Shown here piece after piece: positions 1 to 64,000 of a stretch of 64,000 nucleotides of DNA. Both the position numbers and the translations under genes were made by a program. The notes below the pieces were generated by a model. That model was not told the DNA's origin. It saw only the letters and a program-made list of their open reading frames with translations, and searched no databases. Every line of letters starts with the position of its first letter. Position 1 is the first letter of the stretch. Source of the stretch: Chthonomonadales bacterium (GTDB lineage Bacteria > Armatimonadota > Chthonomonadetes > Chthonomonadales > CAJBBX01); assembly GCA_013360745.1 (NCBI GenBank), contig JABWBA010000005.1:1-64000 (forward strand), in the 5' to 3' direction.

Positions 1-551
1 GGGGCGACGGCGGCGAGATCGACGCCCAGATCCTGAGCGATACGGCTCGCCAGCGGGGTGACTCGAACGGGGGATGGCGGCTGCAGAGCGGCGACGTCGG
101 CGGCGAGGATGCGGCCTCCTGGACCGCTGCCGGCAACGCCCTCCAGTCCGACGCCTTTCACCGTGGCCAGCTTCCGGGCCCGGGGGGAGGCTGGCGGATG
201 CGCAGGCCCGGGAGCCGGTTCATGATCAGGCTCCGTCGCGGTCGGCGCCGACGACTGCGGCGCCGGGGGCTCGGCCTCGGACGGCGCATCGAGAAGGCTC
301 TCAATCGGTTCGTCAGCCGTGCCGATGATGGCGATGGGCGCGTGGACGGGGACGGTCGCATCGGTCTCGGCGAGGATGGCTCGGACGACGCCCGAGGCCT
401 CGGCAGCCACCTCGATGTTGGCCTTATCCGACATGATCTCGAGGAGAGGTTCGCCCTCGCGGACGGGATCGCCGACGCGTTTGAACCACTGGACGATCGT
501 GCCCTCCTCCATCGTATTGCCGAGCATGGGGAGCTTGTGGACCGTTGCCAT
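1..551 (-). CDS. Dihydrolipoamide acyltransferase (E2), partial, cut by window start
   Basis: E2 core of a 2-oxoacid dehydrogenase complex, which moves acyl groups from E1 to CoA on a swinging lipoyl arm. Only the first 183 residues are visible. Residues 1-77 are a lipoyl domain with the lipoylated lysine in the DKA motif (K43). A Pro/Ala/Glu-rich linker follows, then a peripheral-subunit-binding domain at about 121-156 (ASPRARKLA and GSGPGGRI motifs). The start of a second such domain is visible at 164-183 (VTPLASRIAQDLGVDL). The catalytic acyltransferase domain lies outside the window. The ATG at 551 follows an AGGAG about 11 nt upstream. Which complex (pyruvate, branched-chain or other) cannot be told without E1. 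Confidence 0.9.
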   Translation of the reverse strand, partial: MATVHKLPMLGNTMEEGTIVQWFKRVGDPVREGEPLLEIMSDKANIEVAAEASGVVRAILAETDATVPVHAPIAIIGTADEPIESLLDAPSEAEPPAPQSSAPTATEPDHEPAPGPAHPPASPRARKLATVKGVGLEGVAGSGPGGRILAADVAALQPPSPVRVTPLASRIAQDLGVDLAAVA

Positions 552-660
552 CGTGGCGCATCTCCTGATTGTCGCTTGACGGGCCAGGCGTTCGCTGGCG
601 CCTATTCCACTATCTATGGTACCGCATCGATTGCCTGAGACTGTCGGGCGCGTGCCGGGG

Positions 661-1632
661 TCATTTCGGGGTCTTCCCTGCGGCGAACTCCTTCCATCGG
701 GCCGCCGCGGCTCCCTCCTCAACCGGCGCGCCGGAGCGGATCCAGAGCCGATACCGGAGGGTCAGCGCCGTTCCCGGCGGGAGCGGCCAGCGGGTATCCG
801 GAGCGGGGAAGGTGGGCTGGTACCAGTTCAGCTCCGGATACTGCACCCAGTCGCCCGGATACGCGGGGTTCTTCGGATGCTGCATCACGATGACGCTCGT
901 CGGATGGGTCGCCGCCGCGAAGGCTCCGTGCATTTCGGCCCAGGCGGCGCGCGGCTGGTGGTCGGGCTCGTCCGTATGGAAGCGGATGCTCTGTCCTCTG
1001 TTCTCGTTCATCCGCATGTTCAGGCCGCCGTAGAGGTTCGTGCCGCGCCGGGCGATGCTGACTCCTGCCTTCAGCCCTTCGAATCGGAAGGTGAGGTCGA
1101 TGAACCGGCCCGATGGTCCTGTCCGATAGGCGCGGATGGTAGCGGTTTCCCGAACGATGGGCTCCCGATCCTCCCACTGCCACAGGTTCTCCGCCTGGAT
1201 TTCGGCATAGGTGCGGCCGCTCCGGGTCTTGAGCTTGCCCGTGGGCCTGGCGAACACCCGCTGGAGCGCGTGCAGATCGCCCATCTCTTCGCCGTATTTC
1301 GTCTCGGGCCATGCCCAGTAGATCCCCCGATGGTGCGGATGATCCACCGGCAGGTCGCGGGTGAGCTCCTCGCCCTCGAAGCCGTAGAGGGGATGGATGT
1401 AGTCGCTCCTCGGCCTCGCGTAGATCAGGTTCGGCGCCGCGATCTCCTTCAGGCGCTCTCCCGGCTCGATGGTCCGATAGTTATAGCGGAGCACCGGCTT
1501 GCCGTCCTCGGTGATATCGACCTGGCCGTCGGCGGCGAGGCGTGCGCTCATGACCGGACCGGCTACGGCGGATGCGCCCAGCGTGAGACATCCAAGAATG
1601 ACCGCAGCGGATCGGCCGGTTCGTAGTTCCAT
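661..1632 (-). CDS. DUF6807 (PmoA-like) secreted protein
   Basis: A 323-residue protein of the family often labelled PmoA family (DUF6807), common in polysaccharide loci of Planctomycetes, Verrucomicrobia and Armatimonadota; its reaction is not established. The diagnostic motif DHPHHRGIYWAW lies in the N-terminal half. Residues 1-25 look like a signal peptide ending near AVAGP, so the protein is probably exported. The ATG at 1632 is preceded by AAGGAG at 9 nt; the open frame continues further upstream to 1926 without a comparable ribosome site, so the longer version is rejected. It is divergent from the SIS protein at 1837, the two sharing about 200 bp of upstream DNA. Despite the label it is unrelated to particulate methane monooxygenase. 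Confidence 0.8.
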   Translation of the reverse strand: MELRTGRSAAVILGCLTLGASAVAGPVMSARLAADGQVDITEDGKPVLRYNYRTIEPGERLKEIAAPNLIYARPRSDYIHPLYGFEGEELTRDLPVDHPHHRGIYWAWPETKYGEEMGDLHALQRVFARPTGKLKTRSGRTYAEIQAENLWQWEDREPIVRETATIRAYRTGPSGRFIDLTFRFEGLKAGVSIARRGTNLYGGLNMRMNENRGQSIRFHTDEPDHQPRAAWAEMHGAFAAATHPTSVIVMQHPKNPAYPGDWVQYPELNWYQPTFPAPDTRWPLPPGTALTLRYRLWIRSGAPVEEGAAAARWKEFAAGKTPK

Positions 1633-1836
1633 AGGGGCGGTTCTCCTTCGTACGTCTAGTTCGATGTCCGCAGACCCGGCTCCTTTCGCTCCCGTTCCCG
1701 AGTCGCCGAGGAGGCTGCGCCGCCATCGATGCCGGTCGGTTCGGCGGGCAGGATCCGAGGCTCCGACGGCGAACCTATCGGTTGGAGGGACGAGGGAGAG
1801 TATCCCGGATCCAGACCGTCGTGCGGGAGGATATCG

Positions 1837-3690
1837 ATGAGCGCCGCTTCCGATCAACGCGCAGCGGAGTTTCTTGCCATAGCCGATCAGTTCCGGCTGG
1901 GCGCCCTGGTCACCGAGGCGTCGCATCCGGTCACGGCTGATCTCGGCGAGGTCGCCCGAGCCAGCGTCGAGGAGGCTCTGGACCGGTTATTCGAAGTCGA
2001 TGACGATGTCGTCGCGCGCTATCGTCGCTGGGTCGAAGAGGGCGCGACCCGGCCAGTCGCCGAGGCTCTTCTGGGCGCCCTCCGGGCGGGCGGCAGGGTC
2101 TTCTTTACCGGCTGCGGCTCAACGGGCCGCCTCAGCATCCTCCTCGAGTCGATCTGGCGGCGGTTCTGGCGCGACGCGGCGGACCGGGGACTCGCCGACG
2201 CGACGCGGGCGGCTGAACTCGGCGATCGGGCGTTCAGCGCGATGGCGGGCGGCGATTTCGCGCTGATCAAGTCGGTCGAAGGCTTTGAGGACTTCACCCA
2301 GTTTGGCCGCCGCCAGATCGCCGACCTCGGCATCGGCGCAGGCGACATCCTGTTCGCGATCACCGAAGGGGGCGAGACTTCATGGGTGATCGGCACGGCC
2401 TGGGAGGCGTTGGACCGGGGAGCGGGGGTCTACTTCGTCTATAACAACCCGGATGACATCCTCGTCGAGCACGTGGAACGGAGCCGTGAGGTCATCCAGG
2501 AGCCTCGGATCACCCGGCTGAACCTGACCACCGGGCCGATGGCCATCACAGGGTCCACGCGGATGCAGGCAACGACGATCCAGCTCTGCGTGCTCCTGAC
2601 CGTGCTGGAAACGGCGGTGCGGCAGCTACTGGAGCCTGGCGATGCCGACATCGAGCGTATTCCCGAGATCTTCCTCTCGGGGCTCGAGGAGGCGCTGGCG
2701 GCGCTCCGATCGCCCGGGCTCCGCGCCTCGCTGGCGAACCTCGTCCGTCTGGAAGAAGCGGTCTACCGATCGGGCCGTCGCAATACCTACCTCGCGGATG
2801 TGCTGGGCGTCGACATGCTTACGGATACGACCGAACGCTCGCCGACGTTCTGTACGCCCCCGTTTCGCCGCTGCGACGACACCAGCGCCGCCGAGAGCTG
2901 GGCGTTCCTGCGTGTGCCCCACAGCCCGACGGCGGAGGCATGGCGGACGCTGCTCGGCCGGGAACCCCGTTGTGTTTCGTGGTCCGAGGAGATCGTTCGA
3001 GCCATGACGCCTCCCGAAACGGCAGATCGTACCGTCGACATCGTCCGCAGGATCGGGGTCGCCGATCTGATGAAGTTCACGATCGGTCTCGACGGGGCGC
3101 CGTACCGGCCGCTGGGTCCGGAGGATATCGTCGTCGCGCTGGTGGGACCGGATGAGGGGCCTCTCCTCGCGGAGGACGGGTTCGTTCGGACGGCCCTTCA
3201 GGACCATCGGGCCATGGGCGGGAGGACCGGATTGATCGTATGTCGATCGTCCGACTCCGCCGCTGGCGAACTCCCGATCGGAGGATGGACGCCCGACGTC
3301 GTGGTCGAGCTGCCGATATCCCGGAACGGTATGTTGCTGGACGGCATCGTTCGGGCCAGCGTCAAGATGCTCCTCAACGCCCTCTCGACCTGCACCATGG
3401 TCCGCCTCGGGCGGGTGATGGGCAACACCATGATCTGGGTCGTTGCGAGCAACCTCAAGCTCATCGATCGGGCGACGCGCTACATCGTCCGGCTGACCGA
3501 TCTGCCCTACGACGATGCCTGTCGTCTCCTGTTCGATTCGGTGGAGTATGTGACCCCGCGGATGGCGGCGGATCAGGCCTATCCGCCCGTCGTCGGTCTG
3601 TCCGTAATCCGCGCACGCCGCGGCGTCGGACCCGAGGAGGCGGAACGGCTGCTCTGGGCGGAGATCGGCGTCCAGACGCCCGCGACGTAG
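1837..3690 (+). CDS. Double-SIS protein of the GKRP/MurQ family
   Basis: A 617-residue protein with two SIS sugar-phosphate-binding domains, about the length of animal glucokinase regulatory protein (roughly 625) and twice that of the etherase MurQ (about 300). Signature segments are TGCGSTGRLSIL and VEGFED in the first domain, ITGSTRMQA at its end, and RLGRVMGNTMIW with SNLKLIDRATR in the second half. The EGxED segment corresponds to the acidic catalytic stretch of MurQ, so lyase/etherase activity on an amino-sugar phosphate is possible; a purely sugar-phosphate-sensing role is the alternative. The ATG at 1837 has GGGAGG 6 nt upstream; the frame extends to 1729 without a better start. A PHP-domain gene follows after 44 nt, probably in the same transcript. 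Confidence 0.8.
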   Translation: MSAASDQRAAEFLAIADQFRLGALVTEASHPVTADLGEVARASVEEALDRLFEVDDDVVARYRRWVEEGATRPVAEALLGALRAGGRVFFTGCGSTGRLSILLESIWRRFWRDAADRGLADATRAAELGDRAFSAMAGGDFALIKSVEGFEDFTQFGRRQIADLGIGAGDILFAITEGGETSWVIGTAWEALDRGAGVYFVYNNPDDILVEHVERSREVIQEPRITRLNLTTGPMAITGSTRMQATTIQLCVLLTVLETAVRQLLEPGDADIERIPEIFLSGLEEALAALRSPGLRASLANLVRLEEAVYRSGRRNTYLADVLGVDMLTDTTERSPTFCTPPFRRCDDTSAAESWAFLRVPHSPTAEAWRTLLGREPRCVSWSEEIVRAMTPPETADRTVDIVRRIGVADLMKFTIGLDGAPYRPLGPEDIVVALVGPDEGPLLAEDGFVRTALQDHRAMGGRTGLIVCRSSDSAAGELPIGGWTPDVVVELPISRNGMLLDGIVRASVKMLLNALSTCTMVRLGRVMGNTMIWVVASNLKLIDRATRYIVRLTDLPYDDACRLLFDSVEYVTPRMAADQAYPPVVGLSVIRARRGVGPEEAERLLWAEIGVQTPAT

Positions 3691-3734
3691 GTACACTCTT
3701 CCCAGTACGACCCGGTCCTGGAGCGTCAGCAACA

Positions 3735-4949
3735 ATGCCATCGATCGACCCGAGCAGGGAGGACCTCGATAGAGGCGCACCCCTGCCCAATAACACGCAT
3801 ATCCATCTGCCGCCGAACTTCTCGGCCTTCGATACGGTCGAGCAGGCTGTCGACATGGCGGTTGCCGAAGGCATTCGCGCGCTCGGCTGCAGCAACTACT
3901 ACGACTACACGGTCTACCGTCGATTCGGCCAGCTAGCCCGGGCGGCGGGCGTCCATCCTCTATTCGGCACAGAGATCATCTGCCTCGTCGAGGACCTTGC
4001 GCGAGCGGGCCGACGGATCAACGATCCCGCGAATCCGGGCAAGATGTACATCTGCGGGAAAGGGATCAGCCGTTTCGATCCGCTATCCGCCAGGGGCGCG
4101 GCGTTGCTTCAGACCATACGGGACAAGGACAGCATGCGGATGGCCGAGATGATCCAGCGGCTCGACGAGGTCTTCTCGGCTGCCGGCTTCAACTCCGGGG
4201 TCACGGAAGCGACCGCTGTCGAGATGGTCGTCCGTCGGCACGGCGCACCGCGCGAGACGGTCTGCCTGCAGGAGCGCCATATCGCCCAGGCGTTTCAGGA
4301 GACCTTCGCCGCGCGCCTGACCGCCGATGAGATGGAGGCCCTTCTGACGCGAGCGTACGGCGTCGCCCCAGCGGCCCCGACGGACAACGCCGTCGCCACG
4401 CAGAATGAGATCCGCAGTCGGCTGATGAAGGCCGGTACGCCCGGCTATGTGCCCGAGACCTTTGTCGGCTACGACCACGCGAGGCAGCTCATCCTCGCCC
4501 TGGGCGGCATCCCCTGTTATCCGACTCTCGCGGACGCCGTCACGCCCGCCACCGATTTCGAGGAGACGCCAGCCGCGCTGGTGGAGCGGGTGCGGCAGCT
4601 GGACATCCATTGCGCCGAGTTCATCCCTGTGCGGAATAGCCCGGAGACGCTGGAAGCCTACGTGCTGGCCATGCGCCGTGCGGGAATCATCGTCACGGCG
4701 GGCACGGAGCATAATACCCGCGACCTGATCCCCCTCACGCCGACATGCAGGGGAGGCGCCCCCGTGCCGGAGTCGGCGGCTCGGATCTTCTGGGAGGGGG
4801 CCTGCGTCGTCGCGGCTCACGGAGATCGGGTCGCCCGGGGGCTCGAGGGCTACGTCGATCCTCGGGGCCGACGCCCGGGCGGTGATGCCGACATCGAGCA
4901 GCGCCTGCGATCCTTCGCGGCAGAGGGGCAGGCGATCCTCGCAGGCTGA
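3735..4949 (+). CDS. PHP-domain metal-dependent phosphoesterase-like protein
   Basis: A 404-residue protein with an N-terminal PHP metal-binding HxH (NNTHIHLPP, about residues 19-27) and later PHP-like acidic/histidine segments (LFGTEI, AGTEHNTRD). PHP proteins are metal-dependent phosphoesterases; the substrate here is unknown. A middle section between about 100 and 260 matches no family I recognise and includes an ICGKGISRFDP segment. No signal peptide, so cytoplasmic. The ATG at 3735 lies 44 nt after the stop of the SIS protein, and the two are likely co-transcribed, which suggests a sugar-phosphate substrate (inference). No strong ribosome site precedes the start, so translation may depend on the upstream gene. 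Confidence 0.7.
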   Translation: MPSIDPSREDLDRGAPLPNNTHIHLPPNFSAFDTVEQAVDMAVAEGIRALGCSNYYDYTVYRRFGQLARAAGVHPLFGTEIICLVEDLARAGRRINDPANPGKMYICGKGISRFDPLSARGAALLQTIRDKDSMRMAEMIQRLDEVFSAAGFNSGVTEATAVEMVVRRHGAPRETVCLQERHIAQAFQETFAARLTADEMEALLTRAYGVAPAAPTDNAVATQNEIRSRLMKAGTPGYVPETFVGYDHARQLILALGGIPCYPTLADAVTPATDFEETPAALVERVRQLDIHCAEFIPVRNSPETLEAYVLAMRRAGIIVTAGTEHNTRDLIPLTPTCRGGAPVPESAARIFWEGACVVAAHGDRVARGLEGYVDPRGRRPGGDADIEQRLRSFAAEGQAILAG

Positions 4950-5062
4950 GGGCTGCGGGGGGTAGGCGGACCTGAGGCAGGTCGGCTCGCCAGTGGGACC
5001 CCCGCTCCGGAGGGAGGATCCGCCGCGGCCGGCGGCGAACCAGCGGACAAGGAGGATGGACC

Positions 5063-7387
5063 ATGCGCGCTCTGGGGATGATCGCGTCCGCGACGTTATT
5101 CGCGACGATCGCAGGATGCGTCGGCGCACAGGCGCGTACCCTCGAGGGTGCGGCCTGGAGCGCGACTACGACCCGCCCTAAATCGACGGGCATCCGGATT
5201 CTCGACGGGGCTGACGGCTATCATCTGCTGGTAACGAAGGGGAAGAGCCGCTGCGCCGCCAACAAGCCCGGCACGACGCCCGCCTCTACCTACCTCTACT
5301 TCGCCATTGACGGAGCGCGCAAGGCCGCGGTTCGAGGCGCGGTCTATGTCGCCGTCGAGTACTACGACGACTCCCTCGGCGGCATGGTCACCCTGGAGTA
5401 CGACAGCAAGGACGGGGACTCGATCCCCGCGCGCTATCGACATGCGGAAGCCAGGGCTGGCGGTTGGACGCTGGGCGCGCATGCATGGCGCACCGCCTAC
5501 TTCGAGCTGCGCCAGCCCCGCTTCGGAGGCCGTCAGAACCTCGGAGCGGACTTTCGCCTCAGCGGAACGCGGCTCTACATCCGCAGCCTTCGATTGACCA
5601 CAAAGCGCCCCGCCGATTGGGCGAAGAGGAGCGTCATGCCCAGAGTGCACATCACCCCGAAGGTGAAGATCGGTTCGGGCGGGCAGCTGATCATCGGCGG
5701 GTTCGATCCGGCCCGAGCCAGCGACGTCCCCAGCATGACCGCCGCGCTGGAGGCGATGGTCCCGGGCCTGAAATCGATCGGCGTTACGAGCCATGAAGGG
5801 TACGTCCGCTGGAACCTCTGCGAGCCAGAGGAGGGGACGTACGATTGGAGCGTCTACGATGCGTTTGTCCGGATCTACAAGGCGCATGGCCTCAAGTGGG
5901 TCCCGTTCCTGATCATCGGATCCGCCTACAGCCTGCCCGATTGGTACTACAAGAAACCGGGCTCGCAGGGGTACGTTTGCCTGGAACACGGGCAGGAGTC
6001 GGACGTCGACTCCCTCTGGAATCCCGTTCTCAAAAAGCACGTCGCACGGTTCATCAAGGCGTTCTGCGAGCGGTATCGGGATCAGGGCGTCATCGAGACG
6101 ATCCTCCTTGGCGTCACCGGCAACTACGGCGAGGCCATCTATGTCGTCACGGGCAACGACTGGACCGCGGACATCCATGGTCCCTACCACACGCACCCCG
6201 GCTACTGGGCGGGCGATCCGTACGCCATCGAGAGCTTTCGCGCGTGGCTGATCCATAAGTACGGCGGTTTCGACCGGCTTCGCGATGCTTGGGGAACCGG
6301 CGCGGGGAGCATCGGGGAGATCCGGCCATTCCTCAAGCAGAACGCTCCGAACGAGCGGGCCTGGCTCGATATGTGCGACTGGTACATCGGATCCATGACC
6401 GAGTGGTCTCGCTGGTGGCTTCAGGAAACGCGCCGCCACTTCCCGAAGGGCGATATCCAGCTCTGCACGGGCGGCCACGCGCCGTCGGAGCACGGCTCGG
6501 ACTTCGGCATGCAATGCAAGATCGCGGCGGAGATCGGCGGCGGCGTCCGGATCACCAACGAGGCCAGCGATTACGCGAGCAACTACGCGGTTACTCGCTG
6601 GGTCGCTTCGGCCGCTCGTCAATATGGCGCCCGATACAGCTTTGAGCCCGCCGGCGATGTCAACGCACAGGGGGTCGTCGTACGGGTCTACAACGCGACC
6701 GCGTCGGGGGCCAACGGCCTCCATTATTACTTCCCGAACATCTTCGGGGCCGATGCCAACCGCGCGAGCTTCGAGAAGTGGGGGAGCGAGTTCAGGCAGC
6801 GGAAGCCCGTGGTCGAGATCGCCGTCTATTATCCGCAGACCCATGTCAAGCTCAACGGCAACGATTTCCTCGACTATGTCCGACCTCTGCGCGAACGATT
6901 CGATTATGAATACATGAGCGATGGGCAAATCCTCGACGGCGGCCTGAAGCGCGTCAAAGCCCTGATCCTCATGCACGGTTCCATCTCCGAAGCCGCCGTC
7001 TGGTCCCGCATCGCGGAGTGGGTCGAGGCGGGCGGATTGCTGCTCTATGCCGATGGCATGGGACGGCTCCGGTCGGTGGAAGGAGACGACTCGTGGCACG
7101 ACCGAATCGTCCGGCCGCAGGGTAAGGGCCGGAGTGTCGTCTTCAAAGGCCTGGGCAATACCGGCGACTTCCGGGACTTCGCGGCGAAGACCCTGGCGGA
7201 CGCCCCGGAGCTTTCGGCCGGCACAAGGGCGATGGTGACCGAAGATGGCCGGGACGATCGGGTCTTCGCCACCCTGCTGGAGGGAAACCGTCTCCTGTGG
7301 CTCAACGCGACGGATCAGCCGGTCGCCCGCTCCGGCAGGATCCTCCCCCCGTGGAGCATCGTCGAGACGCCCGCAACAGGGAACTGA
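5063..7387 (+). CDS. GH42-like beta-galactosidase-type lipoprotein
   Basis: A 774-residue exported protein. Residues 1-18 form a signal with lipobox I-A-G-C (C19), so it is probably lipid-anchored; an alternative cleavage near GAQA is possible. A beta-sandwich-like region (about 30-195) precedes a TIM-barrel region (about 205-560) resembling GH42 and related clan-A enzymes. E357 in GVTGNYGE is the candidate acid/base and E500 in ITNEASDY the candidate nucleophile, about the spacing expected for clan A. A trimerisation-like region (about 590-730) follows. The ATG at 5063 has AAGGAGG 6 nt upstream. It is followed 16 nt later by a DUF1080 protein, a classical sugar-locus partner. Substrate unknown; the family assignment rests on motifs only. 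Confidence 0.7.
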   Translation: MRALGMIASATLFATIAGCVGAQARTLEGAAWSATTTRPKSTGIRILDGADGYHLLVTKGKSRCAANKPGTTPASTYLYFAIDGARKAAVRGAVYVAVEYYDDSLGGMVTLEYDSKDGDSIPARYRHAEARAGGWTLGAHAWRTAYFELRQPRFGGRQNLGADFRLSGTRLYIRSLRLTTKRPADWAKRSVMPRVHITPKVKIGSGGQLIIGGFDPARASDVPSMTAALEAMVPGLKSIGVTSHEGYVRWNLCEPEEGTYDWSVYDAFVRIYKAHGLKWVPFLIIGSAYSLPDWYYKKPGSQGYVCLEHGQESDVDSLWNPVLKKHVARFIKAFCERYRDQGVIETILLGVTGNYGEAIYVVTGNDWTADIHGPYHTHPGYWAGDPYAIESFRAWLIHKYGGFDRLRDAWGTGAGSIGEIRPFLKQNAPNERAWLDMCDWYIGSMTEWSRWWLQETRRHFPKGDIQLCTGGHAPSEHGSDFGMQCKIAAEIGGGVRITNEASDYASNYAVTRWVASAARQYGARYSFEPAGDVNAQGVVVRVYNATASGANGLHYYFPNIFGADANRASFEKWGSEFRQRKPVVEIAVYYPQTHVKLNGNDFLDYVRPLRERFDYEYMSDGQILDGGLKRVKALILMHGSISEAAVWSRIAEWVEAGGLLLYADGMGRLRSVEGDDSWHDRIVRPQGKGRSVVFKGLGNTGDFRDFAAKTLADAPELSAGTRAMVTEDGRDDRVFATLLEGNRLLWLNATDQPVARSGRILPPWSIVETPATGN

Positions 7388-7403
7388 GAGGGCATCCGTC
7401 TCC

Positions 7404-8192
7404 GTGCGCCCATTCGCCGGCCGTGTCAGCTGTCTGTTCCTTGCCCTCTCGCTGATCCCGGGCAGGGCGCTCGCGGACACACCCGCCGATCGGGGCGTGC
7501 GCATCCTCGAGGAGATGATCCGGGTGATCGATCGGCTCCTCGCCCGTACTGCCCGGGCCGATCGCCCCAACGGCGTCCCGGAGACCGTCCTGTTCGACGG
7601 GCGCACCCTTGGCCACTGGAAGCGGACCGAGTATGCAGGCGGCGGTGATGTGCGGATCGAGCCCGATCTCGATCACGGCGGCCCGGCCATCGTAGTCGAA
7701 GCCGGCGCCACCCTCAGCGGAATCCACTGGACCGGCCCCGTCCCGAGGATCGACTACGAGGTCTCGCTGGAGTTTATGAAGATCGAGGGGAGCGACTTCG
7801 CCTGCGCGGTCACCGTACCGGTGGGCGATAGCTACGCCACTCTGGTCCTCGGCGGCTGGGGCGGCGGCGTGGTCGGGATCTCCAGCATCGACGGTCACGA
7901 CGCCTCCGAAAACGAGACGACGACCTATAGGAGCTTCGCGGAGGGGCGATGGTACCGGGTCCGCCTTCAGGTGACGGCGGATCGGATCCGGGCATGGCTC
8001 GACGGCAAAAGCGTGGTGGACGTCGACATCCGGGGGAGGACGATCAGCCTGCGCCACGGCGAGATCAGCCGTTCCACACCCCTTGGTCTGGCCTCTTTCC
8101 AGACCCGTGCCGCCTACCGCGGCATCCGGCTCGGACCCGTTACCGGTTCGGGCTCGCCCTCGACGGTTGGGCGGAGCGCGAACGGTGCGTGA
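7404..8192 (+). CDS. DUF1080-type (3-keto-disaccharide hydrolase-like) secreted protein
   Basis: A 262-residue protein with a signal peptide at residues 1-25 ending near ALADT, and a concanavalin-like beta-sandwich whose first strand carries the DUF1080 hallmark FDGRTLGHW (about 60-68). Some family members hydrolyse 3-keto-glycosides made by Gfo/Idh/MocA oxidoreductases; many have no assigned activity. The GTG at 7404 is chosen because it gives the signal peptide and lies 16 nt after the GH42-like stop. The in-frame extension upstream reads through that gene. Only a weak GAGAGGG precedes it, suggesting translational coupling. Together with the GH42-like protein and the serine hydrolase it forms an export-type carbohydrate cluster. 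Confidence 0.7.
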   Translation: MRPFAGRVSCLFLALSLIPGRALADTPADRGVRILEEMIRVIDRLLARTARADRPNGVPETVLFDGRTLGHWKRTEYAGGGDVRIEPDLDHGGPAIVVEAGATLSGIHWTGPVPRIDYEVSLEFMKIEGSDFACAVTVPVGDSYATLVLGGWGGGVVGISSIDGHDASENETTTYRSFAEGRWYRVRLQVTADRIRAWLDGKSVVDVDIRGRTISLRHGEISRSTPLGLASFQTRAAYRGIRLGPVTGSGSPSTVGRSANGA

Positions 8193-8261
8193 CGGGGTGG
8201 ATCCTACCGGGCGGGAGGTCGTTGCTGACGGCGTCGCTCGAGCCCGTGGGTGGCGGACAGG

Positions 8262-9437
8262 ATGAGCAGGGGACCTACGCGACGTGAGGTTCTGCTGGGC
8301 TTGGGGGCAGCGATGTGCGGTGGGTTGACGGCGGACCGGTTCGCGGGTCTTCGTCGGTATCTGGACGATGAGCTCGGCAAGGGGGTCGTTCCCGGCTTCG
8401 CCCTGGCGGTCTCGAAGAAGGGCCAGATGGCGTGCCAGTACGAGTCGGGCACGTGCTGTCGGCTCGGCGATCCAGCGCACAACGTCGGCCGACAAACGGC
8501 CCATCCCTTCTATTCCTTCAGCAAACTCGTCACGAGTACGGTGGTCGGCATAGCGGTCGCGGAAGGACTCGTCGACTGGACCACCCCCGTCCGCGCCTGG
8601 ATCCCGGAGTTCGCCGGCGGGGGCAAGGATGCCATCACGGTCCGGCATCTGATGACTCATTCGGCCGGTATTCCCAACCCTCCCGGGCTCGGATCGGTCC
8701 GAACCGCGGGGGAGTGGAGGGAGGGCGTCGCCGCCGTCTGCAAGGCGGAGACGGAATGGGAGCCCGGATCGCGCACCGCTTACCACGGCCTGAGCGGTCA
8801 GTTCGTCGTGGCGGAAGCGATCCTCCGTCGGTCCGGCGAACGGAGCTGGGCGGAGTTCTGCAGGCGCAGGCTATTCGGACCGATCGGCGCGAGCAGCCTG
8901 ACGTTCGCGGTTCCGGACGATCGCGTCGATGTATCCATCACACCCCGGCCGGCGGTGATGCCCGGCAACCATTTCGACGCGTTTGGCATGGCGGGTCATC
9001 CGGCAGGCGGGTGTTTCGGGACACCGGCCGACGCGTTGAGGGTCCTCCAGGTCCACCTGAATCTGGGTCGCTGGAACGGGAAGAGGGTCGTGCCGGAGAA
9101 GGTGATGAGGGAGATCCATCGGGTTCAGTACGCCGACGAGATCGCGGCCGCCCGCCGCGACGGCAGAGAGCCCGCGCATGAGCCGTGGGGGCTGGGCCCG
9201 CTCCTTCGCGGGACCGGTTCGGCGGCTCCCTCGCTTGGGTGGTTCGGCTTCATGAACCAGTCGTCGCCGGGGGTCTTCGGGCACGCGGGGATCGATACCG
9301 TGATCGGTATCGGCGATCGGCGATCGGGCGTGGCGCTCTTTTTTGCGACCACCGATTCGCCGAAGCCGCCGGACGCGACGGTTCCGCTCCGCAACTCGGT
9401 CACCGATCGGGTCTTTGAAGCCCTGGCGAGCCCGTAG
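8262..9437 (+). CDS. Tat-exported serine hydrolase, class C beta-lactamase fold
   Basis: A 391-residue protein of the beta-lactamase/esterase (class C, PF00144-type) family. The N-terminus has a twin-arginine signal (TRREVLLGLGAA), implying folded export. The nucleophile motif SxxK is S85-F-S-K88, the family tyrosine is Y174 in TAYHG, and the third motif is H341-A-G. The tyrosine motif is YHG rather than the Y-x-N of true cephalosporinases, so an esterase or transpeptidase-like role is more likely than antibiotic hydrolysis. ATG 8262 is preferred over an in-frame GTG at 8250. It lies 69 nt after the DUF1080 gene on the same strand. Confidence 0.8.
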   Translation: MSRGPTRREVLLGLGAAMCGGLTADRFAGLRRYLDDELGKGVVPGFALAVSKKGQMACQYESGTCCRLGDPAHNVGRQTAHPFYSFSKLVTSTVVGIAVAEGLVDWTTPVRAWIPEFAGGGKDAITVRHLMTHSAGIPNPPGLGSVRTAGEWREGVAAVCKAETEWEPGSRTAYHGLSGQFVVAEAILRRSGERSWAEFCRRRLFGPIGASSLTFAVPDDRVDVSITPRPAVMPGNHFDAFGMAGHPAGGCFGTPADALRVLQVHLNLGRWNGKRVVPEKVMREIHRVQYADEIAAARRDGREPAHEPWGLGPLLRGTGSAAPSLGWFGFMNQSSPGVFGHAGIDTVIGIGDRRSGVALFFATTDSPKPPDATVPLRNSVTDRVFEALASP

Positions 9438-9577
9438 CCGCCACGCGTGCCGCGAAGCGGGTTCGGCCGTGATTGCGGCGCGATCGCGTCTCAGGGCAAC
9501 CCGGGAGCCGGCGATGCGTATAGAATGTAAGCGGCCTTGGCGGCGCGTCCGAAACGGATGATGGGAGGGTACCCGGG

Positions 9578-10681
9578 ATGAAGTGGTCCTGGCGGATCGG
9601 CGAGTACGCCGGTATAGGGGTCTATATCCATGCCACCTTCTTGTTGCTGCTCGTCTGGGTGGCGGGAACGCAGTTCGCGATGGCTCAGCGCTTTTCGGCA
9701 GCGCTTGCGGGCGTCGGCTACATCGTCGCGATCTTCGCCTGTGTCCTGCTCCATGAGTTCGGTCACGCCCTTGCTGCGCGTCGTTTCGGGATCACCACGA
9801 GAGATATCACCCTCCTCCCGATCGGCGGTGTCGCTCGCCTTGAGCGAATGCCGGATAACCCGCGCCAGGAGCTCTTTGTAGCGATTGCCGGACCTCTCGT
9901 CAACGTCGTCATCGCCGCCGCTCTCGCCTTCTGGCTTCTCATGACATCCGCACTCGAGCCGCTGGCGAATCTGAACATCCTCACGGGTCCGTTCCTCGAG
10001 CGTCTGCTCGTGGTGAACGGGATCCTGGCTCTATTCAATATGATTCCTGCGTTCCCCATGGACGGCGGCAGAGTCCTTCGCGCTCTGCTTGCGATGCGGA
10101 TGGAATACACTCGGGCGACGCAGACTGCAGCCAATCTCGGCCAGGGGCTGGCCATGGTCTTCGGGCTCATCGGCCTTCTATATGGCCATTTCATGCTCCT
10201 GTTCATCGCGTTCTTCGTCTGGATCGGGGCAGGACAGGAGTCGGGCACGGTCCAGATCAAGCATGCGCTCGGGGGCATCCCGGTCAGTCGGGCGATGCTG
10301 ACGGAGTTTCAGACGGTCGCGCCGACCGATCCTCTCGATACGCCCGTCAAACTGCTCCTGGCAGGCTTTCAGCAGGATTTTCCCGTTCTGTGGGGCACGG
10401 AATTGATCGGCATCCTGACCCGCTCGGATCTCCTGACAGGCCTCGCTCAGCAAGGCGCGGAGGCGCGCGTACAGGACTTTATGCGCAGGGAGTTCATCAC
10501 GGCCGATCCCGGCGAGATGCTCGAAGGGGTCTTCGTCCGGATCCAGGATTGCGACTGTCATACGCTGCCTGTCCTGCGGGGCGGGACGCTGGTCGGGCTC
10601 GTCACCGCCGACAATCTTGGCGAGTTCATGATGATCCAGAGCGCCCTCGAGCAGCGGCGCCGATCGCGCCCCGAGGTCTGA
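9578..10681 (+). CDS. Site-2 protease family zinc metalloprotease with CBS domains
   Basis: A 367-residue M50-type intramembrane protease of the SpoIVFB/Rv2659-like branch that carries a C-terminal CBS pair. The zinc site is H59-E60-F-G-H63 in a membrane helix, with D162 in the second motif (NMIPAFPMDGGR). About four to six hydrophobic helices span residues 10-220; residues 240-355 form two CBS motifs that may sense adenine nucleotides. The ATG at 9578 has GGGAGGG 8 nt upstream. Such proteases cut membrane-anchored regulators; no obvious substrate gene is adjacent. The next gene, an FtsX-type permease, starts about 50 nt downstream on the same strand. Confidence 0.9.
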   Translation: MKWSWRIGEYAGIGVYIHATFLLLLVWVAGTQFAMAQRFSAALAGVGYIVAIFACVLLHEFGHALAARRFGITTRDITLLPIGGVARLERMPDNPRQELFVAIAGPLVNVVIAAALAFWLLMTSALEPLANLNILTGPFLERLLVVNGILALFNMIPAFPMDGGRVLRALLAMRMEYTRATQTAANLGQGLAMVFGLIGLLYGHFMLLFIAFFVWIGAGQESGTVQIKHALGGIPVSRAMLTEFQTVAPTDPLDTPVKLLLAGFQQDFPVLWGTELIGILTRSDLLTGLAQQGAEARVQDFMRREFITADPGEMLEGVFVRIQDCDCHTLPVLRGGTLVGLVTADNLGEFMMIQSALEQRRRSRPEV

Positions 10682-10732
10682 CGGGTTGGAATGGTCCCAG
10701 GGCGCCGGGGCCGCCGGTTGGCGGAGCCGACC

Positions 10733-13102
10733 ATGGGCCTGTTGACCCTGAAGCTCCTCCGGGACCTCCGGAAGGCGAAGTGGCAATGTGCGGCGATCAT
10801 ATTCGTGACCGGTCTCGGCGTCGCGCTCTTCTATGGCACGATGCTCTCCTATCAGACCCAGCGGGCCTCCTATGAGCTCAGCTACCGCCGACTCCTCTTC
10901 GCTGATATCTGGATATCCGTTCGGCGCGCTCCCCGCTCGGCGCTAATCCAGCTCCGCACAGTACCCGGCGTGACGGCGGTCGAAGGGCGTCTGGCGGAGA
11001 TGGTTGAGGTGGAACAAGAGCCGCCGCGAAGACCTCGCGCTATCGGACGCCTGATCTCAATCCCTCGGGGGCGGGAACCGGACGTGAACCGATTTCGAGT
11101 CCTTGCCGGCAAGGATCCGGTCGGCGCCTCTCGGCGAGAGATCTGGCTCGAACGGGCCTTTGCGGAAGCCGGCGACTACAGGGTCGGCGATCGTATCTAT
11201 CCCCGCTTTCGGGGACGACGCGTAGCGTTTCGCGTGGCTGGAATCGTCTCGAGCCCGGAGTATATCTATCCGGTCATGGGCAGCGTCTTCAGCCTCCCGA
11301 TGCCAGGCCTCTTCGGCGCTATGTTCGTCCCGGAGGAGACTCTGGCTCCGCTCCTCGGGCTTTCGGGCCAGATAACAGAGGTGACCCTGGTGACCGCACC
11401 CGGACATGCAGCTCGTGTCGCAGTCGAGGTGCATCGCCGTCTCAAGGCCTATGGACCTGAGGAGCCTGTCCTGCGAGCGGAACAGGCGAGCAATAAGCTC
11501 CTCCAATCGGATCTTGAAGGGAACAAACCGTTTCTCATCGTGATGCCAGGCCTCTTTCTCGGTTCGGCCGCACTCGCCGTCGGCTTGATGCTGGCGCGAT
11601 GGGTGCAGGCCCAGCGGGGAATCATCGGCTTCCTGAGGGCGTCGGGTTTTTCGTCCCGGTCGATCCTCCTCCACTACCTCGGAGCCGGTTTGGCGATCGG
11701 GGCCACCGGCGGTGCGATCGGGCTGCTGCTGGGGAAGCTGATCGGTCTATGGTTGGGGAGCGCCTATGAACGGATCATCCAGACGCCGTTTACGGCGCCG
11801 CAGGAGCGCCCCGATATCGCACTGGCGGCCTTCGCCCTTGCGATCCTCGCCTGTCTGATCGGCGCATGGCTCCCCGCTCGGACTGCGGCACGGATCGTAC
11901 CTGCCGAAGCGATGCGAGGGGACACCCCCTCTCAGCCGGGCGCTCTCGCCCGTATCCGCCTGCCTCTCTATCTCTCCATCGCCCTACGCAACCTCCTGCG
12001 GCGCCCGTTACGGACACTGGGTACGGCATCCGGGGTGGCTTCGGCGGTGATGTTGATGATCATCGCCGGCACGTTCAACGACAGTATGCGGATGTCGATC
12101 GCAGAGAGCATGGAGGACTTCCAGAACTATGACATCACGGTCGCGTTTGTCCCCGAGCGGAGCGAATCCATCGTTCGGACGATAGCCCGATGGCCCGGGG
12201 TGGTTCGAGCCGAGCCGACCCTCGATATCCCCGTTCGTGCGCGCCATCAGGACCGGGCAAGGGATACGCTCGTGATGGGTATGGTCCGAAACTCCCGATT
12301 ACGGGGCGTTCGGGACAGGGATCGCCGTCCAGTGCGGCTCCGACCCAGATATGCCTACTACGGGAGCGTCCTCGCCGATCGGCTTCGGAGCGAACCGAAC
12401 GACCGTATCAGGATCGATTATCCGCAGAACGTACATGGCCGGAGCGCGACCGCTCTTCTCCGAACGGGCGATCTCCTGCGGCTGATGGTAGCCCTTCCGA
12501 TCTACATGGACCTCGATGAGGTCCGTTGGCTCTTTGCACGCCGCCTGTGGATGCCCCCGGACGCCGTCAGCGGGGCCGTGCTGGCCACCGAACCGGCCTA
12601 CCAGCGGGAGGTGATCGACCGATTGAACCGAACCGATGGGGTTGGGCTGACCATGACGAGAGCCGATCTCACCCGGCAGATCGACGAAGTGACGGCCTTC
12701 GCCAACACCTTCATCGCGTTTATGTATCTGCTGGGTGTGATCATGGCTTTCTCGGTGGTCTATACGGTGACCGATGTCGTCCTATGGGAGAGAACCCGGG
12801 AGTTGGCCACGCTCCGGACCCTTGGCTTCGGCATGGGGAGCGTTCTCCGGCTGGTTACGGTTGAGAATCTCCTGCTGGGCCTGCTAGGCGCGGCCTTGGC
12901 TCTGTATCCGGCGTTCCTGCTGGCCCGGTTTCTGCTCGAAGGGGCGAACACCGAAGGCTTTACCATGGCCATGGTAACGACTCCATCGAGCTACGCCGGT
13001 TCGGTCCTCGGAACATTGCTCGCGGTCCTTGCCGCGCAGTGGCCCGGCCTTCGGCGCATCCGACGGCTCGATCTGGCGGACGCCATCCGGCTCCGGGAAT
13101 AG
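10733..13102 (+). CDS. FtsX/MacB-type ABC permease, large, no ATPase next to it
   Basis: A 789-residue permease with the duplicated FtsX layout: an N-terminal helix (about 18-40), a periplasmic domain (about 40-270), three helices (about 270-385), then a second helix plus periplasmic domain (about 420-660) and three C-terminal helices. Such permeases need an ABC ATPase; none is encoded nearby, so the partner must be elsewhere or be shared. The ATG at 10733 (GGCGGAG about 8 nt upstream) is preferred over an in-frame ATG at 10691, which would add an Arg-rich tail. The stop is 4 nt before the PabB-PabC start, indicating one transcript. Lipoprotein release or peptide export are family-based possibilities only. 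Confidence 0.8.
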   Translation: MGLLTLKLLRDLRKAKWQCAAIIFVTGLGVALFYGTMLSYQTQRASYELSYRRLLFADIWISVRRAPRSALIQLRTVPGVTAVEGRLAEMVEVEQEPPRRPRAIGRLISIPRGREPDVNRFRVLAGKDPVGASRREIWLERAFAEAGDYRVGDRIYPRFRGRRVAFRVAGIVSSPEYIYPVMGSVFSLPMPGLFGAMFVPEETLAPLLGLSGQITEVTLVTAPGHAARVAVEVHRRLKAYGPEEPVLRAEQASNKLLQSDLEGNKPFLIVMPGLFLGSAALAVGLMLARWVQAQRGIIGFLRASGFSSRSILLHYLGAGLAIGATGGAIGLLLGKLIGLWLGSAYERIIQTPFTAPQERPDIALAAFALAILACLIGAWLPARTAARIVPAEAMRGDTPSQPGALARIRLPLYLSIALRNLLRRPLRTLGTASGVASAVMLMIIAGTFNDSMRMSIAESMEDFQNYDITVAFVPERSESIVRTIARWPGVVRAEPTLDIPVRARHQDRARDTLVMGMVRNSRLRGVRDRDRRPVRLRPRYAYYGSVLADRLRSEPNDRIRIDYPQNVHGRSATALLRTGDLLRLMVALPIYMDLDEVRWLFARRLWMPPDAVSGAVLATEPAYQREVIDRLNRTDGVGLTMTRADLTRQIDEVTAFANTFIAFMYLLGVIMAFSVVYTVTDVVLWERTRELATLRTLGFGMGSVLRLVTVENLLLGLLGAALALYPAFLLARFLLEGANTEGFTMAMVTTPSSYAGSVLGTLLAVLAAQWPGLRRIRRLDLADAIRLRE

Positions 13103-13106
13103 GCTG

Positions 13107-14852
13107 ATGGCCGCGCTTCGCGGAGTTCCGACCGCTCTCCTTCGCTGCGATGGGCCGGACGGCTGGCTCCGGTTCGGGGCTCCCGAGGCCGTTCTGGAGG
13201 CGGCGACCCCGGGCGATGTGCCGGAGGTGTTGAAGGAGGTTGCCCGGGGCGTGGAATCGCGGGGTCTCTGGGCCTGCGGCTTCCTCTCCTATGAAGCTGC
13301 ACCGGCCTTCGATGCCGCGCTCGACGTCCGGCGGGATCCGGAGTTCCCTGCTGCGTGGTTCGGCCTGTTCGCTCCGCCAACGCCGATGGGGTCCTCTCTG
13401 CCCCCGGCCTCCGGGCATCCCTCCCCATGGGCTCCTACAATGGATCGGAGGTCCTACGCGGCGGCCCTATCGCGAATCCGAACCCATCTGGCGTCGGGCC
13501 AGACCTATCAGGTGAACCTCACCTACCGGATCAGGGCGCGGATCGAGGATCCGTGGGACCTGTTTCTGCATCTGGCTGGCGGCGACCCGCCCTATGCCGC
13601 CTATCTTGACACGGGCGCCTGGACCATCTGCAGCGCGTCGCCGGAAATGCTGTTCGTGCAGGATGGCGATCGGATTCTATCGCGCCCGATGAAGGGGACG
13701 ACGCCGCGGGGCCGTTCCAGTGAGGAGGATCTTCGACGCGCACAGCGGCTGCTGCGATCCGAGAAGGAGCGGGCTGAGAATGTGATGATCGTCGATATGG
13801 TGCGCAACGACATCGGGCGCGTGGGGATCCCCGGTTCGGTGCGCGTTCCGAGGCTCTTCACTGTCGAGCGCCATTCGTCCGTGTGGCAGATGACCTCCAC
13901 CGTCGTGGGCCGGACCCGGGGAGCGCCGTATGACACCCTCGGAGCGCTGTTCCCAGCCGCTTCGGTAACGGGAGCGCCGCGCCGCCGGACCATGCAGATT
14001 ATCCGGGAGCTGGAGACGACGCCGAGGCGAATCTATACCGGGGCCATAGGCTGGATCGCCCCCGGGCGGCGGGCCCGTTTCAGCGTCGCCATCCGTACGG
14101 CTGCGGTCCGACGATCCGATGGAGAGGCGGAGTACGGCGTCGGCGGGGGGATCGTCTGGGATTCCCGGACCGATGCCGAATGGTCCGAGACGCTGGCCAA
14201 GGCCAGGATCCTTGGGCCTTCCCGGCCGCCGTTCGATCTGCTGGAGACGCTCCGTTGGGATCCGACGGCGGGCTATTGGCTCCGGGAGCATCACCTCCGG
14301 CGTCTGGCGCGTTCCGCAGCCTATTTCGGCTATCCACTGGACCGTTCGAGCGCAGCGGAGGAGCTGGAGCGGGTCGTGCGTCATCGGCCTTCCGTAGCGC
14401 AACGCGTGCGGCTCAGGGTGTCCCGCGAGGGGGCAGTTTCGGCGGAAGCGAGCGGCATGGACGCCCTGTCGCCCGTGCGCACCGTGCGACTGGCGCACCG
14501 CCCCATCGATCCCGACGATGTCTTCCTGTACCACAAAACGACGAACCGTCGCGTCTATGCCTCAGCCATGGAGGATGCGCCCGCCGAGGGCGACGCACTC
14601 CTGTACAACCCCGACGGCGAGGTGACGGAGACGACGATCGCCAACGTTGCTGTGGAGCGCGGGGGCGCGTTGATCACGCCGCCCATCCACTGCGGGCTCC
14701 TGCCCGGGACGTGCCGGCAGTGGATGTTGGATCAAGGCCGGGTTCGGGAGGGAGTCGTCACGGTCCGCGAGGTTCTCGCAACGGGCAGGCTCTGGTTGAT
14801 GAACGCCGTGCGGGGTATGTGGCAGGTGACGGTCGATCGGGGCTCGTCCTGA
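13107..14852 (+). CDS. pabB-pabC: PabB-PabC fusion: aminodeoxychorismate synthase I / lyase
   Basis: A 581-residue bifunctional enzyme of folate synthesis. The N-terminal part (about 1-400) is chorismate-binding component I: RPMKGTTPRG carries the lysine (PxKGT) that distinguishes aminodeoxychorismate synthase from anthranilate synthase, and VDMVRNDIGRV plus ASVTGAPRRRTM are conserved core motifs. The C-terminal part (about 405-581) is a class IV PLP fold: K in FLYHKTTNR is the candidate Schiff-base lysine and VTETTIANV a conserved PLP loop, matching 4-amino-4-deoxychorismate lyase. The glutaminase subunit PabA is not nearby. ATG 13107 follows the permease stop by 4 nt; the earlier in-frame start at 13029 lies inside the permease. 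Confidence 0.88.
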   Translation: MAALRGVPTALLRCDGPDGWLRFGAPEAVLEAATPGDVPEVLKEVARGVESRGLWACGFLSYEAAPAFDAALDVRRDPEFPAAWFGLFAPPTPMGSSLPPASGHPSPWAPTMDRRSYAAALSRIRTHLASGQTYQVNLTYRIRARIEDPWDLFLHLAGGDPPYAAYLDTGAWTICSASPEMLFVQDGDRILSRPMKGTTPRGRSSEEDLRRAQRLLRSEKERAENVMIVDMVRNDIGRVGIPGSVRVPRLFTVERHSSVWQMTSTVVGRTRGAPYDTLGALFPAASVTGAPRRRTMQIIRELETTPRRIYTGAIGWIAPGRRARFSVAIRTAAVRRSDGEAEYGVGGGIVWDSRTDAEWSETLAKARILGPSRPPFDLLETLRWDPTAGYWLREHHLRRLARSAAYFGYPLDRSSAAEELERVVRHRPSVAQRVRLRVSREGAVSAEASGMDALSPVRTVRLAHRPIDPDDVFLYHKTTNRRVYASAMEDAPAEGDALLYNPDGEVTETTIANVAVERGGALITPPIHCGLLPGTCRQWMLDQGRVREGVVTVREVLATGRLWLMNAVRGMWQVTVDRGSS

Positions 14853-14888
14853 TAGCGACGTGCCGCTCAGGGACCACTTGCAGGCCTG

Positions 14889-14897
14889 TGTTATAAT
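14889..14897 (+). promoter_or_regulatory. Extended -10 promoter element before the prepilin-like gene
   Basis: TGTTATAAT, a perfect TATAAT at 14892-14897 preceded by TG with one base between. No good -35 lies 17 bp upstream, so the extended -10 would have to carry recognition. The start of the downstream gene is about 70 nt away. Confidence 0.5.
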
Positions 14898-14970
14898 GCA
14901 TGTACTCAGACGATTCGAGTATGTCGCAAGCTCGGCGTACTGAACACCGCAACGAAGGAGGGTCGCACCC

Positions 14971-15669
14971 TTGTACGGTTTTCGGAGCAGGTTCGGGTTT
15001 ACACTGATTGAGCTTCTCGTCGTAATCGCCATCATCGCGATCCTGGCGGCCATACTATTTCCCGTCTTCGCACAAGCTCGAGAGAAGGCCCGGCAGACGA
15101 CGTGTATGTCCAATACCCGTCAGTTCGCCATCTCGACGGCCATGTACGTCCAGGACTGGGAAGCCCACATGTTCTTTTCGTTCAATCGCCTGGGCAATCC
15201 CGGTTACCGCTGGATCCACATGATTCTGCCGTATATGAAAACCCCGAGCATCTATCATTGCCCTTCGGCCAGGACGAGACCGCCGCTCACAACCTCATCG
15301 CAGGTATACGGCTATAACTATCAGTACCTGGGCAACTCCCGGTTGATTAGGTTCGGTCGCGGGCTCGTGCCGGACAGCGCCATCCAGGTCCCGTCTCACA
15401 CGCTCGCGTTCGCCGATAGCGCGGGCAGTCTGAGCCTCATCGGCACCCCTAACGAGGGCAAGAACGGCTACGCGATCGATCCTCCGCTGCCGGCGCCCGA
15501 TCCGGACCTCTCGGGCTATCACGATCCGAATGATCCGGCGATGGTGGCGCCCCGACATGCCGGCGGTGCGAACCTCGCCTTCTGCGATGGCCACGCCAAG
15601 TGGTATCACATGAACGAGATCTACAAGGACAACAGCCTCTGGAACGGCAGAGGCACTCCCGAACCCTAA
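14971..15669 (+). CDS. Prepilin-like protein, DUF1559/H-X9-DG type
   Basis: A 232-residue type II secretion/pilin-like protein. The N-terminus has the prepilin cleavage motif [10 protein letters not shown] with the conserved E, followed by a hydrophobic helix and the tail [16 protein letters not shown], a form typical of Armatimonadota and relatives. The C-terminus has the [16 protein letters not shown] segment (H-x9-DG) used for product naming. The start is TTG at 14971, supported by a strong GAAGGAGGG 8 nt upstream; no in-frame ATG gives the correct leader. Such proteins occur in many copies per genome and probably form periplasmic pseudopili or cell-surface fibres. It stands alone with its own promoter and no pilus machinery nearby. 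Confidence 0.9.
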
Positions 15670-15677
15670 CCCAGGAC

Positions 15678-16835
15678 TCAGGCCTCGGGCGGCCCATGAT
15701 AGCGGCCGTGGCGCTGGATCACGCTCATGACCGCCCGAAGGCCGGACAGACGACTGCCCGGGTTGATGCTCCCCGCAGTGGCGATCAGCAACCCTCCATC
15801 TGCGGCGGCGCCGTCAATATCTCGTCGGATCTCTGCGGCGATCTCCGAATCGGCGCCGCGTGCGAACGTCCATGGCGCGAGCTGACCGTGGATGACGCAG
15901 CGCGGCATCTTTTTTCGTATCTCCTGCACCCGTACGGTCGGGCCGAAGTTGCCGTGGTTGATGCCGACCTCGTTTAGGAGAGACAGGAGATGGGCCATGG
16001 CGCTGTCGGAGTGCTGGAACCGCCGGTCTGCGGGGTCCGGGCTGAAGGTCTCAAAGACCCGTCGCAGGATCGGCTGGCCGAACGCGGCGTACATCTCCTC
16101 ATTCAACATGGCGCAGTTATCGTCGTTGCACCCGAAACCGCGTCGATCCGGCGTGCCGCTCGCCTCGTACAGGAGGCGGGTCATCTCGATGATCTTGTCC
16201 GTCAACAGCTCCCGAAATCGGACGGCTAGATCGGGCACATCGGCGATGAGAAAGATGAGGTTCTCGACGCCGTAGATGCTCATCGCTGCGGTCACCGGTC
16301 CCCGTATCCCGCCGCCCATCCGGGGCGTGACGCCGTACTTCTCGTAGATTCGACGAACCTCCGCGTCCCAGTTCGGCGGAAAGAGGCAGTCCCGAAGGTC
16401 TCGTCGCTCGACCCGGTCGAGGAGCGCTTCGAGCTCCTTCGGAGTCTGAGCGGACGGCATGACCCATTCGGTGCCGCCTGTGTGGATCGTTTCCGCTTCG
16501 AAGATCTCGGTGATCGACCGGACCGATGGGAAGTGGGAATCGGCTGGAGGCGGGTCGTCTACCGGCATCATCGGCCTGCCAACCACGGCTATGGCACGTT
16601 CGTTGTACCGTTTCCGGAGCTCCAGCGGGACATCGTACGGATTCTGGACCTCCGTGTCGGTTCCGGCAGGGGTCTCGAGCCCGAGTTCATCCCAGATGCA
16701 CGTCGCGGGCATGCGGATGCCGAGCGGCACCTGGGGCTTGTCGACGCTGAACCATTTACCATGGCTCTCGGCGTCGTCCGCCCAGAACCGTTCCAGATCG
16801 ACCGGGTACAGGTAGGGGCTTCGGGAGTCGCGCAT
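15678..16835 (-). CDS. UroD-like family protein (copy 1)
   Basis: A 385-residue member of the uroporphyrinogen decarboxylase superfamily, the group that also contains the corrinoid-linked methyltransferases MtaA and CmuA. Recognisable segments are CNDDNCAMLNEEMY, FSPDPADRRFQHSDSAM, NHGNFGPTV, RCVIHGQLAPW and GSINPGSRLSGLR. It is too diverged for haem synthesis, and no other haem gene is nearby. A methyl-transfer or lyase role on a small organic substrate is possible but unproven. It lies downstream of a Gfo/Idh/MocA gene (17001-17993) on the same strand, separated by 165 bp that hold an 11-bp inverted repeat. The same pair occurs again at 42233-44385. Confidence 0.75.
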   Translation of the reverse strand: MRDSRSPYLYPVDLERFWADDAESHGKWFSVDKPQVPLGIRMPATCIWDELGLETPAGTDTEVQNPYDVPLELRKRYNERAIAVVGRPMMPVDDPPPADSHFPSVRSITEIFEAETIHTGGTEWVMPSAQTPKELEALLDRVERRDLRDCLFPPNWDAEVRRIYEKYGVTPRMGGGIRGPVTAAMSIYGVENLIFLIADVPDLAVRFRELLTDKIIEMTRLLYEASGTPDRRGFGCNDDNCAMLNEEMYAAFGQPILRRVFETFSPDPADRRFQHSDSAMAHLLSLLNEVGINHGNFGPTVRVQEIRKKMPRCVIHGQLAPWTFARGADSEIAAEIRRDIDGAAADGGLLIATAGSINPGSRLSGLRAVMSVIQRHGRYHGPPEA

Positions 16836-16923
16836 CTCTAAGCCGATCCTGTGCGGCAGCGCTGATCGTCCCGTCGTCGCTGATTCGCCTCGTCCGATTC
16901 ACAGGACACGCTGATGGGCGGAA

Positions 16924-16970
16924 CCTGTCGAGGCGCCCGGTCGGGTTGTCCGGATCCCGGCCTCGACAGG
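16924..16970 (-). terminator. Inverted repeat between the Gfo/Idh/MocA and UroD-like genes
   Basis: CCTGTCGAGGC at 16924-16934 and its exact complement GCCTCGACAGG at 16960-16970 form an 11-bp perfect stem with a 25-nt loop. In minus-strand direction it follows the oxidoreductase and precedes the UroD-like gene. No U-tract follows, so it may be an attenuator, a processing site or an operator rather than a strong terminator. Confidence 0.35.
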
Positions 16971-17000
16971 CTCATATGCATCGGCTCCCGCGTGTCCAAT

Positions 17001-17993
17001 CTAGATGTGAACGACGGTCTTATCCCGGTCCGATTGATAGCCGCCGAGGATAACCTTTAGGACCGTGACCCCTTCGTAGAGGCCCTGTTCCGGCTGTGCG
17101 CCGGTCTCGATGCAGTCGACAAAATGCCGGATCTCGCCGATAAAGCCGTTCTCCGGCGTGAGCTCGTGCTTCTCGATCTCGCCCTCGAGCGGCTGATAGT
17201 AGAGTGTGTTGCCCCGGCCGTAGATCTGCCCGTGCTCTCCGATCGCATGGATCTGCCAGTGGCCATTGGGGACGTGATGGCCCCACGAGGTCTGGAGCGT
17301 TCCGACGGCGCCGCTGGCGAACCGCACCATCGTCTGGGCGCTGTCGTCCCCTTCCAGGTTGGGATGATTGTAGTTGGCCAGCATGCTGACGACTTCGACG
17401 GGTTCGGAGTTCGCCAGGGAGATCAGCATATAGGTCGGGTGGTATCCGGTGTCGATGGCGCAGCCGCCGCCGGAGGTGGCGAGCTTGCCTCGCCAGCCCC
17501 AGTCGACGGGTTTTCCGCCGCCTGCGAGGAAGCAGTCTACGGTTCGGAGACTGAAGAGCCGACCGAGCTTCCCTTCGCGGATCCACTTCCGGGCCAATCT
17601 GGGCGCTGGTTCGAACATCTGATTATGGGCGCAGGCCAGGATGACGCCGTTGGCCTTGACGGCCGCCTCAATCTCCTTCGCCTCCTCGAGCGTGGTGCAG
17701 AGGGGTTTCTCGGTCAGGACGTGCTTGCCGGCGTTGGCGGCATCGACGATCGCGCTGCAATGGAGGTGATGGGGCAGCGCGATGTCCACGGCATCGACGT
17801 TATTCACCGCCAGCATGGTTTTCCAATCGGAGTAAATGGCCGCGTCGGGATTGGTCTCCGATGCCCGCCGTTTCGCGTTTTCTTCGTTCACATCGCACGC
17901 CGCCGTGACGATGGCGCGCCCCTGAACGGCCTTCAGGCCGGGCACATGGGCTCCGACGATGCCCCCGCATCCGACCAATCCAATACGAATCAC
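17001..17993 (-). CDS. Gfo/Idh/MocA family NAD(P)-dependent oxidoreductase (copy 1)
   Basis: A 330-residue cytoplasmic oxidoreductase. The Rossmann loop is GLVGCGGIVGAH (about 5-16), the family catalytic EKP motif is in VLTEKPLCTT, and the D-x-G-x-H substrate motif is in AIDTGYHPTY. These enzymes oxidise or epimerise sugars and inositols through keto intermediates; the exact substrate is unknown. The start is GTG at 17993 with AGGAG 10 nt upstream; the ATG just before it is out of frame. A TATAAT -10 box at 18045-18040 lies upstream. It is the first gene of a Gfo then UroD-like pair mirrored at 42233-44385. Confidence 0.88.
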   Translation of the reverse strand: MIRIGLVGCGGIVGAHVPGLKAVQGRAIVTAACDVNEENAKRRASETNPDAAIYSDWKTMLAVNNVDAVDIALPHHLHCSAIVDAANAGKHVLTEKPLCTTLEEAKEIEAAVKANGVILACAHNQMFEPAPRLARKWIREGKLGRLFSLRTVDCFLAGGGKPVDWGWRGKLATSGGGCAIDTGYHPTYMLISLANSEPVEVVSMLANYNHPNLEGDDSAQTMVRFASGAVGTLQTSWGHHVPNGHWQIHAIGEHGQIYGRGNTLYYQPLEGEIEKHELTPENGFIGEIRHFVDCIETGAQPEQGLYEGVTVLKVILGGYQSDRDKTVVHI

Positions 17994-18017
17994 TGCATGT
18001 TCTCCTGGTAGTTATCA

Positions 18018-18032
18018 AGCGTGTTCAACGCT
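18018..18032. promoter_or_regulatory. Small palindrome near the predicted start of the Gfo transcript
   Basis: AGCGT-GTTCA-ACGCT, arms at 18018-18022 and 18028-18032. It sits just downstream of the minus-strand TATAAT (18045-18040), at or near the transcription start of the oxidoreductase gene, so it could be an operator. It may also be chance at this length. Confidence 0.25.
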
Positions 18033-18039
18033 CGTCCTT

Positions 18040-18045
18040 ATTATA
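18040..18045 (-). promoter_or_regulatory. TATAAT -10 box for the Gfo/Idh/MocA gene
   Basis: Perfect TATAAT on the minus strand, about 47 nt upstream of the GTG at 17993. No convincing -35 is seen at the usual spacing. Confidence 0.35.
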
Positions 18046-18144
18046 GATTAGCGCGTGAAGCTCCGTTTTCCTATATAACGGTGTCTGATGGCGGGTTCCT
18101 GTCCATGGCGCATAATGGACGGAGCGAGAGGCGAGGAGGTTGGG

Positions 18145-18483
18145 ATGAAGAGGGTGGAATGCATTATACGACCGTCCAAACTGGACGAGGTGAAGATCGC
18201 TCTCGGTGAGATCGGTGTCGTCGGGATGACGGTCACCGATGTGCGGGGGTCCGGGCGCGATCGAGGACACCGCGAAAGCTACCGGGGCGCGGACTACGTG
18301 ATCGACCTGCCGACGAAGGTCAAGATCGAGATGGTCGTCCGGGACGAGGATGTCGAGGAGATCATCGAAACGGTCCTCGTCCATGGGCGAACGGGCGAGA
18401 AGGGGGACGGTAAGATCTTCGTGATGCCCATGGAGGAAGCGATCAGGGTCCGGACCGAAGAGAGCGGTGACGACGTGCTATAG
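18145..18483 (+). CDS. glnB: Nitrogen regulatory protein P-II
   Basis: A 112-residue PII signal protein, the trimeric sensor of ATP/ADP and 2-oxoglutarate that controls nitrogen assimilation. The T-loop is complete, with the uridylylation site Y51 in RESYRGADYVID. The B-loop is VLVHGRTGEKGDGKIFV. Length matches the family (112). ATG 18145 has GAGGAGG 5 nt upstream; an in-frame upstream start at 18088 has no ribosome site. No amtB or glnA is adjacent, so GlnB versus GlnK cannot be fixed from context. It converges on the PAS protein gene, with 4 bp between stops. Confidence 0.92.
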   Translation: MKRVECIIRPSKLDEVKIALGEIGVVGMTVTDVRGSGRDRGHRESYRGADYVIDLPTKVKIEMVVRDEDVEEIIETVLVHGRTGEKGDGKIFVMPMEEAIRVRTEESGDDVL

Positions 18484-18487
18484 GCGA

Positions 18488-18832
18488 TTACCCATCGCGC
18501 ACATGGTGCGGCATCGCAGCCGGCAGGTCCAGAATGAGCTCGACAAGGCCCATGGGCTGTCCGTCGCGGTACCAGGTCGTATGGTAGATCAGGCTTCGGC
18601 GACCGCCTTTCTCGATGGTATAGACGTTGAGAGAAGGGGTCCCGAGCATCTCCTCGACTTTCGCCCGCGCCCCATCGGGATGGCAGCCGAGCATATTCGT
18701 TCCGATGTTGGCGGCGCCACCCAGAGGGCCGTACCGCGCGATCGCCGCTTCGTTCATGTAGAGCACCTTCCCCGTATCATCGCTGACCGTTACGGAGCCC
18801 GGAAATCGGGTCACCCAATCGGGCATGTCCAT
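18488..18832 (-). CDS. Stand-alone PAS-domain protein
   Basis: A 114-residue protein that is essentially one PAS domain: DDTGKVLYMNEAAIARYG is the typical strand-helix start, and the C-terminal strands contain RSLIYHTTWYRDGQPMG. There is no attached kinase, cyclase or DNA-binding domain. It may act as a sensor that binds a separate partner. ATG 18832 has AAGGAG 10 nt upstream. It is divergent from the cold-shock gene and convergent with glnB; proximity to PII alone does not prove a link. A nearly identical arrangement of residues to fold-only PAS4-type domains is the basis for the call. Confidence 0.75.
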   Translation of the reverse strand: MDMPDWVTRFPGSVTVSDDTGKVLYMNEAAIARYGPLGGAANIGTNMLGCHPDGARAKVEEMLGTPSLNVYTIEKGGRRSLIYHTTWYRDGQPMGLVELILDLPAAMPHHVRDG

Positions 18833-18894
18833 GTTCCTTTTCTCCTTCGTGGTGCGCTCCTCGCTGTCGAGCTGAAAATCGTATCATAGACCGC

Positions 18895-18923
18895 TTGCAC
18901 ACGGCGAACGCTTATGTTATACT
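18895..18923 (+). promoter_or_regulatory. Promoter of the cold-shock gene
   Basis: -35 TTGCAC at 18895-18900, a 17-bp spacer, and -10 TATACT at 18918-18923 with an upstream TG (18915-18916), an extended -10. Transcription would start near 18930, giving a 5' leader of about 120 nt, long as in cspA-type genes whose leaders act as thermosensors. Confidence 0.65.
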
Positions 18924-19050
18924 TGCGCGTTCCCGAGTGCGGGAGCACGTACAGCAAGCATCCAAGACGAGCGCTAAGCCCATGACGGCGAGTCGGAGCT
19001 TCCTGGCCTTGTCGTAAATGCTGCCTATCTGGATGGAGGATTGCTCCGCA

Positions 19051-19263
19051 ATGTCTAAGGTCGGCACCGTCAAGTGGTTCAACGCGACAAAGGGCTATGG
19101 TTTCATCGCCCAGGACGAAGGCGAGGACGTCTTCGTTCACTACTCCGCCATTCAATCATCTGGCTACAAGGAGCTCCGCGAGGGGCAGCGGGTTCAGTAT
19201 GACATCGATAACGACCCGCGCGGCAAGGGCCTTCGGGCTTCCAACGTCGAAGTAATCGGCTAG
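19051..19263 (+). CDS. Cold-shock domain protein, CspA family
   Basis: A 70-residue single OB-fold nucleic-acid chaperone. RNP1 is KGYGFI and RNP2 is VFVHYSAI, with the starting VGTVKWFN strand, all canonical. Length matches CspA (about 70). ATG 19051 is preceded by GGATGGAGGA about 10 nt upstream; the frame opens earlier at 19018 but that would add a non-family tail. A long leader and its own promoter lie upstream. It could serve cold adaptation or general RNA melting. Confidence 0.95.
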
Positions 19264-19323
19264 GCATCATCATCAGATCTCGCTGGGTGTTGTCAGCCCT
19301 TCCGGATTGGCAACGCCCGGCGA

Positions 19324-20178
19324 TCACGACGACTCCGCCTCGACTTCGTCGGGTCTGAATCGCCTCGCGACGGCTCGTCCAACCTCCGCGAGGGCGATGA
19401 GTCCGGGGTTTTCGGGCGTCCACTGCGAACGGGGCAGGGCCGAACAGAAGGCTGCGATCGCAATCGCGCCGCCTCCGGGCGTGCAGACGATGCCCACATC
19501 GTTTCTCACGTGATCGACTGCGCCCCCTTTGCCGGCGAAGGTCCATGACTCCGGCAGAAATCGGGGCAATCCATCCCGATAGTGCTGTCGCTTGAGGATC
19601 GCCAGCGCCTCCGCGCAAAGGCTCGGTGAACCGATGCGGCCTTGATAGAGCCCTCGAAGCAGGCGGAGCGTCTCTCGAGGTGTCGTGACCCCGAGGCCGT
19701 AGCGGGCGTTCGCCGGATTGATCGGCGGGCCGGAACTGAACACCTTCCGGAATAGGCGCGTGTTCGGGCACCGCAGTTCGTCCATCGTTTTGTTCACCGC
19801 GTCGATGCCCACGCGATCAAGAACGAGATTCGTTGCTGTGTTGTCGGACACGACGATCATCAAGACGCACGCATCGCGCAGGCTCATCGTCACGCCTGGT
19901 GAGAGGTCCTTCAGCACGCCCGATCCTGGCGCCGCATCGCCGGCTTCGAGGGTGACCCGCTCGTCGAGCGAAAGCGCGCCCCGCTCGGCCATCAGCAGCG
20001 TATGGAGTAGGATGGGCAGTTTGATGACGCTGGCCGTGGCGCATTTGCGGTCGGCGTGGCGCTCGAACGAGCGACGGTAGTCGAGGTCACAGGCTGCGAT
20101 GCTCAGCCGGCCTCCGGATGTCCTCTCAATCCTCTGGACTGTCTCAAGCAGAGTCGGATCGTTACGAATCGCTGCCAT
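19324..20178 (-). CDS. Class A beta-lactamase-fold serine hydrolase, no signal peptide
   Basis: A 284-residue serine hydrolase. It has S50-V-I-K53 (SxxK), S111-D-N113 (SDN) and a KGG version of the KTG motif in WTFAGKGGAVDH. The omega-loop motif ExxLN with the deacylating Glu166 of true class A enzymes is not recognisable; the region reads RLFRKVFSSGPPINPA. There is no signal peptide, so it is probably cytoplasmic. These points argue against an ordinary antibiotic-degrading enzyme. ATG 20178 has AAGGAGGAG about 8 nt upstream and overlaps the trmFO stop by 17 nt, so it is the last gene of the topA-trmFO operon. Confidence 0.8.
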   Translation of the reverse strand: MAAIRNDPTLLETVQRIERTSGGRLSIAACDLDYRRSFERHADRKCATASVIKLPILLHTLLMAERGALSLDERVTLEAGDAAPGSGVLKDLSPGVTMSLRDACVLMIVVSDNTATNLVLDRVGIDAVNKTMDELRCPNTRLFRKVFSSGPPINPANARYGLGVTTPRETLRLLRGLYQGRIGSPSLCAEALAILKRQHYRDGLPRFLPESWTFAGKGGAVDHVRNDVGIVCTPGGGAIAIAAFCSALPRSQWTPENPGLIALAEVGRAVARRFRPDEVEAESS

Positions 20179-21544
20179 CGAGCCTCTCCTCCTTCATCCA
20201 TGCCCCGAGGGCCGCCAGAGAGCGATCTGCGTGCGCCTGAGCTCGCGCTCGCTTATCGGCAACCCGCGGCGACAACTCCGGCAGGATCGCATAGTTCGCG
20301 TTCATCGGCGCGAATACCTTCGGGTCGGTTTCCGTCAGATACCGGCACAGGGAGCCCAGTACCGTCTCCGGCGGAGGGATAACCGGCGTCCGGCCGGAAG
20401 CAAGTCGGACGGCATTCAGGCCGGCCAGGATGCCAATCGCCGCCGACTCGACATACCCCTCCACGCCCGTAAGCTGCCCGGCCACGAATATGCCCGGGCG
20501 AGCACGGAGCTCACAGGTCGGAAGCAGCGCCTCGGGCGAGCAGAGGTAGGTGTTCCGGTGCATGACGCCGTAGCGGACGAACTCGGCTTGCTGGAGCCCG
20601 GGGATCATTCGGAACACGCGCTTCTGATCGGGCCATCGGAGGCGCGTCTGAAAGCCCACCAGCCCCCATAACGTGCCCGCTCGATCCTGCTGCCGGAGCT
20701 GCACGACGGCGTGGGGCCGACGGCCGGTTCTGGGGTCGGTGAGCCCCACGGGGCGCAGCGGCCCGTACGCCAGCGTCCTCGGTCCGCGCCGGGCCAGTTC
20801 TTCGACCGGGATGCATGCTTCAAAGAACGGCGTCGAGGCCTCCTCCGGCAGATGAGGCCGGGCTTGCTCGGCCTCCAGCAGCGCAGCGAGGAACGCGTCG
20901 TATTCCTCGCGGGACATCGGGCAGTTGATGTAGTCCTCCACCTGCACCGCCGCCGGCGCGGCATCTTCCATCGATCGGTTGCGCCGGGACGCCCGGAAGG
21001 CCTGACTCTGATCGATACTCTCCAGCGTGACCGTCGGGGCCACCGCGTCGAAGAACCGTAGAAGCCCGGTTCCTGTCGTCTCGGCGAGCGAGTTCGCAAG
21101 GGAGTCGGAGGTTAGAGGTCCGGTGGCAAGGACCACGGGTGTCTCTTCCGGCACTTCCGTCACTTCCTGGCGGATTACGGTGATCTCGGGATGCTGATGG
21201 ACCCTGTCGGTCACCGTCGAAGCGAAGAGAGGCGGGTCGACCGCGAGGGCTTCTCCGGCCGGAACCGCACATTCCCGTGCGATGGGGAGGAGTACGGAGC
21301 CCAGCCGCGCCATCTCCGCTTTGAGAAGGCCTGCCGCATTGGTCAGACGGGCCGATTTCAGGGAGTTGGAGCAGACGAGCTCCGCCAGATCGCCCGTCTG
21401 GTGTGCCGGTGTCCTTTGCCCCGGCCGCATTTCATAGAGGAGCGCCTGCGCTCCCCGTGTCGCCGCCGCCCACGCGGCTTCGACCCCCGCCAGACCGCCG
21501 CCAACCACGGTTACCAGCGGACGAGGGCCCATCGGTTCAGCCAT
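20162..21544 (-). CDS. trmFO: Folate/FAD-dependent tRNA m5U54 methyltransferase
   Basis: A 460-residue flavoprotein that methylates U54 in the tRNA T-loop with methylenetetrahydrofolate as donor. The FAD-binding start VTVVGGGLAGVEAAW, the CSNSLKSARLTNAAGLLKAEM segment, MHRNTYLCSP, and GQLTGVEGYVESAA with GILAGLNA are all TrmFO signatures. ATG 21544 overlaps the topA stop by 8 nt, so translation is likely coupled. The topA-trmFO neighbourhood is widely conserved. Its own stop is overlapped by the serine hydrolase start. Confidence 0.95.
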   Translation of the reverse strand: MAEPMGPRPLVTVVGGGLAGVEAAWAAATRGAQALLYEMRPGQRTPAHQTGDLAELVCSNSLKSARLTNAAGLLKAEMARLGSVLLPIARECAVPAGEALAVDPPLFASTVTDRVHQHPEITVIRQEVTEVPEETPVVLATGPLTSDSLANSLAETTGTGLLRFFDAVAPTVTLESIDQSQAFRASRRNRSMEDAAPAAVQVEDYINCPMSREEYDAFLAALLEAEQARPHLPEEASTPFFEACIPVEELARRGPRTLAYGPLRPVGLTDPRTGRRPHAVVQLRQQDRAGTLWGLVGFQTRLRWPDQKRVFRMIPGLQQAEFVRYGVMHRNTYLCSPEALLPTCELRARPGIFVAGQLTGVEGYVESAAIGILAGLNAVRLASGRTPVIPPPETVLGSLCRYLTETDPKVFAPMNANYAILPELSPRVADKRARAQAHADRSLAALGAWMKEERLDGSDS

Positions 21545-23870
21545 CCGCTGCGGTCGGAGGGACAGGCGCGGCACGCTCCGAGAAGTCGCAATCCGGGTTT
21601 GCGCACTTGATTACGCCCGTCAGCCTGCCCCGGAACGCCTGTTCGCCCAGCGGCCATCCGCACTTCGGGCAAGGGCGGCCGATGGGTCGGTTCCAGGTAG
21701 TGAAGTCGCATGCGGGGTAGTTGGCGCATCCGTAGAACACCGCCCCTTTACGGGTTCGGCGGACCTTGATGTCACCGCCGTCCTTGGGGCATGCGACGCC
21801 GACGCTTTCCTGCGTTGTGGTCTGAGGCGATGCCCCTTCGTCGCCCGGGAGCTGTACGATGGTCCTGCATTTGGGATACCCGGAGCACCCGAGGAACTTG
21901 CCGAACTTCCCTTCACGCTCGACAAGGGGCTTGCCGCATTTCGGGCAGGCTTGATCGGTGACGGCGGCTCCGTTTGCGCTTTCGATGGGTGTGCCGTCCG
22001 CGTTCAGCATCGTTCGGCAGCGCGGAAATCCCGAACAACCGAGGAACGGCCCTTTCCGCGATTGGCGAAGGAGCATGGCGCTGCCGCAGGTTGGGCATTG
22101 ATGATCGGTCACCGTCGGCGGCTCCTTCGCACCGTGTATGCGGTTCTGGGCCTTCTCGAGGGACTCCTGGAACGAGGACCAGAACGAGGTCAGGATATCG
22201 ATCTTACTCTCCGTACCCTCCTCGATCTTATCCAGGCGCGTCTCCATGGCCGAGGTAAACGCGAGATCCATGATCTCCGGGAAGTGCGCGACGAGTAGAT
22301 CGTTCACCGTAAAGCCGAGCTCCGTCGGGAGGAACTTTCGTTCCTCCAGGGCTGCGTAGCCCCGGTCCAGAATCGTCGCGATAAAGCCCGCCCAGGTGCT
22401 CGGTCTGCCGATTCCCTTCTCGTCCAGCTCCTTGACGAGCGTAGCTTCGGTGTACCGGGGCGGCGGTTCTGTGAAATGCTGCTTCGGGAGGAGTTCGAGG
22501 AGATCCAGTTCCTGTCCCGCGGCGAGGGAGGGGAGCGGCGCGGAATCCTCTTCATCGGCCGTCACCGACGGATCGGCCTTCGCGATCGTCTCCACATCCC
22601 GTCCTTCGGTATAGACCCGCATAAAGCCGTCGAATACGACGACCGTGCCCGAGGCGCGGAAGGTATAGCGGGACGCTCCGATATCGGCGGTGGTGACGCT
22701 CAGGATCGCCGGCGCCATCTGACTGGCGATGAATCGTTCCCAGATGAGTGTATAGAGCTTCCTCTGATCCGGTGTCAGATGTGCCCTGACCTCTTCGGGA
22801 GTCCGAGCGACCGAGGTGGGCCGGACGGCTTCGTGGGCGTCCTGCGAGGCGCCTTTGGTTTTATAGGCCGGAGGTGATTTTGGCAGGTAGTCGTCTCCGT
22901 AACGGCTGCCGATCACCTGCCGCGCCTCCGTCTGGGCCTCCGACGCCACACGTACCGAATCGGAACGCATATAGGTGATGAGCCCTACCGAACCTGCCTC
23001 GCCAAGATCGATCCCTTCATAGAGCTGCTGCGCGATTTGCATGGTCTTCCGATTGCCGAATCGGAGTTTGCGCGATGCTTCCTGCTGCAGTGTGCTGGTG
23101 GTGAAGGGAGCCTGGGGTTTACGGGTCCGCTGGCGCTTCTTGACCTCAGCGACCCTGTATACCGCTCCCTCGAGCTCCCGCAAGGCCTCATCGGCGCCCG
23201 ACTGATCCTTGAGTTCATGCTTGACTCCATCACGCTGGATCAGCCTGGCGGAGAACGGAAACTCCGGCTCGGGCTGGCGCGGTGTCAGGCGGGCCGTCAG
23301 GCTCCAGTACTCCTCGGGAACGAACGCCTGGATCGCCCGCTCCCGATCGCAGATGAGGCGAAGGACGACCGATTGCACCCGTCCGGCGCTGAGTCGGGAA
23401 CGAACGGACGTCCACAACAGCGGCGACAGCTTGTAGCCGACAAGCCGATCGAGGATTCGGCGGGCCTCCTGAGCGTCGACTCGTTTCGTATCAATCGAAC
23501 GGGGTGCGGCAAGGGCCGAAAGAACGGCCGTACGCGTGATCTCGTTGAACTCGATTCGAAGGGCATTGGCGATGCCCAGAGCTTCCGCGAGGTGGTGGGC
23601 GATGGCCTCGCCTTCTCGATCAGGGTCGGAGGCAAGGTAGATGCGGTCCGCTTTCGCGACAGCGTCCTTGAGCTTTTTGACAGCATCCTTGCGGTCGGGA
23701 ATCACCACATATTGGGTGGCAAACTCCCGGGCAACATCGACCCCGAGACGTTTGGCCGGAAGGTCCCGGACATGTCCCATGCTCGCCTCAACTCGGAAGT
23801 TCGGGCCGAGGAAGCTGCGAAGCGTTTTGGTTTTCGCCGGCGATTCAACGATTATCAGGCTGGTGGGCAT
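21537..23870 (-). CDS. topA: DNA topoisomerase I (type IA)
   Basis: A 777-residue enzyme that relaxes negative supercoils. It opens with the TOPRIM segment LIIVESPAKTKT, has ASDPDREGEAIA with the acidic triad, and the active-site tyrosine is in LITYMRSDSVR (near residue 300). The C-terminus carries four zinc-ribbon repeats; three have CPxCG, but the third reads CPKDGG, losing one metal-binding cysteine. A strong promoter lies at 23942-23914, giving a short leader of about 37 nt. No clear ribosome site precedes ATG 23870. It heads the topA-trmFO-hydrolase operon. Confidence 0.96.
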   Translation of the reverse strand: MPTSLIIVESPAKTKTLRSFLGPNFRVEASMGHVRDLPAKRLGVDVAREFATQYVVIPDRKDAVKKLKDAVAKADRIYLASDPDREGEAIAHHLAEALGIANALRIEFNEITRTAVLSALAAPRSIDTKRVDAQEARRILDRLVGYKLSPLLWTSVRSRLSAGRVQSVVLRLICDRERAIQAFVPEEYWSLTARLTPRQPEPEFPFSARLIQRDGVKHELKDQSGADEALRELEGAVYRVAEVKKRQRTRKPQAPFTTSTLQQEASRKLRFGNRKTMQIAQQLYEGIDLGEAGSVGLITYMRSDSVRVASEAQTEARQVIGSRYGDDYLPKSPPAYKTKGASQDAHEAVRPTSVARTPEEVRAHLTPDQRKLYTLIWERFIASQMAPAILSVTTADIGASRYTFRASGTVVVFDGFMRVYTEGRDVETIAKADPSVTADEEDSAPLPSLAAGQELDLLELLPKQHFTEPPPRYTEATLVKELDEKGIGRPSTWAGFIATILDRGYAALEERKFLPTELGFTVNDLLVAHFPEIMDLAFTSAMETRLDKIEEGTESKIDILTSFWSSFQESLEKAQNRIHGAKEPPTVTDHQCPTCGSAMLLRQSRKGPFLGCSGFPRCRTMLNADGTPIESANGAAVTDQACPKCGKPLVEREGKFGKFLGCSGYPKCRTIVQLPGDEGASPQTTTQESVGVACPKDGGDIKVRRTRKGAVFYGCANYPACDFTTWNRPIGRPCPKCGWPLGEQAFRGRLTGVIKCANPDCDFSERAAPVPPTAADG

Positions 23871-23913
23871 TCCGATATCTCATATGGGATTGGCGTCCCA
23901 ATGGGCGCGGCGC

Positions 23914-23942
23914 ATAATACCCATGGCGAAGAGGTCTGTCAA
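23914..23942 (-). promoter_or_regulatory. Strong topA promoter
   Basis: Consensus -35 TTGACA at 23942-23937, a 17-bp spacer, and -10 TATTAT at 23919-23914. Transcription would begin near 23907, about 37 nt before the topA start. It is the closest match to the sigma-70 consensus in the window. Confidence 0.75.
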
Positions 23943-24057
23943 CAACACGCCGATGCATCTGCGGGATTGCGGACCGTTGACGCCTGGGATCGGCCTTTCG
24001 CGGCGTCCAGACCGCGGTCCTCGCCGGATCGGTTTTGCAGTATGGTTCGACGAACCC

Positions 24058-24086
24058 TTGCTTTCCCATGGTCTGCATGCTAGAAT
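24058..24086 (+). promoter_or_regulatory. Promoter of the outer-membrane protein gene
   Basis: -35 TTGCTT at 24058-24063, 17-bp spacer, -10 TAGAAT at 24081-24086 with TG at 24078-24079 (extended -10). The predicted start near 24093 coincides with a stem-loop. The leader is about 158 nt. Confidence 0.6.
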
Positions 24087-24092
24087 AGGATG

Positions 24093-24117
24093 CGCAAGAG
24101 TGTAACGCGCTCTTGCG
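24093..24117 (+). promoter_or_regulatory. 5'-end stem-loop of the outer-membrane protein mRNA
   Basis: CGCAAGAG at 24093-24100 pairs exactly with CTCTTGCG at 24110-24117 across a 9-nt loop. It begins at the predicted transcription start, the position of the mRNA-stabilising hairpin known from ompA. Confidence 0.5.
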
Positions 24118-24250
24118 GCAAGGCGCTTCCAGTAAGCGGGTGGTTCTCATGCTCGCTGTCCCTGTTCAGTGGGTCAATGAGCCGCCTCCGACAGGCAAGA
24201 AGCACTGTCTGTTGGATCACTGCGTTGCAGAACCGAAAGGAGCACGCACC

Positions 24251-24808
24251 ATGATGGTACGACGTAACACGCTCCGTGGCCTCGCGGTCATGGCTGTGTG
24301 TGCGCTAGGGTTCATTCCCGCGCTCGCACGTGCCCAGAGTCCGCTTGCGCTTCGGCTCGGCATGTACGGGGGCTCGACGTACAACTCCCGCGAGCTTGCC
24401 GACAACAAAGGCTTTCACGTCGGACTGCAGTACAACCTCTCGGGTGTGCCGCATGTCCTCAACGGCGAAGCCTGGTCTACCAACATATCGGTGGACTACT
24501 ATCATCCCTTCACAGACCAGGCGAATCGATTCCATATGGTCCCGGTCGCGATCAACCAGATCTACACGTTCGAAGAGCAGAACGGCAAGACGCCCTATCT
24601 CGGCTTCTCCCTCATCGCCGCGACGTTCAAATCGAACATGGTTACCCCTAACCAGGACTGGGTTACCCGCGTCGGTGGCGGCATCATCCTGGGCCTGAAC
24701 CTCAATGAGAAGATGTTCGTTGAGGGACGCTACGAGGTATACGACAAATCGGGCCTCGATTTCGGTGGTCCGGATGGCTTCCGCGCAACCTTCGGTCTAC
24801 GGTTCTAA
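24251..24808 (+). CDS. Small outer-membrane beta-barrel protein
   Basis: A 185-residue exported protein. Residues 1-29 are a signal peptide ending ALARAQS. The mature part alternates hydrophobic and polar residues in beta-strand style, with glycine/aromatic-rich turns, and ends in FGLRF; a terminal phenylalanine is the sorting signal of outer-membrane barrels. The length suggests about eight strands, as in OmpX/OmpW-like barrels; no specific family is recognised. ATG 24251 has AAGGAG about 8 nt upstream. It has its own promoter, a long leader with a 5' hairpin, and a terminator at 24903-24930. Confidence 0.8.
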   Translation: MMVRRNTLRGLAVMAVCALGFIPALARAQSPLALRLGMYGGSTYNSRELADNKGFHVGLQYNLSGVPHVLNGEAWSTNISVDYYHPFTDQANRFHMVPVAINQIYTFEEQNGKTPYLGFSLIAATFKSNMVTPNQDWVTRVGGGIILGLNLNEKMFVEGRYEVYDKSGLDFGGPDGFRATFGLRF

Positions 24809-24902
24809 AGATCGATCGTACGGCCGCAAGGCGTCGCGTAACAAGGATTAGCGCCGCTGGAACGGCGGATACGATCGGTTGGTGAACCACGTTGACTGGC
24901 AC

Positions 24903-24930
24903 GGCGCCCCTCGGGAAACCGGGGGGCGTC
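24903..24930 (+). terminator. GNRA-loop hairpin terminator after the outer-membrane protein gene
   Basis: A 12-bp stem (24903-24914 with 24919-24930, two G-U type pairs) is closed by a GAAA tetraloop and followed by GTTGTTGT. It lies about 95 nt after the stop and probably ends that transcript before glyQ. Confidence 0.6.
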
Positions 24931-25025
24931 GTTGTTGTCCGTGCCCAATCACGAGGATAAGAGCGGACCGGGCGGTTCAGGTACAGTGATCAACCGAACC
25001 GACGACGGAGGATTCGAACCCCGCG

Positions 25026-25898
25026 ATGACACTTCAGAATCTGCTGATCACCCTTGAACGCTTCTGGGCCGAGAAAGGCTGCCTCATTCTGCAGCCGTAC
25101 GACGTGGAGGTTGGAGCGGGCACCAACGCCCCCATGACCACGCTCCGGGCGCTGGGGCCGGAGCCGTGGAACGTCGCCTATGCGCAGCCCTCTCGACGGC
25201 CGGCCGACGGGCGGTATGCCCGGAACCCGAACCGGATGCAGCGGTTCCTCCAGTATCAGGTCATCCTGAAACCTTCTCCTGAAGAGATCGTCGATCTCTA
25301 CCTCGCAAGTCTGGTCGAACTGGGTATCCGGCCGCTGGAGCACGATATTCGGTTCGTCGAGGACGATTGGGAAGCGCCGACATTGGGCGCCCAGGGCGTT
25401 GGCTGGGAGGTCTGGCTCGACGGCACGGAGATCACCCAGTTCACCTTCTTCCAGCAGATGGGCGGCATCGAGTTAACCGCGGTGTCCGGTGAGATCACCT
25501 ACGGCGTCGAGCGCCTGGCCTGCATGCTGCAGGGAGTCGATAACGTCTGGGATATGGAATGGGGACACGGGATCACGTACGGGGAGTGCGAGCGGGATTT
25601 CGAGCGGCAGCATTGCGTCTATAACTTCGAGGAGGCGGATGTCGCCGGCCTGTTCGATATGTTCCAGCGGCATGAAGCCCAGAGCGCGCGGATCTGCAAG
25701 CTTGGCCTTCTCTATCCCGCGTTCGACCTTGCCCTGAAATGCTCCCATCTGTTCAATCTGCTCGATGCCCGGGGCAGCATCTCGGTGACTGAGCGGGCTT
25801 CGTATATCAACCGGGTTCGGACGCTCTCCAGGATGTGCTGTCTCGAGTATCTGAAGCAGCGCGAAGAGAGCGGTTTCCCGCTGCTTGCGCGGGCCTGA
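25026..25898 (+). CDS. glyQ: Glycyl-tRNA synthetase alpha chain
   Basis: A 290-residue class II synthetase subunit that activates glycine for tRNA-Gly as part of an alpha2-beta2 enzyme. Conserved stretches are [62 protein letters not shown] and ITYGVERLA. Length matches family (about 290-300). The beta-chain gene glyS, adjacent in many bacteria, is absent: the next gene is convergent. A GGAGG lies 14 nt before ATG 25026, a longer spacing than usual. Confidence 0.96.
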
Positions 25899-25904
25899 CG
25901 CCGC

Positions 25905-26849
25905 CTATCGCCGCTTACGGCTCTTTCGCGCCATCTCCATCAGGTCTCGGTAGGTCAGCGCTTTCCGCTTCTTCCCATCTTTGCCGACGGTCTCGTACAC
26001 GGGTCTGCCTTCGAATCGCCGCGGATCCAGAATCTGGTTCATCGGTTCGTACAGCATGGCGCCAGCCGGCTGGCGCCACGCGAAGAGAGCGTCCGGGATC
26101 TTCAGCCCGACCGTCGTCTTATTCTCATAGCCGAAACGCACGGGAAGCATCCGGAGGTTCCTTTGATCGGGGTCATCTTCCGCTCCGGCCGGTTGCCGGG
26201 TCGGCTCCGGCACGGATGGCGGGTCGATGGGGATGGAGTCGAAGCGGAAGCGCCGGATCAGATGATCGCTTTCCGAGATATAGAAGCGAGCCTCGGCGGT
26301 CCGTTTGGCATCGCCGGTGTCGATCATCACGACCTGAACGCGCTCGCCATTCACGATCTCGGGAGCTTCGAGCCGGACCGCGCGCGCCTGCCGTTCCAGA
26401 TCCCTGAACGGGTCGGCGCCGGAGATGGCGGCGTACTCAATGCCGGCGCCCGGCAGGATCAAGGCGCGAAGGTCCCGTGGAGCCCGGTCCCGTGTGTAAT
26501 AGCCCTCCGCCTCGTCGTAGACGTAGAAACCCTTGCCGTCGCAAAGATAGCGCTTTCGCGTGGCGCGTCCCAGCGTAGGATTGTAGTTCTCGATCTCATA
26601 TAGGAGCCGGTTCGGACGTCGGACCACCAGCTTCGATCGGAGCGGCTTTGTGAAGCCTCCTGGGTCGCCCGAATAGGCGGCTTCGATCTCAACCGATTTG
26701 AGGGATCGGTACGCCCGAACCATGCGATCCAGCGCTTGCCGGGCAGCTGGTTCGACCGGTTCGGCCAATCCGATGGCGCGACTCGGCGCGATCGAACTCA
26801 CGAGCAGGACGATCGAACTGATAATCCCCGTGCTGCAGACGAGTGTCAT
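25905..26849 (-). CDS. LolA-like / DUF2092-type exported protein
   Basis: A 314-residue exported protein. Residues 1-25 form a signal peptide ending near PSRAIG. The body resembles LolA/LolB-like half-barrels: RSLKSVEIEAAYSG at the start, SKLVVRRPNRLLYEIE and LCDGKGFYVYDEAEGYY in the middle, and a DHLIRRFRFD strand later. Such folds carry lipoproteins or lipids across the periplasm. The Lys/Arg-rich C-terminus after residue 285 is not part of the core fold. It starts 39 nt after dnaE on the same strand and is probably co-transcribed with it. The family call is tentative. Confidence 0.6.
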   Translation of the reverse strand: MTLVCSTGIISSIVLLVSSIAPSRAIGLAEPVEPAARQALDRMVRAYRSLKSVEIEAAYSGDPGGFTKPLRSKLVVRRPNRLLYEIENYNPTLGRATRKRYLCDGKGFYVYDEAEGYYTRDRAPRDLRALILPGAGIEYAAISGADPFRDLERQARAVRLEAPEIVNGERVQVVMIDTGDAKRTAEARFYISESDHLIRRFRFDSIPIDPPSVPEPTRQPAGAEDDPDQRNLRMLPVRFGYENKTTVGLKIPDALFAWRQPAGAMLYEPMNQILDPRRFEGRPVYETVGKDGKKRKALTYRDLMEMARKSRKRR

Positions 26850-26888
26850 GGAACGATGCTACCCGATCCCTCCTGATTCGGTTGCCCG

Positions 26889-29800
26889 CTATGGGGTCGC
26901 GCCTTGTCGAACGGAGACCGCACTGGCGCCGACGAGGCGCTCGAGCGCCTGCCTGAGCTGAGGATCATCCCGCACGCGCAGCCGACTCCGTACAGTCCCG
27001 CTCCGCCGGGGCTCCTGCACATCGAAGTAGACATCCGTCTCGCCTGGGTGGCCGATGAGGAGCTGGCGCAGCGTCGGAAGCTTCGATGCGCACTCGGGCG
27101 TAATCCGAATATACATCGCCTCCGCTGGTGATCCGTCGGCGTCTACGCGGATCGCTTCGACCGTCTGGACGATGACCTCGACCGTTCGTTCGGTCTGGTC
27201 TTCTTCATCGTAACCGGCGTTGACAGATGCGCGACCGGTGATTCGGACGACGGAGTTCGTGGTTAGCAGGCTTTGATGCACGGCGTAGGCCTGCGGGAAG
27301 ACGGTCAACGCTGCGACACCCGATCGGTCCTCGAGCGTAGCATAGGCCATCGGTTCCTTCTTGCGTGTGCTCCGGGTTCGGATCTCGCCGAGAACGCCGA
27401 CAAGACTGACGATCTCGTCGTTCTCCACTTCCCGAAGATCGGCGGTGGTGATGAGACCGCCGTGGTCGAGTTGGTGGTCGAGCCGGTCCAGCGGATGCCC
27501 CGAAAGGTAGACGCCGAGGAGCTCCCGCTCCATCTTCAATCGTGCGCTCGCCGGATAGTCGGCGATGTCCGGAGGGACCAGCCCGGGGTTCGATCCTGCG
27601 CCGTCCTCGACGTCGTCGAACAGGCCGCTGTGCAAGGCGGCGTTGCCCCGGCTCGGTCCGGACGCGTTCGCCATGGCCGGCTCAACGATGGTTGCAAGCG
27701 CTCGGCGGTTTGCATAGACCGTGTCGAACGCTCCGGCCTGGATCAGCGTCGTGACGACCGCGCGAGTCAAGCCGGAGATCGGTCGGAGCCGTTCGCAGAA
27801 GTCCATCAGATCCGGATAATCCCCGCCCCGATTCCGTTCGGCTACGATCGCATCGGCGACGGCCCTGCCGACGTTCTTGACATTGGCCAGGCCATATCGG
27901 ATGGCGTCTCTAACGGGAGAGAAATCGGCCTGGCTAAGGTTGATATCCGGGCCGAGAACCGGGATCCCCATGCGCCGGCATTCCGCGAGTCCAACGGCCA
28001 GTTTCTCCGGTTTGTCAGCGTAGCAGGCGAGGAGCGCTGCCATATACTCGACGGGGTAATGGGCCTTCAGGAACGCGGTTTGATAGGCGACCAGGGCATA
28101 GCAGACCGCATGGGCCTTGTTGAAGCCATATCCGGCGAAGGGGGTGATCAGCTCGTAGATCCGTTCGGCGACGGCCGTGGAGATATCCTGGGCATTGGCC
28201 CCTTTGAGGAACTCGCCGTGGAGCCGTTTGATCTCGGCTTCCTTCTTCTTGCTGATCGCCTTGCGGAACACATCCGCCTGGCCCATCGAGAAGCCCCCGA
28301 TGGCGCGGACGACCGTCAGCACCTGATCCTGATAGACGATCACGCCGTAGGTCTCGCTGAGGAGCGGTTCGAGGCGTGGGTGGAGGTAGTGCACCTTCTT
28401 CCGTCCGTGCTTGGCCGCGACGAACTCGGGGATACTATCCATCGGCCCGGGGCGGTAGAGCGCGACCATCGCGGCGAGATCCTTGACCGATGTCGGCTTC
28501 AGGGCTTTGATGTGCCGTCGCATGCCGCTGCTCTCCAGCTGGAAGACGCCCATGGTCTCGCCGCGGCCCAGGAGCGCGAACGTCTCAGCATCGTCCAGAG
28601 GGATGGTGTCGATGCGAAGATCAAGACCGCGCGAAGACCGGATGAACTCCAGGCTCCTGGCAAGGATCGAGAGGTTGATGAGCCCGAGGAAATCCATCTT
28701 CAACAGCCCGATTCGGGCGAGGGCAGGGGCCGGGTACTGGGTCTGGATGCCTCGGTCCGCGGTCATCTGCAGAGGGGTGTGCTCGGTGAGCTCGGACCGT
28801 GAGATGACGACTCCGGCGGCGTGCACCGAAGAGTGCCGGGATATTCCCTCGAGGCGCCGCGCGACATCGATCAGGTTCTTGATGGTCGGGTCGGTGTCGT
28901 AGAGCGAACGGAGCTGCTCCACGCCCTCGAGTGCGTCCTCGAGCGTGGTGTGGCTTCCCTGCGACGGGATCAAGCTCGCGAGCTTGTTGAGCTGGCCGAC
29001 GGACATGCCGAGCGCGCGGCCAGCGTCCTTCAGCACCTGGCGGGCCTGCAGCGTGCCGAAGGTGGCGATCTGCGCGACATGCCGTCGCCCATACTTCTCG
29101 GTGACGTATTCGATGACCTCGCCGCGGCGCGTATCCTCAAAGTCCATGTCGATATCGGGCATCTCGGCCCGGTCCGGGTTGAGAAACCGCTCGAAGGTCA
29201 GATCGTAGTAGATCGGATCGACATCGGTGATCTCGATGCAGTAGGAGGTCAGCGAGCCTGCGGCCGAACCGCGAACCCCGAAGCGGATCCCCTTACGGCG
29301 GGCGAAGTCGGCGAAATCCCGGACGATCAGGATATAGTCGGCGAAGCCAGTCCGTCCGATTACCGATAGCTCATGCCGCAGCCGCTCCTCGTGGGCAGGC
29401 GTCACCTGAGCGACGCGCTTCCGAAGCCCGGCCCATGCCAGCTCTTCGAGATAGGATTGGGCCGTTCTGCCTGCGGGGATGTCGGGTTGCGGGAGGTCCG
29501 TCCGGTCGAAACTAAGGTCGACGCGACATCTCTCGGCGATCTCCAGCGTACGCTCGATCGCCTCTCGGTCGTCGGGGAACGCGCGGGCCATCTCGTCCGC
29601 GGATTTGAGGAAGAACTGATCGGAATCGTAGCGGAGCCGGTTCGGATTGTCCATCGACATACGGGTGCCGATGCAGAGGAGGATTTCGTGGGCGTAGGCA
29701 TCGTCCCTGGTCAGGTAATGGACATCGTTGGTGCATACCGTCCTCAGCCCGAGCTCGCGGGCGATGCGCCTCGCGCCGTCGTTGACGCGCGCCTGATCGG

Positions 29801-30347
29801 ACAGTCCATGGTCCTGAAGTTCGACGAAGTAATGGTCGGGACCCAGCATGTCCCGGTACATCGCGGCGGCGGCCAGCGCCTTATCATAGGCGCCTTCGCG
29901 CAGGGCGACACTGATCTCGCCGCTTAGGCATCCGCTCAGGACGATCAGGCCGTCGGCGTGGGTTCGGAGAACCTCATGGTCGATGCGGGGCTTCTGGTAC
30001 TTGCCTTCGGTGTTGGCAATCGTGGTCAGTTTCAGCAGGTTGCGATATCCGGCTGTGGTTTCCGCGAGGAGCGTTATGTGGTGGTACGCGCGCGCATCGG
30101 CCGAACCCCGGCTCAGGCGGCTTTCCGGAGCGAGGTAGGCCTCCACGCCCATGATCGGTTTGATCCCCGCATCGGTACAGGCCTGGTAGAAATCGATGGC
30201 GCCGTACATGGTTCCGTGGTCGGTCAGCGCGAGTGCGGGCATCCCCATGTCCGCAGCACGCTTCACGAGGATATCCAGACGGGTTGCCCCGTCCAGGAGT
30301 GAGTATTCCGAATGGGTATGGAGATGAACGAAATCGCCTGCGGCCAT
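26889..30347 (-). CDS. dnaE: DNA polymerase III alpha subunit
   Basis: A 1152-residue replicative polymerase, usual length for DnaE1. The N-terminal PHP domain keeps its metal-site motif HLHTHSEYSLLDG and LTDHGTMYG, so it may still have a PHP-type exonuclease activity. The palm active site is PDIDMDFEDTRRG, with GYGFNKAHAVCYA and FRKAISKKKEAEI as further hallmarks. A tandem helix-hairpin-helix and an OB fold (about 1000-1080) complete the layout. A plausible promoter lies at 30475-30446. Followed by the LolA-like gene. Confidence 0.97.
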   Translation of the reverse strand: MAAGDFVHLHTHSEYSLLDGATRLDILVKRAADMGMPALALTDHGTMYGAIDFYQACTDAGIKPIMGVEAYLAPESRLSRGSADARAYHHITLLAETTAGYRNLLKLTTIANTEGKYQKPRIDHEVLRTHADGLIVLSGCLSGEISVALREGAYDKALAAAAMYRDMLGPDHYFVELQDHGLSDQARVNDGARRIARELGLRTVCTNDVHYLTRDDAYAHEILLCIGTRMSMDNPNRLRYDSDQFFLKSADEMARAFPDDREAIERTLEIAERCRVDLSFDRTDLPQPDIPAGRTAQSYLEELAWAGLRKRVAQVTPAHEERLRHELSVIGRTGFADYILIVRDFADFARRKGIRFGVRGSAAGSLTSYCIEITDVDPIYYDLTFERFLNPDRAEMPDIDMDFEDTRRGEVIEYVTEKYGRRHVAQIATFGTLQARQVLKDAGRALGMSVGQLNKLASLIPSQGSHTTLEDALEGVEQLRSLYDTDPTIKNLIDVARRLEGISRHSSVHAAGVVISRSELTEHTPLQMTADRGIQTQYPAPALARIGLLKMDFLGLINLSILARSLEFIRSSRGLDLRIDTIPLDDAETFALLGRGETMGVFQLESSGMRRHIKALKPTSVKDLAAMVALYRPGPMDSIPEFVAAKHGRKKVHYLHPRLEPLLSETYGVIVYQDQVLTVVRAIGGFSMGQADVFRKAISKKKEAEIKRLHGEFLKGANAQDISTAVAERIYELITPFAGYGFNKAHAVCYALVAYQTAFLKAHYPVEYMAALLACYADKPEKLAVGLAECRRMGIPVLGPDINLSQADFSPVRDAIRYGLANVKNVGRAVADAIVAERNRGGDYPDLMDFCERLRPISGLTRAVVTTLIQAGAFDTVYANRRALATIVEPAMANASGPSRGNAALHSGLFDDVEDGAGSNPGLVPPDIADYPASARLKMERELLGVYLSGHPLDRLDHQLDHGGLITTADLREVENDEIVSLVGVLGEIRTRSTRKKEPMAYATLEDRSGVAALTVFPQAYAVHQSLLTTNSVVRITGRASVNAGYDEEDQTERTVEVIVQTVEAIRVDADGSPAEAMYIRITPECASKLPTLRQLLIGHPGETDVYFDVQEPRRSGTVRSRLRVRDDPQLRQALERLVGASAVSVRQGATP

Positions 30348-30445
30348 CGGGAGATCGGTCCTTCGCTTCTAACGGCTCGTCATGCCGCAAGATATGGACG
30401 TGAGCGGGGGGCTGCGTACCAGATATTGCGGTATTCGACGCCAGT

Positions 30446-30475
30446 ATTGTGGGATCGGGACGGCGCCGATGTCAA
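30446..30475 (-). promoter_or_regulatory. Candidate dnaE promoter
   Basis: TTGACA at 30475-30470, an 18-bp spacer and CACAAT at 30451-30446 on the minus strand. The start would be near 30440, about 93 nt before the dnaE ATG. Confidence 0.4.
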
Positions 30476-30587
30476 GGTGGTCCGCCGCCGAAAGCCCCGT
30501 CCCTATACAGGCGATTCTTATCGAGATATGCGCCCTGGTCCGGGTCTGAATGGATCGATGGAAGCTGGCGGGTAGACTGAACGTATA

Positions 30588-30605
30588 GCGCTCCTGAGGG
30601 AGCGC
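30588..30605 (+). promoter_or_regulatory. Hairpin just upstream of the tricorn-type gene
   Basis: GCGCTCC at 30588-30594 pairs with GGAGCGC at 30599-30605 around a TGAG loop. It would bury the GGGAG before the GTG at 30611, which is one reason to prefer the downstream GTG at 30635. The rest of the 287-bp dnaE/tricorn gap shows only the dnaE promoter candidate. Confidence 0.4.
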
Positions 30606-30634
30606 GGTTTGTGTCAGGGAGGTCTGCCAGGTCC

Positions 30635-33600
30635 GTGAAGACCCGCCTCGGTTCCATATTCGCGTTGATTGCCATGTCCGTGCTGGGCTACGCCCAGCTG
30701 CCCCCGCCCGTGCTGAAACCCATCGTCGCTCCGAGGATGCCCTCGTTGAGCCCCGACGGCTCCCAGCTTGCGTTTGTCTACAAGGCCGATATCTGGGTCG
30801 CCCCGTCCTCCGGCGGGCGCGCAACGGTCCTGACTCGTAATGTGGAGATGGATGCCTACCCGCAGTTCTCGCCGGACGGCAAGTGGGTGGCGTACTCCAG
30901 CCTTCGGACGGGCAACTGGGATATTTTTGTGGCGCCTGCCGAAGGAGGCGCCCCGACGCGCCTGACCTGGTGCTCCTCGAGCGACATCACCTACGGTTGG
31001 AGCCCCGATGGCAAGTACGTGATCTTCTCGGCGGGGCGCGAAACGGGCCAGACCGAGCTGTTCGCGCTCGATGTCAAGACGCTCCGGCTCAAGCAGCTCA
31101 CCCAGGACTACGAGAGCATCAATCACGCCAGTTATTCGCCCGACGGCAAGCGTGTGGTCTTCGGCCGGCGGGGTTTCCACTGGACCCGGCCACGGTACTA
31201 CGGATCCGCCGCCATGCAGATCGTCGTCCTCGACCCGGCGACGGGCGCACGAACCGAGGTGACCGACGACGGCAAGCAGCACCTATGGTCCCGGTTCATG
31301 CCGGACGGCAAGTCGATCCTCACGGTGACCTACGGCGACGTGACGCCTTCATCGCATAAGCTGGGCGAGGATCCCGGCAAGTTCACGGATACGCCCGACC
31401 GAACGCCCAATCTATGGCTGTTCGGCCTCAATGGGCGGGGCAAGAGGCTGACCTCCTTCGTCGGCGGGTCGGTTCGATGCCCGAACGTCGCCTCTAAGTC
31501 GGGCGATATCGTCTTCGAGTACGGAACGGACATCTACCTGTTGAAGGCGGGCGAGAAGGAGCCCCGCAAGGTCGAGCTCGTCGCCAGTGAGGACGAAGCC
31601 CAGACGAAGGTGAAAAGGGAAACCCTGAGCTCCGGCGTCAACGAGGCGGAGCCTTCCCCGGACGGCAAAACGTACGCGTTCGGCCTCCGCGGCGATATCT
31701 TCTCGATCGCCGTGGAGAAGCCCAAGGGCGTTGCAGCGCGGCCTGCCGAGATCGCCCGCAAGCTCACCGATTGGGTGGGCGATGACAGCGATTTCCTCTG
31801 GTCGACCGACGGGACCAAAATCTACTATCGCTCCGATCGGGATTACATCTCGCGTATCTTTGAACTCGATCTTGCCACCCTCGCCAGCCGCCCGATATGG
31901 AATCGGACTGAGGATGCCGGACAGCTCCGCCTATCGCCCGACGGCAAGGAGATCTGGCACTGGGTGGCCGGCAAGGAAGGCGGGCTCTACGCCGTCACCA
32001 TCGCGACGGGAGAGGCGCGCCGGGTCCTTGCCATGCCGGACGCCGCCAGGAACTGGCAATCCGGAGACGACTTCTCGTGGTCGCCGGACGGCAAATGGCT
32101 GGCAGTATGCATCAACGAGGTGGCCGGGCCGTGGAGCATCTACATCATGCCTGCTGCCGGCGGGGACGCCGTCAACGTCACCCGATTGAATGCCTACCAC
32201 GGTCAGCCGAGATGGACTCCGGACGGCAAGTTCCTCCTCTTCCGCAGCGATCGGGATGGGCCCGGACTCTACGCCCTCCCGCTCCAGAAAGAAGAGGCCC
32301 GAACGGCCGAGACCGACCTGAAGTACGAGAAACCCAAGGAGCCGGTCAAGGTCTCGATCGACTTTACGGATATATCCGACCGCATCCGCAAGTTAACCGG
32401 CCAGAACCCCGACGGTGATCTTACCGTGGCGCCCAGCGGTGTCAGTTACTTCATCTCAGGCGGCGATGTCTGGTCCTGTTCCTACGACGGCAAGGATACC
32501 AAACGGTTGACCTCGGGGGGCGGCTGCAGCGCGCTCCGGATCCTCAAGGACGGTTCGCGCGCGTTCTTCATCCGAAACGGCGAGCTGGTCACGATGAAGC
32601 TCGACGACCGGAACAACACCGAGAACGTCAAGTTCGTCGCAGACATCGAGCGGGATATCTACGAGGAGCGGAAGGCCGCGTTCACGCAGTTCTGGGCCGA
32701 ATACAATCGACGCTTCTACGATCCGTCGTTCCACGGCCGGGATTGGGAGGCGATCCGCAAACGGTACGAGCCGATGCTGGAGAGCGTCGAGGATCGGACG
32801 GAGTTCTCCAGCCTGCTGCAGATGATGGTGGGCGAGCTCGAGGCATCGCACAGCGAGGTCGGCCTTGCTCCCGGCGGCAACCCCGGCGCCAGCTCACCCC
32901 ATCCCGGTTTTACCTATGATTACACGTATGAGGGGCCCGGGATCAAGGTGGCATCGACGCTTCCGAACTCACCGGCTTCCTTCCCCAAGACCCAGATCAA
33001 ACCGGGCGAGTACGTCCTGGCGATTAACGGCAAGGACGTAACCACCAGCGAGACCCTCTACCAGCAGATCAACAACCTGGGCGGACGGGAGTTCGAGTTC
33101 CTGGTCAACGACAAGCCGAGCCGAGAAGGCGCCCGTACGGTGAAGTACTTCAGCCTCAGCTATGGCGATTGGGGTGCGCTGCGCTACCGGGAACGGATCA
33201 ACCGACTGGCCGCCTATGTCGATGAGAAGAGCAAAGGCACGATCGGCTACGTGCACATCGCAGGTATGGGCGGGGGCAACTCGGTGACCTTCGAGCGGGA
33301 GTTCTACGAGCGGTCCATCGGCAAGAAGGCGATGATTATCGACGTCCGCTTCAACGGGGGCGGCAATATCTCGGACAGTCTGATCGATCGTCTCGAGCGC
33401 AAGCCCCATGGCTACTATCAGGGCCGCAACAGCTTGCCGGAGTACGCACCGGGCACGGCATGGACCAAACCGATCATCGTCCTGATGAACGAGCACAGCA
33501 TGTCCAACGCCGAAATGTTCCCCTCGGCCATGCGTACCAGGGGCCTCGCCCGGCTCGTCGGCATGCAGACACCCGGGTATGTCATCTGGACGTGGGGGCT

Positions 33601-33778
33601 GCCTCTTATCGATGGCACATCGGCGCGCATGCCGGGCAGCGGCGTCTATCGGCTTGATGGAACGCCGATGGAGGATCTCGGCGAAAAGCCCGATGTTCGA
33701 GTGCCTCTGACGATCGAGGACTGGATGGCCAATCGGGATCCGCAGCTCGATAAGGCCATCGAAATGCTCGCGAAATAG
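30635..33778 (+). CDS. Tricorn-type peptidase: beta-propellers, PDZ, S41 domain
   Basis: A 1047-residue exported protease. A signal peptide (about 1-21, ending GYAQ) precedes two WD40-like PD40 propellers with many SPDGK repeats (about 30-310 and 330-620), a tail-protease-like helical segment, a PDZ domain (about 755-830) and a C-terminal S41 serine-peptidase domain. H739 in ASHSEVG and S957 in HSMSNAEMF match the catalytic histidine and serine of archaeal tricorn (H746, S965). Tricorn trims oligopeptides from larger proteases; exported bacterial homologues may degrade peptides in the envelope. Start GTG 30635 has GGGAGG 12 nt upstream; GTG 30611 is the alternative and would add eight residues. 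A terminator-like hairpin follows at 33789-33813. Confidence 0.88.
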   Translation: MKTRLGSIFALIAMSVLGYAQLPPPVLKPIVAPRMPSLSPDGSQLAFVYKADIWVAPSSGGRATVLTRNVEMDAYPQFSPDGKWVAYSSLRTGNWDIFVAPAEGGAPTRLTWCSSSDITYGWSPDGKYVIFSAGRETGQTELFALDVKTLRLKQLTQDYESINHASYSPDGKRVVFGRRGFHWTRPRYYGSAAMQIVVLDPATGARTEVTDDGKQHLWSRFMPDGKSILTVTYGDVTPSSHKLGEDPGKFTDTPDRTPNLWLFGLNGRGKRLTSFVGGSVRCPNVASKSGDIVFEYGTDIYLLKAGEKEPRKVELVASEDEAQTKVKRETLSSGVNEAEPSPDGKTYAFGLRGDIFSIAVEKPKGVAARPAEIARKLTDWVGDDSDFLWSTDGTKIYYRSDRDYISRIFELDLATLASRPIWNRTEDAGQLRLSPDGKEIWHWVAGKEGGLYAVTIATGEARRVLAMPDAARNWQSGDDFSWSPDGKWLAVCINEVAGPWSIYIMPAAGGDAVNVTRLNAYHGQPRWTPDGKFLLFRSDRDGPGLYALPLQKEEARTAETDLKYEKPKEPVKVSIDFTDISDRIRKLTGQNPDGDLTVAPSGVSYFISGGDVWSCSYDGKDTKRLTSGGGCSALRILKDGSRAFFIRNGELVTMKLDDRNNTENVKFVADIERDIYEERKAAFTQFWAEYNRRFYDPSFHGRDWEAIRKRYEPMLESVEDRTEFSSLLQMMVGELEASHSEVGLAPGGNPGASSPHPGFTYDYTYEGPGIKVASTLPNSPASFPKTQIKPGEYVLAINGKDVTTSETLYQQINNLGGREFEFLVNDKPSREGARTVKYFSLSYGDWGALRYRERINRLAAYVDEKSKGTIGYVHIAGMGGGNSVTFEREFYERSIGKKAMIIDVRFNGGGNISDSLIDRLERKPHGYYQGRNSLPEYAPGTAWTKPIIVLMNEHSMSNAEMFPSAMRTRGLARLVGMQTPGYVIWTWGLPLIDGTSARMPGSGVYRLDGTPMEDLGEKPDVRVPLTIEDWMANRDPQLDKAIEMLAK

Positions 33779-33788
33779 CCCGTACAGC

Positions 33789-33813
33789 GGGGTCGGCGTA
33801 TTGCGTCGGCCCC
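33789..33813 (+). terminator. Hairpin after the tricorn-type gene
   Basis: GGGGTCGGCG at 33789-33798 pairs with CGTCGGCCCC at 33804-33813 (two G-U pairs, TATTG loop), flanked by GTAC on both sides and followed by CTTCTGT. It lies 10 nt after the stop. Confidence 0.45.
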
Positions 33814-33925
33814 GGCGTACCTTCTGTCCAGCGTGGATGTACGTGCCGCTCGCCTCGGGGGCGGCATCGAGCCTTCGCCGTCGTACCGGCTGCGGGCGTT
33901 CCCGTGTGTTGTGAGGCCGACGCGC

Positions 33926-34855
33926 CTAAGCGTCGCCGGCGTCGTCGCTCCTGCCCTTGAGGAGCGCCCTGGGCGACGGCAGGCGCCGCATCTGGCTCTG
34001 CAGCGAGGCCACCGCGAGACGAGCCTCGCCAATGGCCGATCGATACAAACGATGGAACTCGGCTCTGCCGGGTCGTCGCCCCAGCTCATAGTATTGCCGC
34101 ATCGCTTCACCGAGAGCGTAGGTGCCCGCATAGGCCACCACGCCGCGGGCGATCAATCCGACTCCCATGGGCACGATCCCGACGAGCTCGCGAGCCAGCG
34201 CGCGCCAACCGAAGGATCCGCCCAGAAGCGGCACCGCGTCCTGCGCACGTGCGCGCAGGTCCAGCGGAAGATCGTAACAGGCAGCGAGGCGATAGAGCAT
34301 CATCGCCTGGTTCTTTGCCAGAATGAGCATGTCGCCCATGATCGTCGTCGGCACCAGAAGGCCCAGAACCGGAACGATGCCCGGCAGCGCGTTGAGCATG
34401 GCGAACTCCGCATTGGCCATCGACGTCTCGCGGATGATGCGCCGGGCAACCGAGGGCCGCAGCCCGGCAAACCTGCGCCCAAGAGCCAGGGCAAGGCCGG
34501 GCTTCTCGTCCAGGATCCGCTCCACGGCGGCTTCCCAGCCCCGGAGTTCAAGGATCGAGACCGTGCTGATATGGGCTTCGGTAGGCGCCCAGCCGCCGCC
34601 GGCATCGAGGACGAGGTCGAACGAACCAGACTCCTGAGGGAAACCATCCTGCTCCGCGATGGTCGCAAAAGTGCGCAGAAGAGGATGGGCGGTATCCGGA
34701 TCCTTATCGGGAAAGAGGCGGGACAGCGCCTCGTTCCTTCGCTCCGGGAGCCCGACCAGCGCCACTGAGATCGACCGTGACGCCTCAACCTCGATCTCAC
34801 GCAGCGATACGCTTCGCATGATCCGCCAGAATGATCGCGCATCCTTCAACCGCAC
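33926..34855 (-). CDS. DUF697-like membrane protein with degenerate GTPase-type domain
   Basis: A 309-residue protein. The N-terminal half begins like a small GTPase strand (SISVALVGLPERRNEALSRL), but the P-loop GxxxxGK[ST] is lost; a later DLVLDAGGGW replaces the switch region. The C-terminal half (about 150-260) has two hydrophobic segments (ALPGIVPVLGLLVPTTIMGDM and LVGIVPMGVGLIARGVVAYAG) as in DUF697/YcjF-type proteins, followed by a basic tail. ATG 34861 touches an AGGAGG, so the GTG at 34855, 6 nt from it, is chosen. It is divergent from the ECF sigma gene. Function unknown. Confidence 0.6.
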   Translation of the reverse strand: MRLKDARSFWRIMRSVSLREIEVEASRSISVALVGLPERRNEALSRLFPDKDPDTAHPLLRTFATIAEQDGFPQESGSFDLVLDAGGGWAPTEAHISTVSILELRGWEAAVERILDEKPGLALALGRRFAGLRPSVARRIIRETSMANAEFAMLNALPGIVPVLGLLVPTTIMGDMLILAKNQAMMLYRLAACYDLPLDLRARAQDAVPLLGGSFGWRALARELVGIVPMGVGLIARGVVAYAGTYALGEAMRQYYELGRRPGRAEFHRLYRSAIGEARLAVASLQSQMRRLPSPRALLKGRSDDAGDA

Positions 34856-34990
34856 CTTCATCCTCCTGTTCGCCCTGCCTATCGCTGGAGCCGACACCGC
34901 CAATCTTCTGGACGGTACAGCGGCGGCTGGCGTTTCGAATGTGGACCGAGCCGAGCCGCGTGACTCAGGTCGAAGCTCGATCGCTCGCCG

Positions 34991-35018
34991 GGAACTCGAT
35001 CAAGCGGCAGACGCGTAA
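34991..35018 (+). promoter_or_regulatory. Candidate ECF-type autoregulatory promoter
   Basis: GGAACT at 34991-34996 and CGTAA at 35014-35018, a 17-bp gap, resembling ECF promoters of the GAAC/CGT class. Transcription would start near 35024, just before the sigma gene, which favours the start at 35043 over 35025. Confidence 0.35.
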
Positions 35019-35042
35019 CCTCACATGAAAGGCAAGCAAGCC

Positions 35043-35648
35043 ATGGGCATACAGATGAGCCAGTCAGCGACATCCCGGTGGTGTGACACGGAGACCTTCG
35101 ACAGTTTGGTGCGCCGCTATCACCGTCAGGCCTATAATATCGCATACCGCCTGGCGGGCAACCACGCGGACGCGGAGGACATTACGCAGGAGGCGTTCAT
35201 CCGAGCCTACCGGTTCTTCGACCGCTACAACCGATCGCTGCCGTTCGAAAACTGGTTGTACCGTATCATCTCCAACGTCTTCATCGACGGTGTACGCAAA
35301 CGCCCCAAAGTCAAGATCCAATCTCTGGATCAGGCCGTATCCACGGGCGCGACGAGCAGTCCGATCAGCCTGGAGATACCCGACACATCGACCAATCCCG
35401 AACGTCAGTTGATGCAGGTCTCCATCGACGAACCGCTCCAGAAAGCCCTGGATGCACTCCCTCGCGATTTCCGACAGGCCGTGATTCTTGCCGATGTCGA
35501 GGGCCTCTCCTATGAGGAGATCGCCGATGCCATGGGCTGCTCGATCGGAACCGTTCGGTCGCGGCTCCATCGGGGCCGAAAGCTGATGCGCAACCGGCTG
35601 CGAGCCGAGAACTACACTCCTCCGGGACGAGGCGGGGCGGATCAATGA
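35043..35648 (+). CDS. ECF sigma factor (sigma-E/SigW type)
   Basis: A 201-residue sigma factor. Region 2 is intact: FDSLVRRYHRQAYNIAYRLAG, then DAEDITQEAFIRAYR and NWLYRIISNVFIDGVRKR. Region 4 is DALPRDFRQAVILADVEGLSYEEIA and GCSIGTVRSRLHRGR. Such factors direct RNA polymerase to stress or envelope genes when freed from an anti-sigma. The ATG at 35043 has AAAGG about 9 nt upstream; an in-frame ATG at 35025 has no ribosome site. Its stop overlaps the anti-sigma start (ATGA). Confidence 0.93.
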   Translation: MGIQMSQSATSRWCDTETFDSLVRRYHRQAYNIAYRLAGNHADAEDITQEAFIRAYRFFDRYNRSLPFENWLYRIISNVFIDGVRKRPKVKIQSLDQAVSTGATSSPISLEIPDTSTNPERQLMQVSIDEPLQKALDALPRDFRQAVILADVEGLSYEEIADAMGCSIGTVRSRLHRGRKLMRNRLRAENYTPPGRGGADQ

Positions 35649-36223
35649 ACTGCCGCCGAACGGAATCGCTCCTCAGCGCATTGATCGACGGCGAGCTTGC
35701 AGGAGCCGATGCGATCCGTATCCGTGAGCATCTAAAGGAATGCGCCTCCTGCCGTGACGACTACGAGAGTCTGCTCGAGACCAAACGGATCATCGGATCG
35801 TTGACCCTCGTCGAGCCCTGCGCCGATTACGAAGCGCGGCTGATCCGTGTTCTGAACAGCTGTGAAGCCAATCCCTCGCGCATCGGCGCGATCAAGGCGT
35901 GGTGGTCGATCGGCGGTGAGCGCCTCCGTCTCCGCTCTGCCGGCGCCTTCGCAGCGGCCGGTCTTCTGATCCTCGCAGTGTCGATCCGCTTGACGATGAT
36001 GGGCGGCGTTCGGGACGATCGGATGCAGACGGCTACGGCTCTGCCAGCCGAGACCCTTCCCGCGATTCGGGATCGGGACATCGGCTTCGCCCATGAGACT
36101 TTCGAGCGCCCGCAGCCGGTCATCTATAGCGAGTCGCTGGACCCGAAGGACTCATCACGGGCCCCTGATGTCGCCCCGCTCCGCTCGTGGGATCCCTATG
36201 AGGCTGTTTCGTCCACGCCCTGA
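35645..36223 (+). CDS. Membrane anti-sigma factor with zinc-binding N-terminus
   Basis: A 192-residue zf-HC2-type anti-sigma. H29-x3-C33-x2-C36 and C3 form the ZAS zinc site that binds the sigma factor. One membrane helix lies at about 99-117 (AGAFAAAGLLILAVSIRL); the extracytoplasmic tail of about 75 residues is Pro/Asp-rich. The start overlaps the sigma stop by 4 nt, so the two are made together. Release of the sigma would require cleavage of this protein; no matching site-1 protease is next to it, though a site-2 protease is encoded at 9578. Confidence 0.88.
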   Translation: MNCRRTESLLSALIDGELAGADAIRIREHLKECASCRDDYESLLETKRIIGSLTLVEPCADYEARLIRVLNSCEANPSRIGAIKAWWSIGGERLRLRSAGAFAAAGLLILAVSIRLTMMGGVRDDRMQTATALPAETLPAIRDRDIGFAHETFERPQPVIYSESLDPKDSSRAPDVAPLRSWDPYEAVSSTP

Positions 36224-36281
36224 CCGGCGAGGACGAACAGCCGCGCGAACCTTCTGCGTATACCGCCGGGATGGTTCTAGC

Positions 36282-37571
36282 ATGATCCAGGAACCTTCGC
36301 GGCTGCCTCTCCTCCGGCGGCAGGGTCCTCCGCTGGTCAGCCTTCTGGTCGCGCTGGCGTTGCGGCTCCCCGCAACTGCCGGAGCAGCGCCCAGCATCGA
36401 CGCGCTGCTCCAGCAATATGTGACGGCCGACACGCGGGTCCACGCTCGAGGTACTACTCTGACCGTCCAGCCGACAGCGACCGTCGTACGCACCACCACA
36501 CGCAGGGTTGTGCGCCGTGCCGGCGGCCGCAGCCTTGCCGTCGGCCTGCTTCCCGAGTCGAATAAGGGGGTGATCCTCGCTGATGACGGCGCCTGGACGA
36601 TCCGGTACGACCCTCGGGAAGCCATCGTACGAAAGAAGCGCTGTCTCGATCCGCCCACACGCGTGTTTGAGGAGCGGCGGCTGCGCCTCTTGAAGCGAAA
36701 CTATAAGGTGACCCTCGATGGGACGGAGACGGTCGCCGGTCGAACCTGCCGCATCCTGACATTCCGCCCGAAAGAGGGGCGCGATCGGATCACGCGCGTC
36801 TGGCTCGATGTTCGCAACGGATTTGAGCTCCGACGCGATGAGCTGGATGCCAACGGCAGCACGATCACGATGTCCCTCTATACATCGATAGACTATCCAT
36901 CGACGATCTCCCTGGCCGAAGTCACGCCCCGGTTTCCTCGCTCGGCCCGGATCGAGAGCATCAGCCGGTCTGGTCTGCACGCCGACTTCACCAGCCTTTC
37001 CCGGAGCGCCGGCTTCGAGGTGAAGCGGCCTCTGACTCTTCCGGCCGGTTATGAGTTCATCATCGGCACCGTTGCGGGCATTAGCGGCAGGAACTCCGCG
37101 TTCCTGCGCTACACCGACGGCCTTTCGGATCTGACGATGATCCAGACCCCCTATGCGACGCGAGGCGATCAGCCCTCCCGCGGCGTTCGGGTGCTGCCCC
37201 GGCCCTATGGCGAGACGGAAGTGGACTGCATCCTGGATCGAATGCAGGTCGTGCTGGTAGGAGGCGGGGACGCGCGCGATCTGGTGGCCACGGTCGAGTC
37301 GCTGCACGGGAGCGTTGAGGACGCCTGGCGGCGGGATGTCAACGCGGTGTTTCACGATCATGCGCAGAATATATCGGCGATGCGGGATCGCGGCCTTTCC
37401 AGCGCCGTCATCGTCGCGCTTCTGACTCTCTCCGCACAGAGCGGCCGTTCCACCTCGGCCGTGCTCCGCAGCTACCTGAAGGAGCGCTGCTGGCGCGATC
37501 TGGCGCGTCGATGGCGCGTGCCGGAGGCGATGGTCGAACGGAGGATACGTTCGCTGGCGATTCGGGGCTAG
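36282..37571 (+). CDS. RseB/MucB-like exported regulator
   Basis: A 429-residue exported protein. Residues 1-38 form a signal peptide ending near TAGAAP. The following region (about 40-230) matches the RseB/MucB N-terminal fold related to LolA: the strand pairs KGVILADDGAWTIRYDP and KVTLDGTETVAGRTCRIL, with VWLDVRNGFELRRDE. A second beta-domain follows (about 245-330, LPAGYEFIIGTVAG), and the C-terminus (about 345-425) is all-helical with no family I recognise. In the sigma-E system RseB protects the anti-sigma from proteolysis; position after the sigma/anti-sigma pair supports that role. Alternative start ATG 36198 would overlap the anti-sigma gene. Confidence 0.75.
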   Translation: MIQEPSRLPLLRRQGPPLVSLLVALALRLPATAGAAPSIDALLQQYVTADTRVHARGTTLTVQPTATVVRTTTRRVVRRAGGRSLAVGLLPESNKGVILADDGAWTIRYDPREAIVRKKRCLDPPTRVFEERRLRLLKRNYKVTLDGTETVAGRTCRILTFRPKEGRDRITRVWLDVRNGFELRRDELDANGSTITMSLYTSIDYPSTISLAEVTPRFPRSARIESISRSGLHADFTSLSRSAGFEVKRPLTLPAGYEFIIGTVAGISGRNSAFLRYTDGLSDLTMIQTPYATRGDQPSRGVRVLPRPYGETEVDCILDRMQVVLVGGGDARDLVATVESLHGSVEDAWRRDVNAVFHDHAQNISAMRDRGLSSAVIVALLTLSAQSGRSTSAVLRSYLKERCWRDLARRWRVPEAMVERRIRSLAIRG

Positions 37572-38176
37572 GCGGAGCGATGGTCCGGCGGGCCACCACG
37601 GACCACATGGCATCGGCGACAGCGAGCCTCGTAACTCTCCTCTGCGGCGATCAGCAAAACGGGATCGTTCCATTTCGCAGGCCGTCCATGGACGAGACGC
37701 TGAGTTTTTGAGGCCGTCCCGCCGCACTTCTTGCAGATCGCGTGGAGCTTGACGACGTCATCGGCGAGCGCGAGGAGCAGGGGCATGAAGCGGAACGGCC
37801 TGCCGCGGAAATCCTGATCGAGACCCGCGCAGACAACATCCACACCGCGGTCGGCCAGGCGCGTGCACAGATCGACCACGCCCTCATCGAAGAACTGAAT
37901 CTCCTCGATCGCGACGAGGTCAATATCCGCCGGCAGGATCGCTTCGATCTCGGAGGAGCGCCGTACCGCCCGTGCCTCCAGCGTCGTCCCGTCGTGCGTG
38001 CGGATGACTTCCGTGGCGCATCTGGTCTCCATCGCCGACTTGAAGACGCCGACCGTCCTTCTCGCATGGATGGCGCGCCGTACCAGTCGGATCATCTCCT
38101 CGGTCTTGCCCGAAAACATGCAGCCGGTGATCACCGTGATCGATCCGGCTCGGTTCCTATGGCCGGCACGCCTCAT
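37568..38176 (-). CDS. tdk: Thymidine kinase, type II
   Basis: A 202-residue salvage kinase that phosphorylates thymidine. The P-loop is G18-CMFSGKT25, followed by the DxxAIEEIQFF-type Walker B (DLVAIEEIQFFDE), the lasso-loop GLDQDFRGRPF, and a structural zinc site of two CxxC pairs (CKKCGG and CRRCH). Length matches family. It is the last gene of the nth - cyclase - ligase - tdk operon, 10 nt after the ligase stop, and overlaps the convergent RseB-like stop by 4 nt. Confidence 0.95.
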   Translation of the reverse strand: MRRAGHRNRAGSITVITGCMFSGKTEEMIRLVRRAIHARRTVGVFKSAMETRCATEVIRTHDGTTLEARAVRRSSEIEAILPADIDLVAIEEIQFFDEGVVDLCTRLADRGVDVVCAGLDQDFRGRPFRFMPLLLALADDVVKLHAICKKCGGTASKTQRLVHGRPAKWNDPVLLIAAEESYEARCRRCHVVRGGPPDHRSA

Positions 38177-38186
38177 GGCACGATCG

Positions 38187-39722
38187 TCAGGCGGACCCGT
38201 TGGGTTCCAGGTCCATCTCCTTCCTCAGGAGTCGTTTCAGGACTTTGCCGGTGCTGCTCCGGGGCAGGGTCTCCCGGAAGAGGACCCGTCGGGGCACCTT
38301 GTAGTTGGCCAGCGATTTGCGGCAAAACTCGCGTATCTCCCGGACATCGGCGCTGGCTTCGGGCTTCAGCGCGATCACTGCGACGACTTCCTCGCCCCGG
38401 AGAGGGTCGACGGATCCGATGACGGCCGCGTCGAGCACGGCCGGGTGAGTGTATAGGACCTCCTCGATCTCCCGGGGATAGACGTTGAGGCCGCCGACGA
38501 TGAGCATGTCCTTCTTCCGGTCGACGATCGTGAAGTAGCCGTCCTCGTCGACGGTGCCCAGATCGCCGGTGTGGTACCACCCTCCCCGCATCGCCTCGGC
38601 GGTCGCCTCAGGCTGATGATGGTAGCCGAGCATGACGTTGTCGCCTCGGACGACGATCTCACCCACCGTATTCGGCGGCAGCTCCTGATCGTGATCATCG
38701 ACGATACGCATCTCAACGCCGGGCAGCGGGAGGCCGATCGTGCCGGGTTTGCGGGGTCCTGCGGGGGGATTGACCGACGTGCAGGGACTGCACTCCGTCG
38801 GGCCGTCCCCTTCGATGATGATCGTGTCGAACTTCGCCTCGAAGGCTTCCATGAGCGCCACCGGCATGGGAGCGCCCCCCGACACGCAGAGTCGGACCTT
38901 CGCGAATGCCTCGGTACGATCGCCGAACTGCAGCATCGCCGCATACATCGCAGGGACCGCCGGCACGATCGTCACGCCGGCGGTCTCGATGATTTCCAGC
39001 GTGCGAGCCGGCTGGAACATCTCCACGCACGTAAAGCGGGATCCCGAGTAGAGGGCTGCATGCTGGCAGACCGTGCCGGCAAAGGCGTGAAAGAGCGGCA
39101 GTACGCACAGGAGGTTATCGTCAGGGCCGAACTCGAGGACGCTCCGGATCTGCCGGCAGTTGGCGAGGAGGTTGTTCTGTGAGAGGACCGCGCCCTTGGG
39201 TTTGCCGGTCGTGCCGGAGGTGTAGATGAATACCGCCGGGTCCTGGGGACTCGGTCGGGTCTCCGGCATCGGCGCCGCCGCGCCTTCGGCAAGGAACTCC
39301 TCGAACGTGGTCATTCCGGCAGGAACCTCGGACCGGCTGCCGACGCAGATGAGATGTCGAATGCCAAGCGCCTCGGCGGCCGGGGCGGCCGCTTCGAGAA
39401 GCTGCGGTATCGTCAGCACAAGCTCGACGCCCGCATCGCCCCAGATATGCTCGAGCTCCGCTTGCTTGAGGAGGGGATTCGCCGGAACCGGTATGACTCC
39501 GATGGCGTTCGCGCCGTAGTAGGCGATGGTGAAGGGAGGAACGTTTGGCAGAAGAACGCCGATTTTGGCGCCGAACTGGAGGCCCCGACTGCCCAGCGCC
39601 CGCGCGAAGCGCTCGGTGAGGACGGAGAGATCGCCGTAGGTGAGCGCCATCTCACGATAGAGAATGGCCTGCCGATCCGGGTACTCCTCGGCGCCTTTCC
39701 GAATGATATCATACAGAACCAT
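38187..39722 (-). CDS. Acyl-CoA ligase, AMP-forming
   Basis: A 511-residue adenylate-forming enzyme of the long-chain fatty acid CoA ligase type (FadD-like). It has the P-loop YTSGTTGKPKGAV, GDGPTECSPC, the hinge WYHTGDLG, DRKKDMLIVGGLNVYP and the catalytic lysine in SSTGKVLKR. Acyl chain preference is unknown. ATG 39722 follows AAGGAG by about 8 nt; an upstream in-frame TTG is less likely. Three nucleotides separate it from the cyclase stop. No beta-oxidation genes are nearby. Confidence 0.9.
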   Translation of the reverse strand: MVLYDIIRKGAEEYPDRQAILYREMALTYGDLSVLTERFARALGSRGLQFGAKIGVLLPNVPPFTIAYYGANAIGVIPVPANPLLKQAELEHIWGDAGVELVLTIPQLLEAAAPAAEALGIRHLICVGSRSEVPAGMTTFEEFLAEGAAAPMPETRPSPQDPAVFIYTSGTTGKPKGAVLSQNNLLANCRQIRSVLEFGPDDNLLCVLPLFHAFAGTVCQHAALYSGSRFTCVEMFQPARTLEIIETAGVTIVPAVPAMYAAMLQFGDRTEAFAKVRLCVSGGAPMPVALMEAFEAKFDTIIIEGDGPTECSPCTSVNPPAGPRKPGTIGLPLPGVEMRIVDDHDQELPPNTVGEIVVRGDNVMLGYHHQPEATAEAMRGGWYHTGDLGTVDEDGYFTIVDRKKDMLIVGGLNVYPREIEEVLYTHPAVLDAAVIGSVDPLRGEEVVAVIALKPEASADVREIREFCRKSLANYKVPRRVLFRETLPRSSTGKVLKRLLRKEMDLEPNGSA

Positions 39723-39724
39723 CG

Positions 39725-41431
39725 TCAACTCTCCTTCGCCGTCGCAAGGGCAATCGCCTTCGACAGGGTGGTAGATTCCGGGCGAACGCCGACACCCAGT
39801 GCGTTCCGAACTTCGTCCAGCTCTTTTTCGACCCGATCGACGATCGGGCTGCCAACCTCTCTGTATGCCTCCAGCGCACCCTGCAGAAGGATCGCGGCAC
39901 GTTCGTAGCTGCGCCGAACGGCTGCGCTGCGACCGAGATCCCTCAGACTATCGGCGATACCGGCCACATCACCGATCCGATGGTATTGGCGGAGCGCTTC
40001 CAGCGTGCGCTGGTCTGCTTCATCGTGACCGGTCGTCGGCGGATGGGAATCTCCAATGGCAGGCAGCAAGGCCGCCAGCGCTGAACCGTCCAGGATTCGC
40101 TCCATGATGGGTCGGCGCGGAGCGCCTCCTGCTGACGGGGCCGCCTGTTCGCTGGTGGAGAGGATACCCTCGGGAGCGTTCTGATGGGTCCTCAGAAGAT
40201 CAACGGTCTTTTCGATCGCTCCGGGCAAGCCATCCAGTTTCCTCAGGAGACTCGAGATGATGCGCGCTCTTGGATCCGTCAGCTGAAAGGTCCGGATTGC
40301 CTCCTGTGCTCGTTCGACGAACAATCGTCCGCTGTCGCTCTCGATAACCTCTGCCGCGCCTGCATCGGGCTCAGGGACACCGAGCCCTCCGAGCTCTAGA
40401 ACGGTGATCCCGTCCAGATCCAGCGCTTCAGCGGAGGTGGCGAGGCAGCGGAGCGAGGCGGCGCCGGACAGCAGGCGATGGATGAACGAGCCCGCCTCAG
40501 GAATGCGGCCGCAATCGTCGAGGATCAACAGGCACTCCCGGGCGCTGATCCAGTCTCTGAGTTCGGCTGTAGCCGATCTGCCCGGACGGATACGGAGCCC
40601 GAGGGTATGGGCGACGGCCTCGGCAGCCTCTTCGGCGGTGGCGCAATCCGTCAGGCGGATGAACCAGACTCCGTCCGGGAATCGATCCACCCGCTCTGCG
40701 GCAACCTGCAGCGAAAGACGGGTCTTGCCGACCCCCTGAGGTCCCGTGACCTGCAGGCATCGCACGTCGTTTCGGGACAGGAGATGGGCGATCTTCTCGA
40801 TCTCCGCCTGACGGCCGATGAAGCTTGTCCTCTGCATTGGCAGAGAGAGGGCATGGGCGTTGAGCGACTTCGGTCGTGGCGCTGGCCGACGTGCGAGGAT
40901 CGACGGCGAGCAATCATAGAGCCGGATCGGTTCGTCGAGGTCTCGCAGCCGGTGAAAGCCGAGATCGGTCACGTTCGCAGCCTCGCGGACTGCCTCACCG
41001 GCCTGTTGGAGCGTCTCCTCGGAGATCAACGTTTGCCCGCCGTTGGCGGCAGCCATGATTCGGGCCGTCCGGTTGACGGGAGGCCCGAAGTAGTCCCCGC
41101 ACTGGGCGAACGGCTGTCCGGTATGCACGCCCATCCGGACGCGGATCCGGCCGATGTCGGGGGGCCACGGGTAGCGTTCCATGGCGGCCTGGGCTACCAT
41201 GGCGCAGCGGATGGCGGCTGCGGGGTTTTCGAACGCGGCTTTGAAGGAGTCCCCTTCGGTCTTCATCAGATGCCCGCCGTTCCGCTGGATCGCTTCCGAG
41301 AGGATGGCGTTATGGGTCTGCAGGACCGGCAGGAAGGCATCGCCGTGGTTCTCCCAGAGATCGGTGGAACCGACGATATCGGTAAAGAGAAACGTCATCG
41401 TCGCTTGATGCGAACCGGCCGTCGCAGTCAC
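39725..41431 (-). CDS. Class III nucleotidyl cyclase fused to STAND-type ATPase
   Basis: A 568-residue protein. The N-terminal cyclase homology domain (about 12-180) keeps the whole active set: metal Asp18 (FTDIVGST) and Asp61, adenine-selecting Lys57 (KTEGD), the partner Asp in GDYFG, and the N/R transition-state pair in PVNRTARI; adenylate cyclase is therefore predicted. An ATPase module follows (about 205-460) with Walker A TGPQGVGKT and Walker B LLILDD, as in mycobacterial cyclase-NTPase proteins. The C-terminus has a short helical repeat only; no LuxR domain. GTG 41431 lies 3 nt after the nth stop, in an operon with nth, an acyl-CoA ligase and tdk. Confidence 0.85.
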   Translation of the reverse strand: MTATAGSHQATMTFLFTDIVGSTDLWENHGDAFLPVLQTHNAILSEAIQRNGGHLMKTEGDSFKAAFENPAAAIRCAMVAQAAMERYPWPPDIGRIRVRMGVHTGQPFAQCGDYFGPPVNRTARIMAAANGGQTLISEETLQQAGEAVREAANVTDLGFHRLRDLDEPIRLYDCSPSILARRPAPRPKSLNAHALSLPMQRTSFIGRQAEIEKIAHLLSRNDVRCLQVTGPQGVGKTRLSLQVAAERVDRFPDGVWFIRLTDCATAEEAAEAVAHTLGLRIRPGRSATAELRDWISARECLLILDDCGRIPEAGSFIHRLLSGAASLRCLATSAEALDLDGITVLELGGLGVPEPDAGAAEVIESDSGRLFVERAQEAIRTFQLTDPRARIISSLLRKLDGLPGAIEKTVDLLRTHQNAPEGILSTSEQAAPSAGGAPRRPIMERILDGSALAALLPAIGDSHPPTTGHDEADQRTLEALRQYHRIGDVAGIADSLRDLGRSAAVRRSYERAAILLQGALEAYREVGSPIVDRVEKELDEVRNALGVGVRPESTTLSKAIALATAKES

Positions 41432-41434
41432 GGG

Positions 41435-42109
41435 TTATCCGTTGGTGCGAGCCCGATCTGCGGCATAGGCGCACATCGACACGACGGGGCAGATGTCGCA
41501 TCGAGGCTGTCTTGCTTTGCAGATGGTCCGACCATGTCGTATAAGCGCCATATGAAAACGATATACTAGCTGAGACGGAACAAGCCGCCCGAGGGCTTCA
41601 TGCGCAGGGCCCTCTCCCATGGTGTCGGGAATCATGCCGAGGCGACGGCTGACCCGATGGACGTGGGTATCGACCGGCAGCGCCGCCCGACCCATGGCGA
41701 AGCAGAGGACGATGGCCGCGGTCTTGGGGCCGACCCCGGGCAGGCGCATCAGCTCTCGACGGGCTTCGTCGTCGGTCATCCCATACAGGTACTCGAGGTC
41801 CGGAGCGCCCCGCTGATCGACGAGATGCCGTACCACGCCAAGGATGAAGCGGGCTTTGGATCGGGCGAGGCCGCCCGGGCGGATCGCCTCCTCGACCGCG
41901 GCGGTCGGGGCATCCAGCAGGTCCGCCCAGTCGGGAAACGCCTCCCGCAGGTTGAGCCACGCACGGTGCGAGTTCGTATCGGAGGTGTGCTGCGACAGGA
42001 TACAGGCGATCAGCATATCCAGGCACGGAGTCGGTTCCATTGGGTCCGGTACTCCATGAACCGCCTCCAGCCCGGCTATCAGCGCCTCAATCCGATCCTC
42101 GCTCCACAC
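41435..42109 (-). CDS. nth: Endonuclease III-type DNA glycosylase
   Basis: A 224-residue HhH-GPD glycosylase that removes oxidised pyrimidines. The HhH motif LPGVGPKTA has the catalytic lysine, the catalytic Asp is in LPVDTHVHRVSRRLG, and the [4Fe-4S] cluster is C-x6-C-x2-C-x5-C near the C-terminus (KARQPRCDICPVVSMC). The start is GTG 42109 after CGGAGG. The open frame runs far upstream to 43225 but there it is antisense to the Gfo gene. First gene of the four-gene minus operon. Confidence 0.93.
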   Translation of the reverse strand: MWSEDRIEALIAGLEAVHGVPDPMEPTPCLDMLIACILSQHTSDTNSHRAWLNLREAFPDWADLLDAPTAAVEEAIRPGGLARSKARFILGVVRHLVDQRGAPDLEYLYGMTDDEARRELMRLPGVGPKTAAIVLCFAMGRAALPVDTHVHRVSRRLGMIPDTMGEGPAHEALGRLVPSQLVYRFHMALIRHGRTICKARQPRCDICPVVSMCAYAADRARTNG

Positions 42110-42232
42110 GGCGCCTCCGTTCGCTGTCCATGGTCGGTTATCCTGCAGCAATGCGCCCAAATCCACAGGGAGGAGCGCGTTACGGAACGAACCTAACAAC
42201 GAGACAGATCGCTCAGGAAAGGTTCTGAGAAC

Positions 42233-43285
42233 ATGGATCGACCAAGAATCGGATTTGTCGGCGTCGGAGGGATGGGCCAATGCGCGCATCTCCGGAACTA
42301 TGCGGCGCTGCCCTCCTGCGAGGTCGTCGCCCTCGCCGAGCTGAGGCCGGAGCTGGGTCGGAAGGTGGCGGCCCGCTACGGCATCCCGCAGGTGTTTCGC
42401 TCGGCGTCGGAGATGCTCGACGGGGTCGCTCTCGACGCCATCGTGGCGAGTCAGCCGTTCACTCGTCACGGCGTTCTGGTGCCGGAGCTGGCCCGGGCCG
42501 GGGTGCCGATCTTCACCGAGAAGCCTCTTGCCAGCTCGATCGAAGCGGGGCAGAGAATCCTGGAGGCGCTCGACCGTTCGGGCATATGGCACATGGTCGG
42601 CTACCACAAGCGGAGCGACCCGGCTGCCATGTACGCCCGGGCGGAGATCGAGCGTCTCCGATCGACGGGCGAACTCGGCGCCCTCCGTTATGTGCGCATC
42701 GTGATGCCGGCTGGCGACTGGGTCGCCGGGGGCTTTACCGATCTGCTCGGCTCGGATGATCCATGTCCGCCGCTGGAAACGGATCCTCCTGCCGCCGACA
42801 TGGACGAAGAGACCGCTGTCCAGTACAACGCCTTCGTCAACTACTACATCCATCAGGTGAACCTGATGCGGCATCTCCTTGGCGAACCGTATACGGTGGC
42901 CTATGCCGATCCATCCGGGGTGTTGCTGGCCGCGACGAGCGCCTCGGGCGTTTGCGGCACGATCGAAATGTCGCCATATACGACGACGATCGACTGGCAC
43001 GAATCGGCGCTGGTCGCCTTCGAACGGGGCTATGTTCGCCTCGATCTGCCGGCGCCTCTCGCCTCGAATCGACCCGGCAGGGTCGAGGTATTCAAGGATC
43101 CCGGAGGCGGACAGACACCGGTTACGATCGTCCCCACGCTGCCCTGGGTGCATGCCATGCGACAGCAGGCCGAGAACTTCGTCCGGGCGGTCCGGGGGGA
43201 GATCCCGCCCATGTGCGAGGCGCATGAGGCGATGGAGGACCTACAGGCAGCCCGTGCCTACATCAGATTGCTCATGGGCAGATGA
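42233..43285 (+). CDS. Gfo/Idh/MocA family oxidoreductase (copy 2)
   Basis: A 350-residue cytoplasmic oxidoreductase. Rossmann loop GFVGVGGMGQCAH, EKP motif FTEKPLASS, and a YYIHQVNLMRHLLG substrate segment in the C-terminal beta-sheet domain. Substrate unknown, likely a sugar or cyclitol. ATG 42233 follows AGGAAAGG by about 8 nt. The next gene, UroD-like, overlaps it by 4 nt (ATGA), so the two are translationally coupled. The same order (Gfo then UroD-like) is present at 17993-15678 on the other strand, with little residue similarity beyond family motifs. Confidence 0.88.
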   Translation: MDRPRIGFVGVGGMGQCAHLRNYAALPSCEVVALAELRPELGRKVAARYGIPQVFRSASEMLDGVALDAIVASQPFTRHGVLVPELARAGVPIFTEKPLASSIEAGQRILEALDRSGIWHMVGYHKRSDPAAMYARAEIERLRSTGELGALRYVRIVMPAGDWVAGGFTDLLGSDDPCPPLETDPPAADMDEETAVQYNAFVNYYIHQVNLMRHLLGEPYTVAYADPSGVLLAATSASGVCGTIEMSPYTTTIDWHESALVAFERGYVRLDLPAPLASNRPGRVEVFKDPGGGQTPVTIVPTLPWVHAMRQQAENFVRAVRGEIPPMCEAHEAMEDLQAARAYIRLLMGR

Positions 43286-44385
43286 TGAACGCAATGGAAC
43301 CGGGCGAGCGGCTCATTCGATGCCTTCTCGGCCAATCGGTAGATCGCATTCCCTTCGGCATCGGCCTCGGCTGGGGGCCGTGGGGCGAAACGCTGGAGCG
43401 ATGGCGGGCGGAGACGATTCGGCCCGACCTCGATCCCGCCGCCGAGCTCGGCTTCGACCGGAGCTTCGCCGTGCCCGAGGTCCATCCCGGACTGTTCCCT
43501 CCCTTCACGCCGGAGATCCTTGATCAGGATGATCGGTTCGTTGTTCATCGGGATGCGATGGGCATCGTCCGCCGGGATCGGCGCGATGGCCATTCGATGC
43601 CGGAGTTCTTGCGGCATCCGGTTGGGACCGCAGACGATTGGGCGATTCTCAAAGAGGAACGACTGGCGATCGAGACGCCCGGGCGGATCCCGCAGAACTG
43701 GGAGGCGTTTCGCGCGCGGATCCGCAGTACGGGGGAGGCCGTGCAGGTCGGATGGTTTCCGTATGGTGTGTTCGGCACGGTGCGCGATCTCATGGGCGTT
43801 GAGGCGCTGATGGTGGCGCTCTACGACGAGCCCGACCTGATCTCGGAGATCATGGAACATCTGACAACCCTGTGGATCGCCCTGTGGGACCGCGTCGCCG
43901 ACGAAGCGCCCGTCGGACATCTTCATATCTGGGAGGACATGTCCGGTCGGGACGGACCTCTCATCTCCCCGATCATGATCCGGCGGTTCATGGGGCCGTG
44001 CTACGAGCGGCTCGCGGCATGGGCGGCGGCCAGAGGAGTCCGGATCGTCTCCGTCGACACGGACGGCGACTGTGCGCTGCTGGTCCCGATCTTCATGGAC
44101 CTTGGCGTGAACATGATGTTTCCGTTTGAAGTGCAGGCGGGGAACGACATTGAGGGCTATCGCGCACGGTATCCGACGATGGGGATCATTGGCGGATTGG
44201 ATAAGAGGGCGCTGGCCCTGGGCCAGAAGGAGATCGATGTGGAGGTCGCTCGCGCAGAGCGTATGATCCGCCACGGACGCTACATCCCAGCCTTCGACCA
44301 TCTCATCCCGCCCGATGTGCCATGGGCCAACTTCGCCTATGCCGCCGAACGGATGGCTCAGGTCTGCGGAGTCCGGTCCGCCTGA
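43282..44385 (+). CDS. UroD-like family protein (copy 2)
   Basis: A 367-residue member of the UroD superfamily but of a different branch from copy 1. Marks are FGIGLGWGPWGETLERWR, WFPYGVFGTVRDLMG, HIWEDMSGRDGPLISP, SVDTDGDCALLVP and MGIIGGLDKRALA. The MtaA-like zinc ligands (H-x-C...C) are not obvious. Start ATG 43282 overlaps the preceding Gfo stop. Coupling to an oxidoreductase suggests it acts on the same metabolite; cobalamin-dependent methyl transfer, or a lyase step, are possibilities. Confidence 0.78.
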   Translation: MMNAMEPGERLIRCLLGQSVDRIPFGIGLGWGPWGETLERWRAETIRPDLDPAAELGFDRSFAVPEVHPGLFPPFTPEILDQDDRFVVHRDAMGIVRRDRRDGHSMPEFLRHPVGTADDWAILKEERLAIETPGRIPQNWEAFRARIRSTGEAVQVGWFPYGVFGTVRDLMGVEALMVALYDEPDLISEIMEHLTTLWIALWDRVADEAPVGHLHIWEDMSGRDGPLISPIMIRRFMGPCYERLAAWAAARGVRIVSVDTDGDCALLVPIFMDLGVNMMFPFEVQAGNDIEGYRARYPTMGIIGGLDKRALALGQKEIDVEVARAERMIRHGRYIPAFDHLIPPDVPWANFAYAAERMAQVCGVRSA

Positions 44386-44426
44386 GATCCTCTGACGGCC
44401 CTCTGCCATCCACCCGCATCATAGCT

Positions 44427-44444
44427 GGCGGTTCACGAACCGCC
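44427..44444 (+). terminator. Hairpin after the UroD-like gene
   Basis: GGCGGTT (44427-44433) pairs with AACCGCC (44438-44444) around CACG. It is 42 nt past the stop and has no U-run; a weak terminator or structural element. Confidence 0.35.
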
Positions 44445-44551
44445 CGGCCACCGTCTGTGCGTCGGAATGGCCTGTGCCCGCCGGCAGGAAGTTCGCGCAT
44501 CGCCGGCTTCGAACTCGTCATCACTCATGCGGAGCGCCAGCATCGATCGTG

Positions 44552-44571
44552 CCGTATCGGATAAGATACGG
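44552..44571. promoter_or_regulatory. Palindrome just before the tRNA-Ser promoter
   Basis: CCGTATC at 44552-44558 and GATACGG at 44565-44571, a perfect 7-bp inverted repeat with a 6-nt centre, ending 3 bp before the -35. It could be an operator or the end of a transcript. The rest of the 229-bp gap before the tRNA holds only the hairpin at 44427. Confidence 0.35.
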
Positions 44572-44573
44572 TC

Positions 44574-44602
44574 TTGCGCGCTCGGACAGGGTGTGCTATA
44601 GT
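44574..44602 (+). promoter_or_regulatory. tRNA-Ser promoter
   Basis: -35 TTGCGC at 44574-44579, 17-bp spacer, -10 TATAGT at 44597-44602 with TG at 44594-44595. Transcription would begin near 44609, 6 nt before the tRNA. Confidence 0.65.
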
Positions 44603-44614
44603 ATCATCGAACGC

Positions 44615-44706
44615 GGAGAGATGGCTGAGTGGTCGAAAGCGGCCGCCTGCTAAGCGGTTGTAGGGGTGTTAAGCCCTTACCCCGGGTTCGAATCCCGGTC
44701 TCTCCG
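44615..44706 (+). tRNA. tRNA-Ser (anticodon GCU)
   Basis: Acceptor GGAGAGA pairs with TCTCTCC, anticodon GCT at 44649-44651 (codons AGC/AGU), T-arm GGTTCGAATCC, and a long variable arm of the class II type. The discriminator is G at 44706 and CCA is not encoded. It has its own promoter and terminator. Confidence 0.97.
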
Positions 44707-44727
44707 CTGCATTATAAGCCGCTAGCA

Positions 44728-44777
44728 GGCGCGAGGTTGGGTCCCATCAGGATCCCAACCTCGCGCCCTTGCGTTTT
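44728..44777 (+). terminator. Strong terminator after tRNA-Ser
   Basis: A 14-bp perfect stem, GGCGCGAGGTTGGG at 44728-44741 with CCCAACCTCGCGCC at 44754-44767, extended by TCC/GGA with a one-base bulge, followed by CTTGCGTTTT. It ends the tRNA transcript about 20 nt after the gene, right before the lytic transglycosylase gene. Confidence 0.8.
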
Positions 44778-44790
44778 ATGCAGGAGACGG

Positions 44791-45888
44791 ATGATACGGA
44801 TAGTCCGATACCCGGCGAGGCGGAGCCTCATCCATCTGGCAATATTGGGCGGGATGGCGCTGGCCGTCGCTCCGGTGCGCGGAATGCCGGTCGAGGACTA
44901 CCTCAAGTACCGTCGGCAGCTCGCGTACGATCCTCGCCTCACCTACGAAGCCGCCTCGGCGGATTGGGCTGCACACTACGGCAAGGCCTTCGAGATCCGC
45001 GGGGCGCTGAACGGTTTCATTGAGGGCTCCGAACGCCTGACATTTATGATCACGCTGGACGGCGGCACGGCCCTGGCGCTTGTGGCGCCGCCAGCCGAGA
45101 GAGCGCTGCTCGCGCGAGCAGGCGGGACCCGCATTCGGGCCTTGATCACCCCGGAAAAGGATGGGGCGCGCGGGTCAGCGCCGGTCCGTGTTCTTGCCGC
45201 AGCGGACGATTCCGAAGTCACCTATCGGGAGAAGATCGCCAGCGAACAAGAGGCTCGCAGGAAGGCCCGTATCACTGCGTCGCGACATACGACTGCGTCA
45301 AGAACGATCGCAGCCGGCCGCGGCGTGAGCCTGCGGCCGATGAACAGCCTGCTTCAGGGTGTTTCCGATATGGCCCGCAAGTACCTCTCTCCTGAGGCCC
45401 AGTCCATCTATCCCCACTACGCGGCGTTCATCATCCGCCATAACAAGCGCCTCAGCAGGGACGAAGTCGATGCCATTACCGTCGGCATCCTCTACTACTC
45501 CCAGCGCCATCGGGTCGATCCCCGTCTGGTCGTCGCTCTGATCATCGCCGAATCGGACTTCCGGCCCCGGACCACCTCGCATAAAGGGGCGATGGGGCTC
45601 GGACAGATCATGCCGGACGAGGCCCGATCCTTCAAGCTGACCGATCCCTATGATCCGATCCAGAACATCCGCGCTGCGGTCAACATGATCCGCATGAAGC
45701 TCGATATGTATCGGGAAGGCGACCAGCCCGCAGGGCAGTATACGGTACGCCAGATCAGCCTCGCGATGGCCGCCTACAACGCTGGGGCCGGCGCCGTCCG
45801 AAAGCATGGCGGCATCCCGCCGTACCGGGAGACCCAGCGGTACGTTCAGCGTGTGCTCAGCCTCTATAAGGCGCTCTGCGGCGCCTGA
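44791..45888 (+). CDS. Lytic transglycosylase, SLT family
   Basis: A 365-residue exported peptidoglycan lyase. Residues 1-27 form a signal peptide (HLAILGGMALAVAPVRG). A beta-rich N-terminal region (about 55-160) of unknown role precedes the SLT domain (about 225-350): catalytic Glu254 in IIAESDFRP, then HKGAMGLGQIMP and MAAYNAGAGAV. It cuts glycan strands to form anhydromuropeptides. ATG 44791 has AGGAG only 4 nt upstream, a tight spacing. It stands directly after the tRNA terminator, with no clear promoter of its own. Confidence 0.9.
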   Translation: MIRIVRYPARRSLIHLAILGGMALAVAPVRGMPVEDYLKYRRQLAYDPRLTYEAASADWAAHYGKAFEIRGALNGFIEGSERLTFMITLDGGTALALVAPPAERALLARAGGTRIRALITPEKDGARGSAPVRVLAAADDSEVTYREKIASEQEARRKARITASRHTTASRTIAAGRGVSLRPMNSLLQGVSDMARKYLSPEAQSIYPHYAAFIIRHNKRLSRDEVDAITVGILYYSQRHRVDPRLVVALIIAESDFRPRTTSHKGAMGLGQIMPDEARSFKLTDPYDPIQNIRAAVNMIRMKLDMYREGDQPAGQYTVRQISLAMAAYNAGAGAVRKHGGIPPYRETQRYVQRVLSLYKALCGA

Positions 45889-45906
45889 GACGGTACGCGT
45901 TTCGCC

Positions 45907-46704
45907 CTATCGCGCCCCGCACGCCTGCAAGCACGCCTGCATATGGCCCCGCGACTCGGCGGCGATGGTGATGCACTGCTCCAGTGGCAGGTCCTTGGCG
46001 CCGATGACCTCGAGATCGACCGGGCCGGCGTAGCCAGCCTCATGCAGAACCCGAATATAGCCGACCAGGTCGATATCGCCTCTGCCATTGGCCTGCAGCG
46101 GGGGCGGACCGGGGTTCTGCTGTCGGCCGCGGCAGTCCCGAATGTGCACGTGCTTGACACGGCTCACGACGGCTGCGATGGCCTCGACCGGGTTCTCGCC
46201 GCCGCGATGGATGTGGGACGGGTCCATGTCGATCCCGAACGCCGGAGAGGTGATCGCCTCCATCGCCGCCAGAGTGGTCGGCGTATTCCAGATGGCGGCG
46301 CCGACGTGCGCTTTGACGCATAACGTCACGCCATACCGCTCCGCCATCTCGGAGAGCTGGCCGAGCGAATCGATCCGTTCGGCCAGCGATGCAGCGTCGC
46401 CGGATGTGCCTCCCGGACCGCAGTTGATGATTGGGATGCCGATCTCGACGGCCGCCTGAAACGCCGTCTCCATGACGAGCGGATCCTGGGACGGCTGCTC
46501 CATGGCGAGGAGCTCGAGGCCGTACTCCCGGGAGAGCCGTTTGATCTCCTCAGCCGTCTCCTGCCACCGGTTCAGTACGAGGTGTTCGCTCATGCCGTCG
46601 ATGGCGGAGAGCTCAATCCCGTCGTATCCGGCCATCGCGGTGTACTTGAAGGCGGTCTCCATGTCGAAGCCGCCGAAGAGAACAGAGTTTGCGCCTAATC
46701 TCAC
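45907..46704 (-). CDS. Sugar phosphate isomerase/epimerase-type TIM-barrel protein
   Basis: A 265-residue xylose-isomerase-like (AP endonuclease family 2) protein. It starts MRLGANSVLFGG and has FKYTAMAGYDGIELS, AFGIDMDPSHIHRGGENP and VKHVHIRDCRG, where D/H/E side chains bind metal. Homologues include inosose isomerase and hydroxypyruvate isomerase, often next to Gfo/Idh/MocA oxidoreductases. The GTG at 46704 follows GGGGGCG. It is divergent from the acyl-CoA synthetase gene, with about 160 bp between them; a TACAAT at 46802-46807 lies there without a good -35. Confidence 0.85.
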   Translation of the reverse strand: MRLGANSVLFGGFDMETAFKYTAMAGYDGIELSAIDGMSEHLVLNRWQETAEEIKRLSREYGLELLAMEQPSQDPLVMETAFQAAVEIGIPIINCGPGGTSGDAASLAERIDSLGQLSEMAERYGVTLCVKAHVGAAIWNTPTTLAAMEAITSPAFGIDMDPSHIHRGGENPVEAIAAVVSRVKHVHIRDCRGRQQNPGPPPLQANGRGDIDLVGYIRVLHEAGYAGPVDLEVIGAKDLPLEQCITIAAESRGHMQACLQACGAR

Positions 46705-46863
46705 GATCGCCCCCTGCCAGACAGTATTCCTGACTCCAGTCTACCCGCCGGAGGAGCCGCGCGCTGTCGATGGAACGGAGGGCGCTCAGGCCAGGCGAAG
46801 GTACAATAGAATGGTCCACGGCGGCGATGTCGCGGGCCGAAAGCACGCCCGCGAGGTACCGCG

Positions 46864-49602
46864 ATGACCCATACCGGCAAGACACAGCTCGAGACGGCTC
46901 ACGACATCCTGCGACAGGGCGAGAAGCCTCTCGGGGCGTTCTTCGCACCGAAGGCGGTGGCGGTGATCGGAGCCTCGGAGGACCCGGGCAGCGTCGGACG
47001 GACCCTGCTCTGGAACATCGTCAGCAGCCCCTTCGGCGGCATGGTGTTTCCCGTCAACCCCAAGCGGGCGAGCGTCCTCGGAATCAAGGCGTATCCCACC
47101 ATCGGCGACGTCCCCGAGCCCGTCGATCTGGCCGTGATCGCGACGCCGGCGCGGACCGTTCCCGGCATCATCGCCCAGTGCGGCGAGGCCGGCATCCGGG
47201 CCGCGATCGTCATCTCCGCCGGATTCAAGGAGATCGGCCCGGAGGGGATCGAACTGGAGCGCCAGACGCTGGAGAACGCCCGCCGGCACCGGATGCGGAT
47301 CATCGGCCCCAACTGCCTGGGTCTGATGTGCCCGCCGACCGGCCTCAACGCGACGTTCGCTGCGGCCATGGCCCGGCCCGGCACAGTCGGGTTCATCAGT
47401 CAGAGCGGCGCGCTGTGCACATCGGTACTCGATTGGAGTCTGAAGGAACTCGTGGGCTTCAGCGCGTTCGTCTCCATCGGTTCCATGGCCGACGTCGGCT
47501 GGGGCGACCTGATCGACTACCTTGGCGACGATCCGCAGACGCGAAGCATCGTGATCTACATGGAATCCATCGGCAACGCCCGCTCTTTCCTCACCGCGGC
47601 GCGTGAGGTTGCGCTCTCCAAACCGATCATCGTGATCAAGGCGGGACGGACCGCCCAGGCTGCCAAGGCGGCGGCCTCTCATACGGGGGCGCTCACGGGC
47701 TCCGATGAGGTCCTCGATGCCGCGTTTCGGCGATCCGGGGTACTGCGGGTCGATCGAATCTCCGACCTATTCTATATGGCCGAAATCCTGGCGCGCCAGC
47801 CCCGTCCAAAGGGACCCCGCCTCACCATCCTGACCAATGCGGGCGGGCCGGGCGTCCTCGCGACCGACGCGCTGATTACCGCAGGCGGCGAGCTGTCGGC
47901 GCTGACCGAACAGACTATCGAGGAGCTGGACGCGGTCCTGCCGCCGCAGTGGAGCCATTCCAACCCGATCGATATCCTGGGCGACGCCAGCCCGGAGCGA
48001 TATGCTCGAGCCGTGGAGATCGCCGCGAAGGACGAGGCGAGCGACGGCCTCCTCGTTGTCCTGACGCCCCAGGCGATGACGGATCCCACCCAGACTGCGG
48101 AGCTGCTCCGCCCCTACGCCCAGGGCGCCGGCAAGCCTCTATTGGCCAGCTGGATGGGCGGGGCCGATATCATGGCGGGCGAGAGCATTCTGAACCATGC
48201 AGGCATCCCCACGTTCCCCTTCCCCGATAGCGGGACCCTGGCGTTCAACTACATGTGGCAGTACAGCTACAACCTCAGGGGTATCTATGAGACGCCCACC
48301 GCCGCGCACGGAGGCGATGATCCGGCGAACGAGAGAGAGGCCGCGGACCTCATTGATCGGATCCGCCGCTCGGGCCGGACGATCCTGACCGAGCACGAAT
48401 CCAAGCAGCTGATGGGCATCTACGGCATTCCGACGGTGGAGACCCGCCTCGCAGACTCTCCGGAAGCAGCCGTGGCCGCCGCAGAGGCGATCGGATATCC
48501 CGTTGTCCTCAAACTCCACTCCGAGACGATCACCCATAAGACCGACGTGGGAGGCGTGCGGTTGGACCTTCAGGACGCCGATGGGGTGCGATCGGCGTTC
48601 GACGCGATCCGTCTCGGCGCCGAAGCTGCCGGAGGCGCGGAGGCGTTCCTCGGGGTCACCGTACAGCCCATGGTCCGGCGCGAGGGCTACGAGATCATCC
48701 TCGGCAGCAGCATCGACCCCCAGTTCGGGCCCGTACTGCTCTTCGGCTCCGGCGGCCAGCTGGTCGAGGTGTACAAGGACCGGGCGCTCAGCCTTCCGCC
48801 CTTGACGACGACGCTCGCTCGGCGCGCCATGGAACAGACCCGGATCTATCGGGCGCTGCGCGGCGTGCGCGGTCGCAAGCCGGTCGATCTGGAGGCGCTG
48901 GAGCAGCTGATGGTTCGCTTCTCCTATCTGGCTGTCGAGCAGCGATGGATCAAGGAGATCGATATCAACCCGCTTCTCGCATCGCCGGAGGGGCTGATCG
49001 CCCTCGACGCACGGGTGGTGCTTTTCGATAGGGATACGACCGAGGATGAGCTCCCAAAGCTGGCCATCCGGCCGTATCCGACCCGGTACGTGGCCAACTG
49101 GGCGTTCGCCGACGGTCAGGAGATCACGATCCGCCCCATCCGACCGGACGATGAACCACTCGTGGTGGAGTTCCATGAGAGTCTATCGGAGCAGAGCGTC
49201 CATCTCCGCTACTTCCACGCCATGAAGCTCAGCCAGAGAACCGCGCACGATCGGATGATCCGCATCTGCTTCAACGATTACGATCGGGAGATCGCGCTGG
49301 TCGCGGAAAGGACCGATCCCGACAGCGGCGCACGCTCGATCCTCGGCGTGGCCAGGCTGAGCCAGCTGTATGGAACCAGGGATGCTGAGTTCTCGATGCT
49401 GATCAACGACCGCTGGCACCACAAGGGGCTGGGGACCGAACTGCTGCGACGCCTCATCCAGGTAGGCCGCGACGAGAACGTCGAACGGATCAAGGCCGAT
49501 ATTCTTGGAGAGAACTATGTCATGCAGCACGTCTGCGAAAAGGTGGGCTTCACCCTTACGCGGGGCGCCGACGGCATGGTCGAAGCCGAACTGATCCTCT
49601 AG
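46864..49602 (+). CDS. NDP-forming acyl-CoA synthetase fused to GNAT acetyltransferase
   Basis: A 912-residue fusion. The alpha-like part has a CoA-binding start ([21 protein letters not shown]), the phosphorylated-histidine motif S-H273-T-G-A-L, and [17 protein letters not shown]. The beta-like ATP-grasp part follows (about 490-730, [21 protein letters not shown]). The C-terminus (about 760-912) is a GNAT domain ([28 protein letters not shown]). Such proteins make acetyl-CoA from acetate or, when synthetase-dead, act as the lysine acetyltransferase Pat. The histidine is intact, so both activities are possible. Start ATG 46864 has GCGAGG upstream. Confidence 0.9.
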
Positions 49603-49615
49603 ACCACGGGTCGAG

Positions 49616-49738
49616 ATGTCGGGACCGCCCTGTACCCCGGTCGTCGAGATCCATCCGACCCTGACGCCCGAGCGGCAGCGCTATGCCGCACTGGGCGGTC
49701 CGAATCTCGACGTCACGGGGGCTCCCGATGATCGGTAG
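49616..49738 (+). CDS. Possible 40-residue protein
   Basis: An ATG-started frame of 40 codons between the synthetase stop and the HtrA-like start, overlapping the latter by 11 nt. It starts MSGPPCTPVVEIHP and ends DVTGAPDDR. No good ribosome site and no family recognised. It may be noise, but its stop overlaps the next start in the manner of coupled genes. Confidence 0.25.
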   Translation: MSGPPCTPVVEIHPTLTPERQRYAALGGPNLDVTGAPDDR

Positions 49739-51065
49739 GATCGGCCGGCCCGTTCGGGGGCTGCTGATCGCCCTGTTCGTCGGGATCCTGCTGATGGGCG
49801 GGGCACAGATCGTCACCCGCGTCCGCCGGTTCGAAGAAGGCGGCTGGAACGGCCCCCTGACGCTGGCGAAGCCGTCCCTGCCGCATGCTGGATCCGGCAT
49901 CGTCGTCACGGACGACGGCCATATCCTGACGGCATCCTCGCTGTTGGAGGGAGCGGTCACGATCGCGGTGGAAGTCTCCGATCAGGATCGGCGCTATCAC
50001 TATGTCGCTGATGTGCTTGCCAGTGATCCGACCACCGGCCTCGCGTTGTTGAAGATACCGGCGCCGACAAAACGGACGATGATGTGGAGCCGCGTTCCCG
50101 TTCCGGACAACCGGACGCCGGTGCAGGTCATGGGTTGGCCTCTCCTTGCGGCGGTAGGGGCGGCCGTGCACGAGAGCGATGCCACCGTCTCGGCCAACGA
50201 ACTCGCAGGGTCCTCGCTCCAATATTGCCTGGGCGCGGGATTCGAGGGCGCCCCTGTGATCAGTGCGTCAGGCAACGCCGTCGGTATCGTCGTTCGGACC
50301 AGCGTCGGGAACGACCTCGACCCCTATCCCCGGGTGATCGGTGCGGACGAAGTGGCCCGGTTCCTGGACGGATTCGACATCGAGCTTCGACGCGGCAGCG
50401 ACGTCCTCAGGCGACCCTGGCGCGTACGACTTCGCCAGATTCAGAACTGCACCGTGCAGGTGGAACGGATGCCCCCGCTGCGACGGGCCGCGATACCCGT
50501 TCTCGCGTGGCGAACCCGAGCGCCCGCCGACGATCTCATCGATCTTGCGGTTCGTTCGCAGGAGCGGGACATCGTCGTCTATGGCTGGCGACCGCCTGCC
50601 CGGATCGCCGGGTGGCGCCTGACTCCGACTGCCGGTGCGCTTCAAAAGGCGAGCGATCTTCGTTACGAGCGCTCCCCTGGCCCGATGGTATTCCCGCGCA
50701 CGCTCCGGACTCCCTATGGCCTGTACCGGCTCACGCTTCGCGGAGAGCTCACCTGCCGCACCGGCCCGGCAGAGCAGATCCGGAACCTGACCGAGGCCAA
50801 CGGGCTGAGGCCGTTCTGGGCGCGAGGGGCGTTCGAGGCGTCGAAGGACGGGCAGGTGGTTCTGGTGGGCAACGCCCTGCTTGCGGCGCGATCCGGAGCC
50901 GTCCTGTGGCGTCTATCTGTTCGACCAACCGACCCCGTGGCCTTGATGCCTGATGGCCGCAGCGTGATCATCGCTCGCAGTCTCGGGGCGAATCGAGGCT
51001 GTGTTGAGCGCTGGAATCTGCCCGCGATCGCAGGCGTATCGGGTCGCGGTGGGGCTACTCCATAA
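49728..51065 (+). CDS. HtrA-like trypsin-fold protein lacking the catalytic triad
   Basis: A 445-residue membrane-anchored protein. An N-terminal helix (about 9-29, GLLIALFVGILLMGGAQIV) is followed by a trypsin fold like HtrA: GSGIVVTDDGHILTASSLL, DPTTGLALLKIPAP and GAGFEGAPVISASGNAVGI. The canonical His (LTNNHVV) reads LTASSLL, the catalytic Asp (TDLAVLK) reads TGLALLK, and the Ser (GNSGGP) reads FEGAP, so all three triad residues are replaced. It is therefore a pseudoprotease, perhaps a binding scaffold. The C-terminal half (about 230-445) is beta-rich and unrecognised; no PDZ domain is evident. ATG 49728 gives the anchor. Confidence 0.7.
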   Translation: MIGRIGRPVRGLLIALFVGILLMGGAQIVTRVRRFEEGGWNGPLTLAKPSLPHAGSGIVVTDDGHILTASSLLEGAVTIAVEVSDQDRRYHYVADVLASDPTTGLALLKIPAPTKRTMMWSRVPVPDNRTPVQVMGWPLLAAVGAAVHESDATVSANELAGSSLQYCLGAGFEGAPVISASGNAVGIVVRTSVGNDLDPYPRVIGADEVARFLDGFDIELRRGSDVLRRPWRVRLRQIQNCTVQVERMPPLRRAAIPVLAWRTRAPADDLIDLAVRSQERDIVVYGWRPPARIAGWRLTPTAGALQKASDLRYERSPGPMVFPRTLRTPYGLYRLTLRGELTCRTGPAEQIRNLTEANGLRPFWARGAFEASKDGQVVLVGNALLAARSGAVLWRLSVRPTDPVALMPDGRSVIIARSLGANRGCVERWNLPAIAGVSGRGGATP

Positions 51066-51378
51066 GAAACGACATCTCGAGGGGCTGGACCGGCTGACCC
51101 CCGTGCGCAGCGTCGGTCGGGCTGTCGAGGTAGTTCTGCATGAACACCTGCCAGCGATCGTGCACCTCAGATTTGGCCAGGTAGTCGCAGGCCGCCTGCC
51201 AGTCGTCGCATTCCAGGTAGCCGAACTCGACGCCATCGGGCGCGAGCCAGAGGCTGTAGTTTCGGATGCCTGCGGCCCGCAGCTCCGAGAGGAGTTCCGG
51301 CCAGACTTCCTGATGAAGCCGTTTGTACTCTTCGATCTTATCTGGCTTTACCCTGAGCAAAAGCCCAACGCGCTGCAT
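51055..51378 (-). CDS. rhaM: L-rhamnose mutarotase
   Basis: A 107-residue enzyme that interconverts alpha- and beta-anomers of L-rhamnose. Family segments are LLLRVKPDKIEEYKRLH, EVWPELLSELRAAGIRNYSLWL and FGYLECDDW, with length typical (about 104). ATG 51378 has AAGGAGG 7 nt upstream. Its stop overlaps the convergent HtrA-like stop by 11 nt. The heparinase-like gene upstream on the same strand ends 67 nt before it, so they may share a transcript; this points to rhamnose-containing polysaccharides. No rhaA/B/D is in the window. Confidence 0.9.
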   Translation of the reverse strand: MQRVGLLLRVKPDKIEEYKRLHQEVWPELLSELRAAGIRNYSLWLAPDGVEFGYLECDDWQAACDYLAKSEVHDRWQVFMQNYLDSPTDAAHGGQPVQPLEMSFLME

Positions 51379-51445
51379 GATTGCCTCCTTCCGCCGCGGT
51401 TCGAGCCGGGGCGCCATCGGGTCGAGGATACCCTCTCCCGAGGGC

Positions 51446-54208
51446 TCAACGGATGGGAACCGCCCGTCCCTTGATCGTAAGAGCCTCGATCCGGTCCTTG
51501 CCGCGAACCGCGCGAGCCCTGCCGCGATCGAGGCGGACTTCCACGATCGATCGGGTGTCGGGCCCTTTGAGGCGGAGCTGGACCTCGCCGCAGGTGATGC
51601 CTGCTCCGCCAGACAGGCTGATGTATCGGGGTGCGCCGTCCCGGTCGAGCGTGATGCGGCACAAGCCCGGATCGACTTCCACCTGTCGCTCTGGGATCCA
51701 TATGCGCGCTGGTCCGGCGGCCGCATCGCCGATGATCACGATGTCGGTCTGTCCGTCCGATCGGCGGACTTCCAGTGCAGCGTCCCCATAGGGGGCGGCC
51801 TGCGAGCCGGACGAGGTCCGACGTTCTGTGGACAGTCTCCGGGCGCCCGATAGCGCAGGTGCGCCGTCGTGCGGGGCGAGGATCGAGAGGAAGGCCGAGG
51901 ACAGGTCGACGCCACGCCTTCGGACCACGAGCCTCGGCACCCATAACTCCTCGGTGGCGTTGTAGCCGCCGATCGCGATCCAGCCCTCGCAGGCGCCGGC
52001 CTCGGCCCCTCTGGTGAAGTCGTAATGGTCGAGAACGACCTTCCGTTCGGGCGGTATCAGTTTATACCGGTCCTGGATCTCCCAGCGCGCCCGAAATCCC
52101 TCCTCCGGCGCCGATCCCATCCGGAACGCTCGCATCTGCGTCGCATGGCCGTAGTCCGATTCAGGGGCGAGGCTAAGGCCGTCAAGCGTGAGCGTGCCGA
52201 AGTGGCTGTGCTGAAAGCGCACGTGCTCCGAACCACCCTCGACCCGCAGCAAATCGACCACGTAGAAACCGTTATCCGCTATGTCGCATAGCACGGCCGT
52301 GCGTTCAAACCGGCGGGCGGACGCGGCTTCCGGACACGCCGCCGCGACGGCATGGGTGCTCTCTCCATCCGCCCATAGCGTGCATGCGCCCGAGGCGGTC
52401 TTCTGATTTGCGCCGTCGATGACCACGGTATTATGGGCGGCCGTTCGCGTGTACCAAACCGCTCGCGGCGCTTCCCAACCCCCGAACTGCACCGGCGGAT
52501 AGCCCAGCTCCGGCAGCAGGTCGAGTCCGCGGGCAAACAACCCGAGGTTCAGCGCATCGAAATGCCCATGGGCGCCTCCCGCGTCGTAGTCGAGCCAGAG
52601 CGCTCGGGCATGATCCCCGACCCCGCTGCGGAGTATTGCCAGACGCCACTGCTCCTTGTTGACGCTGCCAACAACGGGCTCCGGACCGAAGCGCCGAACG
52701 GCAGCGGCGACCTTTCGTCGGAAGGGGGCTGCATCCGAGCTGAACAGATCGTGAGGCAAACCGTCCACCGTCCGCCCGTTGGCGAGGTAGGCCACCTGGA
52801 GGAACGCCGGATCGCCTGTTGCGTCGGCGAGAGCGCCCATCAGGGTGAACGAGGACGGTTGGAGCCCCGGCACACGGCTGAAGCTCGCGCCCACATATTG
52901 CGTCACCGGCGCCGCATATCCGCCCGTGTCGCCCGATTGCGGGTAGTACCGGCCGAAGCACCATGTGTCGATGTGGAATCGAAACATATCCTTGATGCGC
53001 GGATGCCGCTGCAGCAGGTCCTTCAGGAGCGAGCGGTCGATCCTCGCGAGGGATGCCAGGAACTCGGCAACGCCCTGGATGGTGTATGCGGTATAGCCCG
53101 AGAGCCCTTTCTCTCCGGTTACGCCGTCGACTGCCGTGGCTTTATCGATCATCGGATCGACGATCGTCATCACATCGGTTCGGTTTTCGGGCCAACCGAG
53201 GACCATCATGATGGTGGCCAGCGCGATCTCCGTCCGGGGGTAGTTGGAGTAGATACGCTCTCGATGGGCGAGGGCATGCCGCAGGATTCCGTCCTCGATG
53301 TTCGTACGGACGTCCGCCCAGGTCGCCTTGGGATTCGCCAGGCCGTGGTTCCTGGCCTGTGCACTGAGGAACTCAGTGAGTGCGGTGTCACCCGGCAGCG
53401 CGTCCCGGATCTGGTCGTACGCCTCCGCGAGCTGCCTCGTCTCCTCACAGGCATCGTGCCATGTGGAGACATAGCCGGCGCGGGGCGGACCCTCGTACAT
53501 GACGCCTTGCTTGCCGAAGTCGAAGGAGGGATAGAGATCCGCGATTCGGTCCAGAAGAACGGCGGCCTTATGGGCGTAGGCGGTATCGCCGGTGACCGTG
53601 TACGCGTTGGCCAGCAGGACAACACCTCCATAGACCGCCTGCTTCCACTGGCCATAGATCAAATAGGCCCCGATGAATCGCCATCGTTTGTCGCCGTCGA
53701 CGTAACCGTCGCCGTCATCGACCCCGAAGCCGTGCAGCGGATCGTCCGGGTTGGGATGCTCGGTGTTGTAGAGAAGGGAGCGATCCGCGAGTTTGGGATC
53801 GAAGACCCCGGACGGGTCGAGGCCAGAGCGGTAGTATCTGCCGAAGTCGTTCTTAGGGAAGGCCTCACGACAGTGCGGGCATCGCACCTTCCACGGCTCG
53901 TTGATGGCGTTCATCTGCCAGGTGTACATGGGCACGCTCTGGTGACAGGACGGACAATGGCCATTGGACCAGACCATCCATGATCGTTTGATCGTGGCTC
54001 CGAACATCAGGTTCCAGAGCTGAGCGTCGGTCATGGCGCTCCAGGGCTTGGCGGCGGCAACGATCCCGTCAGCCGCTTGCCTCGCCCATGGCTCTCGGGC
54101 GATGTTCGTCCTTGCCGCTCGTATCAGCCGGGGCGGCAGGAAGACGGAGTGTTCAGCGGGCGGGGTTATCCTCGATGGGAGGGTCAGGCAAAGGATCGAA
54201 AGCAACAA
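51446..54208 (-). CDS. Heparinase II/III-like exported polysaccharide lyase
   Basis: A 920-residue protein of the heparinase II/III group. A short hydrophobic start suggests a signal peptide. Two CxxC knuckles (CPSCHQ and CPHCRE, about residues 84-112) sit before an alpha/alpha barrel (about 190-470), where DACEETRQLAEAYDQIRD and NIEDGILRHALAHRERIYSN are typical. The C-terminal beta-sandwich has GAHGHFDALNLGLFARG and HNTVVIDGANQ, hallmark of family lyases. Substrate may be a uronic-acid polymer; rhamnose mutarotase downstream hints at rhamnogalacturonan- or ulvan-like material (inference). The start is TTG 54208 with CGGAG upstream; 52 nt separate it from the TPR gene. Confidence 0.8.
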   Translation of the reverse strand: MLLSILCLTLPSRITPPAEHSVFLPPRLIRAARTNIAREPWARQAADGIVAAAKPWSAMTDAQLWNLMFGATIKRSWMVWSNGHCPSCHQSVPMYTWQMNAINEPWKVRCPHCREAFPKNDFGRYYRSGLDPSGVFDPKLADRSLLYNTEHPNPDDPLHGFGVDDGDGYVDGDKRWRFIGAYLIYGQWKQAVYGGVVLLANAYTVTGDTAYAHKAAVLLDRIADLYPSFDFGKQGVMYEGPPRAGYVSTWHDACEETRQLAEAYDQIRDALPGDTALTEFLSAQARNHGLANPKATWADVRTNIEDGILRHALAHRERIYSNYPRTEIALATIMMVLGWPENRTDVMTIVDPMIDKATAVDGVTGEKGLSGYTAYTIQGVAEFLASLARIDRSLLKDLLQRHPRIKDMFRFHIDTWCFGRYYPQSGDTGGYAAPVTQYVGASFSRVPGLQPSSFTLMGALADATGDPAFLQVAYLANGRTVDGLPHDLFSSDAAPFRRKVAAAVRRFGPEPVVGSVNKEQWRLAILRSGVGDHARALWLDYDAGGAHGHFDALNLGLFARGLDLLPELGYPPVQFGGWEAPRAVWYTRTAAHNTVVIDGANQKTASGACTLWADGESTHAVAAACPEAASARRFERTAVLCDIADNGFYVVDLLRVEGGSEHVRFQHSHFGTLTLDGLSLAPESDYGHATQMRAFRMGSAPEEGFRARWEIQDRYKLIPPERKVVLDHYDFTRGAEAGACEGWIAIGGYNATEELWVPRLVVRRRGVDLSSAFLSILAPHDGAPALSGARRLSTERRTSSGSQAAPYGDAALEVRRSDGQTDIVIIGDAAAGPARIWIPERQVEVDPGLCRITLDRDGAPRYISLSGGAGITCGEVQLRLKGPDTRSIVEVRLDRGRARAVRGKDRIEALTIKGRAVPIR

Positions 54209-54260
54209 GGGCGCGCTCCGCTATATGGGGTCCCGGGCATCCGGCTGCCCGGCGGCAAGA

Positions 54261-55859
54261 TCATGAACGCTTCTGGGCGAGGGCAGCGGCCTGTTTGGCG
54301 GCTTCCTCGAGCTGACGCGCCGCGTCCTGCCGGAGCAGTGCAGCGGTGCGATCGTCACTCTCTGATCGGGTCTCAAGATAGGCGGCAAAGGCGCTCGTCG
54401 CCTGCGCCAGCAGTGATGCGCCCTGAACGTACAGCGCCTGTACCACACCATGGGCCGGAGGGACCGCGTTGTCCGAGAGGTAGGCGGCAATGGCCGAGGA
54501 TCGCGCGTGCGCGGCCATGGCCTTCGTATGGGCGTCCTCACCTGTGACCGTGCCGGAGAGGAAATCCCTCCGCAGGGCGGTCAGATCGGCGACGACATCG
54601 CGCGCGGCGCCGTCGATGATCTCCAGGATAGCCCGATACGTCGCCGTGTACTCCCCATCGTCGGCTCCGCCGGATGCTTTGACAGCGGCCTGGAGTTCGA
54701 CGGAGGCTTCGTCGAATCGGAGGGCCTGGGCGCGCAATCGAGCGATTCTGAACCCGGGCAGCGGATTCCTGGGATCGGCGGTGCGCGCGGCCTTGTAGGC
54801 GACTTCGGCCTCCGCGGTATGGCCCTGATTCGCCTCCGCGTCTCCGATCGCCACCTGGTAGAGGGCGTTGCCCGGCTCCAGTGCGGCGGCCTCACGATAG
54901 CGTGCGAGCGCTTCCGCCGGTTCATCCGTGTCCCGGTATCCGTCGCCGAGGAGTTTCAGGAGATTGGCGGACTGGGGGCACAGGGCGACGGCCCGTGTGG
55001 CTTCGTCTCTGGCGGCTTCATTCCATCCACGACTGCGGAGGGCGGCGATGAGCTCGCCTCGCAGTTTCGGGTCGCGGGGGTGTTCTGTAACTGCTTTCCG
55101 GAGCGTCACGATCAAGTTCGAGGTATCGCCGGCACGGCGGAAGCGATCGATCAGCAGGTCGGCCGTCGTTGGCGGCTGCGCCTTCGGGCCCTCGGATGTC
55201 GGCGGCGTCACCGGACGCGCCGGCTCCTGCGGATCCGGCTTCGAAATCGGAGGCGTCACGGTTTCGGGTGTCGGCTGAACCGGCGTCGTTACGTTGCCTG
55301 GCGCAACGACCGGCGCTTCGGCGATGCGGCGAGCGATCGCATCGACATGGGCGTGGATCGCTTCGAGCAGTTCGGGCCGTCGCGATCGGGAGCGAACCGG
55401 TCGGAGGGTGTCGGCGAAGACGCTGGACCAGCGGCGTCCTCCCATCTCGACGAGCATCCCCGCCTCGGCCCCCACCCCTTCTCGCGTCTTGACCGCGCTG
55501 ACGGTGACGATATAGACCGCGCCGATCGCGACCGCGATCCTTTCCGCGTCTGCGGAGCTGAGGTAGGCGGGCGTCTCACCCGGTTTGAGATGGCCTGCTC
55601 GAACCGCGGCCGCGATACGGGGTTCATCGGGTTTGTAGATGATCACATCATAACGACCCGCTTCGGTCAGGGAGCGCGCAAGGAAGAAGCCGATATCGAC
55701 AAAGTCGGAATCGGCTTTGAGCGTTCTGGGCTGCGATACAAGCAGCAACCGAGGTTTCACGGCAGCCGGGGTCTGCTGGGCTGCGCTCCGACCTGCACTC
55801 GCCCCGTAGATCGCGAGGAAGGCGATCGGCAGCGCCCACCGTCGTTGTCGCTGGATCAT
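54261..55859 (-). CDS. Exported TPR-repeat protein
   Basis: A 532-residue protein. Residues 1-29 form a signal peptide ending RSAAQQ. An N-terminal alpha/beta region (about 35-180; RLLLVSQPRTLKADSDFVDIGF, AVAIGAVYIVTVSAVK) resembles a TolB-N-like or curli-type fold. A Pro/Thr-rich linker (about 190-240) leads to at least three TPR repeats (about 250-410; AARDEATRAVALCPQSANLLKLLGDGY, EALARYREAAALEPGN), then an Ala-rich helical tail. Start ATG 55859 overlaps the upstream zinc-ribbon stop (ATGA), so the pair is coupled. Confidence 0.7.
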   Translation of the reverse strand: MIQRQRRWALPIAFLAIYGASAGRSAAQQTPAAVKPRLLLVSQPRTLKADSDFVDIGFFLARSLTEAGRYDVIIYKPDEPRIAAAVRAGHLKPGETPAYLSSADAERIAVAIGAVYIVTVSAVKTREGVGAEAGMLVEMGGRRWSSVFADTLRPVRSRSRRPELLEAIHAHVDAIARRIAEAPVVAPGNVTTPVQPTPETVTPPISKPDPQEPARPVTPPTSEGPKAQPPTTADLLIDRFRRAGDTSNLIVTLRKAVTEHPRDPKLRGELIAALRSRGWNEAARDEATRAVALCPQSANLLKLLGDGYRDTDEPAEALARYREAAALEPGNALYQVAIGDAEANQGHTAEAEVAYKAARTADPRNPLPGFRIARLRAQALRFDEASVELQAAVKASGGADDGEYTATYRAILEIIDGAARDVVADLTALRRDFLSGTVTGEDAHTKAMAAHARSSAIAAYLSDNAVPPAHGVVQALYVQGASLLAQATSAFAAYLETRSESDDRTAALLRQDAARQLEEAAKQAAALAQKRS

Positions 55860-57166
55860 CGGCACAGCTTCAGTCCCGCTTCAGAGGCGCGGATGCCGGC
55901 CCTGGCGATATCGACATCCTTTTCCGCAGCGATCCAATCTTTATAGGCGGCGATGGCTTCGTTATAGTGGCGTCTGGCGTTGGCGTTGTCGGGGATGCGC
56001 TGATAGCAGAGCGCGGCGCTCTGATGATACTGCGGCGCTTTATCCCCCGCACCCGCCAGAGCCCGTTCCCATGCCTGTGCCGCTTCACGGTAGCGTCCGG
56101 CCATCTGGAGGTTCTGGGCAATGGCCGCATTGTTGCCCGATTCCATGCTGCCGGAGCTCGACCCGCCCGGGGTGTTGGGTGAACGGCTGTCGGCCCCGGT
56201 CCCGGGCGGGGCGACGATGATCTCGATGCGCCCGGAGCCGCCGGAGTTTGCGGTGGGCGAGCTGCCGGCCGGCGGCGGTTTGGCTGCATCATCGTTGGAT
56301 CCCCGATCCGGAGTGCGGGGTTTCGGGTCGAAGAAGCTGGCCGAGCCGCCGTCGGTGTTCTGGCCGGATCGGCTGTTCTCCAGCCTCGGCTGATCGGGTG
56401 TTACTGGAAGAGGTCCGATGCCGGAACCACTGGTTGCCGCAGGGAGCTGCATCGCAGGCTGCTGGGCGGGCTGCTGCGGCTGTTGTGGTGTCGCCTGTGA
56501 CTGAGGCGCCCCGCTGAACGTCGGCGGCATGGCGGGAGGCGGAGTCTGCGCGATCGCGCCGGGATTGGTCTGGAGCGTACCGGATGGAGGGGGCGTAACG
56601 TCCCTAGGCTGGGTCCGGGAATCCCGATACGCGATAACGCCGTACCCCACCGCAATGACGACGATCGTGGTCAGGACCGCCGCCACCGTGGCCCCCGCAG
56701 GATTGTCCCAGAAGGACGGCGATGGAAGGCGTGGTGAGACGATATGGCGCGGTGCGACCTGGGCTATGCCAGTGCGGAGAGCCTCGAGCTTCTCGCGGTC
56801 GGCAATGCTCGCAGGGTTCAGCTGCAGCACCCTCTCCCGCTCGGCGATGGCGCGGTCAATGTCGTTGAGCCGCTCGTAGACGGTGCTCAGGAGAGCGTGC
56901 GCGTCGGTACCGTCTGGATTGGCATCGAGGGCGTCGTTGCAGGAATCCCTGGCAGCGATGAAATCGCCATGGTCGTAATGTCGGAATGCAGCCGCCAGCC
57001 GTTCCTTGTAGGCGGCCTCCGGGTCAGCCAGATGGACGTCAGGTTTGCCCGCAGGATCGACGACTGCGGCGGCAGCGGAATCGGCCGCAGCCTCCATCGC
57101 GCGCCCGCATTGCTTGCAGAACCGCGCGTCGTCAGGGTTCTTCGTACCGCACTGAACGCAGTACAT
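55856..57166 (-). CDS. Zinc-ribbon, TPR, transmembrane protein
   Basis: A 436-residue protein with an N-terminal zinc ribbon (CVQCGTKNPDDARFCKQCG, two CxxC knuckles), two TPR repeats (about 50-115), one membrane helix (about 155-178, VAAVLTTIVVIAVGYGVIAY), a long Pro/Gln/Ser-rich linker (about 190-350) and a C-terminal TPR pair (about 355-425; AAQAWERALAGAGDKAPQYH). The ribbon and first TPRs face the cytoplasm, the C-terminal TPRs the outside. A clear promoter lies at 57235-57207 and AGGAGG precedes ATG 57166. Linked by ATGA overlap to the TPR protein. Confidence 0.75.
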   Translation of the reverse strand: MYCVQCGTKNPDDARFCKQCGRAMEAAADSAAAAVVDPAGKPDVHLADPEAAYKERLAAAFRHYDHGDFIAARDSCNDALDANPDGTDAHALLSTVYERLNDIDRAIAERERVLQLNPASIADREKLEALRTGIAQVAPRHIVSPRLPSPSFWDNPAGATVAAVLTTIVVIAVGYGVIAYRDSRTQPRDVTPPPSGTLQTNPGAIAQTPPPAMPPTFSGAPQSQATPQQPQQPAQQPAMQLPAATSGSGIGPLPVTPDQPRLENSRSGQNTDGGSASFFDPKPRTPDRGSNDDAAKPPPAGSSPTANSGGSGRIEIIVAPPGTGADSRSPNTPGGSSSGSMESGNNAAIAQNLQMAGRYREAAQAWERALAGAGDKAPQYHQSAALCYQRIPDNANARRHYNEAIAAYKDWIAAEKDVDIARAGIRASEAGLKLCR

Positions 57167-57206
57167 CTGTTTTGTTCTACCTCCTGCCGCGTCTCATGAC
57201 TGGCTT

Positions 57207-57235
57207 ATTCTAGCCGTAATACGGTGGTTTGGCAA
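57207..57235 (-). promoter_or_regulatory. Promoter of the zinc-ribbon/TPR operon
   Basis: -35 TTGCCA at 57235-57230, 17-bp spacer, -10 TAGAAT at 57212-57207 on the minus strand. The start would lie near 57200, about 33 nt before the gene. Confidence 0.65.
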
Positions 57236-57319
57236 GAAACCCTGTCGAGCGGCACCGATTGAGCAATGTTCCATCATCTGTACCGGGCGCCCAGGCTCGG
57301 TTCCGAAAGCCGCGGTCTA

Positions 57320-59770
57320 TCAGCGGGCGGCAATCGGAACCGGCAGCATCGGCCGACGGTCCATCGGATGGTCCATGAAGAGCGGTCCGATGAACCGATG
57401 GGCAAGGTAGAGCCACTGGGCGAACTGGGACCGCGTCACGATCGCCGACGGTCGAAACTCCCGCGCGAGGCTCGGGCTTCGGGTCGAGGTGACGCCCCAG
57501 ACGTCGACATCGATCCCCCGGGCCGCAAGGGCCTGTGCGCCCGCCCAGGAGGGCGAGTCCGGCGCGACGTCGCGGTAGTGGGCGGCGTCCGTTGGGGTCC
57601 AGCCGAAGAGCCCGGCGAGCGCGGCTGCGGCCTCCGAGCGGGTGATCGATCGATCCGCCGGACCGGCGATCGTCGTCGCGTTGAGCCGCTCGCCCACGGC
57701 CTCGCCGCGGGATCGGAGGATGTGCAGCAGTCGTTCCATTTCGCCGGCCGTCAGTGGGTCGTCCGGGCGAAACGGATCGGCGGCCAGCTGGGCGGCGGGA
57801 GTCCGTTCAAGGGGAGGACTGGACGGGTAGAAACCTCGGGCCGCGAGCCATTGGACGGCCGGATAGGCCAGAGCGTGCGCCGACAGATCAGGAAGCTTGT
57901 ACAGTAGGACCTGCGCCGCGAGCGGGCCGGGGGCTCCGATGCCGTCCGCCGCAGGGCGCCGCGCATCGCCGGGGGAGGACTTCAGAAGCTCCTCCTGCAC
58001 CCGGCTGACGGGAACCTCCGTGAGGCGCAGGTGGTGGCGCAACGCAAGCGCGGCGGCAACGCCCGCGGCCGCGCCGAAGTGCATCCGAACCGGTTCCATC
58101 CGATAGGTGCCGTAGGCGACATGGGTGGCCGAGACCGCCGTGACGATGAAGAGGTCGTCCACGACCCTGGGCAGCATGATCCGAAACGGTGTTTGATGCC
58201 ATGGCGTGTACTGGGGCAGGTAGAACTCCCCTTCGCCCATGTCGCGGGTGGCCGGGTCCGGTTTCGGTTGGGTGGCATGGGAGTCCATGGCATAGTCGCC
58301 GATCCCGATCGCATCGGGGCGGACCAGCGATCTGGCGGAGAGGATGTCCGTCTCGTCCATGACCACATCACCCAGGAACCGACGCGCTTCCCGGATATAG
58401 AGCGATGCGGGCCATCCTCCATCGGCCCGAAAATCGTCTTCGGAGAGCCCCAGATTGCGCTTGCCTTCGACCGTTTGAATGTAGTAGAGGTAGCCGAGCG
58501 CGTGCTGAAGGAACGCGGCCTCCATCCTCCGCCGCTCCGCATAGCTGGCTTCCGGATAGCCGTAGTTCGTCCCCTGAAGATCGCTGCCGTAGGGATGCTG
58601 ATTGATCTCATATTTATCGTTCGGGAGTTTGCCGCTGGTAGCGTTCCAACTCCGGTTCCAGGGCGGCGCATGGCGATAGAGGGCTTCGTCGTAGCCTGTC
58701 GGGCGGGGTATCGTCCTGTCCGCGCCGGGTCCGAAGTCCTTGACGGTCATCAGATAGGAGTAGGCCTGGATCCGTCGATCGGCCCGTCCGGTGCTGGCCG
58801 GCATGATCTGGTCGCCGGCGCGGTCATAGTAGATGTGTCCCGCATGCGGCTCTCGCTCCGACCGGCCTTCGCGCCCGACGCGATACGGCGCTCCCGCCCA
58901 CGCCGCAACATCGCCGCATTCGGTAGCGTCCACCACGAGGCGCGGTCGAATGCGGCCTCGTCGACCGTCGGGGACATGGACGACGTCGACCCAGCTGATC
59001 CGTCTGGTGCGTCCCGCATCGGGGCGCAGCGCCGGCTCGGTTCCGACGGCAACGGCGCGTACCCGTCGATGCACTCGGAGCCCGGGGGCGCCAAAGACCA
59101 GCCCTTTCATGACCTCGTGCGCGACGCGCGGCTCATATCGAAGTCCGTCGCCCGTGCCGTAGCAGGCCTGAACGCCGCGGCGAAACTCCTCGAAAAAACC
59201 CGACGCATGTTCGACGCGTCGGATGTCGCTCGCTCCCAAACCGTTCACCGACATCCCGCCGAGACGCCCCGTCTCCTCCAGTAGGATCACGTCGAGACCA
59301 TATCGAGCGCCGACAACCGCCGCAGCAACGCCCGCGGTGGTGGCTCCGACCACGAGAAGATCGCATTCGGCCGTCTGCGTAATCGGCGCGTCACTTCGTT
59401 CGACGGCCGGTCGGCCAGCCGGGCCGATCGACGAGGCGTCGCGAGCTCGAACGGTATATTGATGCGTGTGAGCGGCGGGCGCGGTATCATCCCAGAAAGT
59501 CGCCGATCCGCCCGCCTGTCCGATCTCCGTTCCATCACGGTAGATGCCGTAGGAGGTGGCTCCGACGACCGGATTCCAATAGACGCGAATCGTGCCCGGC
59601 ACCGTACATACGGCCTCCACCGCCTCGGGCGCACTGGGCGCTCCCCGGGACGACGCGAGGCAAGCAAGGAGGAGGATCGGGACAGAGAGTTGACGCAATC
59701 GACATACAACACGTACAATCCCTTGGATCGATCTCAACGTCCATACTGGTGTGGAACCATCGGCAGTCAT
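57320..59770 (-). CDS. FAD-dependent oxidoreductase with Fn3-like and SLH-like regions
   Basis: An 816-residue exported flavoprotein. After a long signal region (about 1-47) comes an Fn3-like domain (about 50-125, TIRVYWNPVVGATSYGIYRDG), then the FAD-oxidoreductase core (about 130-610) with the ADP-binding loop DLLVVGATTAGVAAA, LEETGRLGGM and WVDATE-type segments. The C-terminus (about 640-800) has three SLH-like repeats (PFRPDDPLTAGEMERLL, ITRSEAAAALAGLF, IVTRSQFAQWLYLA), so it may be tethered to the S-layer or cell wall. ATG 59770 has AAGGAG 10 nt upstream. It overlaps the divergent gene at 59769 head-to-head, which is odd; TTG 59698 is the alternative. Confidence 0.8.
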   Translation of the reverse strand: MTADGSTPVWTLRSIQGIVRVVCRLRQLSVPILLLACLASSRGAPSAPEAVEAVCTVPGTIRVYWNPVVGATSYGIYRDGTEIGQAGGSATFWDDTAPAAHTHQYTVRARDASSIGPAGRPAVERSDAPITQTAECDLLVVGATTAGVAAAVVGARYGLDVILLEETGRLGGMSVNGLGASDIRRVEHASGFFEEFRRGVQACYGTGDGLRYEPRVAHEVMKGLVFGAPGLRVHRRVRAVAVGTEPALRPDAGRTRRISWVDVVHVPDGRRGRIRPRLVVDATECGDVAAWAGAPYRVGREGRSEREPHAGHIYYDRAGDQIMPASTGRADRRIQAYSYLMTVKDFGPGADRTIPRPTGYDEALYRHAPPWNRSWNATSGKLPNDKYEINQHPYGSDLQGTNYGYPEASYAERRRMEAAFLQHALGYLYYIQTVEGKRNLGLSEDDFRADGGWPASLYIREARRFLGDVVMDETDILSARSLVRPDAIGIGDYAMDSHATQPKPDPATRDMGEGEFYLPQYTPWHQTPFRIMLPRVVDDLFIVTAVSATHVAYGTYRMEPVRMHFGAAAGVAAALALRHHLRLTEVPVSRVQEELLKSSPGDARRPAADGIGAPGPLAAQVLLYKLPDLSAHALAYPAVQWLAARGFYPSSPPLERTPAAQLAADPFRPDDPLTAGEMERLLHILRSRGEAVGERLNATTIAGPADRSITRSEAAAALAGLFGWTPTDAAHYRDVAPDSPSWAGAQALAARGIDVDVWGVTSTRSPSLAREFRPSAIVTRSQFAQWLYLAHRFIGPLFMDHPMDRRPMLPVPIAAR
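59690..59719 (+). promoter_or_regulatory. Promoter of the 59769-61557-64000 gene group
   Basis: -35 TTGACG at 59690-59695, 18-bp spacer, -10 TACAAT at 59714-59719. The start would be near 59726. It lies inside the 5' end of the divergent flavoprotein gene if that starts at 59770. Confidence 0.6.
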
Positions 59771-60239
59771 GATCCCCGAGCTCCTTATCCTATTGACCCA
59801 CCCGCCGGAGCTGTACGGGCGCCTGGCAGGTGTTTTTGGCATGGACAACCCGGACTCCGTGATCCTGTGTTGTTTTTTTCAGGATGAGGATCTCCGGCGT
59901 GTCGCTTTGCAGACCATGAAACTGGAAGCCGGCAGAAGATCAGAAGGGGAGAGCGAAACCACAGAGACCCTGGCTGCGCGGTGCTCCCTGGCTCTGGCCG
60001 AAGACGACCCTCTCGATGCTCTCTTATCGGTGATCCGCTGGAGGACAACCGTTCATGGCGGAGCTTACCACAACTTCATCCTCAAGAAACGTGAGCCACC
60101 CTACTCGTACGGTCTGATTGTCTCCTTCGCAGACCTTGACCAGGGTCGCCTGGGTGAGGCCCTGAGCGCCGCTGAACGGACCATCCAGGAGCAACAGGAG
60201 GCCGTGATGGATATCTTCGGATGGGGCGTCCAGGAATGA
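59769..60239 (+). CDS. Unrecognised 156-residue protein
   Basis: Product of 156 residues with no signal peptide. It begins MIPELLILLTHPPELYGRL and contains ILCCFFQDEDLRRVALQTMKL (a double cysteine), an acidic stretch (GESETTETLAARC), and an EPPYSYGLIVSFADLDQGRLG segment; mostly predicted helical with two short strands. I do not recognise the family. ATG 59769 (or GTG 59751) lacks a good ribosome site; the promoter at 59690 supports expression. It is 31 nt upstream of a Gfo/Idh/MocA gene and probably in its operon. Confidence 0.6.
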   Translation: MIPELLILLTHPPELYGRLAGVFGMDNPDSVILCCFFQDEDLRRVALQTMKLEAGRRSEGESETTETLAARCSLALAEDDPLDALLSVIRWRTTVHGGAYHNFILKKREPPYSYGLIVSFADLDQGRLGEALSAAERTIQEQQEAVMDIFGWGVQE

Positions 60240-60270
60240 TGGCCGGACGCGCAGACGAGGGAGGAGACCG

Positions 60271-61557
60271 ATGAGCGAGGTCACACGGCGGGAACTGGCG
60301 GCCGGAGCGTTCGGATTGGCTCTGCTGACGCCCGTTGCCGGGTGCGCCGCAGGAGTCGATCGGATTCGCCTCGGTTTCATCGGCCTCGGGAACCGGGGCG
60401 CACAGCTCCTGTCCGCGGCCCTCAAACAGACCGACGTCGAGATCGTCGGACTGTGTGATGTGTACGAGCCCTATATCGATCGCGCGCGTACAACCATTGG
60501 CCGGGAGGTCCCCGCCTGGAACGATTACCGGCGCCTTCTCGAGGTCAAAGGCATGGAGGCCGTGGTCGTGGCGAGTCCGGACCACTGGCACGCGCTGCAA
60601 ACGGTCGACGCGTGCGACGCGGGCAAGGATGTCTATGTCGAGAAGCCCCTCTCGCGGACGATCTACGAAGGCCGCCGCATGGTCGAGGCCGCTCGGCGCA
60701 ATAAACGGATCGTGCAGGTCGGTCTCCAGCGTCGATCGTCGCCGATGTATCGGGAACTGGGGCAGCTTGTTCGCGGCGGCGAGATCGGCAAGGTGACCCT
60801 CGCGCAGTGCCATCGTATCAACAACATGTGGCCCGACGGCATCGGCCGAAGCCGCGCCGCCGCCGTGCCGCAGGGGCTGGACTGGGATCTGTGGCTTGGA
60901 CCGAGGGCGTCGAGACCGTTCCAACCGAATATCGCTCCGTATAAGTTCCGATGGTGGCAAGCCTATTCGTCGCAGGTGGCCAACTGGGGCGTCCATTACT
61001 TCGACGCTCTCCGCTGGATCCTCGATGAAACCGCGCCCGTCTCTGTCACGGCCCACGGCGGCCGCTTCGCAGTTGAGGATGACCGGAGCATTCCGGACAC
61101 AATGGAGGTGATCTTCGAGTTCGCGTCCGGCCGACTACTGACGTTCGGCCAGTACGAGGCCTCGGGCCTGCCTGCGCTTCGGGCGGGCGAGGTGGAACTC
61201 CGAGGAACTCTGGGTGTGATCTATGCGGGGTCGGGCGGCTATGACGTAGTGGCCGATCAGGGCGGCCAGTTTCAGACGTGGAAGCCCAGAATACGGTCGA
61301 GGACGGAGCGGCGCACTGACCCCGACCTCGATGCCGCCCATATGCGCAACTTCCTCGACTGCGTCCGGTCCCGGGCGAAGCCCAACTGCGACGTAGAGGA
61401 GGGGCATCACTCCACGGTCTTCGCGCATCTCGCGAACATCTCCCTCGCGACGCGATCTCGCCTCGAGTGGGATTCGGAGCGGGAAACGGTGCGGGGCAAC
61501 AAGGCTGCGAACCGACTGCTCCACTACCGTTATCGCGCGCCGTGGAAGCTCCGATAG
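60271..61557 (+). CDS. Gfo/Idh/MocA family oxidoreductase, exported lipoprotein (copy 3)
   Basis: A 428-residue oxidoreductase. The start TRRELAAGAFGLALL is a twin-arginine signal and VAGC provides a lipobox (C25), so it is Tat-exported and anchored. Rossmann loop GFIGLGNRGAQ, EKP motif in VYVEKPLSRT, and WGVHYFDALRWI match Gfo/Idh/MocA enzymes; related exported ones oxidise sugars with tightly bound NAD(P). ATG 60271 has GGGAGGAG 5 nt upstream. It lies between the unrecognised gene and the second GH42-like gene, 16 nt from the latter, so substrate and product handling may be linked. Confidence 0.88.
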   Translation: MSEVTRRELAAGAFGLALLTPVAGCAAGVDRIRLGFIGLGNRGAQLLSAALKQTDVEIVGLCDVYEPYIDRARTTIGREVPAWNDYRRLLEVKGMEAVVVASPDHWHALQTVDACDAGKDVYVEKPLSRTIYEGRRMVEAARRNKRIVQVGLQRRSSPMYRELGQLVRGGEIGKVTLAQCHRINNMWPDGIGRSRAAAVPQGLDWDLWLGPRASRPFQPNIAPYKFRWWQAYSSQVANWGVHYFDALRWILDETAPVSVTAHGGRFAVEDDRSIPDTMEVIFEFASGRLLTFGQYEASGLPALRAGEVELRGTLGVIYAGSGGYDVVADQGGQFQTWKPRIRSRTERRTDPDLDAAHMRNFLDCVRSRAKPNCDVEEGHHSTVFAHLANISLATRSRLEWDSERETVRGNKAANRLLHYRYRAPWKLR

Positions 61558-61573
61558 AGGGGACGGCGCGCCG

Positions 61574-64000
61574 ATGAATCGATGTGTCCCCGTGATTGCG
61601 GCTCTCGCAGCGACGTCGCTCTGCACTGCGGGTCTCCTCCGACAGGGCGCCGGGCAGCAGCCCGACGGCGAGTACGACTACAGCCGCATCGTCCGGCAGT
61701 GGAATGTACCCGGCACGGAGGACATAGCCCGGACCGCGACCTACGCCCGCCCGGTGGGGGATCGGATCATCCTCGCGTCGAATACGGCCTCGGGAATCGA
61801 CAGGCTTCTCCGATCCACCGGCTTCACGCTCCTCCAAACCGACAGCGATCACCTTTCAACAGAGGAGGTTCGGCCCGGCGTCTGGGATTTCGCCCAGCCG
61901 GATGCCATGGCGCGAGCGGCTCAGGAGGGCGGGTTCGATTGGGCCTACTTTCCCCACTTCGCCTTTCCGCCGCCGTGGTACGCCCAGAAGAACCCCTTCA
62001 CCCGTATCCGATGCCTCGAACACGATCAAACGGCAGAGGCGTGGTCGCCCTGGGATCCGAACTTCGGCTATTTCATCAGCCGGGGTTATCAGACGCTGGC
62101 CCGGCATTTCGGCGATCTGAGGACAGCCCGATCCGGGTCGGGGCCAGCCCTCTACCTCGGAGTCCACGGCGACTACGGCGAAGCCGGCCTGATGATGGGT
62201 GCAAGGGTCGCTGTGCCCGGCCAGCGGGAGCACTGGGAGCAGCGCTTCGGGAACCTGCACAATCACCTCGGTTGGTGGTGCGGCGATCCGCTGGCTCGGG
62301 CCGCCTTCCGCAAAGATATGCTTCAGCGGTATGCGGACCTTCGAGCTCTGAACGCGGCCTGGGGAACAGCCTATCGAACCGCGGATGAGATCGCCTATCC
62401 CCTGGAGACCGCTTCGGCGAATCGACGCCACAGGCTCGACTGGGTTCAATGGTACCTGGGCAGCGTCAGCAATATCACGGATATCGTCTGCCGCATCGCC
62501 CGGCGGACCTTCCCCGATGCGCTCCTGATGCTCCCGTGCGGCTTCGGCGATGAGAATCCCCGGGGAGGCGCGGATAACTCGATGCTGGCCAAGATCGCCG
62601 CTCGCCATCGCGTCGACATTCGATCGACGCACGGCGGCTTTCAGGCCTTCCCACGGAGCCAGGCGACCATGCTCGGCCGACTCGCCTCCGCGGCGCGATT
62701 CTACGGCACGCCGTTCTGGACGGAACCCCCGTCGGCGATCACCCCCGAAGGACAGGTCGCACGGATGTTCGAGTCGATCACCCTCGGCGCGCGCGGGCAC
62801 TTCGACTGGGCCACCAATGTCCGGACCGGTCGGGAGGCCTACTATCGATTCGGCAAGCTCATGCGAGTGGCCGATCGGGTAACCGATGTGGCCATGTTCT
62901 TCCCGACCACCAGCCACCTTCTGAACCCGGCCAGCGGCTATCCGAAGGTTCTGGAGGAGGGCTGTACGCGGGTACGGGACATCCTCGACTACGATATCGT
63001 GGACGAGCGGATGATCGCCGACGGGGCTCTGCAGCGGTACCGCGTACTGGTCCTGTGGGAGGGCAACGTCGTCGAGACTCAGACGCTGGAACGGATCCGA
63101 TCATGGGTCGAACGGGGCGGGGTCCTCGCCGCGTACGATTTTGGCAAGATCGAAACCGTCGAGCGGGATCAGAGCTGGTTTCGTGAGGTCCTCGGCTATG
63201 CGGGAAAACTGTCTCCAGCGTGGGCCAGCGTCCGTTTCGAACCGGCGGCCGGCAAACCGCTGCAGGACGCGTACCGCATCAACGTCGGGGCGGCGGAGGC
63301 GGAAGCCTATCTCGACGGGGATTGGTTCGGCCCGGAGGCCTCTGGCGGCGTCCATCGCCGATGGACCGGCGCGGCGGCGTCCGTGCGAATCCCCGTTCGG
63401 GCCGGAGCGGATCTCGCTCTCACCGTTCGAGCGTCCTTTCCGCCCGAAGCGGCAGGGCTCGTGCGCAAGGTGCTCGTCAACAACGCGGAGGTGGGAGTGA
63501 TCGACCAGGCCGGGGATCATACCTACCGTTTCGCGGTACCCCGGACGCTGCTTAAGGGGCAGAGCGTCGCGAAGATCACTCTGCGGAGCGCAACCTTCGT
63601 ACCCCGACAACGACTGCCCGGTAGCGTCGACGATCGCTCGCTCGGCCTCTGGGTCACCTATGTACAGCTGAATCGGGAGGATGCTCCGGTCTCCGCAGCG
63701 GACCCGGGCGCCCCTCAGGGCCGGTTCGATACGACGATCAGTTTCCCGAAGCTTCGTTCGGAGTGGGCGAGGCGTCTGGGCAGGGGATGGACCGTCTATT
63801 TCCCCGCCCAGCGATCTCAGCTGGCGGGCTACTATGAGGTGATCCGGTACCTCACCTACCAGCTCACCGACCTCGACCCAGCGCTGGCCGACGCGATCGC
63901 GATCGATAACGCCTGGGACGGCGTCTACGGGACCCTGTGTACCGATCGGGCGGTGTACTACAATCCGGGCAAGGCGCAGCGCTTCCGAACCGTTGTCCTG
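61574..64000 (+). CDS. GH42-like beta-galactosidase-type protein, partial (cut by window end)
   Basis: An exported glycoside-hydrolase-like protein; 809 residues are visible and it continues past 64000. A signal peptide (about 1-28, ending GAGQQ) precedes a TIM-barrel region (about 50-440): E203 in GVHGDYGE is the candidate acid/base and E384 in FWTEPPSAI the candidate nucleophile. A trimerisation-like region (about 445-550) and beta domains (about 560 onward, possibly carbohydrate-binding) follow. The VxGxYGE pattern is shared with the protein at 5063-7387, but the rest differs. ATG 61574 is preceded by AGAGGGG. Part of the operon from 59769. Confidence 0.72.
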   Translation, partial: MNRCVPVIAALAATSLCTAGLLRQGAGQQPDGEYDYSRIVRQWNVPGTEDIARTATYARPVGDRIILASNTASGIDRLLRSTGFTLLQTDSDHLSTEEVRPGVWDFAQPDAMARAAQEGGFDWAYFPHFAFPPPWYAQKNPFTRIRCLEHDQTAEAWSPWDPNFGYFISRGYQTLARHFGDLRTARSGSGPALYLGVHGDYGEAGLMMGARVAVPGQREHWEQRFGNLHNHLGWWCGDPLARAAFRKDMLQRYADLRALNAAWGTAYRTADEIAYPLETASANRRHRLDWVQWYLGSVSNITDIVCRIARRTFPDALLMLPCGFGDENPRGGADNSMLAKIAARHRVDIRSTHGGFQAFPRSQATMLGRLASAARFYGTPFWTEPPSAITPEGQVARMFESITLGARGHFDWATNVRTGREAYYRFGKLMRVADRVTDVAMFFPTTSHLLNPASGYPKVLEEGCTRVRDILDYDIVDERMIADGALQRYRVLVLWEGNVVETQTLERIRSWVERGGVLAAYDFGKIETVERDQSWFREVLGYAGKLSPAWASVRFEPAAGKPLQDAYRINVGAAEAEAYLDGDWFGPEASGGVHRRWTGAAASVRIPVRAGADLALTVRASFPPEAAGLVRKVLVNNAEVGVIDQAGDHTYRFAVPRTLLKGQSVAKITLRSATFVPRQRLPGSVDDRSLGLWVTYVQLNREDAPVSAADPGAPQGRFDTTISFPKLRSEWARRLGRGWTVYFPAQRSQLAGYYEVIRYLTYQLTDLDPALADAIAIDNAWDGVYGTLCTDRAVYYNPGKAQRFRTVVL

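Follow-up and report, generated by a model that had tools for sequence, protein, structure and literature searches.

The question raised by this locus is whether a Gfo/Idh/MocA oxidoreductase gene that is followed in the same direction by a UroD-superfamily gene marks a pathway in which a methylated sugar is oxidised and demethylated, as had been predicted from the DNA alone, or whether two members of large families simply came to lie side by side. The window, i.e., the whole stretch of 64,000 nucleotides that was analysed, corresponds to contig C39 of a 3.32 Mb genome (G000, assembly 97% complete) that its nearest relatives place in the Chthonomonadales (Armatimonadota), and holds two such pairs with the following features:

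15678..16835, minus strand: UroD1, 385 aa, ATG start; UroD-superfamily protein, proposed corrinoid-dependent O-demethylase (methyltransferase I)
16836..17000, minus strand: gap between Gfo1 and UroD1, 165 bases; strong hairpin at approximately 16922-16973, with no T-run after it
17001..17993, minus strand: Gfo1, 330 aa, GTG start behind AGGAGA; Gfo/Idh/MocA NAD-dependent oxidoreductase
42233..43285, plus strand: Gfo2, 350 aa; Gfo/Idh/MocA oxidoreductase of the second pair
43282..44385, plus strand: UroD2, 367 aa; UroD-superfamily protein, proposed methyltransferase of another subfamily than UroD1 (D259-x-D261, H340)

Both reading frames of the first pair (15678-17993) were present on the minus strand in the transcription order Gfo1 then UroD1, as the original prediction had stated, and Pfam confirmed their families (GFO_IDH_MocA at 1.7e-23 and URO-D at 2.6e-14, respectively). 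The second pair (42233-44385) was also where it had been placed, and it proved as distant from the first as claimed, with BLASTP aligning Gfo1 to Gfo2 at 29% over 165 aa and UroD1 to UroD2 in short pieces only (31% over 67 aa). The 4-base overlap of Gfo2 and UroD2 looks operon-like; a single transcript of Gfo1 and UroD1 is not obvious, because the 165-base gap contains a strong hairpin. A third Gfo/Idh/MocA gene (60271-61557) has no UroD neighbour, and a tRNA-Ser (GCT) lies immediately 3' of UroD2 (44615-44707).

The prediction was said to fail if the pair were not conserved in relatives, and for the first copy this is largely what was found. Orthologues of UroD1 (66-80% identity) occur in nine relatives and those of Gfo1 in all same-family genomes except two, in most of them as a single copy and mostly away from UroD1. 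The two genes are adjacent and codirectional in G000 and G010 (gap of 4-5 bases in the latter), and share a strand at a distance of three kilobases in G007. Gfo1 does not adjoin UroD1 in seven relatives: the genes are at separate places in G006, G009, and G011, Gfo1 is apart from a UroD1 relative that is itself distant (33%) in G005 and G008, and UroD1 is absent from G003 and G004, which do have Gfo1. Among the UroD1 loci with a gene upstream, a codirectional Gfo was directly upstream in 2 of 87, and Gfo genes occupied 10 of 443 neighbour slots, near the genome-wide 1.7% per gene. A conserved Gfo1-UroD1 operon was rejected, as the order is not kept in genomes carrying both genes; because the two lie apart in relatives and so few loci have Gfo upstream, they are best seen as a local arrangement of what appear to be loose neighbours, not fixed partners.

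Apart from the window's own arrangement and that of G010, the Gfo-then-UroD1 order was seen among the UroD1 loci only in an Epulopiscium MAG (L195:3625-5923), where two Gfo/Idh/MocA genes are directly upstream of the UroD1 homologue. The interval in G007 (L086:8615-11388) encodes a CbiM/CbiQ cobalt-transporter protein, directly upstream of UroD1, and an ABC ATPase, both on the same strand as the flanking Gfo1 and UroD1; no cobalamin riboswitch was detected at the window pairs or by the cobalt transporter (window, L086, L087, and L105).

It was the second pair, brought in for comparison, that turned out to be conserved: Gfo2 and UroD2 are adjacent in four other genomes (G002, G004, G007, and G010) as well as in G000, six kilobases apart in G073, and were not found together in G006, G009, and G011. 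On this genomic comparison, the conserved pair is Gfo2-UroD2 and not Gfo1-UroD1. In G002 (L108), Gfo2-UroD2 is surrounded by more Gfo genes together with one for a GH2 glycosidase and one that is TIM-barrel isomerase-like.

How much weight the first adjacency can bear depends on the genomic background, which comprises 54 Gfo/Idh/MocA and 23 URO-D matches in G000. With families of this size, with adjacency limited to G000 and G010 and interrupted in G007, and with Gfo no commoner around UroD1 than about the genome-wide rate, the two genes may be neighbours by accident and act on unrelated compounds in catabolism, an explanation that we hold to be a serious one, at somewhat less than even chances, since a simple and rough model, counting codirectional Gfo genes directly upstream of UroD genes genome-wide, expects 0.26 cases by chance and two or more only ~3% of the time, and since the genes of G010 share a strand with a very short gap. 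A dedicated two-step reaction, in which Gfo1 would make a ketone of the carbon beside the methoxy group and thereby turn the ether oxygen into a better leaving group, and UroD1 would then move the methyl to a corrinoid protein, seems unlikely to us. It could draw on the adjacent, codirectional genes of G000 and G010, their shared strand in G007, where a cobalt transporter intervenes, the good conservation of the second, unrelated pair, and the two Gfo genes preceding the UroD1 homologue in L195; the seven relatives with Gfo1 elsewhere, among them G003 and G004 without any UroD1, the scarcity of codirectional upstream Gfo genes, and a hairpin-bearing gap unlike tight coupling all speak against it. 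Gfo1 itself gave no sharper clue: it has the NAD-binding and both C-terminal domains, as do IolG and related Gfo/Idh/MocA sugar dehydrogenases, but reached the cut-off of none of the named NCBIfam dehydrogenases, and even for the best one, TIGR04380, the identification as IolG was rejected (115.8 bits vs a cut-off of 355).

UroD1 proved more informative than its neighbour. A profile search retrieved 294 stretches encoding relatives, the best 80 of which come from Clostridia, Planctomycetota, Lentisphaerota, Armatimonadota, and others, so that the family is widespread, and it is now annotated only as uroporphyrinogen decarboxylase. It shares the fold and Pfam family of HemE, but was rejected as such on score (53 bits to PF01208 vs 400-455 bits for the true HemE of relatives). 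Because even the top URO-D match in G000 reaches just 187 bits, the assembly (97% complete) is without a true HemE, and its UroD proteins have other roles.

The original prediction had pointed to the corrinoid methyltransferases MtaA and CmuA, which holds for structure and not for family membership. The AlphaFold2 model of UroD1 (pLDDT 84) found its best solved match in Methanosarcina mazei MtaA (4ay8/4ay7, E 1.5e-12), with HemE structures close behind, and M. mazei MtaA was likewise the best solved structural match of the UroD2 model. At the sequence level, neither UroD1 and UroD2 nor profiles built from them gave a useful match in the PDB. The known MtaA, MtbA, and CmuA enzymes have the UroD fold and work with corrinoid proteins; however, against their model (TIGR01463, cut-off 235.4 bits), UroD1 scored 40.3 and UroD2 21.4 bits, and the required His-x-Cys with a later Cys is replaced in UroD1 by His-x-Asp with Gly/Ser. 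A true MtaA-like protein of G000, distinct from UroD1, is encoded elsewhere (C120).

An alignment of 14 homologues, collected without motif selection and thus an unbiased basis for the motif, showed Q274-H275-S276-D277-S278 and T353-A354-G355-S356-I357-N358 to be invariant in 14/14; the occurrence of HxD in 90 of 91 loci was set aside as evidence, as most loci had been found by that motif. Alignment within the genome, which is approximate at such divergence, gave H275-x-D277 with Gly/Ser at the last metal position for UroD1, and Asp-x-Asp (D259-x-D261) with His (H340) last for UroD2. Computationally, then, UroD1 is without the thiol-type His-Cys-Cys site and misses the third metal ligand. S-methyltransferases of the superfamily have His-Cys-Cys, while in O-methyltransferases the Cys residues are replaced by carboxylates or non-ligands (PMC10418091), and H275-x-D277 would fit the hard-ligand site described there for the latter; one member, CdmB, functions without zinc (PMC13222342).

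The link to corrinoids comes from homologues and from the rest of the genome. In two clostridial loci (L194 and L198), a UroD1 homologue (44-47% identity) is followed by genes for a corrinoid protein, DUF2284, RACE, formiminotransferase (FTCD), and cyclodeaminase, and upstream of it lies a divergent GH3 glycosidase gene. A sugar isomerase, an 867-residue protein, and UroD1 are encoded in a row in two loci of the Planctomycetota (L174 and L193), with RACE divergent. The protein of ~867 residues between the sugar isomerase and UroD1 (L174:3119-5722 and L193:3126-5726) has no Pfam match. Across 121 genomes, UroD2-type matches were present in 84 and RACE in 82, all within those 84 (0 of the 37 others; Fisher 4e-29, a value that ignores phylogeny); the patchiness of this pattern within a single order speaks against simple descent as its cause. 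Where the UroD1 relative was required to match at E<1e-60, RACE accompanied it in 20 of 20 genomes.

By computation, the core corrinoid system of G000 is complete. Apart from MetH, the genome encodes one stand-alone corrinoid protein (C86:34674), in a cluster of the order corrinoid protein-MtaB-UroD-homocysteine methyltransferase-UroD, and one RACE (C120:20583), in a cluster with an MtaA-like UroD and a D-lyxose-isomerase-like protein, to which an FGGY sugar kinase can be added at a greater distance. The core genes of both form one cluster in G002, and similar clusters exist in G012 and G018. The MtaA-like UroD of the C120 region (L209; G000:C120:16500-27500) keeps an intact His-x-Cys...Cys, and the gene order is kept in G010 (L220). 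Near UroD1, neither a corrinoid protein nor a RACE gene was found in the window or in close relatives.

Taking these lines together with the cobalt transporter directly upstream of UroD1 in G007, we give about even chances to UroD1 being a corrinoid methyltransferase of the UroD superfamily that serves an O-methylated sugar, most likely a uronate or aldose. UroD1 would bind the sugar and pass its methyl to the Co(I) of the C86 corrinoid protein, giving a demethylated sugar, destined for catabolism, and a methyl-Co(III) protein, from which the methyl would go on to homocysteine, folate, or another acceptor. The single RACE of C120 would keep the corrinoid protein reduced and repair oxidised cobalt, and the one corrinoid protein could thereby act as a hub for some twenty UroDs. 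Gfo1 would be an ordinary dehydrogenase of sugars or cyclitols, whose part in this pathway, confined to two genera, would at most be to supply or drain it; Gfo enzymes might in principle oxidise the neighbouring carbon and ease ether cleavage, a role that suits Gfo2-UroD2 better than Gfo1-UroD1. Against the methyltransferase reading stand the chemical difficulty of cleaving an unactivated alkyl methyl ether with a corrinoid, the low TIGR01463 score, the missing third ligand, and the lack of corrinoid and RACE genes nearby.

A UroD fold with corrinoid-free chemistry, e.g., decarboxylation or a C-C/C-O lyase reaction on a sugar acid, could draw on the lack of a corrinoid gene next to UroD1 in Armatimonadota, the absent thiol-type zinc site, and the nearly equal structural scores of HemE-like proteins and MtaA. 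We nevertheless regard such chemistry as improbable in view of the corrinoid operons of the homologues and the all but perfect match between the presence of UroD-like proteins and that of RACE, which applies to the UroD-like set as a whole and allows for exceptions within it. That UroD1 is a corrinoid methyltransferase acting on something other than a sugar (e.g., a haloalkane, a methoxylated aromatic, or a methylated amine or thiol) is similarly doubtful, as its homologues are found mainly among genes of glycan, uronate, or general metabolism. In favour of such a substrate, every O-demethylase or dehalogenase of the UroD superfamily that PMC13222342 names as characterised acts on methoxylated aromatics or haloalkanes.

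For a sugar methyltransferase, the neighbourhoods of the homologues offer some hints as to the substrate. A GH67 alpha-glucuronidase is encoded beside the UroD1 homologue in L132, L134, L136, and L147; the first three are closely related and amount to roughly a single case. In L156, that position is taken by UxaC (glucuronate isomerase) together with a TIM-barrel isomerase-like protein and a short-chain dehydrogenase. Elsewhere the neighbours include GH2, GH4, GH20, GH43, GH130, and further glycan genes along with many ordinary housekeeping genes, and the enrichment in glycan and uronate functions, noticed post hoc, is suggestive. GH67 acts on the 4-O-methylglucuronate side chains of xylan, and since it adjoins UroD1 homologues, 4-O-methylglucuronate suggests itself as a possible substrate in Clostridia. 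A GH67, GH115, or glucuronate isomerase partner was also sought inside the Armatimonadota and discarded, all three being missing from the window's genome and its family; among the 121 genomes, GH67 occurred in 6 (none with UroD1), GH115 in 2 (1 with UroD1), and UxaC in 15 (3 with UroD1, one of these weak). Because GH67, GH115, and UxaC are absent from G000, the clostridial uronate idea cannot be transferred to it directly, and the substrate of its UroD1 is therefore stated, with modest confidence, just as some O-methylated sugar.

Several known systems can be compared with the proposal. MtvB, OdmB, VdmB, MtoB, and CdmB, the last a chloromethane dehalogenase, are UroD-superfamily methyltransferases I that use a separate corrinoid protein and an activating enzyme and do not always need zinc (PMC13222342); their substrates are methoxylated aromatics or haloalkanes, whereas members of the UroD1 family lie near glycan and uronate genes, and UroD1 in the window has no corrinoid partner gene nearby. 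Type 1 mlp clusters, composed of a UroD-superfamily Mlp, a corrinoid protein, and RACE, resemble the C120 and C86 clusters and the L194 and L198 operons in content, but the Mlps, unlike UroD1, stand near the coenzyme M methyltransferases, which have a His-Cys-Cys site (PMC10418091). The characterised sugar demethylation that we found in the literature is that of 6-O-methyl-D-galactose by a P450 in porphyran use, which has the same outcome as proposed here, i.e., removal of the methyl from a methoxy sugar, but needs oxygen and releases formaldehyde, while the corrinoid route would keep the methyl (PMC10033563).

What was claimed for the locus thus survives in part. Demethylation is a reasonable guess, and gains independent support from UroD1, which is not HemE and has MtaA as its closest solved structure, and from its homologues, which occur in corrinoid-methyltransferase operons and by glycan and uronate genes; the pairing, offered as evidence for joint oxidation and demethylation, is a weak argument for the first copy. 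What is new here is the UroD1 family with its context rather than the pairing of the genes. A search of open-licence papers, which is weak evidence of novelty, returned nothing on corrinoid demethylation of methylated sugars, corrinoid methyltransferases of Armatimonadota, or pinitol.

Should the corrinoid route hold, it would explain how anaerobes could use methylated sugars with the methyl group kept, would assign a role to proteins that at present carry just the uroporphyrinogen decarboxylase annotation, and would present an unusual hub design, with one corrinoid protein for some twenty methyltransferases. Methylated sugars occur widely in the polysaccharides of plants and microbes, e.g., 4-O-methylglucuronate in xylan or methylated rhamnose and fucose. 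More tentatively, and at well under even chances, Armatimonadota, Clostridia, and Planctomycetota may share an undescribed, oxygen-independent route for methylated sugars. It would be built on a large radiation of UroD-fold methyltransferases, each devoted to a single methylated sugar or uronate, which in Clostridia might be 4-O-methylglucuronate from xylan; many of these enzymes would charge one and the same corrinoid protein, itself dependent on a single RACE, and in some cases, Gfo2-UroD2 among them, a Gfo enzyme would activate the ether. The clostridial operons L194 and L198 make the idea of corrinoid demethylation directly testable. A different arrangement was observed in another genome of the Armatimonadota (G055), where a PhyH-type dioxygenase gene is directly upstream of a UroD1 homologue (L101:8351-9157); a relative of PhyH, PHYHD1, has been reported to demethylate 2'-O-methylated nucleosides (PMC12709175).
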